A stretch of DNA of 36,463 nucleotides from Bacillota bacterium (GTDB lineage: Bacteria; Bacillota; Sulfobacillia; JAUYEG01). Of this stretch, positions 1 to 36,463 are shown piece by piece. Where the stretch lies: NCBI GenBank assembly GCA_030691505.1, contig JAUYEG010000074.1, forward strand, positions 1-36,463, written 5' to 3'. A program made the translations under genes and the position numbers. Within the stretch, counting starts at the first letter, position 1, and each line of letters begins with the position of its first letter. Under the pieces are notes generated by a model. The model did no database searches, was not told the origin of the DNA, and saw nothing but the letters and a program-made list of their open reading frames with translations.

Positions 1-261
1 ATGTACCACTTGGCCCATTATTCGCTCGGTTTCAACCCGGGGGTTCTCCGTCCAACCGGTCGAATCGTCGAGGATGAGCGGGTGTTCGGATGCATGGAGT
101 TCGGAGTTGGGCAGACCAGGTCCGGTGCGCCTTCTCACACCGACGGCATCGTTCTCAACCCAACGATTGTCCTCGACGGTGTCCACATGGAAACGGAAGG
201 GCGCTACGTTCACCCCGCCGCCGCCGCCCTGTGCCGTGAGTTGGGTGTACCGGGCTACTAG
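1..261 (+). CDS. NicX/M29-like metalloenzyme, C-terminal part (5' end outside window)
   Basis: Only the last 86 residues are present; the ATG at position 1 is an internal Met, because the full-length paralogue at 7006-8070 aligns straight through it. The two share AHYSLGFNPG, RPTGRIVEDERVFG, SHTDGIV and a final GRYVHP...LGV.GY block. The family includes thermophilic M29 aminopeptidases and 2,5-dihydroxypyridine 5,6-dioxygenase (NicX), whose metal ligands are His, His and Asp. The equivalents here would be the His of AHYS and the His and Asp of SHTD, all kept. The linker between the two blocks is about 7 residues shorter than in the paralogue. It lies upstream of a peptide-type ABC importer on the same strand, which suggests a shared catabolic role. 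The family is fairly sure; the substrate is unknown. Confidence 0.75.
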   Translation: MYHLAHYSLGFNPGVLRPTGRIVEDERVFGCMEFGVGQTRSGAPSHTDGIVLNPTIVLDGVHMETEGRYVHPAAAALCRELGVPGY

Positions 262-306
262 GACCGCGGGCGGGCCGGGGAGGAGGGGAAAGGGGTGGAT
301 GCACGG

Positions 307-332
307 CCCTGCAGACACTTAATCCCGCAGGG
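307..332 (+). terminator. Weak hairpin after the first NicX-like gene
   Basis: CCCTGC (307-312) and GCAGGG (327-332) form a 6-bp stem with a 14-nt loop. There is no T-run, so this is at most a weak terminator or a processing site. The rest of the 262-421 gap holds the GGGAGG ribosome-binding site of the next gene (407-412) and no convincing promoter. Confidence 0.25.
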
Positions 333-421
333 TCGGGAGGAAGAGCGTTAGGGCAGTGACTTGGTGGGTGACTGATGACCCTGTGTTTTGAGGGACTGAA
401 GTAAGCGGGAGGCGATTAGGC

Positions 422-2086
422 GTGTCCAGATCGTGGTCAGCCCGTATGGGCAAGATAGCCTTGACCAGTACTGCGTTTGTCCTGATCCTGACCCTGGTAT
501 CGACCGGATGCACGCCGGCCCCTCCTCCAAAGCCGGTCGAACGCATGCTTCGTGTCACCGCGGCCAACGTGCCGAAGATCGACCCCGCAATCGGGTCGGA
601 CGGCGCCGCGGCCATGGGTCAGCTAAACCTGTACGACACCCTCGTGTTCCCGAATCCGGACGGTTCGGTGCGCCAGCACCTGGCCACAAAGTGGGACGTA
701 TCCGCAGATGGCCTGGTCTGGGAGTTCACACTCCGGCAGGGGGTGAAGTTCCACAACGGCAAGGAACTGACCGCTGAGGATGTTGCATTTAGCATGGATC
801 GGCTCCTCAAGGTCGGCAGGGGCTGGGCTTACCTTTTCAAGGGCCGCGTTAACAAGAGCGAGGCCGTAAGCAAGTACGTTGTCAGGTTTACGCTGACCAA
901 GCCCTTCGGCCCCTTCCTGTCAACCCTTGTCCGGCTGTATGTGATGTCCAAGGATGACGTCATGGCGCACCTTGTGAAGCCGGGTGCCTATGACGATTTC
1001 GGCGACTATGGTACTGCGTGGCTCCAGGCCAACGACGGAGGTTCGGGCCCCTATAAGGTCAAGGAGGTCAAGCAGGGAGAGTACGTGCTGGTGGAGCAAT
1101 TCAAGGACTACTGGAACGGCTTCAAGTCCAACAGCCCTACTAGCCTCAAGATCATCGGCACGACCGAGCCTGTGACGGTTCGTACGCTCATGTCGCGCCG
1201 TGAGCTGGAGATCTCGGATTCGTACCAGTCCATCGAGGCTCTCAAGGCCCTCGGGGAAATCCCCGGGGCAACGGTGGCTTTGCTGCCCGCCGCAACGATG
1301 AACGACCTTATGCTCAATACCAAGAAGCCGCCCACTGACTGCCTCTACTTCCGCAAGGCACTGGCGTATGCGGTTGACTATGCGACGCTTGTGCAGCAGA
1401 TATCGCCCGGCACTCCCGCTCCCATCGGCCTCGTGTCGTCTGCTATCGCGGGGCACAACCCCAACGTGGAACAGCCGACCTACGACCTGGCCAAGGCGAT
1501 GGAGTACCTCAAGAAGTCCAAGTACTACGGCAAGCTCGACAAGTATCCCGTGGAGTTGGCCTGGGTCGCCGAGGTGCCCGACCGTGAGAAGATCGCCCTG
1601 CTCGTGCAGGCTAGCTGCACGCAGCTAGGGATTACGATCAACGTGGTGCGCGTGCCGTGGGTTTCGCTGGTGGATAAGTGCGCGCGCCCGGACACCACGC
1701 CCCATGGTAACATCGTCAGCATGAGCCCGGACTATCCGGAGGCGGGGGCTCACATGTACGCCCGTTGGCACTCCAGCGGAGCCGGGACCTGGCTACAGAT
1801 GGACTGGCTGCAGGATAAGGAGTTTGATGCCGCCATCGAGGACGCCCTCTCCACGATCGACTGGGGGCAGCGTTTGGAGAAGTACAAGCCGCTGCAGGTC
1901 AGGTTGATGGAGATTCAGCCGGCGATCACCCTCATGCAGGGGTTGACCCGCATGGCCTACCAGTCCAACTACGTCGTGTGGCCGGCAGCCGAGGCGGCGA
2001 AAAACAAACAACCGGTCACCGTACTGATGGGCTACTCGATGTACGCACGCGACATCGAGGTCTACCCAGAGAAGATGCCCAAGTAG
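422..2086 (+). CDS. ABC importer substrate-binding lipoprotein (SBP family 5, DppA/OppA type)
   Basis: A 554-residue extracytoplasmic solute-binding protein of the peptide/nickel/opine class. It starts at GTG 422, with GGGAGG (407-412) nine bases upstream; the in-frame ATG 446 has no ribosome-binding site. The N-terminus is a lipoprotein signal: basic residues, a hydrophobic core, then STGC with the lipidation Cys at residue 30. The family hallmark WEFTLRQGVKFHNGKELTAEDV follows in shortened form as VWEFTLRQGVKFHNG with AEDVAFSMDRLL. Length is normal for the family. It should capture the substrate outside the membrane and hand it to the permeases at 2222-4160. Family 5 proteins bind oligopeptides, dipeptides, nickel and various amino-acid derivatives, so the ligand cannot be told from sequence alone. 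Flanking racemase and NicX-like genes favour a small nitrogen compound. Confidence 0.93.
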   Translation: MSRSWSARMGKIALTSTAFVLILTLVSTGCTPAPPPKPVERMLRVTAANVPKIDPAIGSDGAAAMGQLNLYDTLVFPNPDGSVRQHLATKWDVSADGLVWEFTLRQGVKFHNGKELTAEDVAFSMDRLLKVGRGWAYLFKGRVNKSEAVSKYVVRFTLTKPFGPFLSTLVRLYVMSKDDVMAHLVKPGAYDDFGDYGTAWLQANDGGSGPYKVKEVKQGEYVLVEQFKDYWNGFKSNSPTSLKIIGTTEPVTVRTLMSRRELEISDSYQSIEALKALGEIPGATVALLPAATMNDLMLNTKKPPTDCLYFRKALAYAVDYATLVQQISPGTPAPIGLVSSAIAGHNPNVEQPTYDLAKAMEYLKKSKYYGKLDKYPVELAWVAEVPDREKIALLVQASCTQLGITINVVRVPWVSLVDKCARPDTTPHGNIVSMSPDYPEAGAHMYARWHSSGAGTWLQMDWLQDKEFDAAIEDALSTIDWGQRLEKYKPLQVRLMEIQPAITLMQGLTRMAYQSNYVVWPAAEAAKNKQPVTVLMGYSMYARDIEVYPEKMPK

Positions 2087-2120
2087 GGGGGTCCGCCGCT
2101 CTCTCTGAGTCGCGGGGCCT

Positions 2121-2170
2121 GGGGGAAGGCGCCGGCAGGGGCAACTGGACCGATCCGGCGCCCTCCCTCC
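2121..2170 (+). promoter_or_regulatory. GC-rich hairpin between binding protein and permease genes
   Basis: GGCGCCGG (2128-2135) pairs perfectly with CCGGCGCC (2155-2162). The flanking G-rich and CTCCCTCC arms extend the stem past one mismatch; the loop is 19 nt. There is no T-run. A stable stem at this place is typical of an mRNA 3'-end stabiliser or partial attenuator that lets the binding protein be made in excess over the membrane parts. Confidence 0.5.
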
Positions 2171-2221
2171 GGTGCTGTTGGCTCCGGCTTGGAGCGGCCC
2201 TAGCCAAGGGGTGTGTTGTGA

Positions 2222-3229
2222 TTGCTGAGCTATCTGGGAAAGCGGCTGGTTGGAGCAGTATTCGTACTCGCGGGGCTGTCCGTCGTCATCTTCCTTATCG
2301 CCCGTGTGGTCCCGGGAGATCCGGTGCGCATGGCACTTGGCCCCCAGGCGCCGCAAGCCGTTGTCGAGGACTTGAGGAAGCAGCTGCACCTGGATAAGCC
2401 GCTGCACGTGCAGTACTACTACTGGGTTAGCGGTGCGGTCCGCGGGGACTTCGGCATATCTCTGATGACCAATCGCCCGGTCACCGCCGACCTCAAGGAG
2501 TACTTGCCGGCAACTCTTGAACTCGTCCTTTTTGCATCCATTCTCCATGGGCTCTTCGGGTTAATCCTGGGTATCGTGGCGGCGGCGTATAGCGACTCGT
2601 GGCTGGACAACTTCGTCCGGGTTTTCGCCTACATCGGGGTAACCACCCCTGGTTTCGTTTTCGCGGTCCTGTTCATGCTGATCTTCGGGTACTGGTGGCA
2701 CCTCCTGCCGGTCATCGGCCGCATCGGGTACGGCGTGACCGTACCGCCTACCATCACCGGGATGATGACAGTGGACAGCCTTCTGACCGGAAACCTGCCA
2801 GCCTTCGCGGACGCCTTGAAGCACCTGATACTTCCGAGCGTGGCGCTGTCGATGGGGGCGATGTCCCAGGAGGCGCGGATCACCCGTTCGTCAATGGTCG
2901 AGAATCTCAACAAGGACTACATATACATGAGCGTCGCGCAGGGCATCCCCCGGCGGATCATAATGCGCAAGTACCTGCTCAAGCCCTCCTTGATCCCCAC
3001 CGTGACTGTGTTTGGGCTTGGCTGCGCGTCCACCATGGCCGGGGCGTTCCTTGTTGAGTTGATCTTCAACTGGCCGGGGTTCGCGAGATACGGTATCACC
3101 GGCATGCTCATGAAGGACCTCAACGTCATTTCCGCGACCGTACTGGTCGTAGCGCTCTGTTTCGTGGTCGTGAACATCATTGTGGACCTCGTCGTGGCGT
3201 ATCTCGACCCGCGGATCAGGTTGCAGTGA
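2222..3229 (+). CDS. ABC importer permease, DppB/OppB type
   Basis: A 335-residue inner-membrane permease. The start is taken as TTG 2222, ten bases after AAGGGG (2206-2211); GTG 2218 is out of frame. The N-terminus has the family pattern of a first membrane helix followed by VVPGDPVRMALG, with further helices through the length. The EAA-type cytoplasmic loop that docks on the ATPases is near EARITRSSMVENLNKDY, followed by VAQGIPRRIIMRKYLLKPSL. It ends with YLDPRIRLQ, as usual for DppB. It should pair with the permease at 3258-4160 to form the channel. The 135-bp gap from the binding-protein gene holds the hairpin at 2121-2170. Confidence 0.93.
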   Translation: MLSYLGKRLVGAVFVLAGLSVVIFLIARVVPGDPVRMALGPQAPQAVVEDLRKQLHLDKPLHVQYYYWVSGAVRGDFGISLMTNRPVTADLKEYLPATLELVLFASILHGLFGLILGIVAAAYSDSWLDNFVRVFAYIGVTTPGFVFAVLFMLIFGYWWHLLPVIGRIGYGVTVPPTITGMMTVDSLLTGNLPAFADALKHLILPSVALSMGAMSQEARITRSSMVENLNKDYIYMSVAQGIPRRIIMRKYLLKPSLIPTVTVFGLGCASTMAGAFLVELIFNWPGFARYGITGMLMKDLNVISATVLVVALCFVVVNIIVDLVVAYLDPRIRLQ

Positions 3230-3257
3230 GAGCCGCGGAAGCGGGAGGTCTCGTCCA

Positions 3258-4160
3258 GTGACAAGCCCATCCCTCATGGCGCATAAGACAGGGCCCACAG
3301 TCCAGCGCCGCGATGTTCTCCGGCGGGCATGGTACAACTTCTCCCGCAACCGGCTTTCGGTGGTTGGCCTGGTCATCGTCCTCCTGGTGGTCCTCCTCGC
3401 CGTGATTGGCCCGTACATTGCACCCTACCCGGGGCATGCCAAGGCGTTCGTTGACTTCCGCAACTCCAACCAGCGGCCCAGTGTACGCCACTGGTTCGGC
3501 ACAGACTACATCGGGCGTGACATCCTAAGCCGCATACTCTTCGCACTGCGCTCCGCACTGCTGATGGGTGTTCTAGTGTTGGCCATCGCGGTGCCGGTAG
3601 GCGTCGTGTCTGGCGTAGTTGCCGGCTACCTTAGGGGCTCTCTGGCTGAAATGGTCATCATGCGTGTGACCGACATTTTTCTCGCCATTCCGGCAATGGT
3701 CCTGGCTCTGGCCATCGCCTCGGTCCTTGCTCCCAACCTGCGTAACGCGATGCTCGCGGTGACGGTAATGTGGTGGCCGTGGTACACGAGGCTCGTGTAC
3801 GGGCTGGCGTCGTCACTGCGTAATGAGTACTTCGTGCGAGCCGCTGAGTTGACCGGCGCAAGCGCCGGACACATCATGTTCCGCGAGATATTGCCCAACT
3901 GCCTGGCCCCAATCATGACCAAGATAACGCTCGACATGGCCTGGGTCATCATGATCGGCGCTTCCCTGAGCTTCGTCGGTCTTGGCGAGCAGCCGCCCAT
4001 ACCCTCCCTCGGCAACATGGTTTCCGACGGTGCCAAGTATATGCCTGACCAATGGTGGATGACGGTCTTTCCGGCGATAGCGATCATGCTCATCGTCCTG
4101 CCGTTCAACCTGTTGGGAGACGGTATCCGTGATCTCTTCGCCATGGGGGAGGAGCGGTGA
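3258..4160 (+). CDS. ABC importer permease, DppC/OppC type
   Basis: A 300-residue second permease. GTG 3258 is chosen because GGGAGG (3243-3248) lies nine bases before it; an ATG at 3276 has no comparable site. The protein shows a basic N-terminus, the first helix (NRLSVVGLVIVLLVVLLAVI), then HWFGTDYIGRDILSRIL, a DppC hallmark. The EAA loop is seen as RAAELTGASAGHIMFREILPN. The C-terminus has LSFVGLGEQPPIPSLGNM and ends in a final helix with FNLLGDGIRDLF, also typical. The stop codon overlaps the next start in a TGATG arrangement, so the two genes are translationally coupled. Confidence 0.93.
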   Translation: MTSPSLMAHKTGPTVQRRDVLRRAWYNFSRNRLSVVGLVIVLLVVLLAVIGPYIAPYPGHAKAFVDFRNSNQRPSVRHWFGTDYIGRDILSRILFALRSALLMGVLVLAIAVPVGVVSGVVAGYLRGSLAEMVIMRVTDIFLAIPAMVLALAIASVLAPNLRNAMLAVTVMWWPWYTRLVYGLASSLRNEYFVRAAELTGASAGHIMFREILPNCLAPIMTKITLDMAWVIMIGASLSFVGLGEQPPIPSLGNMVSDGAKYMPDQWWMTVFPAIAIMLIVLPFNLLGDGIRDLFAMGEER

Positions 4161-5155
4161 TGGCCACAGCCGAGCCTCTGCTGGATGTCAGGGACCTGCG
4201 GGTCTCCTTCCGGGTGTTCCGTGGCACGCTGAGCGTGTTGGACGGGGTGACGCTCGCAGTCCGCCCGGGCGAGCGGGTTGGGCTAATCGGCGAAACAGGC
4301 TGCGGCAAGACCACCACGCTCCGGGCTATTATGCGCATTCTCCCGCGCGAGGCCAGGGTTGGGGGAGGCCAGGTTCTTTTCGCCGGGCGGGACGTCCTTT
4401 CGATGAACGCAGGAGACCTGTCCGCCTTTCGCCGCAAAGGGGCCTCGTTGGTCTTTCAGGACCCCACGGCGGCGCTGAACCCTGTTTTCACGGTCGGGCA
4501 GCTGTTGGATGAAGTGATCAAGTACTCACAGGGCCGCGCTATGCCTGCTAAAGAACGAAGAGCTGTCGCAGCCGCGGCGCTGAGGGACGTCGCGCTGCCC
4601 GACCCGGCACGGATCCTGAACAGCTATCCGTTCCAACTCAGCGGCGGGATGCGGCAACGGGTTTGCATAGCGATGGCGATCGGTGTGAACCGGGAACTGA
4701 TACTCGCCGATGAGCCCGGCACCTCGCTGGACGTTACCATTCAGGACCAGATCCTGCGGCTCATCAGCGACCTCGTCGCAAAGCGCAACGTGGCGGTGGT
4801 CCTGGTAACGCACTCACTCGGCGTCGTCCGTGAGACCACCGACAGGGTATACGTGATGTACGCCGGCAGCATTGTGGAGAGCGCGCCGGTCAAGGAGCTA
4901 TTCCGGGCGCCGCTGCACCCCTACACAGTGGCCCTTCTGGAGTGCATCCCCAAGCTTAGCGGTGAGCGCATCTCTCAGGGAATCCCAGGTTCCATGCCGG
5001 ACTACCTCCACCCCCCGCGGGGCTGTAGGTATCAGCCGCGTTGCCCAAGGGCCGAGGAAGGCTGCGCTGCCGGGAGGCCCCCAATGAGAGAAGTGGCGCC
5101 CGGACATTCGGTGGCCTGCTACCGGGTAGCCGCTCAGGGCGGTGAAGACAGGTGA
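4160..5155 (+). CDS. ABC importer ATPase, DppD/OppD type
   Basis: A 331-residue nucleotide-binding subunit. ATG 4160 overlaps the previous stop (TGATG) and has GGGGGAGGAG just upstream; a GTG three bases earlier is the alternative. Walker A is GETGCGKT (residues 44-51) in place of the common GESGSGKS. The signature is LSGGMRQRV and Walker B reads LILADEPGTSLDV, with Gly where Thr is usual. The H-loop is VLVTHSLGVV. The C-terminus carries the oligopeptide/dipeptide-transporter extension with CRYQPRCPRAEEGC. It works as a heterodimer with the next gene product to energise uptake. Confidence 0.93.
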   Translation: MATAEPLLDVRDLRVSFRVFRGTLSVLDGVTLAVRPGERVGLIGETGCGKTTTLRAIMRILPREARVGGGQVLFAGRDVLSMNAGDLSAFRRKGASLVFQDPTAALNPVFTVGQLLDEVIKYSQGRAMPAKERRAVAAAALRDVALPDPARILNSYPFQLSGGMRQRVCIAMAIGVNRELILADEPGTSLDVTIQDQILRLISDLVAKRNVAVVLVTHSLGVVRETTDRVYVMYAGSIVESAPVKELFRAPLHPYTVALLECIPKLSGERISQGIPGSMPDYLHPPRGCRYQPRCPRAEEGCAAGRPPMREVAPGHSVACYRVAAQGGEDR

Positions 5156-6123
5156 ATCAGCCAGTGCTGGAGGTGCGCGAACTCAAGAAGCACTTCCCGA
5201 TCCGCAAGAACGTCGCTGTACGAGCCGTCGATGGTGTGAGCTTCGAGCTACGGGAAGGCGAAATCCTCGGACTGGTGGGTGAGTCCGGCTCGGGCAAGAG
5301 CACGGTTGCCTATACCGTGGTCGGAATGTACCGTCCTACGGCCGGACAGGTCATCTTTAGGGGCGAGGACGTCAGCCGAGAGGCTGCGCGGCGCAACTTG
5401 GGTCAAAAGGGACAGATGCAGATCGTCTTTCAGGATCCCGGCTCCTCACTTAACCCGCGCCGCACGGTGCGCCAGATCCTGAGGCTGCCGCTGATGATCC
5501 ACGGGCTGGCCAAGACAGAGAGTGAGAAGGAGGAGAAGGCGGTGGATCTTCTCCGGCGGGTCGAGTTGCCGGAGGAGTACCTTGACAAGTACCCCTCCGG
5601 GATGGGCGGGGGGGAGAGGCAGCTTGTAGCCATCGCCAGAGCCCTGGCCACTTCCCCTTCGCTCATCATCTTCGATGAGCCGACCTCCGCGCTCGACGTC
5701 TCGGTGCAGGCCAAGGTGATCAACCGCCTCGTCGAGCTTCATCGCCGCCTCAACCTGTCCTATCTTTTCATTACCCATGACCTCAGCCTGATGCGTAACG
5801 TATCCTCACGGGTCGCGATCATGTACCTTGGGGTCATCTGCGAGGTGGCCGAGACCAAAGCGTTCTTCACAGCCCCACGCCACCCTTATACGCACATGCT
5901 TCTCTCCTCGATCCCCGTCGTATCCGATCTTGAGGAGGAGCTCAAGCCGCGCAAGGTGCCGTCTGTGGGGGAGATCCCCAGTCCCGTGAACATCCCTCGC
6001 GGATGCCGGTTTCATCCGAGGTGTCCGGAGGCGGTGCAGCAGTGCCGGGAGGCCGAGCCCCAACTCCGCCCGGTGGCCGGCGGAACGCATCTCGTCGCCT
6101 GCCACAGGGCCCTGCCTGACTGA
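5152..6123 (+). CDS. ABC importer ATPase, DppF/OppF type
   Basis: A 323-residue second ATPase. GTG 5152 overlaps the preceding stop (GTGA), so translation is coupled. Walker A is GESGSGKS (residues 43-50). Walker B is LIIFDEPTSALDVS, the H-loop LFITHDLSLM, and the C-terminal cysteine-containing extension CRFHPRCPEAVQQC is present. The ABC signature is odd: SGMGGGERQLVAIARAL in place of the usual LSGGQRQRVAIARAL, so the Leu-Ser start of the motif is altered. With the preceding genes it completes a five-gene importer. The next gene starts 62 bases downstream on the same strand and may share the transcript. Confidence 0.93.
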   Translation: MNQPVLEVRELKKHFPIRKNVAVRAVDGVSFELREGEILGLVGESGSGKSTVAYTVVGMYRPTAGQVIFRGEDVSREAARRNLGQKGQMQIVFQDPGSSLNPRRTVRQILRLPLMIHGLAKTESEKEEKAVDLLRRVELPEEYLDKYPSGMGGGERQLVAIARALATSPSLIIFDEPTSALDVSVQAKVINRLVELHRRLNLSYLFITHDLSLMRNVSSRVAIMYLGVICEVAETKAFFTAPRHPYTHMLLSSIPVVSDLEEELKPRKVPSVGEIPSPVNIPRGCRFHPRCPEAVQQCREAEPQLRPVAGGTHLVACHRALPD

Positions 6124-6185
6124 AGGGCGCGCGACGGTGCGGATTGCTGCGGCGTCAAGGACTGCTGCGTGGAGGAGGCGATGAG

Positions 6186-6965
6186 ATGAGCGAGCATATC
6201 CGCCTGCGGTGGGCCATGCCGCCGCGGACCACCGGAAAGGGCGGCCTGCACGAAGCTGTAGCCAAGTATCTTGACCCGCGGACCGTCATCGACAGCCCCG
6301 AGCCCGCCGGGCGGGGGCCCGGTCACCTTGAGTACCACTTCTACCAGGCCTTAATCATGGTTGACATGCTCCGCAGTATCAAGCAGGCCGAGCGGGAGGG
6401 CTACGACGGCGCGGTCATCGGCTGCTTCTATGACCCGGGCCTGCGCGAAGCGCGGGAGATCGTCGAGTCGATGGTGGTCACGGCTCCCGCGGAATCAGCC
6501 ATGCACATCGCATCGACACTGGGGAACAGGTTCTCGATCATCGTGGGACGGGAGAAGTGGATCCCCCGCATGCACGAAAACGTGGTCAACTATGGCTTCC
6601 GCGATAGGCTGGCTTCCTTCCGGTCCGTTGACCTGGGGGTCCCCGACTTTCACCAGAACGAACAACTGGCCCTGGAGCGCATCCGGCGGGCGGCCGTTGC
6701 GGCGGTCAAGGAGGACCGGGCCGAGGTGATCATCCTTGGCTGCACCATGCAATACGGTTTCTTCGAATCGCTTCAGGATGAGCTGGGTGTCCCCGTGATC
6801 GACGCGGCCGTTGCCGCCGTCAAGTACGCCGAGTTCCTGGTCACACTGAGACGCTGTGCGGGCTGGTCTCACAGCAAGCGCGGCGACTACGAGTCTCCTC
6901 CGCGAGACGAGATCAAGGCCTGGGGGTTGGACAAGGATTACCACCTCGGCACGCTGTGGGGCTGA
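6186..6965 (+). CDS. Aspartate/glutamate/hydantoin racemase-family enzyme
   Basis: A 259-residue protein of the Asp/Glu racemase superfamily, closest in look to hydantoin racemases. ATG 6186 follows GGAGGAGG (6172-6179); a longer frame from TTG 6144 lacks a site. The first half has GCFYDPGLREAREIV with candidate catalytic Cys80. The second half has VIILGCTMQYG with Cys186, the matching acid/base Cys. MHIASTLGNRFSIIVG between them is also typical. Such enzymes epimerise amino acids or 5-substituted hydantoins without a cofactor; the superfamily also includes maleate isomerase and arylmalonate decarboxylase. Position between an importer and a NicX-like gene suggests a step in breakdown of the imported compound. 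The exact substrate is not determined. Confidence 0.85.
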   Translation: MSEHIRLRWAMPPRTTGKGGLHEAVAKYLDPRTVIDSPEPAGRGPGHLEYHFYQALIMVDMLRSIKQAEREGYDGAVIGCFYDPGLREAREIVESMVVTAPAESAMHIASTLGNRFSIIVGREKWIPRMHENVVNYGFRDRLASFRSVDLGVPDFHQNEQLALERIRRAAVAAVKEDRAEVIILGCTMQYGFFESLQDELGVPVIDAAVAAVKYAEFLVTLRRCAGWSHSKRGDYESPPRDEIKAWGLDKDYHLGTLWG

Positions 6966-7005
6966 CAGCGCCCTGCGCCGGAGTCCGATCAGGGGGTGCG
7001 TTGCA

Positions 7006-8070
7006 GTGCAGCTCGCGACGGGAACGGAACCGCGCGACGAGTACCTTTCCCTGGAGGCGGCCGCGGGCGCCAGGAAGCTGGTAGAGGACGTCATGCTGGT
7101 CAAACCCGGCGAGAATGTGGTCATCACCGCTGACACCTCGAGCGACGGGCGCGTGGTCGAGGCCACGGCCGCCGCCGTGTTCGCCGCGTCAGCCGTGCCC
7201 ACCGTCGTCTGGTACGACACCCGCCCGACAGCGGTTGTCGAGCCGCCGGGGCCGGTGCGAGGGGCAGTGGCCAGGGCGGATGTGTGGATCGAGTTCGCTT
7301 TTGCCTACATCCTCTATACCCAGGCCTTCAAAGAGGCGCTGGCCAGCGGTGCCCGGTACATCTGCCTCGCCGGCATGGATGTCGACATGCTGACTAAGAC
7401 GGTGGGGCGGGTGGACTACCCCAAGTTGCTGGCACTGGGGGAGACCCTCCGTTCGCTGGTTGAGGCGGCGGACGAAGTGCGAGTTGTCAGCCCGGCAGGG
7501 ACAGACCTGACCGCCTATAACCGCGGACGGTTGGCGAGGCAGTCGGGCAAGCTCGCCGACCGGCCCGGCGAAGCCATCATGCTTGGTGGGCAGGTCTCCT
7601 GGTGTCCCATCGAGGAGTCAATCAACGGTACGCTCGTTTTTGACGGGGCGGTGTGGCCACCGGCCGAAATCGGCCTGCTCCGTGCGCCGGTTGTGCTGAC
7701 AGTTGAGCGCGGCGTGGTGACGGCGATCGATGGGGGCGCTGAGGCCAGGGTGTTCCGGAGCTGGCTTGAGAGCTTCAGTGATGAAAGGATGTTTTGGATC
7801 GCCCACTACTCGCTTGGCTTTAACCCAGGTGTCATGCGGCCGACCGGGCGAATAGTCGAAGACGAACGGGTTTTTGGGTCAATTGAGATAGGGCTCGGCA
7901 GTCAGGGACCCCAGCACCGGGCGAAGACCTGGTGGGCGGCCTCACACACGGACGGGATAGTACTTGCCCCGACGATCCACCTTGATGGGGTAGCGTTGGA
8001 GGTCGGGGGCAGGTACGTCCATCCGGATGCCGTGGCCGGGTGCAGGGCGCTGGGAGTGGCGGGGTACTAG
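7006..8070 (+). CDS. NicX/M29-like metalloenzyme (dihydroxypyridine dioxygenase/aminopeptidase family)
   Basis: A 354-residue protein. GTG 7006 is chosen because AGGGGG (6991-6996) lies nine bases upstream; the frame stays open further up but without a site. The C-terminal half matches the truncated gene at the window start, so the two are paralogues. Candidate metal ligands are His267 (AHYSLGFNPG), His314 and Asp316 (ASHTDG). In NicX of Pseudomonas putida the iron ligands are reported as His265, His318 and Asp320, a close match in order and spacing. NicX opens the ring of 2,5-dihydroxypyridine; M29 aminopeptidases are remote relatives. It is the last gene of the importer cluster, 40 bases after the racemase gene. 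Ring-opening versus peptidase activity cannot be settled here. Confidence 0.8.
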   Translation: MQLATGTEPRDEYLSLEAAAGARKLVEDVMLVKPGENVVITADTSSDGRVVEATAAAVFAASAVPTVVWYDTRPTAVVEPPGPVRGAVARADVWIEFAFAYILYTQAFKEALASGARYICLAGMDVDMLTKTVGRVDYPKLLALGETLRSLVEAADEVRVVSPAGTDLTAYNRGRLARQSGKLADRPGEAIMLGGQVSWCPIEESINGTLVFDGAVWPPAEIGLLRAPVVLTVERGVVTAIDGGAEARVFRSWLESFSDERMFWIAHYSLGFNPGVMRPTGRIVEDERVFGSIEIGLGSQGPQHRAKTWWAASHTDGIVLAPTIHLDGVALEVGGRYVHPDAVAGCRALGVAGY

Positions 8071-8075
8071 GGGAC

Positions 8076-8095
8076 GGCGCCCGACGTTCGGCGCC
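8076..8095. terminator. Hairpin between convergent genes
   Basis: GGCGCCCGA (8076-8084) pairs with TCGGCGCC (8088-8095), with one bulged C and a 3-nt loop. It sits in the 57-bp gap between the convergent NicX-like and AHSA1-like genes. No T-run is seen on either strand, so it would act as a weak bidirectional end or a 3' stabiliser. Confidence 0.4.
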
Positions 8096-8127
8096 CGGCG
8101 CCGCTCGGTGCCGCTGCGCGCTGGGAG

Positions 8128-8531
8128 CTAGGGCTGAGCGCACCCCCGCTCCAGGTACTTGGCCAGGTCGGCGAGCTCGTCGTCGGCCGACCAGCCGCTG
8201 GAGAAGGACCTGTGTAGCTGACCGGCGAGTTCCGGCTCGTTTATGCGCTCCCAGCCGTGATGTTGCGGGTGACCTGCGTTCCGTCCTGGGCCTCAAGCTC
8301 GATGGAAGAGAGCGACGGGGCCGGCCAGCGCGGCGGCACCCAGTCCCAGGTCATGACGATGCGGCGCGGCGGATCCCACTCCGTGGTCTGGCCGCCGAAA
8401 GTGTACGCTACGGCCCAGTGCTCGCCGCTCATCTCCCAGCGTCCACCCAGCCCGGGAGCGAACGAGATGGTCTTGTTGAACCAGCGCCGCAGTCCCTCCT
8501 GGGTGCCGGCAGCGGCCCAGACCTGCTCCAA
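8128..8531 (-). pseudogene. AHSA1/SRPBCC-domain protein, frameshifted and N-truncated
   Basis: Reading from 8531 downward gives LEQVWAAAGTQEGLRRWF, then LGGRWEMSGEHW and PPRRIVMTWDW, the pattern of activator-of-Hsp90-ATPase-like (AHSA1) START-fold proteins. That frame reaches an early stop at 8241. From about 8260 the expected C-terminus continues in another frame as HGWERINEPELAGQLHRS, with a final KYLERGCAQP ending at TAG 8130-8128. So one indel near 8260 splits the gene. The usual N-terminal strand before the VW motif is also missing: only 21 bases separate the zinc-ribbon stop from the recognisable part, and none of the frames there encodes it. Either the gene is decayed or the assembly has indel errors. 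Function, if any, is unknown; such domains bind small hydrophobic ligands. Confidence 0.7.
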
Positions 8532-8552
8532 GGGCCTACGTGTCCGTCTGCC

Positions 8553-9093
8553 CTACCGGACGTCGGGCACCACCCGGCGCAGCAGCTGCCGCGCGGAGCG
8601 AGTATCAAGGCCCTTCTGGCGGAACACGTGCCGCCCCCCGGTGACGTTGATCAGGATTTCGTCGAGCGAGTTGCCGTCGTCGTCGTCTCCGTCCTTGATC
8701 CTGATCGACCGGATCCTGCTGATCTCGACCTGCCAGTTGGGCTTTGGACGCCTCGGCGGCCTCCTTGGCGGCCTGACGCAGCATTTCTGCCGTCATCGCG
8801 GCGAAGACCAGCCGCCGCGGCGTGACCACCAGGTTAAAGGCCTCAAAGGAGAGCAGGCCCTTGCGACGCTGCAGGTTTGGGATAATGCCGAGGACGGGCT
8901 CGGACGAGGTGTCTGCCGCCGGCTTCGCGTCTACCGCCGGCTGGTGCGCTGAAGCGACTGCCTGCTGCGGCTGCGCGGTGCCAGGCTCCGGCGGGGCCGT
9001 CTGCCCCTCCTCAAGGGGATGCCCGCACTTCCCGCAGAACCTGTGCTCTCCATCCAGCGGGTTGCCGCAGTTGGTGCAAAAACGTTTGTCCAC
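8553..9093 (-). pseudogene. Zinc-ribbon protein of unknown function with one frameshift
   Basis: GTG 9093 follows AAGGAAGG and opens with two CxxC knuckles (RFCTNCGNPLDG and RFCGKCGHPLEEG), a zinc-ribbon pair. A Pro/Ala/Gln-rich linker follows, then a domain beginning GIIPNLQRRKGLLSFEAFNLVVTPRRLVFA. At about 8736-8742 the frame must change: it continues as NWQVEISRIRSIRIKDG, then SLDEILINVTGG, GRHVFRQKGLDTRSARQLL and VVPDVR, ending at TAG 8555-8553. Without the shift the protein runs into an Arg-rich nonsense tail, RRRRRRQLARR. The span is 541 bases, one more than a multiple of three, as expected for a one-base insertion. It lies 21 bases upstream of the equally damaged AHSA1 gene. True decay and sequencing error look the same here. 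Confidence 0.72.
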
Positions 9094-9291
9094 CGAGATC
9101 AACCTTCCTTCACAAGCGTGTTCCCTCACATCCCGCAAGCGGGGGCGGAGGGGCTAATCCACGCCGCTAGAGATTGGCTGTGGCGCCCCCCAGTCCTGTC
9201 CGTGCGCACGCATGTATCGCAGGGCTTACGCCGCCCGCCTTCTTTCCGCCTGGTGAGCGCCCGCGCGGTGGGGTGTTCACGTGGTGAAGAC

Positions 9292-9366
9292 CTACGGGCT
9301 GCCAGCGTCCGTCTGGTGAAAACCCACGATCTCGGCGTCCACCTTCACCGGACGAAACCGCGCCAT
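9292..9366 (-). pseudogene. Possible DUF3565 remnant
   Basis: A 24-codon frame from ATG 9366 to TAG 9292, overlapping the hemerythrin 3' end, reads VKVDAEIVGFHQTDAGSP. The AEIVGFHQ.D.G part resembles the start of small DUF3565 proteins. Further along the minus strand, in another frame, HHVNTPPR recalls their HVRH.PPW end. The match is short, and the remnant would be deleted and frameshifted. This is a weak call. Confidence 0.25.
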
Positions 9367-9926
9367 CCGGCCGCCGCCCGCAGTTCCTGCCTCACGTCGT
9401 GAACCATCCCGTGATACCTCTCGTGCTCACCCTCGCCCATATCCTCGGTTTCAACCAGGTCAAATGCTTGCTCAAGCTCCGCCTGCTCTCCGGTGGTGAG
9501 GATGCGGTCGGCCAGGGGGAAGAGCACCTGGTCCTCCTTCTGGATGTGGGCCCTCAGGAGCGCGACGAAGCCGAGCGCCTGCTCCACGACCTCGCGCGCG
9601 GCCGCGGCCTCGCCCGTCGCCAGCCGTCTCGCCGCCGCCGACATCGCCCTGACATGCGCCCGCCCGGTGTCGTGCTCGGCCAGCATCACGCCGACCGGGC
9701 CGCCGTCCTGCGGAACGCCTTTCTCAACCAGCTTGACAAACAGTAGAGCCTCCTCTTTGCCGTGGTGGCAGCGGTCCGCGAAGTTGCGGAAGAAATCCGC
9801 GGCCCGCTCAAACAGCGCCGGCGTGACCGGGTGCCCCGCGGCGAGTCGCCGGGCGGCCTCCTCCGTCAGATCAAGCATCTGCTCGATAACGCGGTGTTCG
9901 GCCTTGAGGGTCTCAGTGGGTTTCAT
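9345..9926 (-). CDS. Hemerythrin HHE-domain protein
   Basis: A 193-residue cytoplasmic protein. ATG 9926 has AAGGAGG (9941-9935) eight bases upstream. The helical-bundle iron ligands are visible: His11 (AEHRVIEQM), His54/His55 with Glu58 or Glu59 (CHHGKEEALLF), His85 (AEHDTGRAHV), and His127 with Glu131 (HIQKEDQVLFPLAD). HHE proteins carry a di-iron site used to bind or sense O2 or NO, or to repair iron-sulfur clusters. It is divergent from a Crp/Fnr regulator gene, and the FNR-type box at 9988-10003 is placed to activate it, which supports a role in O2 or nitrosative response. C-terminal length beyond the bundle is about 50 residues and unremarkable. Confidence 0.92.
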   Translation of the reverse strand: MKPTETLKAEHRVIEQMLDLTEEAARRLAAGHPVTPALFERAADFFRNFADRCHHGKEEALLFVKLVEKGVPQDGGPVGVMLAEHDTGRAHVRAMSAAARRLATGEAAAAREVVEQALGFVALLRAHIQKEDQVLFPLADRILTTGEQAELEQAFDLVETEDMGEGEHERYHGMVHDVRQELRAAAGWRGFVR

Positions 9927-9960
9927 GTGTCCGGCCTCCTTGGTTAGGTTTCGTGGCCTA

Positions 9961-10003
9961 ATCATCGACCCGGCGGTGCGCGGTTTCCTTGACGTGCGTC
10001 AAG
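9961..10003 (-). promoter_or_regulatory. FNR/DNR-type operator and -10 element of the hemerythrin gene
   Basis: CTTGACGTGCGTCAAG (9988-10003) contains a perfect 5-4-5 palindrome, TTGAC-GTGC-GTCAA. On the minus strand, 21 bases later, comes GATGAT (9966-9961), a 4/6 match to TATAAT. This puts the box centre 41.5 bases from the expected start of transcription, the class II activator position. The same box lies upstream of the divergent Crp/Fnr gene and may also autoregulate it. The same layout recurs at 19684-19726. Confidence 0.72.
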
Positions 10004-10084
10004 TGCAAGTGGTGCTGAGCCGGGCCCAAGCCCGCGAGGATGATGGCGGCCTCCCCTGGAAATGACCACAGTGAGGTGACCGCC

Positions 10085-10774
10085 ATGCCCGACCTACCGT
10101 CCTGCGCCGCAGGCGTGCCGATCTTCCAGGTCTTGCCGCAGGACGCGCTGCGGGAGCTGACGGCCGCCCTGCGCCACGCCCGGTTTGGCGAGGGGGAGAC
10201 GATCGCCGCCGACGGCGCCCCGGTCGAGTACCTCGTCGTCGTCGCCCACGGCCGCGCAAAGCTGGTCCACACCAGCGCCGCAGGACGGGAGCAGGTCGTG
10301 CGAGTACTGGGACCCGGCGAGTTCTGGGGCGAGATGGCCCTGTTCGCTCCTGCCCGCCAGGAGGGCGACCTCATCGCGCTCGAGGAAACCATGGCCTGCC
10401 TCGTGCCGCGCCATGCCGTCCAATCGTTGATGCAGCGCTACCCGGACGTCGCCGTCCGTCTGGTCGAGTCGCTGGCCCAGCGGCTGGCGGCATCAGAACA
10501 GCTCATCGCCGACCTGGGCTTGCGTGACGTCGGCCAGCGGCTCGCCGCCGAGCTGTGCAGGCTGGCGGAAACGGGCACGGCCAGAATGCGCGGGGTGGCC
10601 GTGCGTGTTCCGATGCCATGGGCGCAGTTGGCCATGAAGCTCGGCACGACCCCGGAGAGCCTCAGCCGCAAGCTCAAGGCCCTGGCAGGGCAGGGGCTCA
10701 TCCAGCATCGCGGGGGCAGCCGCGAGGTAGTCGTACTGGATCTGGAGCGGCTGCTGAGGTTGGCGGGGAAATAG
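10085..10774 (+). CDS. Crp/Fnr-family transcription regulator
   Basis: A 229-residue regulator. ATG 10085 is preceded by GTGAGGTG; an upstream in-frame ATG at 10040 has a poorer site. Residues about 14-125 are a cyclic-nucleotide-binding-like beta-barrel (VPIFQVLPQDALREL, VVRVLGPGEFWGEMALF). Then come a dimer helix (LVESLAQRLAASEQL) and a Crp-type helix-turn-helix, WAQLAMKLGTTPESLSRKLKAL. The recognition helix has Glu191-x-x-Ser194-Arg195, the E..SR arrangement that in FNR reads TTGAT half-sites. The N-terminus has only one Cys (Cys7), so an FNR-like [4Fe-4S] cluster is unlikely; a haem, NO or redox ligand is possible. Matching operators are at 9988-10003 and 19684-19699. Confidence 0.93.
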   Translation: MPDLPSCAAGVPIFQVLPQDALRELTAALRHARFGEGETIAADGAPVEYLVVVAHGRAKLVHTSAAGREQVVRVLGPGEFWGEMALFAPARQEGDLIALEETMACLVPRHAVQSLMQRYPDVAVRLVESLAQRLAASEQLIADLGLRDVGQRLAAELCRLAETGTARMRGVAVRVPMPWAQLAMKLGTTPESLSRKLKALAGQGLIQHRGGSREVVVLDLERLLRLAGK

Positions 10775-10841
10775 GAAGCACGGTGCGGCCTCACACGCCG
10801 GGCAATGGTTGCTGTTGCCATCGCATTCGCGTCGCGCCGGG

Positions 10842-10870
10842 TTACGTTTCCGCCCGACATCGTGTATCAT
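10842..10870 (+). promoter_or_regulatory. Candidate promoter of the riboswitch-CDF transcript
   Basis: TATCAT (10865-10870) is a fair -10, and TTACGT (10842-10847) sits 17 bases upstream as a poor -35. Initiation about seven bases later would start the RNA at the 5' side of the riboswitch P1 stem, which is the main reason to propose it. Confidence 0.3.
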
Positions 10871-10950
10871 GACGGCAGGAGCAGGCGATCGGCGGCAGAC
10901 AGCCGCTGGTGGGGCCGGGCGCGAGCGCAGCAGGTAACCCTGTGGGACCT
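10871..10950 (+). ncRNA. NiCo (czcD-type) riboswitch aptamer
   Basis: Conserved blocks of the NiCo four-way junction appear in order. GAGCAGGC is at 10879-10886. P2 is CGGCGGC/GCCGCTG with a short loop. GCCGGGC (10914-10920) leads into a small GCG/CGC hairpin. P4 is CAGG-TAAC-CCTG, and the last block is CTGTGGGAC (10940-10948). These match the layout of the structurally solved NiCo aptamer as I recall it. The outer P1 stem is weak here (about five pairs with a bulge). The aptamer precedes a CDF exporter gene and an intrinsic terminator, the usual arrangement: Co2+ or Ni2+ binding should hold P4 and allow read-through. Confidence 0.83.
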
Positions 10951-10982
10951 TCGAGTTGGGGGTCGCCACAGGTTTTTGTTTT
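10939..10982 (+). terminator. Intrinsic terminator of the NiCo riboswitch
   Basis: CCTGTGG-GACC (10939-10949) pairs with GGTC and CCACAGG (10961-10972), followed by TTTTTGTTTT. The left arm uses the 3' strand of P4 and the conserved TGTGGGAC block of the aptamer, so terminator and metal-bound junction exclude each other. Confidence 0.88.
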
Positions 10983-11041
10983 CACCGGCCGGTGTGCGGC
11001 CTATCTTACGCCGCAACGCGGCGCGATAGGGGAGATCGGTG

Positions 11042-12046
11042 ATGAGAAGCGTGACCGATGTCGTCTTGCGGGCTTTCGTCCGCGAGCCGATCGACGCTGA
11101 CAACCAGGCAACTCGTGCCACGATCGGTGCCCTGGAGGCCTGGGTGAGCATCGTCAGCAACATCCTGCTGGCTGCCGCGAAACTGGGTTTGGGGATATCG
11201 CTCAACAGCATATCGCTTCTCGCCGATGCCGTGCACACGGCTTCCGATGTCGTCACTTCGGGGATCGTGCTGGTCGGATTCCGGGCCGCGCGGGCGCCGG
11301 CCGACGAGGAGCATCCCTACGGTCACGGGCGGGTTGAAACCATTGCCACGCTGGTCATCGCTGTGGTGCTGATCGTCGTGGGCTTCGAGTTTGCCAACAC
11401 ATCAACAAGAAGGCTCTTCACCGCCGAGGTGGTCGGAGGCAGCTACGCCGCGGCAATCGCGCTCGCCGCCAGCGGCCTTTTCAAAGAGTGGCTGGCCAGG
11501 TTCTCGGAAGACCTCGGCAGGCGGATCGATTCTTCGACCCTGATCGCCGACGCCTGGCACCACCGGAGCGATGCCATAGCGAGCGTACTCGTCGCGGTGG
11601 CAATCGTGGCCTCGCGTTTCGGGTACCCGCGGGTTGACGCCGTCTTCGGGATTCTGGTTTCGGCCCTGATTATCTACACCGGCTGGGCGCTGGGCAAGGA
11701 CGCCTCCAGCGTGCTCATCGGGCGGCAGGCGGACGCGGCCCTGCTGGAACGGATAACGGGCCTGGCAAAAAGCATTCCCGGTGTGCACGACGTGCACCGG
11801 CTGAGCATGCACGACTACGGCGGCGGCCGGACGCTCGTTTCCCTGCACATCCGGGTCGACGAGCGGCTGCGGGTCCGCGAGTCGCACGGCATCGCCGAAA
11901 AGGTCGAGGCCCTGCTGCGCGACGGGCTTGGGCTTCAGGCCACGGTCCACATCGAGCCGCGGGCCGCGGGCAGGGAGGAGGCCGGGGGTTTCGGGGTCGG
12001 GGCTTCCCTCAACGGCACCGGCCAGGCCTCCGGCCTGGGAGCCTAG
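11042..12046 (+). CDS. Cation diffusion facilitator (CDF) metal exporter, probably Co/Ni-responsive
   Basis: A 334-residue inner-membrane antiporter. ATG 11042 is preceded by GGGGAG; an adjacent GTG at 11039 is an alternative. CDF signatures are clear: LLADAVHTASDV in helix 2 and ADAWHHRSDA in helix 5, giving two paired metal sites of D-A-x-H-x-x-x-D form (His65/Asp69 in the first). HPYGHGRVE follows helix 2. After about six helices the cytoplasmic domain begins near LLERITGLAKSIPGVHDVH, with HDYGGGRTLVSLHIRVD. The last 30 residues are Gly/Ala-rich and unlike the family core. CDF proteins export Zn, Fe, Mn, Co or Ni in exchange for protons. The NiCo riboswitch directly upstream makes Co2+/Ni2+ the most likely inducers. 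Confidence 0.93.
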   Translation: MRSVTDVVLRAFVREPIDADNQATRATIGALEAWVSIVSNILLAAAKLGLGISLNSISLLADAVHTASDVVTSGIVLVGFRAARAPADEEHPYGHGRVETIATLVIAVVLIVVGFEFANTSTRRLFTAEVVGGSYAAAIALAASGLFKEWLARFSEDLGRRIDSSTLIADAWHHRSDAIASVLVAVAIVASRFGYPRVDAVFGILVSALIIYTGWALGKDASSVLIGRQADAALLERITGLAKSIPGVHDVHRLSMHDYGGGRTLVSLHIRVDERLRVRESHGIAEKVEALLRDGLGLQATVHIEPRAAGREEAGGFGVGASLNGTGQASGLGA

Positions 12047-12108
12047 CCCGCGGGCAGGCCGCAGGAAAAGGAGCAGGAACGGGACAACCCGGGCAACTTG
12101 GGGCCTGA

Positions 12109-12411
12109 TCGCCGCGCAATAGGGTTCGTTGTGGCATTCCTGGCGCGGGAGTTTGGCGTGCAGGTGTGGGCGGTCGATCCAAGAGTGCCGGCGAGCGACA
12201 ACTGGAAGCGTGTCTGCGAGGCCGGAGTGCAGGAGCTTGTTTTCCCCATCCAGGCCGAGGCGCGCTTGGCATCGTCAACCCCGGCATGAAGCGCGAGCTC
12301 GATCGGGACATCCCGCAGCACCCCAAGGACAACTGGCATCCCAACTCGGACGCCTATCACTCCGTCGCGTGGTGGCGCAGGCACTGGGAGAAGAGCGGAC
12401 TGGCAGGCAGA
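12109..12411 (+). pseudogene. SAM-dependent methyltransferase, internally deleted pseudogene
   Basis: The first piece reads FVVAFLAREFGVQVWAVDP, then SDNWKRVCEAGVQELVFPIQAEA, which is the central Rossmann part of a class I methyltransferase family. It then jumps, in another frame, to GIVNPGMKRELDRDIP, followed by NWHPNSDAYHSVAWWRRHWEKSG, which belongs near the C-terminus of the same family. The N-terminal glycine-rich SAM loop and about 50 internal residues are missing. There is no credible start codon with a ribosome-binding site. It is therefore a dead remnant lying between the CDF gene and the convergent M24 peptidase. Confidence 0.7.
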
Positions 12412-12443
12412 GGGGAGGGGAGGCGCGGGGCGCTCCCCTCCCC
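12412..12443 (-). terminator. Strong GC hairpin downstream of the M24 peptidase gene
   Basis: GGGGAGGGGAGGCGC (12412-12426) pairs with GCGCTCCCCTCCCC (12430-12443), 14 bp with one bulged base and a 3-nt loop. It begins nine bases past the stop of the minus-strand peptidase gene. The T-run is poor (TCTGCCTGCC on the minus strand). Confidence 0.6.
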
Positions 12444-12452
12444 ACCGGTTTG

Positions 12453-13586
12453 CTACGCCGGCAGTTCAAACAGCTCCCGGTCGAAACGGGTCAGCGACTC
12501 CGCCCCGCTATCAGTGATCACGACGAGGTCCTCGACCCGCAGGTAGTACTCGCCCGGCAGCCACAGTTTCGGTTCGACGGCCATGACCATGCCCGGCTGC
12601 AGCATCACCTCTGATCCCCGGCGCAGCCAGGGATCCTCGTGAAGGTCGACGCCGATCTGGTGGCCCAGGTTGCCCTCGGGCAGCCTGGCCCGTAGCCTGT
12701 CGCCGTAGCCGCGCTCATCCAGAGCATCCTCAATCACACCGAACAGCTCGCCCAGCGCCATACGCCCAGGGCCCATCCGGCTGATCAGCTCGCACTGCGA
12801 CTCCTGCAGGGCGCGGTAGGCCCGCGCGATGTGCGCCGGCGCCGGACCGCAGTAAAACGAGCGCCCGAAGTCGGAACAGTACCCATCCAGCACAAACCCG
12901 AAGTCAAAGGCGACGGACGAGCCAGGGACAAGGCCCTTGTCCTGGGGGTAGACGAAGGGGTCGGTCGTCGGCCCGGTACCCGACTTGACGAACAGCGCTG
13001 CGGGCGGAAAGGACACGTCGTCGGCGCCGAGGGCCAGGCCGGTTTCGGCGATCAGCGCCCGGAGCTGGGGCTGCGTGATGCCCGGCCGTATGCGGCCCAC
13101 GACCTTCTCCATGACCCTGTCCGTGAGCGCCATGGCGCGCCTCAGGATCGCGATCTCATCGGCATCCTTGATCACCCGCAGGGTGGCCCCGATCTCGTCG
13201 GCGTCAACGCATTCGCAGCCGGGCAGCGCGGCGGCGATCAGGGACCGCAGGTATTCCCCGGCCTTGCGGCTCGTCCCGACGCGCCTGCCGCCGCCGAGGT
13301 GGGAGGCAAGGAGACGGGGTATGGCGTCCCGGGATTGCGCCACGTCGGCGGCCACAGGCAGGTTGCCTGCCAGGCCAGCCAGCGAACTGTCCAGGAGGAG
13401 GCGCGATTGGCCATCGCGGGACAGGACCAGCAGGGCATCCGGCTCAGCGGGCTCGTGTTCTCTCGTCCACTTCACCGGCAGCCCCGTGAAGTACTGCAGG
13501 TTGGCCCCGACGCCGTAGACCAGCCCGTCAAGCTCCTTGGCGAGCATGACCCGGCACAGCTTGTCAATCCGAAAAGTGTGGTTCAT
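12453..13586 (-). CDS. M24-family metallopeptidase (Xaa-Pro dipeptidase/creatinase fold)
   Basis: A 377-residue cytoplasmic enzyme. ATG 13586 follows AGGAAGGGG; the frame is open for ten more codons but without a site. Residues 1-130 form the creatinase N-terminal domain. The pita-bread catalytic domain follows with all five expected metal ligands: two Asp in AFDFGFVLDGYCSDFGRSF, His in NLGHQIGVDLHE, Glu in MAVEPKLW and Glu in RVEDLVV. Members cleave Xaa-Pro dipeptides or related substrates with Mn or Co. The HQIGVDLHE block is a slight variant of the common HGIGLEVHE. Divergent from the ABC-2 operon across 367 bases. Substrate is not assignable. Confidence 0.92.
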   Translation of the reverse strand: MNHTFRIDKLCRVMLAKELDGLVYGVGANLQYFTGLPVKWTREHEPAEPDALLVLSRDGQSRLLLDSSLAGLAGNLPVAADVAQSRDAIPRLLASHLGGGRRVGTSRKAGEYLRSLIAAALPGCECVDADEIGATLRVIKDADEIAILRRAMALTDRVMEKVVGRIRPGITQPQLRALIAETGLALGADDVSFPPAALFVKSGTGPTTDPFVYPQDKGLVPGSSVAFDFGFVLDGYCSDFGRSFYCGPAPAHIARAYRALQESQCELISRMGPGRMALGELFGVIEDALDERGYGDRLRARLPEGNLGHQIGVDLHEDPWLRRGSEVMLQPGMVMAVEPKLWLPGEYYLRVEDLVVITDSGAESLTRFDRELFELPA

Positions 13587-13855
13587 GGGCACCCCTTCCT
13601 TTGCTGAAACGATCACAATTGGATAGGTATTGCTTCATCGGGCCCGCGGCTCCTCCGGCCATGGGAGTAGCGACGATCGCCATAGAGGCGAGCGTCGCTC
13701 AACTCGCAGGCCAGCGCGGTCTGATGCGCTGATGATGGCAGGTTTCGGGATTGTGATCCCGGCCATGCCCTTTCTCGCCCGTGGCCGTCCATGCCTGCCT
13801 CAGGACACCAATCCGGCGCGACGCAGCCGTTCTCCACAATCCCCCCTCCCGCCCC
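13587..13855. other. Intergenic region upstream of the sigma-54 promoter
   Basis: No credible gene is seen on either strand. It holds the M24 ribosome-binding site at its left end, short inverted repeats such as CGGGATTGTGATCCCG around 13747, and C-rich sequence near 13840. An enhancer-binding-protein site would be expected here if the sigma-54 promoter is used, but I cannot point to a specific one. Confidence 0.4.
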
Positions 13856-13872
13856 TTGGCACGTTTTTTGCT
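13856..13872 (+). promoter_or_regulatory. Sigma-54 (RpoN) promoter of the ABC-2 exporter operon
   Basis: TTGGCACG-TTTT-TTGCT matches the sigma-54 consensus YTGGCACG-N4-TTGCW at every conserved base. GG (13858-13859) and GC (13870-13871) are separated by exactly ten bases, the required -24/-12 spacing. Transcription would start near 13883, about 70 bases before the ATG at 13954. It needs an enhancer-binding activator, and none is encoded in this window. Confidence 0.8.
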
Positions 13873-13953
13873 CAGCACACCTCGCCGTACGCGGCGGCTC
13901 CAGAACCGAAGGGCATGCATGACGACATAGCAGCCCCACACCCGGAGGCGAAC

Positions 13954-14937
13954 ATGGCTCAGATCGTTGTTGAAAACCTCGTAAAGACGTTCAAGGTAGG
14001 CAGGCGGCAGGCCGGCCTCTGGAACGCGCTGAAGGGCGTAGCGCGCAGGGAGTACACGACCGTTAGGGCCCTTGACGGAGTATCTTTCAGCCTGGAGCCG
14101 GGCGAGCTTGTCGGTTACATCGGCCCGAACGGGGCCGGCAAGTCCACCACGGTCAAGGTGCTCGGCGGCATCATGGTGCCTGACTCGGGGCGGTGCGAGG
14201 TCATGGGACTGGTGCCGTGGAAAGCGCGGATGGCTCACGTCGCCCGCATCGGGGTCGTTTTCGGCCAGCGCTGCCAGCTGATGTGGGACCTGCCCGCCGC
14301 CGATTCCTTTGACTTGCTCAGAGATATCTACCGGGTACCGGCGGCCGTGCACCGCAAGAAGCGTGACATGCTGGTCGAGCGGCTGCGGCTTGCGGAGTTG
14401 CTTACCGTGCCCGTACGCCAGCTCAGCCTGGGCCAGCGCATGCGCTGCGACCTGGCGGCATCGCTGCTCCACGCCCCGCCGCTGCTGTTCCTGGACGAGC
14501 CGACCATCGGCCTCGACGCCGTCTCCAAGCTTGCGGTGCGCGAGTTCGTGCGCGACCTCAACCGCGAGAATGGCGTTACAGTGATCCTCACCACGCACGA
14601 CATGGACGACATCGAGGCCCTCTGCAGCCGGGTGATCATGATTGGCAGGGGACAGATCCTGTTTGACGGCACGCTTGAAAAGCTGCGGAGCTGCATTCCC
14701 ATGGAGCGGCGTCTGGTCGTGAACGGCGTGGCGGGCGAGGTTGCGCTCGACATCGCCGGGGTGCGGCAGGTGACCCGCGAGGGCGACCGGCTGAGCCTTC
14801 ACTTCGATCCCGACAGGATCCCCCCGGCAGACCTGATCGCCCAGCTCTCGCGGCAGTTTCTGGTGAGGGATTTCCTCGTGGAGAACCAGCCCATCGAGGA
14901 AACCGTCGCCAGGCTCTACGCCGAGTGGAGACTATGA
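13954..14937 (+). CDS. ABC-2-type exporter ATPase (COG4586-like)
   Basis: A 327-residue nucleotide-binding protein. ATG 13954 follows GGAGG (13943-13947); the frame is open far upstream but crosses the promoter. Walker A is GPNGAGKST (from residue 57), and the signature is LSLGQRMRCDLAASLLH in place of LSGGQ. Walker B is LLFLDEPTIGLDA and the H-loop ILTTHDMDDIEAL. The N-terminal insertion around GLWNALKGVARREYTTVRAL and the LVPWKARMAHVARIGVVFGQR block are typical of COG4586 exporters, which pair with two dissimilar permeases as here. Substrate is unknown; relatives are annotated as daunorubicin/multidrug or uncharacterised. The stop overlaps the next start. Confidence 0.92.
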   Translation: MAQIVVENLVKTFKVGRRQAGLWNALKGVARREYTTVRALDGVSFSLEPGELVGYIGPNGAGKSTTVKVLGGIMVPDSGRCEVMGLVPWKARMAHVARIGVVFGQRCQLMWDLPAADSFDLLRDIYRVPAAVHRKKRDMLVERLRLAELLTVPVRQLSLGQRMRCDLAASLLHAPPLLFLDEPTIGLDAVSKLAVREFVRDLNRENGVTVILTTHDMDDIEALCSRVIMIGRGQILFDGTLEKLRSCIPMERRLVVNGVAGEVALDIAGVRQVTREGDRLSLHFDPDRIPPADLIAQLSRQFLVRDFLVENQPIEETVARLYAEWRL

Positions 14938-15737
14938 GGGCCTACGCTGCGCTTTTGCGCCTGCGGTGTCTGCTGCTGCTGCAATACCGGGTGGCGGCCT
15001 TCGCCGGGATCTGCACGCAGGTCTTCTTCGGGCTGGTGCGGGTGATGATCTTCGACGGCTTCTTCAGGTCGAGCAGCCTGGCGCAGCCCATGTCCTTCGC
15101 CCATACCGTCACCTACATCTGGCTTGGGCAGGCGCTGCTCGGTATGCTGCCCTGGAACGGCGATCGCGAGGTCCAGGACCTCATCCGCACCGGCAATGTC
15201 TCCTACGAGCTGTGCCGCCCGGTCAACCTGAACGGCCTGTGGCTGAGCCGCTGCGTCGCGCTGCGGTCCGCCCCCACGGCGTTGCGGGCGGTGCCGGTCA
15301 TACTGACTGCCTCGCTGCTCATGCCGCCCGAGTACCGGCTTGCCCCGCCGGCGTCGGCCGCCGCCGCCCTGGCCTGGGCCCTGACCACGGCCGGAGCGGT
15401 GCTGCTGGCGGCCGCCATCACCAACCTATACAGCATCGCGCTCCTGTGGACCATCTCCGGCGAGGGCATTGCCAGGCTGGTGCCGCCTTTCGTGGCGCTT
15501 CTGGGCGGCATGCTGATACCGCTTTCGTTCTTCCCCGACTGGATGCAGCCGCTGCTGCGCTGGCTTCCTTTCAGCGGGCTGATGGATGTCCCCTTCCGGC
15601 TTTACCTTGGGCAGCTGGGGCCGGGGGATCTTGCGGGCGCGCTGGCGCACCAGCTCGGGTGGGCCTTCGGGCTGGCGCTACTGGGGCAATGGCTCATCTC
15701 CCGCGGCCTTAAGCGGGTCGTGGTGCAGGGAGGGTGA
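14934..15737 (+). CDS. ABC-2-type permease, first subunit (COG4587-like)
   Basis: A 267-residue membrane protein with about six helices and no other domain. ATG 14934 overlaps the ATPase stop (ATGA), showing coupling; GTG 14925 is an alternative. The N-terminus (LQYRVAAFAGICTQVFFGLVRVMIFDGFF) and the YIWLGQALLGMLPW.GDREVQDLIRTGNVSYELCRP segment fit the small permease family that partners COG4586 ATPases. A late WTISGEGIARLVPPFVALLGG stretch and LPFSGLMDVPFRLYLG follow. It should form half of the exporter channel with the next gene product. Confidence 0.85.
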   Translation: MRAYAALLRLRCLLLLQYRVAAFAGICTQVFFGLVRVMIFDGFFRSSSLAQPMSFAHTVTYIWLGQALLGMLPWNGDREVQDLIRTGNVSYELCRPVNLNGLWLSRCVALRSAPTALRAVPVILTASLLMPPEYRLAPPASAAAALAWALTTAGAVLLAAAITNLYSIALLWTISGEGIARLVPPFVALLGGMLIPLSFFPDWMQPLLRWLPFSGLMDVPFRLYLGQLGPGDLAGALAHQLGWAFGLALLGQWLISRGLKRVVVQGG

Positions 15738-15741
15738 GGGT

Positions 15742-16542
15742 GTGAGCGGCATCAGGCTCTACGGGAGGTACGTCAGCCTCAGCCTGCAGTCGCAGATGCA
15801 GTACCGGGCCTCTTTTGTCATGTTCGCCCTGGCCAACGGCCTCAGCGCCCTGCTGGAGTTCTTTGCGACGGCCGCGTTGTTCGCCCGCTTCGGGAGTCTC
15901 CGGGGGTGGGCCCTGCCCGAGGTCGCCCTGTTCTATGGGATGGTCCACACCGCGTTCGCGCTGGCGGAGGCCGCGGGGCGGGGCTTCGACGTCTTCCACC
16001 TGCACGTCAGGAACGGGACCTTCGACCGGATGATGCTGCGGCCGAGGAGCACGGTGCTGCAGGTATTGGGGCAGGACTTTCAGCTGTTGCGGGTTGGTCG
16101 CTTTGCGCAGGGACTGTTCGTCCTGCTCTGGGGTGCGGCGTCGCTGGGCATGAGGTGGACGGCGGAGTCGGTGTTCCTCGCGGTGCTGTCGGTCGTCGGA
16201 GGCGCTCTGCTCTTTTCGGGGCTTTTCGTCCTGCAGGCGACCCTGTCGTTCTGGTCGGTCGAGGGCCTGGAGATCGCCAACACCCTCACCTACGGCGGCG
16301 TGGAGGCCGCCCAATTCCCGCTCTCGATCTACCGCAAGTGGCTGCGCGAGTTCTTCGTCTTCGTGGTCCCCATCGGGTGCATCAACTACTTTCCGCTGAT
16401 CCGGATCCTGGGGCGGGGTGATCCGCTGGGGTACCCGGGATGGGCGGCGTGGGTTTCGCCGGCCGTGGGGCTGGGGTTCTTTCTGGTGAGCCTGAGGGTC
16501 TGGGGGGTGGGGGTGAGGCACTACAGGTCGACGGGGAGCTAG
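15742..16542 (+). CDS. ABC-2-type permease, second subunit (COG3694-like)
   Basis: A 266-residue membrane protein with about six helices. GTG 15742 lies just after a G-rich AGGGAGGGTGAGGG site and four bases after the previous stop. Family features are YVSLSLQSQMQYRASFVMF at the start, then GFDVFHLHVRNGTFDRMMLRP, and late ANTLTYGGVEAAQFPLSIYRKW. The IGCINYFPL segment and the final LRVWGVGVRHYRSTGS tail are also typical. It completes the ABC-2 exporter with the two preceding genes. No sign of damage. Confidence 0.85.
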   Translation: MSGIRLYGRYVSLSLQSQMQYRASFVMFALANGLSALLEFFATAALFARFGSLRGWALPEVALFYGMVHTAFALAEAAGRGFDVFHLHVRNGTFDRMMLRPRSTVLQVLGQDFQLLRVGRFAQGLFVLLWGAASLGMRWTAESVFLAVLSVVGGALLFSGLFVLQATLSFWSVEGLEIANTLTYGGVEAAQFPLSIYRKWLREFFVFVVPIGCINYFPLIRILGRGDPLGYPGWAAWVSPAVGLGFFLVSLRVWGVGVRHYRSTGS

Positions 16543-16557
16543 GAACGCCGGCATCTA

Positions 16558-16583
16558 GGACTCTTGGGCGGAGTCAAGAATCC
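16558..16583 (+). terminator. Hairpin after the ABC-2 operon
   Basis: GGACTCTTG (16558-16566) pairs with CAAGAATCC (16575-16583) at eight of nine positions around an 8-nt loop. There is no T-run. It may end or stabilise the ABC-2 message before the next gene at 16633. Confidence 0.4.
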
Positions 16584-16632
16584 ACCCACCAGAGGGAGTA
16601 TCTAGGCAGAGCGCCTTTCTAGGGGGCCAGCC

Positions 16633-17667
16633 ATGAAGCTACAACCATCCATCGCGAGCTACTCCGGTGAAACCGCGGCCGCAATCCGAGCCTATCTCAG
16701 CGGGGCCGTGCTCGATGTGGTCGCGTCAGTCGCGGCTGGCCCCAGGCCGTCGGCGGACATTGACGCTGTTGTTATTGCCGAGCTTGAGGAGATGCACGTG
16801 CTGCGGCATGAGGCCGGCACCGTCCGCCTCCAAACCGCGGCCTTCCTGGAGCCCGACATCGAGCGGATAATCCCTGCTGTAAGCGACTTCGCAGCGGAGG
16901 TTGCCCAGGGGGCCATGGACCACGGCGCGGACTTCAGGGGGGCTCGTCCGGAGGCCGCCTGCTTCCTCGGCGGCGTCATCGGGCTGCAGCAGGGAGTCGG
17001 CAACGCCTTCCAAGCGCAGAAGCTCGCCGGGGAGTGGAAGGAATACCAGGGGAAGTACGCCCGGAGCAAGGTCGATTTCGATGAGGTTTGCGCGGCACGC
17101 GAGGCTCTGGGTCCGGACCTTCAGAACAAGAGCGTCCTGCGGGGCGGCCGATTCACCGCGGTCTTCATCGGTCCGGGCGGCACGAGCTTCCGCTCGCTGG
17201 CTTTCTACGGCGATCCGCCCGACGAGAGCAGGCGGTACCTCGCAAGCGTCAACCGACACCTCGTCGATGCGTATGCCCTGCTGCTTCAGGGCGATGCCGG
17301 CAACGAAAACCTGCTGGCAGCGGCCCAGATCGCCGGCCTCTACAGCTGCGACGGGGCTCCGCGGACCTCGGTCATCACCTGGGAGACGATGGAGAAGTAC
17401 CGACCTGCTATCGAGCGGCTGACCGCCTTCGCCTCGTCGTACTATGCTGCCAAGCTCCCGGTTCTCTGCGAACTGCTGTCGACCACGGCGTCAGGCCGCC
17501 AGGGGGTTTCGGCCGCCAACCAGATGATGCACCTCTTCCGGTACGTCCGCCGGGCCACGGCCAGGGAGCTCTATGCTGCCGGGTTCCTCACCGACACGGT
17601 TCCGGAGGACGGGTCGCTCACCGTTTTCTATGAGAACGATATCCCGTACCTGAACGAACTGATCTAG
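16633..17667 (+). CDS. Protein of unknown function, 344 residues
   Basis: ATG 16633 has AGGGGG seven bases upstream, and codon use matches neighbours, so this is a real gene. I do not recognise the family. The protein is soluble, with no signal peptide or membrane helix. Residues 1-80 look like a small winged-helix-type domain (YLSGAVLDVVASVAAGP...DAVVIAELEEMHVLRHEAGTVRLQTAAFL), meaning a helical start followed by a short hairpin. Residues about 85-160 are helical (AMDHGADFRG, GLQQGVGNAF). GGRFTAVFIGPGGTSFRSL, near residue 178, is a likely beta-rich core. The C-terminal third is helical and ends ENDIPYLNELI. A helix-turn-helix regulator with a sensor domain is one guess; nothing fixes it. Convergent with the DUF1572 gene. 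Confidence 0.75.
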   Translation: MKLQPSIASYSGETAAAIRAYLSGAVLDVVASVAAGPRPSADIDAVVIAELEEMHVLRHEAGTVRLQTAAFLEPDIERIIPAVSDFAAEVAQGAMDHGADFRGARPEAACFLGGVIGLQQGVGNAFQAQKLAGEWKEYQGKYARSKVDFDEVCAAREALGPDLQNKSVLRGGRFTAVFIGPGGTSFRSLAFYGDPPDESRRYLASVNRHLVDAYALLLQGDAGNENLLAAAQIAGLYSCDGAPRTSVITWETMEKYRPAIERLTAFASSYYAAKLPVLCELLSTTASGRQGVSAANQMMHLFRYVRRATARELYAAGFLTDTVPEDGSLTVFYENDIPYLNELI

Positions 17668-17695
17668 CTGGGCGCGGCCAGCTCACTGCCCGCCG

Positions 17696-18193
17696 TTACA
17701 CCTTCCTGTGCGGGATGGACACAACCCGGTACGCCGGCCCGAGCCGGAGCTTGGCGATGTAGAGCATCTGGCCTATGTGTTCGGCGACGTGGTGTGTCAC
17801 GGTAAGCAGGACTTCGAGCACCGTGGTCTCCCGGTTGCGGATCCGCTGAACCGCATCCAGACCGCCCGGTCCAAGCTCCTGGAGCACGCGGTCGGTCATG
17901 GCCAGCGAACCGTCCAGGATGGCCAGCACTTCATCGCGCGCGTGCCATTTTCGCTCGTTAAACTCGGCGTCACGGTCTCGCCGGTCGGCCCCGCCCGCGA
18001 TCCCCGCCTCCATCCGCTGTTGCAGGTTGCCGGCCAGATGGACGGCCAGGTTGACTATGCTGTTACTCTCCTCGTTGGGTCTCCAGTTGACGTCCTCGTC
18101 ACCGAGCTGCTGCAGTGCCGCGACCGTGCGGCTATGGAGTTCCTGAAGTTTCCCCCTGAACAGGGCCACGAGTTGCTCATCACGGCTAGACAT
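17696..18193 (-). CDS. DUF1572/DinB-like four-helix-bundle protein
   Basis: A 165-residue protein. ATG 18193 is preceded by AAGGAGG; the longer frame upstream lacks a site. The sequence follows DUF1572: WRPNEESNSIVNLAVHLAGNL, then RDRDAEFNER, and later TVTHHVAEHIGQMLYIAKLRLG. His residues in AVHLAGN and in THHVAEH match the three-His metal site of the DinB superfamily, whose members include bacillithiol- and mycothiol-dependent transferases. Function of DUF1572 itself is unknown. It is convergent with the unknown gene at 16633 and separated by only 28 bases. Confidence 0.85.
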   Translation of the reverse strand: MSSRDEQLVALFRGKLQELHSRTVAALQQLGDEDVNWRPNEESNSIVNLAVHLAGNLQQRMEAGIAGGADRRDRDAEFNERKWHARDEVLAILDGSLAMTDRVLQELGPGGLDAVQRIRNRETTVLEVLLTVTHHVAEHIGQMLYIAKLRLGPAYRVVSIPHRKV

Positions 18194-18296
18194 GGGTGGC
18201 CTCCTTTTGGTGCGAATGTGTGACCAACCTAGACACAAGTGCCCTACGAATTCCTTCCCAGGTCATGGTCCCTGTCCTGCCTCCCCGAACCAGTCG

Positions 18297-19502
18297 CTAG
18301 GTCGGCGGCTCGCGCGCCCCAAGGGGGGCCTCAGAAGCCATGTCGGCGGAGTCGAGGCTGAAATCACCACTGCTCAGCTGATCCAGGAGTTGGTCATTGG
18401 CCCTCAGCTTTCCATCACTGATGTGTACTAGCTGTAGAGACTGCAGAGTCTTGAGGTCGCGCAAGAGCGTTCTATCGCTCTTCCCCTCATATAAGCCAGC
18501 GGATATGGGATGGGAACGGTTCTTGTATTGCTCAACAGGGATGCCTTGACCGCTGGGCAGCAATAGTGCAAGTACCTCCAGCACAGCGGCCATCCGCCTG
18601 TTGATCGTGTCCTCGGTCAAGAACTCCAGATAAAGGTCTCGGAAAAGAACCTTCTTGACGTATTTCAGTATCTCTTCCTGAATGGCCTCAAGTTCGCTCA
18701 CAAAGCCGGCTAGGGCGAACCTAACGAACTGATTGAGATCCCCGCTAGACTCGAAGCGAGCGTTCTGGAGTGCGTCCATATACTCCCGCCGGTGTCGGTA
18801 GTAGTGATTCGCCAGTGAGTAGAACCCTCTAACATTGTACTTCCCCTGGTATAGAAGGTAGGCCTCCAGTGCTCTTGCCGTACGACCGTTGCCGTCACCG
18901 AAAGGATGGATGCTTACCAGGTAGAAGTGGGCAAGAACGGCACGGATGGGAGTCTGGTAGCCCTCAACAACCTCGCGTGAATTGATGAACGCCTCGAAAC
19001 GTTCCATTAATCCAGGGACTGCCCTGTGATCCGGGGTCGCGTATTCACCCACCACGCTGTCGTGATGTCTGTACTCCCCAGGGATGTTATCAGGGTAATC
19101 ACATTGCTCCGTGTTTATCTCATGTAATCTGCGGATCAGCGGCTGGGAGACCAGGCTCCCAGGGTTATCCCGCACATGCCTGGAGATGAAGCTGAGCGCC
19201 CTCTGGACGTTGACAACTTCCCGCTCTTCAGGCGATAGGACTCTCCCCTCCGCCCCGTACTTGTTTGGGCCTTCCATCATGAGCTTATCGATCCGTTCCT
19301 CAGAGATGGGGTTTCCCTCAAGCCCCGTTGTTCCCTTGATCTGCCGGACTATGTTCATTCGATCAAGCTCCCGGCGCAGGGCTGGCTGGACTGGAATCTT
19401 GAGAACCGAGCGCCGAAAGGCCTCTATCTCAACACTTAGCTTGACGGTATCAGGGTGCCGGGTGTCAATCTTCGGATCAAAGACGATGTCCCACCGTGGC
19501 AT
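18297..19502 (-). CDS. Fic-domain protein with N-terminal inhibitory motif (AMP-transferase type)
   Basis: A 401-residue protein. ATG 19502 follows AGGAAGGAGG; a longer upstream frame is not needed. The Fic active loop HPFGDGNGRT is complete at residues 199-208, with the catalytic His199. An N-terminal helix carries T58-T-G-L-E62-G-N, matching the inhibitory [ST]xxxE[GN] motif of class II Fic proteins, whose Glu blocks ATP binding. The C-terminal third (about 290-401) looks like a winged-helix domain (LLRDLKTLQSLQLVHISDGKL), as in many stand-alone bacterial Fic proteins. Fic enzymes transfer AMP to target hydroxyls. Base composition is visibly more AT-rich than neighbouring genes, which suggests transfer. 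No antitoxin gene is adjacent. Confidence 0.92.
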   Translation of the reverse strand: MPRWDIVFDPKIDTRHPDTVKLSVEIEAFRRSVLKIPVQPALRRELDRMNIVRQIKGTTGLEGNPISEERIDKLMMEGPNKYGAEGRVLSPEEREVVNVQRALSFISRHVRDNPGSLVSQPLIRRLHEINTEQCDYPDNIPGEYRHHDSVVGEYATPDHRAVPGLMERFEAFINSREVVEGYQTPIRAVLAHFYLVSIHPFGDGNGRTARALEAYLLYQGKYNVRGFYSLANHYYRHRREYMDALQNARFESSGDLNQFVRFALAGFVSELEAIQEEILKYVKKVLFRDLYLEFLTEDTINRRMAAVLEVLALLLPSGQGIPVEQYKNRSHPISAGLYEGKSDRTLLRDLKTLQSLQLVHISDGKLRANDQLLDQLSSGDFSLDSADMASEAPLGAREPPT

Positions 19503-19683
19503 CGCTTGTGTCCTCCTTCCTGTCGCATTCATTTGCTGCATCGTACCATATAAAATACAGCATTGCATTCGTTCGGTCGCACTGATGCAACTCCGAAGTG
19601 TCCATGCATCTGTCCACATTCCTGGCTGCAGCAGCTTTGGCTCTCAAGCCCGTTGCTCTGCTCTTCCAGACAACCACCGCGCA
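19503..19683. other. AT-rich spacer between the Fic gene and the metal-export genes
   Basis: This stretch carries the Fic ribosome-binding site and an AT-rich segment around 19545-19560 (TATAAAATAC on the plus strand) that probably contains the Fic promoter. I cannot fix its -35 and -10 with confidence. No gene is seen in it. Confidence 0.35.
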
Positions 19684-19726
19684 CTTGACACACATCAAGG
19701 CTTCGAACTTCGCCACCTGCCATCAT
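19684..19726 (+). promoter_or_regulatory. FNR/DNR-type operator and -10 element of the HMA/P-type ATPase genes
   Basis: CTTGACACACATCAAG (19684-19699) contains TTGAC-ACAC-ATCAA. After exactly 21 bases comes CATCAT (19721-19726), a 4/6 match to TATAAT. The box centre is 41.5 bases from the expected start near 19733, the class II activator position. Box type and 21-base spacing are the same as at the hemerythrin gene (9961-10003), so the Crp/Fnr protein at 10085 is the obvious candidate activator. Confidence 0.72.
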
Positions 19727-19759
19727 GAGGTTGAAACCGAACCCAAAGGAGTGCTGACA

Positions 19760-20005
19760 ATGGCAGCCCAGACAAAAGCCCAGATGATCATGCTCCGCAA
19801 CCTCAACTGCCCGGTATGCGCGGCCAAGCTTGAGACAGCCGCCCGCCAACTGCCGGGCATGAAGTCGGCCCGCGTGGCCTTCGGCAGCGGCGCGCTGCAC
19901 GTGGAGTACGACCCCGACCAGCTCACCGAGGAGCGCATTCGCGAACTTGTGAGGCGCACCGGTCTTGAGGTCGCCGCCGTCATGCCCGGCGCCCGCGCGC
20001 GTTAG
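19760..20005 (+). CDS. Heavy-metal-associated (HMA) domain protein, 81 residues
   Basis: ATG 19760 has AAAGGAG eight bases upstream. The protein is a single ferredoxin-like HMA fold with the metal motif N-C17-P-V-C20 in MLRNLNCPVCAAKLETAARQLPG; canonical family members have GMxCxxC. The end is VRRTGLEVAAVMPGARAR. It should bind a soft or transition metal in the cytoplasm and pass it to the P-type ATPase encoded 48 bases downstream. That ATPase has no HMA domain of its own, so the two look like a split transporter. Choice of metal (Cu, Zn, Cd, Co) cannot be made from CPVC alone. Confidence 0.88.
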   Translation: MAAQTKAQMIMLRNLNCPVCAAKLETAARQLPGMKSARVAFGSGALHVEYDPDQLTEERIRELVRRTGLEVAAVMPGARAR

Positions 20006-20053
20006 ACCGTCACGCACATAGGCCGGGGGGCCCAAAGAAAGGGGACACCGACG

Positions 20054-22021
20054 ATGACACACACACCTCCGGCGGTACAGCGCGTACGCGCGTGGCTCGT
20101 AAGCCGCCGCGAGCTGGCCACTGTCACGGCCGCCGGCCTGCTCATCGCGGGCGCATGGGGCTTCCGCCTCGTGGCCGGTGCTGCCGGCAGCGGCGGCGCC
20201 CATGCCGGCCTCGCCGCCCGGCAGCCATACACCATCCTGATGACCGCCGCCGCCGTCATCGCTGGCATTCCCGTTGCCCACGAAGCCTTCACGCGCCTGC
20301 GGGCCCGCCAGTTTAGCATTGCACTGCTGGTCACCATCGCCGCCGCCGGCGCCCTCTGGATCGGCGAGCCCTGGGAGGCCGGCGCCGTGACGTTCCTGTT
20401 CGTTTTCGGCGGGTACCTGGAGAGCATGACGCTCGCCCGGACCCGCGCCGCCCTGCGCGGCCTCATCGACCTGGCGCCCCGCACGGCCCGCGTTCTCCGC
20501 GACGGCGAGCTGATGGTCATTCCGGCCGAGGAAGTCCTGCCCGGCGAGACCGTCGTCGTGCTGCCCGGCGACCGCGTGCCGGTTGACGGGCGGGTTAAGT
20601 CCGGCCGGGCGGCCCTGGACACGGCGGCCCTCACCGGCGAGCCCCTCCCTGTCGAAACCGGCCCCGGCGACACCGTCCTCGGCGGCAGCATCAGCTGCGG
20701 CGGGCACCTGGAGATCGAGGCGGTACGCGTCGGGCCGGACACGACTTTCAGCCGCCTGATCTATCTCGTCGCCGAGGCCCAGGAGCAGAAGCCAAAGGTC
20801 CAGCGGCTGCTCGATACGTTCGCGCGCTGGTACACGCCCCTGGTCATTGCGTCTTCGGGCGTGCTCCTGGCGGTCACACGCGACATCCACCTCGGCCTGA
20901 CCTTTCTGGTCATCGCCTGCCCCGGCGCGCTCGTCGTGGCCTCACCGGTGGCCGTCGTCGCCGGCCTCGGTCACGCCGCCCGGCGCGGCATCCTCATCAA
21001 GGGCGGCGAGCGGCTCGAGCGCATCGCCCGTGTGGATACCGTCACGTTTGACAAGACCGGCACGCTTACCCGGGGCCGCCCCGTGGTGGAGACAGTCATC
21101 GCCTTCGGGGGCGCGGAAGACGAGCACCGCGTGTGCGTGCTGGCCCTGGCCGCCGCCGCCGAACAGCGCTCCGAACACCACCTCGCCACCGCCATCCTCG
21201 CGCATGCACGGGAGCATGGCATTGAGCCGGTACCGGCAGCCGAGTGGCGCCTGGAGCCCGGGCTCGGCGCTGTCGCGCGGGGCGGGGACGGGGGCGCGGC
21301 GGGGGAGGAAATGGGGGAGATCCTGGTGGGCAACCGCAGGCTGCTGGCGGCGTACGGGATAGCCCTTTCGGCAGAGCAGGAAGCCGCAATCGCCGCCCGC
21401 GAGGCTATGGGCGAGACCGTCGCTGTCGTCGCCGCGGGCGGGCAGGCCGCAGGGCTGATCGGCATTACCGACCCGGTGCGGCCCGGGGCGGATCGGCTCG
21501 TCGCCGCGCTGCGCAAGGCCGGCGTGCGGCACACCGTGATGCTCACGGGTGACAACCAGGCCGCCTCGGCGCGGGTGGCCGGCCTGATGGGGATCAACGA
21601 GGTGCGGGCGGGGCTTCTCCCGGCCGAAAAGGTCGCCGCAATCCGCGAGCTCCAAGCGCAGGGCCACGTGGTCGCCATGGTCGGCGATGGCATCAATGAC
21701 GCGCCGGCCTTGGCGACGGCGGACGTCAGCGTGGCCATGGGCGCCTCGGGCACCCAGGCGGCCATCGAGGCCGCGGATGTCGCCCTGATGACCGACCGCC
21801 TGGAGCAGGTCCCTTACGCCATAGGGCTCAGCCGACGGATTCTCGGCGTGGTCCGGCAGAATGTGGCCTTCGCGGTCGGCGTGGTCGTGCTGCTGATGGC
21901 CGGCGTGGTGGGGCGGCAGGTGCATCTGGCGGGAGGCATGCTGGTGCACGAGGCAAGCGTGCTGCTGGTGATAGCAAACGGGATGAGGCTGCTGGGCGAC
22001 AAGCCAGGGAAGGGCACGTAG
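20054..22021 (+). CDS. P1B-type heavy-metal-translocating ATPase with CPG motif
   Basis: A 655-residue membrane ATPase. ATG 20054 follows AAAGAAAGGGG. The actuator domain has TGEPLPVE, the phosphorylation site is DKTGT (Asp333), and the hinge is GDGINDAPALATADVSVAMG (Asp545). Two transport-relevant motifs are unusual. The membrane metal site reads ACPGALVVASPVAVV (Cys289-Pro-Gly), not CPC, CPH or SPC. The P1B HP dipeptide is His375-His376 (SEHHLA). The N-terminus starts directly with membrane helices after about 20 basic residues, so there is no built-in HMA domain; the preceding gene supplies one. It should export a metal ion. The metal is uncertain because of the altered CPx motif. Confidence 0.92.
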   Translation: MTHTPPAVQRVRAWLVSRRELATVTAAGLLIAGAWGFRLVAGAAGSGGAHAGLAARQPYTILMTAAAVIAGIPVAHEAFTRLRARQFSIALLVTIAAAGALWIGEPWEAGAVTFLFVFGGYLESMTLARTRAALRGLIDLAPRTARVLRDGELMVIPAEEVLPGETVVVLPGDRVPVDGRVKSGRAALDTAALTGEPLPVETGPGDTVLGGSISCGGHLEIEAVRVGPDTTFSRLIYLVAEAQEQKPKVQRLLDTFARWYTPLVIASSGVLLAVTRDIHLGLTFLVIACPGALVVASPVAVVAGLGHAARRGILIKGGERLERIARVDTVTFDKTGTLTRGRPVVETVIAFGGAEDEHRVCVLALAAAAEQRSEHHLATAILAHAREHGIEPVPAAEWRLEPGLGAVARGGDGGAAGEEMGEILVGNRRLLAAYGIALSAEQEAAIAAREAMGETVAVVAAGGQAAGLIGITDPVRPGADRLVAALRKAGVRHTVMLTGDNQAASARVAGLMGINEVRAGLLPAEKVAAIRELQAQGHVVAMVGDGINDAPALATADVSVAMGASGTQAAIEAADVALMTDRLEQVPYAIGLSRRILGVVRQNVAFAVGVVVLLMAGVVGRQVHLAGGMLVHEASVLLVIANGMRLLGDKPGKGT

Positions 22022-22126
22022 TCCGGCACCCAGTCTGCAGCGGGAAACACCTCCCCGCACGGCGAACCCTGCCGCGAAGCGTCAACTCGGGGTGTTCACG
22101 GCTCACCTGGGGAGGCTGGACAGTCG

Positions 22127-22828
22127 ATGCGGGTTCTTGTTCTCAACGGCAGCCCGCACCGGATGAAGGGAAGCACGGGGCAGCTGACGGGGGCTCTGGT
22201 TTCCGGGATCGTCGAGGCCGGGGGCGACGTTGACATCATGTGCGCCTATGACCTCGAAGCCTCAGCCTGTCTGGGCTGCTTTACCTGCTGGACGCGGACG
22301 CCCGGCAGGTGCACGCAGCGGGATGACATGGACGATGTCGTGGCCGCCGTGCGGCGGTCCGACATCCTCGTGCTGGCCACGCCGGTGTACTGCGACGGCA
22401 TGACCGGGCGGCTCAAGACCCTGATGGACCGGATGCTGCCGCTCATGCACGGGGCGGCCGAAATCCGCGACGGTCACATGCGCCACCACCCCCGCGACGA
22501 CACGAAGGTTCGCACAATGGTCCTAGTTTCGACGTGTGGCTTCGTGGAGCAGGACAACTTTGACCCCCTGATCCACCACGCCAAGGCACTGGCCAAGAAC
22601 CTTGCCTGTGATTTCGGCGGTGCCCTGACGGTCCCCGGTGGCCTAAAGACGGACCGTGTAGAGCAGATCGGCAAGGCAGCCCGCGAGGCAGGAATTGAGC
22701 TGGCGCGCACGCGGGCAATACCCGACCACCTGCAAGAGGCGATGCACGGGCACTCGGTCTCCCGGAGTGAGGCTGTCGAGGGCCTTAACCGGCACTTTGG
22801 GGCGGACCGCCCGGAGACGGCGACTTAG
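22127..22828 (+). CDS. Flavodoxin-fold NADPH-dependent FMN reductase / iron-sulfur flavoprotein
   Basis: A 233-residue protein. ATG 22127 follows GGGGAGG. The N-terminus is the FMN-phosphate loop, MRVLVLNGSPHRMKGSTGQL. A cysteine group follows (Cys48, Cys51, Cys54, Cys62 in ACLGCFTCW...GRC), as in the iron-sulfur flavoprotein subgroup, where similar cysteines hold a [4Fe-4S] cluster. ILVLATPVYCDGMTGRLKTLMDR is the classic flavin and substrate region. It likely moves electrons to a quinone, disulfide or metal acceptor in an anaerobic setting. It is 105 bases after the P-type ATPase on the same strand and could be co-transcribed or independent. Confidence 0.88.
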   Translation: MRVLVLNGSPHRMKGSTGQLTGALVSGIVEAGGDVDIMCAYDLEASACLGCFTCWTRTPGRCTQRDDMDDVVAAVRRSDILVLATPVYCDGMTGRLKTLMDRMLPLMHGAAEIRDGHMRHHPRDDTKVRTMVLVSTCGFVEQDNFDPLIHHAKALAKNLACDFGGALTVPGGLKTDRVEQIGKAAREAGIELARTRAIPDHLQEAMHGHSVSRSEAVEGLNRHFGADRPETAT

Positions 22829-22846
22829 CACGGCCCGGCGCAACGC

Positions 22847-22877
22847 GAGGGGCGGTTGGACACCTCTCCCGCCCCTC
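22847..22877 (+). terminator. Hairpin after the flavoprotein gene
   Basis: GAGGGGCGG (22847-22855) and CCGCCCCTC (22869-22877) form a perfect 9-bp stem with a 13-nt loop, 19 bases after the stop codon. No T-run follows, so it is a likely but not classical terminator. Confidence 0.5.
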
Positions 22878-22900
22878 ATATGCTCAGCGCGGCGCCCTGC

Positions 22901-22928
22901 TCATCACTCATCCCTCATCACTCATCCC
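22901..22928. repeat. Two-copy 14-bp tandem repeat
   Basis: TCATCACTCATCCC occurs twice head to tail (22901-22914 and 22915-22928), with a partial third copy, TCACTCC. It lies in the gap between convergent genes. No function is evident. Confidence 0.75.
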
Positions 22929-22970
22929 TCACTCCGCAGCCGGGCACCGCGAACGCAGTCAGCTAGCCCG

Positions 22971-23066
22971 CTAGAACTCCAGCTTCTCGAACCTTAGGAC
23001 CGCGAACGCCACCAACAGGGGTATCGCGATTGGCGTGGGGGACACCGGGCCGCCAAAAGGCCCTGG
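22971..23066 (-). pseudogene. Possible C-terminal remnant of a membrane protein
   Basis: Downstream of proA on the minus strand, a short frame reads PIAIPLLVAFAVLRFEKLEF and then a stop at 22971. This looks like the last membrane helix and basic/acidic tail of an integral membrane protein such as an ABC-2 permease. No start codon or further matching sequence is present. Weak call. Confidence 0.22.
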
Positions 23067-23069
23067 CCG

Positions 23070-24359
23070 CTACTCCCGGACCTGACCGCACCCCAGGATC
23101 TCGAACTTGCTGCTCAGCAGCGACCCGGGCCCCATCGGGCCCCGCACGTGCAGCTTCTGCGTGCTTATGCCCGCCTCGGCCCCATAGCCAAACTCATATC
23201 CGTCCGTGAACCGCGTCGATGCGTTCCAGTAGACGCAGGCGGCATCCACCGCGGCCAGGAACGCGTGCGCCGCCTCCGCATCCGCCGTCACGATGGCCTC
23301 GCTGTGGCCGCTTCCGTACCGGGCGATATGCTCCAGCGCCGCGTCCAGCGAGGGGACCACCCTGACCGCAATCACGAGGTCCAGGAATTCGCGGCCCCAG
23401 TCGTCCTCCACCGCCGGCCTGGCGCCGGGCATAAGGGGAAGCGATTCCGGGTCGGCGCGCAACTCGACGCCCTTGGCCTGCAGCCGGGCGGCGACCTCCG
23501 GCAGAAACCGCCCGGCCACATCCCTGTGCACCAGCAGGGCCTCCGCCGCGTTGCAGACCGCGGGCCGCGACGTCTTGGCGTTGTCGGTGATGTCCACGGC
23601 CATCTGAAGGTCTGCCGCCCTGTCCACGTAGATGTGGCAAACACCGATCCCGGTCTCGATCACCGGCACGGAAGCCGTCCGGGTGACCTCGGCGATGAGG
23701 CCCGGACCTCCCCGCGGTATTAGCAGGTCCACCAGCCCCCGCAGATGCAGCAGCTCGTTGGCCGCGGCGCGGTATGGGCTTTCGACGGCGGCGAGCGCGC
23801 GGGGGTCAAGGCCGGCGCCGGCCAGCCCCCGACGCATGGCCTCGACCAGGGCGAGCACCGACCGGCGGGCCTCGACGCCCGGGCGCAGCAGCAGGGCGTT
23901 GCCCGTTCGGACGGCCAGTCCCGCCAGGTCCACGGCCACATTGGGCCTGGCCTCGAAGATCGCGGCGATGAGCCCCAGGGGCACCCGCCGCTGCCTGATG
24001 AGCAGTCCCCTGTGGGTTGTCCACTCCGCCCCGACCTTGCCGACCGAATCCTCCAGCCCTGCCAGCTGCGCGAGGCCCCCGGTAGCCGCCTCAAGCCGGG
24101 CGCGGTCCAGCCTCAGCCGGTCGAGCAGATGGGTGGGCAGGGCAAAGGCGGCGGCGCAGTCCTGCGCGTTGGCGTCGAGGATGCGGCCGGCTTCCTCCAT
24201 GATCGCCGCGGCCATGGCCCGCAGCGCCCGCGTGCGGGTTTCGGCGGGGGCGGCTGCGAGCTGTACCTGTGCCCCTTTCGCCGCTCTAGCCAGGGCCAGT
24301 ACCTCGTCGCGCGCGGCTCGCTCGTTCGTATCCGTCATGTCTGCCGCTCCTGTCTCCAC
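23070..24359 (-). CDS. proA: Gamma-glutamyl phosphate reductase (proline synthesis)
   Basis: A 429-residue enzyme catalysing the second step of proline synthesis: NADPH reduction of glutamyl-5-phosphate to glutamate semialdehyde. GTG 24359 is chosen because GAGGAGGGG (24374-24366), which overlaps the proB stop, sits six bases before it; ATG 24338 lacks such a site. The aldehyde-dehydrogenase fold is clear: RRVPLGLIAAIFEARPNV near residue 115, LIPRGGPGLI, then CNAAEALLVHR with the catalytic Cys, and WGREFLDLVIAVRVV. The end has STRFTDGYEFGYGAEAGIST and HVRGPMGP, as in all ProA proteins. Part of the T-box-controlled proBA transcript. Confidence 0.97.
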   Translation of the reverse strand: METGAADMTDTNERAARDEVLALARAAKGAQVQLAAAPAETRTRALRAMAAAIMEEAGRILDANAQDCAAAFALPTHLLDRLRLDRARLEAATGGLAQLAGLEDSVGKVGAEWTTHRGLLIRQRRVPLGLIAAIFEARPNVAVDLAGLAVRTGNALLLRPGVEARRSVLALVEAMRRGLAGAGLDPRALAAVESPYRAAANELLHLRGLVDLLIPRGGPGLIAEVTRTASVPVIETGIGVCHIYVDRAADLQMAVDITDNAKTSRPAVCNAAEALLVHRDVAGRFLPEVAARLQAKGVELRADPESLPLMPGARPAVEDDWGREFLDLVIAVRVVPSLDAALEHIARYGSGHSEAIVTADAEAAHAFLAAVDAACVYWNASTRFTDGYEFGYGAEAGISTQKLHVRGPMGPGSLLSSKFEILGCGQVRE

Positions 24360-24372
24360 TGTGAACCCCTCC

Positions 24373-25521
24373 TCAGCTTCCGCTCCGGCTAAGCACGACC
24401 AGGTCGTCCCGGTGAACTGCCGCCCTGGCGGCGCCCGAGCGGCCCTGGCGGCCTTCTGCCAGCCCGCGAGAGCCGCCGCGAAGGTCGGCCAGCTGCGCGC
24501 TCAGCGCCACGGCGTCACATCCCACCACGCCCCGCGCCAGCGGCTCCCCGGCGTTGCGGTCTCCGGGTTGGGCGCAGGCGATGTCAACCACATCTCCCCC
24601 GGCGAACAGCCCCTCCACCCGCGTGATCCCGGCGACAAGCAGGCTGGCCCGCCGGCCCAGCACGGCGCGTGCCGCCCCCTCGTCCACGAACAGCGTGCCG
24701 GCCACCGGCGCTATCCGCCTGATCCAGTGTTGCCGGGCGCTTAGGGGCCGCTGTACGGGCAGGATCAGGGTGCCTGGCTGCTCGCCGCGAAGCACCCAGC
24801 GCAGGATGCCCTCCGGCACGTCCGCCGCGGCTATGGCAACCTTGACCCCCACCTCGCGGGCCAGGCTGGCCGCAGCCAGCTTGCCGTCCATGCCGCCGCG
24901 GCCAAGCTGCGAGGCGCTCTTGCCCGCCAGGGCCATGGTTTCGGCGGTTAGCTCGGAGAGCACGGGAATCGCCACCGCGCCCGGGTTGGTCTTGGGGTCA
25001 GCGGTATAGAGGCCCGGGGTATCGGTCAGCAGCAGCAGCCAGTCGGCCTGGATCATGCCGGCCACGATCGCGGCCAGGGTGTCGTTGTCGGGGAACGACA
25101 ACGAGGGATCGGCCAGCGTGTCGTTCTCGTTGAGCACGGGGATCACGCCCCTGTCCAAAAGGGCGCGCAGCGTCATGCCAAACGCCACATACGCCGGCCG
25201 CTTGGCCACATCCGTGCGGGTGACGAGCACCTGCGCGAGGTTGAGCCCACAGCTGGCCAGGGCCAGCTCGTAGACCCGGGCGAGGATACCCTGGCCCACG
25301 GCCGCCGCCGCGCGCCGGTTGGCCCCGGACAGCTGCCGCGTTCCCCAGCCGAGCGCGGCCCGGCCGGTCGCGACCGCGCCGGACGAAACCAGCAGCACCT
25401 GGTACTCGCGCAGGCGCAACTCGGCAATCTGGGAGGCGAGCTCTTCGATGCGGTCCGCTCTGGGCGAACCGTCGGCACCCACCAACGAGCTGGACCCGAT
25501 CTTGACGACCACCGCAGACAC
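24373..25521 (-). CDS. proB: Glutamate 5-kinase (proline synthesis)
   Basis: A 382-residue enzyme that phosphorylates glutamate, the committed and feedback-inhibited step of proline synthesis. GTG 25521 opens the conserved VVVKIGSSSLV start, and a GGGGGTG site precedes it; the frame runs further upstream but through the terminator. The kinase domain has LVSSGAVATGRAALG, VLVTRTDVAKR, PVLNENDTLAD and FPDNDTLAAIVAG, then LLLLTDTPGLYTADP and GRGGMDGKLAAASLA. A C-terminal PUA domain begins about residue 278 (RRIAPVAGTLFVDEGAARAVLGR). It is followed by proA in the same transcript. Expression is set by the proline T-box leader at 25545-25783. Confidence 0.97.
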   Translation of the reverse strand: MSAVVVKIGSSSLVGADGSPRADRIEELASQIAELRLREYQVLLVSSGAVATGRAALGWGTRQLSGANRRAAAAVGQGILARVYELALASCGLNLAQVLVTRTDVAKRPAYVAFGMTLRALLDRGVIPVLNENDTLADPSLSFPDNDTLAAIVAGMIQADWLLLLTDTPGLYTADPKTNPGAVAIPVLSELTAETMALAGKSASQLGRGGMDGKLAAASLAREVGVKVAIAAADVPEGILRWVLRGEQPGTLILPVQRPLSARQHWIRRIAPVAGTLFVDEGAARAVLGRRASLLVAGITRVEGLFAGGDVVDIACAQPGDRNAGEPLARGVVGCDAVALSAQLADLRGGSRGLAEGRQGRSGAARAAVHRDDLVVLSRSGS

Positions 25522-25544
25522 CGCGTCACCCCCGTTTCGAGAAC

Positions 25545-25574
25545 AAAAAGACCCCCTGTCCAAGGACGGAGGTC
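25545..25574 (-). terminator. T-box intrinsic terminator
   Basis: On the minus strand GACCTCCGTCC and GGACAGGGGGTC form an 11-bp stem with one bulged A and a 2-3 nt loop, followed by TTTTT (25549-25545). It directly follows the T-box sequence, 23 bases before the proB start. Confidence 0.9.
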
Positions 25575-25783
25575 CGCGGTACCACCCTGGATTGGCCGGC
25601 ATGCCGGCCCGCTCTCGCGCCCAGTTTCGAGCGCGCGCCCGCGCTAACGGTCAGGCGTCCGTCCGGCTCATCGTCGGCAGCTCAGCGGTGGGTTCGGCGG
25701 TTCCTGGCGCTCGGGGATCTCTCAGCCGGCGGATCCCGTTCTCTGTAGTCAGGCGCCCGCGTACTGGCATCGCATAGGTGTTG
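25545..25783 (-). ncRNA. Proline-specific T-box leader of proBA
   Basis: On the minus strand the antiterminator T-box AGGGTGGTACCGCG spans 25588-25575. Upstream, Stem I features appear: CAGAGA, then GGCTGAGAG (a GNTG-type element), with GGGATC/GATCCC pairing. The specifier region reads GAA-CCC-ACC-GCTGAG, placing CCC (25692-25690), a proline codon, in the expected GAA-NNN-ACC context. Uncharged tRNA-Pro should stabilise the antiterminator and allow proBA transcription. Leader length is about 239 nt from the predicted start. Confidence 0.93.
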
Positions 25784-25789
25784 GGCATT

Positions 25790-25818
25790 ATTCTATGGAC
25801 TTGGGAGGCACGGGTCAA
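25790..25818 (-). promoter_or_regulatory. Housekeeping-sigma promoter of the proBA leader
   Basis: TTGACC (25818-25813) and TAGAAT (25795-25790) on the minus strand are separated by exactly 17 bases, 5/6 matches to the -35 and -10 consensus. Transcription would start near 25783, right ahead of T-box Stem I. Confidence 0.8.
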
Positions 25819-25897
25819 GGGTCTCGGCACGCAGATTGCATGTGACGGATTCCCGAAACGGCACAACATAGCCACGGCTCTGAGGAGGCCCAGCGCG

Positions 25898-26578
25898 TTG
25901 ATAATCGACTTCACCGGGGAAGGCGACCGGGTCAAGTTCGTCGTGCGCGAGTACGGAAGCGAGTACGGACCCGTGTTGCGCGGCCTTTTCTACGCCAAGG
26001 AAGGCGAGAGCTACACCAAGGCCTTTCCCACGGATGTGAGAAACCTGGAACGGGTCAAGGCTAACTACGTTGCCCGGGCCGAGGAGATGTTTGCCCAGGT
26101 CTGCGGCTTCAAACCAACTCCCTGGGAGGACGCCCTGCTCGATATAGCCCGGCGGCTTGACGGGGCAGAGGTCTGGTGGTGGCTGACCGGCAGCTGCGCG
26201 GCCTGCGTTCGGGGCGCCCTTCTCAGCCCCCATGACGTGGACGTGATGCTCGACGCGCAGGATGTGGACCGGGTCTCCGACCTTCTGGCGGACGTCATCA
26301 TCGAGCCCATCATCGACACCAGGGGCTGGGTCACAAGCCACTTCGGCGTCGCCTTTCCCGGCGCCCGGGTGGACCTCGCCTTTGATCCGCAGGACGCGCT
26401 GGACCGGCCGGAACCCGGGGATAGCGGCCCCTACGCCCGGGCGCATCTTGAGGAGGTCGATTGGCGGGGTCACCGGATCAAGGTCCCGCCGCTCGAGCTC
26501 CAGATCGCCAACAACCGGCGGCGGGGGCGGATGGACAGGGTGGCGGAGATGGAGAGGGTGCTGGCCGGACGGTTATGA
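25898..26578 (+). CDS. Nucleotidyltransferase-fold protein
   Basis: A 226-residue protein. TTG 25898 has GAGGAGG (25882-25888) nine bases upstream; the frame is open to 25778 but overlaps the divergent proBA promoter. Residues about 85-180 look like a nucleotidyltransferase core: WWWLTGSCAACVRGALLSPHDVDVMLD, in which the Gly-Ser and D-V-D pair recall the G[GS]..[DE]x[DE] active site. Later RVDLAFDP could give the third acidic residue. The C-terminal PPLELQIANNRRRGRMDRVAEME resembles the tail of such families that list residences of small kinship domains. The first 80 residues are not recognised. The role could be nucleotide transfer to a drug, RNA or protein; unknown. Confidence 0.7.
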   Translation: MIIDFTGEGDRVKFVVREYGSEYGPVLRGLFYAKEGESYTKAFPTDVRNLERVKANYVARAEEMFAQVCGFKPTPWEDALLDIARRLDGAEVWWWLTGSCAACVRGALLSPHDVDVMLDAQDVDRVSDLLADVIIEPIIDTRGWVTSHFGVAFPGARVDLAFDPQDALDRPEPGDSGPYARAHLEEVDWRGHRIKVPPLELQIANNRRRGRMDRVAEMERVLAGRL

Positions 26579-26751
26579 ATCGACGCAGAAGGCACGAATG
26601 GGCTCGCCAACACTGATCAGTGATTGTCGGTGCCGCCTGGAGCCGCTGCATCTGACCAAGGATGCCATAAGGAAGCTTATCCAGATGACGAACATGGAAC
26701 CGAGTTATTGCCGATAGCTCTCGCGTCATCCGTGCCTGCCTCGGGTGTGGA
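26579..26751. other. Gap with no supported gene
   Basis: A 39-codon frame from ATG 26598 (containing LHLTKDAIRKLIQMTNM) has no ribosome-binding site and no recognised match. I see no promoter, terminator or RNA in this stretch. Confidence 0.3.
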
Positions 26752-27291
26752 GTGTTGGGAGGGAAGGCCCTGACTCACTTGGGGTCACAGAATGAGTCAC
26801 CGAACAGATTCCTCTGGCTGCAGGGGATATTCGTGTTTCTCCTGCATGCATCCATGAGTTGTGGGATACTTCAGGTACCAATAGCGGGTCTAGCGTGTTT
26901 TTGGCCCGCTGGGCCTACTTTTGTCCTTGCTCAGATGAGCAGAACTCTTAGCGCGCTGAGTAGGTGGCCAGCTGCACTTCAGGGGCCGGCTATTGTAGTG
27001 CTCGTGCCACTACCCATCGTGGGGTTCTGGGGCATCGTGAAATGGGCTTATGGACACTTTGTGTCCTCACAGACACTTGCGTGGGGCATGATAGCGAGCC
27101 CGAGTAGGTGGTATCGCGAACCTCTGACAGAATCAAGGTCAGCTGAGCTCGAACAAGCCAACGGAACCCTAAGAAGCGAAAAGGCCAAATTGTCGGCGGA
27201 AGTCAGGCAGCTCGAGGAACGGCTCGGCGCCCTGCTTGAGGCCCTTTCCAGCGAGCAAAAGGCCAACACTCATAGGGGGGGATCTTCTTGA
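26752..27291 (+). CDS. Hypothetical membrane protein with C-terminal coiled coil
   Basis: A frame of up to 179 residues that I do not recognise. It has two likely membrane helices (FLWLQGIFVFLLHASMSCGIL near residue 20, and IVVLVPLPIVGFWGIVKWAY near 80). A strongly heptad-like, charged C-terminus follows (SAELEQANGTLRSEKAKLS and AEVRQLEERLGALLEALS), predicted coiled coil. The GTG 26752 start has no clear ribosome-binding site, and later starts (GTG 26832, ATG 26854) are no better. Base composition is lower in GC than the flanking genes. The stop TGA overlaps the TTG of the next frame, with AGGGGGG upstream. A real accessory gene is plausible, not proven. Confidence 0.42.
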   Translation: MLGGKALTHLGSQNESPNRFLWLQGIFVFLLHASMSCGILQVPIAGLACFWPAGPTFVLAQMSRTLSALSRWPAALQGPAIVVLVPLPIVGFWGIVKWAYGHFVSSQTLAWGMIASPSRWYREPLTESRSAELEQANGTLRSEKAKLSAEVRQLEERLGALLEALSSEQKANTHRGGSS

Positions 27292-27611
27292 GAGGCAGAA
27301 CTAACGATGGCGAGGCCATTGCAGTGTCTATACGGTCCGGCTCGAGTCAAGTGTGGGTTCTGCTTCCGGATGAGGGTCGTACTGGTACCAAAACGCTCTC
27401 AAGGCGATTGGCTGTTCCATCAGCCGCGAACTCGTCCGCTGGGGAACGACTTAATCTCGAAATCGCGAAGTCCAAGCAGCTGCTGGAAGACAGGGTCAAG
27501 GCCCGGGATCAATGTGCCTTCCGAGCCGGAGCGGATGGCACCAAGCGAACTAGGCCAAAGACCATCGGTTCACCGTCAAGACCCAAGACAGGGGGCAGTA
27601 CCAAGATTTAG
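27288..27611 (+). CDS. Hypothetical small protein, doubtful
   Basis: A 107-codon frame starting at TTG 27288, which overlaps the previous stop as TTGA and has AGGGGGG seven bases upstream. That coupled arrangement is the main support. The product is basic and low in complexity toward its end (DGTKRTRPKTIGSPSRPKTG). No domain is recognised. Another frame across the same bases is equally long, so the coding signal is weak. Confidence 0.25.
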   Translation: MRGRTNDGEAIAVSIRSGSSQVWVLLPDEGRTGTKTLSRRLAVPSAANSSAGERLNLEIAKSKQLLEDRVKARDQCAFRAGADGTKRTRPKTIGSPSRPKTGGSTKI

Positions 27612-27678
27612 CTCCTCGCAATCAGTCTCCCTAACATTGCAGCCGTACAGGATTCCTTGGATTTGGAGATGAAGGCTC

Positions 27679-29163
27679 ATGAGGATCGCAGTAGCCGGTT
27701 TCGCCGACGAGACGTGTACCTTTTGCTATGTGCCGACGGACATCGACCGGTTCGAGCCCGCGGCGCTGCGCGGCCAAGCCATACTGGACGCCAACCGGGG
27801 GATCCCCACCTACATCAACGGCTACATGAAAGTGGCAGAGGCCGAAGGCGTGGAACTGGTCCCCCTGGTGTACGCCAGCAAGACCGCCGGGGGATTCCAG
27901 AGCTGGCTGACCCCGGCCTGCTTTGACAAGTACGCCAGCGAGATCGCGGACCGCCTGCGCGATGCCGGCCCGCTGGAAGGGGTACTGCTCGCCCTGCACG
28001 GCGCCATGGCCGCAACCGGCGTGCCCAAACCGGAGGCGGAGATCGTGCGCCGGGCCCGGGCCACGGTAGGGAGCATCCCCATCATGGTCACACTCGACCT
28101 GCACGCCAACGAAGACCGCGAGATGGCCGATGCCGCCGACGCCGTGTTTGTCATCAGGACCTACCCGCACGTGGACTACGAGGAGACCGGCATGGTCGCG
28201 GCCCGCTGCATGATCGAGACGATCCGGGGCAACTTCGTGCCGGCCATGGCGATGCGGCGCCCGGGCATCGTTTCGGCGAGCATCTACCAGGCCACCGCAG
28301 TCCACCCCATGAAGGATGTCCAGGCGCGCTGCCGCGAGTGGCAGGCCAGGGAGCCCGACCTGTACTACGTCTCGGTCGCGCCCGGCTACGCCTACGCGGA
28401 CGTTCCCGATATCGGCATGTCGGTGTGGGCCGTCACCAACGGCAACCAGGAGCTGGCCGAAAGGGTCGCGCAGGACATCTCGGACTATGCCTGGAGCATG
28501 CGGGAGTCCTTTGCCCGCAAGCTGCCCAACCCCAGAGACGGTGTAGCGGAGGTCATGCGGCTGGTGCGAGAGGGCAAGGGCCCGGTCATGATCGCCGACG
28601 GCGCCGACCGCATCGGGGACACCACCCACATCCTGCGTGAGCTGCTGGAGCAGGGGGCGAAGAACTGGGCCATCCCCAGCATCGTCGATGCCGAGGCCGC
28701 CAAGGACCTGGAGAAAACGGCCAGCGTAGGCGACACGGTGACCGTGAAGATCGGCGGCTGGTACTACGAGATCTCGGGCCGGCCGGTGGAAGTGACCGGC
28801 ACGGTGGAGTACATGGGCCGTCCCAGCTACGTCCTCATCGGCCCGCGCCGCCGCGGGGACCGGGTCCAGGACAGCCTCTCCATCCGCCTCAACCTGGGCG
28901 ACAACCGGCACGTGGTTATCTCCGACGAAAAGCGGGGTGAGTCCTACGACAGCACAGTCCTCACGTCCGTGGGCGTGGACGTGAGCTCGCTGGACATCGT
29001 CGCGCTCAAAGACCGCGTCCACCACCGGGCATATTGGGATGCCATCACCAAGGTCAACTACCCGATCGACGCTCCCGGGATCGGCCTGGCGGACCTGACA
29101 CAGCTCAAGTACGAGAACGCCCCCTATGACGCGTTCCCGATTGGGGGCAAGTACCGGGGGTAG
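27679..29163 (+). CDS. M81-family metallopeptidase (MlrC-like)
   Basis: A 494-residue enzyme. ATG 27679 is preceded by GGAG and GAAGG in a G-rich stretch. The N-terminal domain follows the MlrC/DUF1485 pattern: RIAVAGFADETCTF (usually G.HETNTF), LLALHGAMAATG, TLDLHANEDREMAD and RTYPHVDYEETG. The conserved Asp and His residues of TLDLHAN and the His of TYPHVD are candidate zinc ligands. The C-terminal MlrC domain starts near GPVMIADGADRIGDTTHIL, with SIVDAEAA and a final YPIDAPGIGLADLTQLKY. MlrC in sphingomonads cleaves microcystin breakdown products; most family members have unknown substrates. It stands alone on the plus strand, convergent with the next gene. Substrate here is unknown. Confidence 0.9.
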   Translation: MRIAVAGFADETCTFCYVPTDIDRFEPAALRGQAILDANRGIPTYINGYMKVAEAEGVELVPLVYASKTAGGFQSWLTPACFDKYASEIADRLRDAGPLEGVLLALHGAMAATGVPKPEAEIVRRARATVGSIPIMVTLDLHANEDREMADAADAVFVIRTYPHVDYEETGMVAARCMIETIRGNFVPAMAMRRPGIVSASIYQATAVHPMKDVQARCREWQAREPDLYYVSVAPGYAYADVPDIGMSVWAVTNGNQELAERVAQDISDYAWSMRESFARKLPNPRDGVAEVMRLVREGKGPVMIADGADRIGDTTHILRELLEQGAKNWAIPSIVDAEAAKDLEKTASVGDTVTVKIGGWYYEISGRPVEVTGTVEYMGRPSYVLIGPRRRGDRVQDSLSIRLNLGDNRHVVISDEKRGESYDSTVLTSVGVDVSSLDIVALKDRVHHRAYWDAITKVNYPIDAPGIGLADLTQLKYENAPYDAFPIGGKYRG

Positions 29164-29225
29164 CGTTGACGAGGTTTTCGTTAGGTGCCCCGGATCATCG
29201 ACGCCTACCGCGTGGTGGCGGATGG

Positions 29226-30020
29226 CTAGCCCTGCTGTGCCTCCTCGTCCTCCGTCACGATCCCGTGCCGGGCCTCCCGGCCAAGTTGGGTGACGATGCC
29301 CTCCGCGGTCTGCTCCTCGCCCGGCGGCACCGGCACGCGCACCGTTGTGTAGTTCCTGCCCGGAACCGCCCTGCCGTAAAGCATGAGGATGGAGTGGGTG
29401 ATGACCAGCAACCCTCGCCGCCGCCTGTATTCGACGCCCTCTAGCCGAGCGCCCCATCCGCGCCAGGAGTGCAGCTGGCCGTTGACGTAGGCGCCGCTGA
29501 GCGCGATGATCGTCCGTCCCACGCCGCGCTGCGCATGCCTGTATGGGAGCCATGCGCTCAGCCAAGCCGCCACAGCGACGATGGCGACCACGCCCATCAG
29601 GATCCCGAAGGTCCACACGGCCGCCTCGTTGCGCTCGGAAATCACCAGCAACAGCCCTAAGCCGATTGCCGTCGCAGCCACAAGCAGGAAAAGCGCGCCT
29701 TTCTCGCCCTTGGCTTCCTTGAACTCCTTCTCAGCTGCCTGCCGCCACTGCGCGGGATCGTAGGCCCAACTCGCCAGTACGCCACGGCCGGACAGCAAGT
29801 CGTCCATGACCCGGGCCCGGCTGACGAACAGACGCGAAACGATAAGGCCGGTGGGGAAGACGACAAGCCCGCCAAAGATCAGCGCGCCGCCACCCTCGAT
29901 GATGTCTACGGCGTACACACCGGCCAGGACCATGGCGATGCCCCCACAGGCGACCGCAATTGAGATGACGACGTTTCGTCTCTGCGTATTCCTCGGTAGC
30001 TCGGGAACTGCCGTGGCCAT
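29226..30020 (-). CDS. Uncharacterised membrane protein, 264 residues
   Basis: ATG 30020 has AGGTG six bases upstream and GGGAAGG further up. The protein has two helix pairs: residues about 18-62 (VVISIAVACGGIAMVLAGVY, GALIFGGLVVFPTGLIVSRLF) and about 112-158 (ALFLLVAATAIGLGLLLVI, FGILMGVVAIVAVAAWLSAW). Between them is a soluble stretch with SGRGVLASWAYDPAQWRQAAEKEF. After the last helix comes a beta-rich C-terminal domain (GRTIIALSGAYVNGQLHSW, GLLVITHSILMLYG) ending in an acidic tail, EDEEAQQG. I do not recognise the family; it recalls paired-helix proteins with a PH-like cytoplasmic part. Last of a minus-strand run of four genes. Confidence 0.75.
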   Translation of the reverse strand: MATAVPELPRNTQRRNVVISIAVACGGIAMVLAGVYAVDIIEGGGALIFGGLVVFPTGLIVSRLFVSRARVMDDLLSGRGVLASWAYDPAQWRQAAEKEFKEAKGEKGALFLLVAATAIGLGLLLVISERNEAAVWTFGILMGVVAIVAVAAWLSAWLPYRHAQRGVGRTIIALSGAYVNGQLHSWRGWGARLEGVEYRRRRGLLVITHSILMLYGRAVPGRNYTTVRVPVPPGEEQTAEGIVTQLGREARHGIVTEDEEAQQG

Positions 30021-30140
30021 GTCCAACACCTGACCTTCCCGATAAGTAACTCCCTCAGCACGATATGCGGAATCCAAAGCACACCGCCGTACGTTCCCGG
30101 CCGTATGGTCTCGATCCTCCAGGCCATCAGGGCTATACAC

Positions 30141-30860
30141 TCACCCTGTGAGCCCTTTCCTCAAGACCAGGCAGCACAGCGCCCCCACAAACCGGGTGCC
30201 CTCAACGCGGAACGCCGTCCGGCACCCCAGGGCCACCATCTCCTCCGGGTCGAGAAACGGCTCCTCGAACGAATGCAGCCACAGCAGTGTCAGCCAGAGA
30301 CCTCCGAATCGTGCTTTGAGGTCCCGCCGCACCGTCTCCGGAGTGTGCCGCACCAGGTCGTAGATCAGCGCGTGGCCGCCCGGTTTCAGCACCCGATGCG
30401 CCTCCGCGAGCCCCGCGACGGCGTCCTTCCAGTGGTGGATTGACCCCGTCGAAACCACCCGGTCAAACGTCCCGGCCGCGAACGGCAGCCGCTGGGCGTT
30501 AGCCAGCACCACCTTGATGCCGTCCATACCGCCCCGGGCCTGCAAGCTGCCCCCTGGGCCGCGCCCTGGGCCGGCGACGTTCCGGCGGGCCCTGCTGACC
30601 ATGGCCTGCGAGACGTCAACGCCGACCAACTCGGCGTGCGGGAACTCCACCCGCAGCGCCGGCAGCAGCCACCCCGGCCCGGTGCCGATGTCGAGGATCC
30701 GGCCGGCGTCGCCGCCGTGGCCCCGCACGTCCGCGGCGACCAACGCGTAGTGCCGCCGGAAGATATCCGTCCCGCTCACCGCATCGTACACGGCCGACGC
30801 TGGCCACGGGATGCCCTCCGGGTGCACCCGCTTGAGGGCTCTCGTCCACCAGGTGCCCAA
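30141..30860 (-). CDS. Class I SAM-dependent methyltransferase
   Basis: A 239-residue enzyme. TTG 30860 is the only start in frame after an upstream stop, and AAGGTGG precedes it at good spacing. Motif I is ILDIGTGPGWLLPAL, motif II is ELVGVDVSQAM, and the later FDRVVSTGSIHHWKDAVAGL and RVLKPGGHALIYDLVRH are the usual Methyltransf_11/25 segments. A Gly-rich insertion (AGPGRGPGGSLQARGG) between strands is unusual. The acceptor is unknown. It is 50 bases downstream of the beta-propeller lipoprotein gene and may be co-transcribed. Confidence 0.88.
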   Translation of the reverse strand: MGTWWTRALKRVHPEGIPWPASAVYDAVSGTDIFRRHYALVAADVRGHGGDAGRILDIGTGPGWLLPALRVEFPHAELVGVDVSQAMVSRARRNVAGPGRGPGGSLQARGGMDGIKVVLANAQRLPFAAGTFDRVVSTGSIHHWKDAVAGLAEAHRVLKPGGHALIYDLVRHTPETVRRDLKARFGGLWLTLLWLHSFEEPFLDPEEMVALGCRTAFRVEGTRFVGALCCLVLRKGLTG

Positions 30861-30910
30861 GGCGATTCACCACCTTCTTAAGACTAAAAGCCGCGTTCTC
30901 CGACGCGCTC

Positions 30911-32695
30911 CTAGCGCCAGGGGTCGTCGTACCGGTGTTCGGCATCCGGCCAGGTGACGTAGTAGAAAATCCCGCTGTCGTCCCAGCCGCACCCCATGTA
31001 AGGCCCGCGCATCACGAGCGGAGCGCTGCCGTCAAGGGGCACGACCGTCACCCGGCTCCAGTCGCGGCAGACCGCCACGTAGCGGGAATCACCGCTCCAG
31101 AAATGGCGTCCCTGCCGCAAGTCGTCTGTAGCAATGTGCCGCACCTGGGTGCCGTCAAAGGAGACAAGCAGGTTGTCCAGCAACCACCATTGCCCGTCAG
31201 GGGACAGCGACAGGGCGCTGGTTGACGAGTACCCGGGCTCCGCGATGGTGGCGACGGTCTCGACCTTCCCGGTTTCGAGGTCAGCCACCCGGAGCCCGCA
31301 GCCCGTCCGGCCGTCGGAAATGCCGGCAATGTAACGGCCGTCCGCCGACCAGACCGGCGGCGCGATCTCCCGCGTGAAGAACTCACTCAGAGGCAGGTAG
31401 GTCACACTGAAGTCATCGATCTGCCGCACCCTGCCGGTCTCGAAGTTTATGAGCGCGAGGTGCGTCTGTGTCAGGTCGTCTCTGCCCCTGTTGAAATGCA
31501 GCCCTGCCAGCGTCTTGCCGTCCGGCGAGAGGGAGCAGTGCCAGGCTCGGGCTTCCGGGAGATCGGCCCGTTGGCGAACCTCGCCATCGTGCGCAAACAG
31601 CGTCCACCCATCGCGAAGGGTCCCGTCCTCTCCGACAGACCATCTCGCGACGCCTGCCAGCACGTCAGTCCCAGGTCCCCGCCAGAACAGCAGGTCTCCC
31701 GCATACTCACGCGTCACCCCGTCCCCGCTGGCGACATCGAGGAAGGCGATGCTCGTAGGGGCGTACGGCCAGTCAGCCCTCTCTATGACAAAACCGGCCA
31801 ACAGCCTGGTGCCAGAGCCGTCGATCCTGGCCGCCGTGAGGTTGGCCGGCAGCGACCGAAGCGGCGTGGGCTCGCCTGAGCCCGATCTAAGGCTGTATAG
31901 CTGCGGTGCGGGGCCGGTGAAGACGACTGGCACCCCGCCGAGCACGCAGAGCCCGTCCTCAGTGTCGGTCACGCCGCACAGCGAGAGCCGGATCGCCGCC
32001 GGGGGCCGTGCGGCTTCAAACACGACAGTGCGGTCGCCCTGCCAGGCGAGCGAGGTATCCCCGGGTAGGGCCTCCCTGATGGCGCCTTCCATCTCGTGCC
32101 GGTTCACCGGCTTCGTCAAAACAAGGCGCGCCTTGAGCGGGCGGGCCGCGATGGTATCCCCCGGTCGGGCCTCGCGCCAAACGCCCCCGTCCGCCCACAG
32201 CTCCAGCCGGGCCCGCGGCTCAGGGCTGCGAGCGAGCGCATATGTCGCACCTGCCCCCGAGTCCTGTTCCGGCACCAGGCCGGAAGCCAGCGTAATGCGT
32301 ACGATGTCTCCCGCTTTCCCTGGGGGGAGGTCAACCGCCACGTCACCCCCGAAGCGGTATGGGGTTATAGGCACCCCGCCACCGCTCACACGCACATTTT
32401 CCTTTACCCAGGCGGCAGACGGCGCAGGCTCAAGCACGATCTGGACAACGCAGGCATCAAGGCCGATGGTGGTCTCATGCCCGGGGAGGAGCGTCTTGAC
32501 GCCCCGGCAACTGCTGCCCTGAGGGTGGGTCTCATACATGGTGGCGGTAGCCGACATGATGCGGGGACGCCGTGCCGGTGCACAGGAGGTCAGCCCGAGT
32601 GCTAGGAGCAAGGCGAGCATCAGGATGACCGCGCGGCTCACAAGAGGGGCGATCGAGGCCGGGTCTGGGTTTCTACCCCTATGCAAATGACTCAC
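30911..32695 (-). CDS. TolB-like beta-propeller lipoprotein
   Basis: A 594-residue exported protein. The start is uncertain: GTG 32695 is used, with a poor ribosome-binding site, while GTG 32642 nearer the signal peptide is possible. A lipoprotein signal is clear, SRAVILMLALLLALGLTSC, with the lipidation Cys followed by APARR. Residues about 50-270 are two or three beta-sandwich modules. From about 270 to the end, repeated blades with S.DGK and W..D.RYIA patterns (CSLSPDGKTLAGLHF, VWSADGRYIAGISDG, LSLSPDGQWWLLD, FWSGDSRYVAVC) indicate a TolB/PD40 propeller. It likely works on the outer face of the membrane as a binding or sensor protein. No catalytic residues are visible. Confidence 0.8.
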   Translation of the reverse strand: MSHLHRGRNPDPASIAPLVSRAVILMLALLLALGLTSCAPARRPRIMSATATMYETHPQGSSCRGVKTLLPGHETTIGLDACVVQIVLEPAPSAAWVKENVRVSGGGVPITPYRFGGDVAVDLPPGKAGDIVRITLASGLVPEQDSGAGATYALARSPEPRARLELWADGGVWREARPGDTIAARPLKARLVLTKPVNRHEMEGAIREALPGDTSLAWQGDRTVVFEAARPPAAIRLSLCGVTDTEDGLCVLGGVPVVFTGPAPQLYSLRSGSGEPTPLRSLPANLTAARIDGSGTRLLAGFVIERADWPYAPTSIAFLDVASGDGVTREYAGDLLFWRGPGTDVLAGVARWSVGEDGTLRDGWTLFAHDGEVRQRADLPEARAWHCSLSPDGKTLAGLHFNRGRDDLTQTHLALINFETGRVRQIDDFSVTYLPLSEFFTREIAPPVWSADGRYIAGISDGRTGCGLRVADLETGKVETVATIAEPGYSSTSALSLSPDGQWWLLDNLLVSFDGTQVRHIATDDLRQGRHFWSGDSRYVAVCRDWSRVTVVPLDGSAPLVMRGPYMGCGWDDSGIFYYVTWPDAEHRYDDPWR

Positions 32696-32723
32696 CTACG
32701 GATTCGTGGGCTGGCCCGCCGCA

Positions 32724-33428
32724 TTACTCCGGGCGCGGCAGCCGCCGCCGCTGCCCGCTCTCGACTGCCTGCAGAAACCGCCGCACTCTCGGCAAGACCA
32801 GGTCGATCCGCGTGATGGCCTGGCGGTGGCTGAGTCCCGGGAGGGTGAAGAACTCCGCGTTGGGCAGCAGCGCTGCGGCAGCTCTGATGTCGGGTAGCAT
32901 CGGGTCCTCCTCGCCGCCGAAGACCAGCACCGGCACGGTTATCCCCGGGAGGGCCTCCATCATGCCAAACGGTTCCACCGGAGTGTCCGGGTCGATGACC
33001 ACCCCGGGGTCGGTGAACAGCGTGAGGACCGGGTGCGTGGGGGGGTGTATGTCCTGCGGCGGCGAGTTGGCGGTGATGAGGGAGCGGAGGCGTTCCGGAG
33101 CCAGCTTGGCTGTCTGCCAGCCGGCCCATCCGCCCATGGAGTGGCCGAGGAAATTGGTGGTTTCGACACCGGCGGCGTCAAGGACCGCGACCACGCCGGC
33201 CGCCATGTGGACCGGGCGATACTCGCGCAGATCCGGCGGCCGGTCGCTGAGCCCGTGGCCCAGGGAGTCGACCACGATCAGGCGGTACTCGCCCTTGAGG
33301 GCGTCGACGTACCCCATCTGACGCCAGTCGTCCATGCTGGCCCTAAACCCGTGGGCCAGGAACAGCGGCGGCCCGTCCCCCTCGACGTGGTAGTGGATGC
33401 GGCGGCCGCGGACGGTGACGAAGGGCAT
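32724..33428 (-). CDS. Alpha/beta hydrolase
   Basis: A 234-residue cytoplasmic enzyme. ATG 33428 follows GGGGAGGGG. The oxyanion-hole HG motif is LFLAHGFRASMDDW and the nucleophile elbow NFLGHSMGGWAGW, with Ser as nucleophile. The acid is the Asp in VFGGEEDPMLPD and the base His is in LPGLSHRQAI. Length is a little short, because the cap domain is small (about residues 120-165). Substrate is unknown; relatives include esterases, lipases and C-C bond hydrolases. It is the first gene of the minus-strand group, 28 bases before the lipoprotein gene. Confidence 0.92.
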   Translation of the reverse strand: MPFVTVRGRRIHYHVEGDGPPLFLAHGFRASMDDWRQMGYVDALKGEYRLIVVDSLGHGLSDRPPDLREYRPVHMAAGVVAVLDAAGVETTNFLGHSMGGWAGWQTAKLAPERLRSLITANSPPQDIHPPTHPVLTLFTDPGVVIDPDTPVEPFGMMEALPGITVPVLVFGGEEDPMLPDIRAAAALLPNAEFFTLPGLSHRQAITRIDLVLPRVRRFLQAVESGQRRRLPRPE

Positions 33429-33701
33429 AAAGGACCCCTCCCCGGAAGGTCTTGGTAACCTGAATGTATCAGAATTGGGGTTGGGGGAGGGTCAGGAGCC
33501 CCGATAGACGTCGGGCGATTGTGCGCCTGCCGGGATTCGGCGGCGATCTTGCCCAGGCAATACTCCGGTTCCTGGCCGGCCAGGCGAGCAAGTACGCGGC
33601 AACCGCACACTACCCGCTGTCTGCTAGGTGGGCCGTCGTGCGTTTTCCGGTGGCAGCGACCACTACATCTGAGGCGACCCGGGCGTGGGGGTAACGCGCC
33701 G
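33429..33701. other. Accessory spacer without recognised gene
   Basis: Frames in this stretch (for example one containing QAILRFLAGQASKYAATAHY on the plus strand) have no ribosome-binding site and no recognised family. It ends directly at the aminotransferase fragment, so it may hold scrambled remains of the same insertion or deletion event. Confidence 0.35.
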
Positions 33702-33978
33702 ACGGTCACCGTGAACTCTGTTTCCAAGAGCTACTGCATGACCGGCTGGCGCATAGGTTTCGCCGCAGGGCCGGCCGAGCTGATCGCGGCGATGGAGAGC
33801 GTTCAGAGCCACAGCACCTCGTGCCCGAATCCAGTCCCTCAATGGGCTGCGGTGGCGGCCCTCAAGGGCGACCAGCAATACGTTGAAACGCTGCGCGCGG
33901 AGATGGACGTCCGACGGCGCATGGCTGTTTCGGGCTTCGGGATCCTGCCGGGGATCAGCTGTATGCTTCCCCAGGGCT
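33702..33978 (+). pseudogene. Fragment of a class I aminotransferase
   Basis: About 92 residues match the PLP-lysine region and beyond of aspartate/aromatic aminotransferases: TVTVNSVSKSYCMTGWRIG, FAAGPAELIAAMESVQSHSTS, and later ILPGISCMLPQG. The Lys of SVSKSY is the cofactor lysine. The match begins and ends abruptly; the N-terminal half and the C-terminal domain are gone. No start codon or ribosome-binding site fits. It is a dead remnant. Confidence 0.82.
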
Positions 33979-34020
33979 GGGTAGGCAGTTGCCGGACGAG
34001 GTACTGTTCGCGGGACCAAA

Positions 34021-34051
34021 AGGCCGTCGTTTCCGGAAGGGACGATGGCCT
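34021..34051 (+). terminator. Hairpin beside the aminotransferase fragment
   Basis: AGGCCGTCGT (34021-34030) pairs with ACGATGGCCT (34042-34051), ten pairs including one G-U, loop 11 nt, preceded by AAAA. It resembles an intrinsic terminator without a good T-run. It may belong to the lost aminotransferase gene. Confidence 0.4.
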
Positions 34052-34079
34052 CTGCTTAGTCATAGGGGGAGGGACTCCT

Positions 34080-34211
34080 GTGAAACGTATCCTGGTTGTG
34101 TCCAGCAGCAGCGGAGAATCGTGGTACAGTGTCCTGTGCTTAATGTCCGCTCGCCTGCGCTTCGCTCTTGGGATCCAACTGGCGCATTACGGTCTCGTTT
34201 CGTGCCGGTGA
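34080..34211 (+). pseudogene. Possible truncated gene start
   Basis: GTG 34080 has GGGGGAGGG six bases upstream and opens KRILVVSSSSGESWYSVL, a plausible hydrophobic first beta-strand. The frame ends after 43 codons inside the 3' end of hicB. It could be the beginning of a gene cut off when the hicAB module inserted. The good ribosome-binding site is the only support. Confidence 0.3.
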
Positions 34212-34609
34212 TCCTCAACACCCAGGTAGTGCTTAAGCGCAGTCTGAAGCACCTGTGAGAAGTTGACATTGCGCCTCTCAGCGAGATCGTTCAACCACTT
34301 GGGAAGAGTCAGGGTCTTGTTCACGGACTTATTTGCCATCTCGTCTCGGATAGCAGGCATCCAAACGTCTATCAGTACTGGCACTTGTCCGGATTCGAGA
34401 CGTAGCGCGGGGATCGTGGTCGGCTCAGGGATTGGATCATCGTCGTTCTCCATACCCCACAGATGCAGCGACAGCGCGTCCCTGGCCATGGCGATGGCTT
34501 CCTCGGCGGTTTCACCGCAAGTCAGACATCCAGGCAGATCAGGGATCTCAACGCTAACACCATCTTCCCCAAGAATCAGGACGGCCGGATAGATGTAGCT
34601 ATCCTTCAC
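34187..34609 (-). CDS. hicB: HicB-family antitoxin
   Basis: A 140-residue protein. GTG 34609 follows AGGAGGG and overlaps the hicA 3' end by 11 bases. Residues 1-60 form the RNase-H-like HicB domain (YPAVLILGEDGVSVEIPDLPG, then CLTCGETAEEAIAMARDAL). The C-terminus is a ribbon-helix-helix DNA-binding domain (NKTLTLPKWLNDLAERRNVNFSQVLQ, written in part). It should neutralise HicA and repress the operon. GC content is lower than in the neighbouring housekeeping genes. The 3' end overlaps a possible truncated frame on the other strand. Confidence 0.92.
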   Translation of the reverse strand: MKDSYIYPAVLILGEDGVSVEIPDLPGCLTCGETAEEAIAMARDALSLHLWGMENDDDPIPEPTTIPALRLESGQVPVLIDVWMPAIRDEMANKSVNKTLTLPKWLNDLAERRNVNFSQVLQTALKHYLGVEDHRHETRP

Positions 34610-34850
34610 GGTTACCCTCCTTCGCTGTCATCAAGCGGTCGGGACCCTGGCTTGACCTCTGCTCGATCCCTGCTTGCTGCAAGATGCTCTGAACCGTTCT
34701 GACCGGCAGCGACTTCCTCGGGTGCGGGACTGTGACTTTGCCCGGCTTCAAGGAGTGGACCAGCAGAACGTGAGACCCACGCTGAGCTTTCACTTCCCAT
34801 CCGTCCTCGCGGAGCATTCCGAGGACTTCCCTCGAAGAACAGGCTTTCGT
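34599..34850 (-). CDS. hicA: HicA-family toxin with non-standard start
   Basis: An mRNA-interferase-type toxin: SSREVLGMLREDGWEVKAQ, then RGSHVLLVH with the catalytic His, KVTVPHPRKSLPVRTVQ and ILQQAGI. No ATG, GTG or TTG lies at the expected N-terminus. The strong AGGAGG (34864-34859) is eight bases before ACG 34850, giving (M)KACSSREVL, just like normal HicA starts. An in-frame ATT (34856) is closer to the site. An upstream ATG at 34895 lies inside the predicted promoter (34874-34902), so it would not be transcribed. I therefore place the start at 34850, tentatively. A mutated start would lower toxin synthesis. Length from there is 83 residues, usual for HicA. Confidence 0.85.
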   Translation of the reverse strand, partial: TKACSSREVLGMLREDGWEVKAQRGSHVLLVHSLKPGKVTVPHPRKSLPVRTVQSILQQAGIEQRSSQGPDRLMTAKEGNREG

Positions 34851-34873
34851 CCCAATCGCCTCCTGGCATGAAA

Positions 34874-34902
34874 ATGCTAACACGTGTAATGGCATGTGTC
34901 AA
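34874..34902 (-). promoter_or_regulatory. Promoter of hicAB
   Basis: TTGACA (34902-34897) and TAGCAT (34879-34874) on the minus strand are 17 bases apart: a perfect -35 and a 4/6 -10. Transcription would start near 34867, only a few bases before the AGGAGG site, so hicA would have a very short leader. Confidence 0.72.
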
Positions 34903-35234
34903 TTTGGCTTTCGTGGTCCTCAACGCGGAAGTACAGGCGCCCGACACAAAGCGCTCCGGCTTGCAGGCGGACGGTGCCGTACCTTCTCCTGGTATTCGCG
35001 GTGCACCTGTAGGGCTTCGTCATGACTCCCATGGATCTTGACGAATGCCTGGCCCTTTCCGACGCGACGATCGCGTCCGCGACAGGGGCGGGGAGGCGAG
35101 TGAGCCCTACGGTGAAAGGCGGCCGCGGTTACACTGTGCCACCCGGGTATAGTAGCGCAGGTCCCTCCCGCCCCGGCACGAATGAGTCCCCACGGAGTTT
35201 TGCCGCCACACGTCGCCGAGAGGGGCGGATAACA
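34903..35234. other. Intergenic region between hicAB and the M20 gene
   Basis: No supported gene. A minus-strand frame around 35080-34920 (GQAFVKIHGSHDEALQVHRE) looks mildly protein-like, but it continues into the antisense of the M20 gene and has no start. A TATAGT near 35146 could be a -10, without a matching -35. The M20 ribosome-binding site (AGAGGGG) is at the right end. Confidence 0.35.
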
Positions 35235-36419
35235 ATGCATAAACGGGCCGCGTGCGCGGCGTTCGACGCGCTCAACGCTGAGTTGCACGAGATCAGCGAC
35301 TGGATGTACCACCACCCTGAGGTGGGCTTCGCCGAGCGGGGTGCGGCTGAGAAGCTCATTGGTTTCCTCGAAAAAGAGGGTCTTGCCGTGCAGCGCTGTG
35401 TCGGCGGCATGGATACCGCGTTTGTCGGTACCTACCAGGGCCCGCAGCCCGGCCCGACCATCGGGGTGTTCGCCGAATACGACGCGCTCCCCGATATCGG
35501 GCACGCCTGCGGGCACAACATCATCGGCGCGGCCGCCATCGGCGCGGCGGCGGCCGTGAAGCGAGCCTGGCCCGGCCTACCGGGCACCATCCAGCTGTTC
35601 GGGTCGCCCGCGGAGGAAGGCGGCGGCGGCAAGGTCATCATGGTCGAGAAAGGCCTGGTGCAGCACCTCGACGCCGCGATGATGATCCACGCCTCGGTGG
35701 CCGATCGCGTGCTGACCAACAACCTTTCGGTGCAGCGCATGGACGTGACCTTTCACGGCAAAACGGCGCAGCCGGCAGGCTCGGCCCATGAGGGAGTCAG
35801 CGCGCTGGAGGCTGCGATGCTGACCTGGACCAACATCAACGCCATCCGCCAGTACCTCAAGCCGGACTTCTATGTCCACGGCATCATGAGCGAAGGCGGC
35901 TTTGCCGCGAACGTGATCCCGGACCGGGCTTCGCTCGTCCTGTACGTTCGCGCCCCGCGCGGCAAGGACGTTGACTATCTCCTGCAGAGGGTGAGCAACT
36001 GCGCGCAGGCTGCCGCCCTGACAGTCGGCGCGACGGTGGCCATGGCCGAAAGGGGCAGGAGGTTTCTCCGGATGGTCAACAACCCGACCATGGCGGGCCT
36101 GCTTGAGGCCAACTACGAGGCGCTCGGGCGCGAGGTGGAGCCCCCGACCCCGCGCCCCCGCGCCAGCACCGACATGGGCAACGTGAGCCAGGTGGTCCCG
36201 TCCATCCACGGCTACATCCGCATCGGGGACGCCGAGGCCATCGGCAACACCCACAGCCCGGAGTTCGCGCCGCACACCATCACCGAGCAGGCGCACAGGG
36301 CGATAGACGACGCGGCCAAGGCCATGGCCATGACCTGCATCGACCTCTACGCGAAGCCGGAGCTGCTTGCGCAGGCGAGGCGAGAGTGGCAGGTGCTGAT
36401 GGAGGAGGAGTCGGGGTAG
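35235..36419 (+). CDS. M20-family amidohydrolase/peptidase (M20D-like)
   Basis: A 394-residue metal-dependent hydrolase. ATG 35235 has AGAGGGG nine bases upstream; an earlier in-frame ATG at 35022 would add an unrelated leader. Metal-site motifs are complete: GVFAEYDALPDIGHACGHN (the first ligands), FGSPAEEGGGGK (Glu pair including the general base), MMIHAS (His), and a C-terminal NTHSPEFAPHT His. The dimerisation lid domain (about 175-290) starts NLSVQRMDVTFHGKTAQPA. Families of this form remove acyl groups from amino acids, for example IAA-amino-acid hydrolases, aminobenzoylglutamate amidase and carboxypeptidases. It is a further amino-acid or amide hydrolase in this window. Substrate is unknown. 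Confidence 0.92.
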   Translation: MHKRAACAAFDALNAELHEISDWMYHHPEVGFAERGAAEKLIGFLEKEGLAVQRCVGGMDTAFVGTYQGPQPGPTIGVFAEYDALPDIGHACGHNIIGAAAIGAAAAVKRAWPGLPGTIQLFGSPAEEGGGGKVIMVEKGLVQHLDAAMMIHASVADRVLTNNLSVQRMDVTFHGKTAQPAGSAHEGVSALEAAMLTWTNINAIRQYLKPDFYVHGIMSEGGFAANVIPDRASLVLYVRAPRGKDVDYLLQRVSNCAQAAALTVGATVAMAERGRRFLRMVNNPTMAGLLEANYEALGREVEPPTPRPRASTDMGNVSQVVPSIHGYIRIGDAEAIGNTHSPEFAPHTITEQAHRAIDDAAKAMAMTCIDLYAKPELLAQARREWQVLMEEESG

Positions 36420-36426
36420 CTCGACG

Positions 36427-36463
36427 GTGGCGAAGCACCCGTACCTGGCCCTCACACCGCGCC
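36427..36463 (+). CDS. Possible start of a further gene (cut by window end)
   Basis: GTG 36427 opens AKHPYLALTPR and runs to the window edge without a stop. The GGAGGAGGAG within the 3' end of the M20 gene lies somewhat far upstream. Twelve codons are too few to identify. Confidence 0.35.
   Translation, partial: MAKHPYLALTPR

Follow-up and report, generated by a model that had tools for sequence, protein, structure and literature searches.

The window, a 36,463-nt stretch of DNA from a Bacillota bacterium (contig JAUYEG010000074.1), carries an ordinary member of the known NiCo (czcD) riboswitch family, and this RNA very probably acts as a standard metal-ON transcription-termination switch for one CDF exporter gene, at 11042-12046. 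Covariance-model, structural and comparative evidence supports the identity of the NiCo aptamer, its overlapping terminator and its CDF target. All features of the window described below for the switch and its target gene lie on the + strand.

A NiCo aptamer upstream of the CDF gene

The whole window was scanned with Rfam cmscan against all 4227 Rfam families, and the sole family matched anywhere was NiCo (RF02683), at 10867-10952 (+), with 37.8 bits (E 3.9e-05); the gathering cut-off is 37 bits, so that it is exceeded by just 0.8 bits. Because this score was marginal, we made a second, independent covariance model (R1) out of 19 NiCo RNAs from relatives, leaving the window out. Although the window is barely over the Rfam cut-off, it scored well with this model from related genomes, at 60.9 bits (E 1.1e-13). 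The residues that are invariant across the 19 relatives, the J2/3 and J4/1 guanines included, are all found in the window, and a search of the 2.88 Mb genome returned one RF02683 copy, the window's own. The initial annotation had recognized blocks in the order of the NiCo four-way junction; these are all in place, with GAGCAGGC at 10879-10886, GCCGGGC at 10914-10920 and CTGTGGGAC at 10940-10948, and the RF02683 and R1 matches agree with them. The window thus has the conserved blocks of the NiCo/czcD family (CAGGC, GCCGGGC, GCAGC and GGGAC), the four-way junction seen in the riboswitch from an Erysipelotrichaceae bacterium (RF02683; PDB 4RUM), a terminator overlapping P4 and P1, and a CDF gene downstream, with minor differences in its 3-bp P3 and 4-nt P4 loop.

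The aptamer fold was examined by folding and with model R1. The 5′ strand of P1 (AGG plus C10882, within 10877-10882) pairs with 10946-10950 through A10877-U10950, G10878-C10949, G10879-C10948 and C10882-G10946, and this stem covaries in relatives. P2 (10884-10916) is composed of GGC/GCC and a AUCGGCGGC/GCCGCUGGU hairpin, giving the window a long outer stem, and all five of the outer P2 pairs (5/5) show two-sided changes in relatives. P3 (10919-10928) is a 3-bp hairpin, GCG-CGAG-CGC, and P4 (10930-10943) is the hairpin GCAGG-UAAC-CCUGU, whose cells in relatives are all paired. Across 21 aligned matches, standard pairs occupy 96.8% of pair cells and two-sided changes occur at 12 of 20 pairs, counts that lean towards structure because the alignment was fitted to the model; when the pairing was slid one column either way, only 38-44% standard pairs were obtained. 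Covariation therefore backs a fold in which four helices, P1-P4, surround one junction. The weak P1 had previously been called atypical, a view that we dropped, since the same short stem of 2-4 bp is common to the relatives and 94% of P1 cells are paired. In thermodynamic folding the isolated, metal-free aptamer preferred another fold by a few kcal/mol; such an alternative fits a junction that is stabilized by metal, as would be expected, but is not proof of it.

Could the match have arisen by chance, from GC-rich hairpins and an ordinary terminator before a CDF gene, with no aptamer present? The Rfam score near the cut-off would suit such a reading, but it is exceedingly improbable: the leave-out model gives 60.9 bits, the match is the single one in about 2.9 Mb, and the window has the invariant residues within a covarying structure that is common to the relatives. 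A chance match was ruled out on the leave-out model and the covariation.

Two sets of junction guanines are candidates for contact with the ligand. In the Eba structure, metal-binding roles have been described for the region of G46/G47 (PMC7689651), and the J2/3 guanines at 10917-10918, which are conserved in relatives, are putative metal-binding residues as likely counterparts of that region. Similarly, the J4/1 guanines, which together with the start of the P1 3′ strand make up GGGAC (10944-10948), a segment that is also within the terminator stem, would be metal ligands after the example of G87/G88 in the solved Eba riboswitch (PMC7689651).

The terminator and the aptamer are mutually exclusive

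Folding of the downstream sequence revealed an intrinsic terminator at 10939-10982. It consists of a hairpin at 10939-10972 (CCTGTGGGACC...GGTCGCCACAGG) of 13-14 bp and -22.4 kcal/mol followed by TTTTTGTTTT, the U-run at 10973-10982; when the downstream 30 nt were dinucleotide-shuffled 2000 times, this energy was never reached. Folding and the overlap found in relatives bear out the earlier proposal of a CCTGTGG/CCACAGG terminator with a T-run that reuses P4 bases (CCTGTGG at 10939-10945, CCACAGG at 10966-10972 and the T-run at 10973-10982). A simple terminator pattern scan found no terminator at the window locus, probably because the stem has a bulged G; absence of a terminator was ruled out, the hairpin being clear on folding. 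The 5′ arm of the terminator combines the 3′ strands of P4 and P1 and the GGGAC junction, in which the two J4/1 guanines lie; therefore, the aptamer and the terminator are mutually exclusive. The overlap is present at all 30 loci examined (the window's own included): at 28 the terminator begins no later than the P4 3′ strand, and at the other two it begins inside GGGAC. These two, L016 and L018, have a different, weaker terminator that leaves P4 unused.

A probable -10 box, TATCAT, with a poor -35 can be read at 10865-10870, and transcription would be expected to start around 10876-10878, the base of P1. Such a start is probably the reason why P1 has only 2-4 bp. Hexamers resembling a -10 box are concentrated, in relatives, 10-14 nt ahead of the conserved C of CAGGC, with 14 in a 5-offset window compared with a mean of 5.3 and a maximum of 10 in 500 shuffles. 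No sigma-70 promoter passed a generic promoter scan at the window locus. Based on the hexamers, we infer a promoter upstream of the NiCo aptamer. The unpaired 5′ end of the RF02683 model, positions 1-9 (window 10867-10875), is the site of the -10 box in many relatives, and the conservation of these positions may reflect in part promoter DNA rather than RNA.

The regulated gene and its neighbourhood

The gene behind the terminator, at 11042-12046, is predicted to encode a CDF metal-cation exporter. It starts at ATG 11042 after GGGGAG at 11029-11034, with GTG 11039 as a possible start. The product matches PF01545 (Cation_efflux; 153.6 bits, E 7.5e-45), PF16916 and the CDF superfamily model TIGR01297 (223.4 bits, cut-off 82.35), and it contains DAVHTASD and DAWHHRSD, in agreement with the initial annotation of the next gene as a CDF exporter with two D-A-x-H-x-x-x-D sites. 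Like MamM, MamB and FieF (PF01545), it is a full-length CDF protein with the dimerisation domain. Alignment to YiiP gives a transport site of the HD-HD type, with an H and a D in each of TM2 and TM5, at positions that we take to correspond to D45/D49 and H153/D157 of YiiP; in contrast, the TM2/TM5 site of FieF/YiiP is DD-HD.

A Crp/Fnr-type regulator gene (10040-10774) lies upstream of the CDF gene and a convergent M24 peptidase gene lies downstream, and the CDF gene appears to stand alone. A second CDF match elsewhere in the genome is weaker and has no riboswitch. Just before the start codon, at 11000-11034, there is a hairpin, CCTATC-GCCGC/GCGGC-GATAGG, that extends over the edge of the ribosome-binding site GGGGAG; it was not evident in relatives. 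A short reading frame at 12129-12300 resembles by eye the N-terminal part of a methyltransferase; it had no match in Pfam or NCBIfam, and may be a gene remnant. Further away, positions 422-6120 hold an ABC importer operon of the Opp/Dpp/Nik type, complete with a binding protein, two permeases and two ATPases; nickel and dipeptide types are among the models that score best for it, none of them reaching its cut-off. The gene that follows this operon is an Asp/Glu racemase, and a peptide or amino-acid substrate is therefore favoured for the importer.

Distribution in relatives and compact forms

Across the 30 loci, the gene behind the NiCo RNA is a CDF gene wherever it can be read (seven were checked by HMM); it is not fully readable at L014, which runs off the contig, and at L011, which is cut. 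Among the 80 closest CDF homologues in the genome_contigs collection, R1 detected a NiCo RNA at 12 of the first 14 (L019-L032), and the other 66 (L033-L098) had no NiCo match with Rfam or R1. The CDF homologues suggest that the window comes from a lineage of high-GC Bacillota close to the Clostridia. At L022, no NiCo RNA was found by R1. The leader of L030, just upstream of position 3001, keeps CAGGC, GCAGCAAG, CTGCGGGAT and a terminator, with the GCCGGGC block missing, and by eye resembles a NiCo RNA that has decayed or been altered. Four of the 12 RNAs found by R1 reach the Rfam cut-off (L021, L029, L031 and, in a more permissive search, L023). Since L021, L029 and L031 went into the building of R1, only the remaining nine count as independent finds, and several of these are compact forms with a P2 of about 3 bp.

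Seven such compact NiCo RNAs (L020:2845-2911, L024:870-936, L025:2851-2916, L026:2856-2925, L027:2794-2858, L028:2793-2856 and L032:2779-2843) were identified, in Syntrophomonadaceae and Tepidanaerobacteraceae. They are 64-70 nt long, have P2 as a tiny hairpin and an overlapping terminator, and lie upstream of CDF genes. Their R1 scores are 25-41 bits and their Rfam scores at best 28 bits, under the cut-off.

Proposed mechanism and the identity of the metal

These observations can be arranged into a model of control. RNA polymerase would start beside P1 and transcribe the aptamer before anything else. When free metal is scarce, the terminator hairpin at 10939-10972 would form by drawing in the 3′ strands of P4 and P1 and the GGGAC junction, and transcription would stop at the U-run. 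Cooperative binding of divalent transition-metal ions to the guanines of the junction would hold the four-way arrangement with P1 and P4; the terminator would be blocked, the CDF exporter would be transcribed and the metal would be lowered. Metal binding, the direction of control and export are proposed here by analogy with the NiCo family, for which it has been described that with bound metal the aptamer blocks the overlapping terminator (PMC7917058, PMC7689651); the overlap and the CDF target in relatives are consistent with this published ON mechanism.

The initial annotation had further held that the riboswitch assigns likely metals, Ni and Co, to the transporter. This does not stand as given, since in the literature the ligand of the NiCo class is disputed or taken to be Fe(II) (PMC7689651, PMC9294342, PMC11477304) and the CDF protein is far from DmeF. 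With the same switch, there is about an even chance that Fe(II) is the physiological ligand and the CDF protein an iron exporter, in which case the Ni/Co label would be misleading. According to reviews, RNAs of the class respond to Fe(II) in vitro, and Fe(II) and Mn(II) are the only metals whose cellular availability suits the affinities (PMC7689651); NiCo is entered as an Fe2+ riboswitch in a review from 2024 (PMC11477304). The window protein scores 158 bits with MamM, 156 with MamB and 125 with FieF, versus 53 bits (52.9, cut-off 250) with the DmeF Co(II)/Ni(II) exporter equivalog NF033827. Furthermore, among the NiCo-associated CDF proteins of seven relatives the top-scoring named subfamily was never DmeF, being MamB, MamM or MntE in six and the zinc exporter Cdf31 in one. 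These scores lean away from a dedicated Co/Ni exporter and prove nothing: the window protein lies below every subfamily cut-off (MamM, MamB and FieF), all the scores are far below the equivalog cut-offs, and the metal is therefore not fixed by them. An HD-HD transport site also speaks against iron, as this pattern generally goes with Zn or Co/Ni and not with Fe.

That site is compatible with the original description of the class, summarized in PMC7689651 and PMC7917058, by which the same switch would sense Co(II)/Ni(II) and the CDF protein would export Co/Ni. We regard this as a real but somewhat less than even prospect, given that the protein is far from DmeF and that the reported affinities seem too weak for cellular Co/Ni (PMC7689651). 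The probable candidates for the physiological metal are Fe(II) and Co(II)/Ni(II), with Fe(II) slightly ahead.

This locus bears on the metal that the NiCo class senses in cells, a matter beyond sequence alone. We speculate, tentatively and at rather less than an even chance, that the riboswitch and the CDF gene form an Fe(II)-relief system, and that the clade of CDF proteins found almost always with the switch would then be iron exporters with an HD-HD site. Because R1 finds compact members that the Rfam cut-off misses, the NiCo class is somewhat under-counted. The window adds one more well-supported NiCo example and ties this CDF clade to the class.
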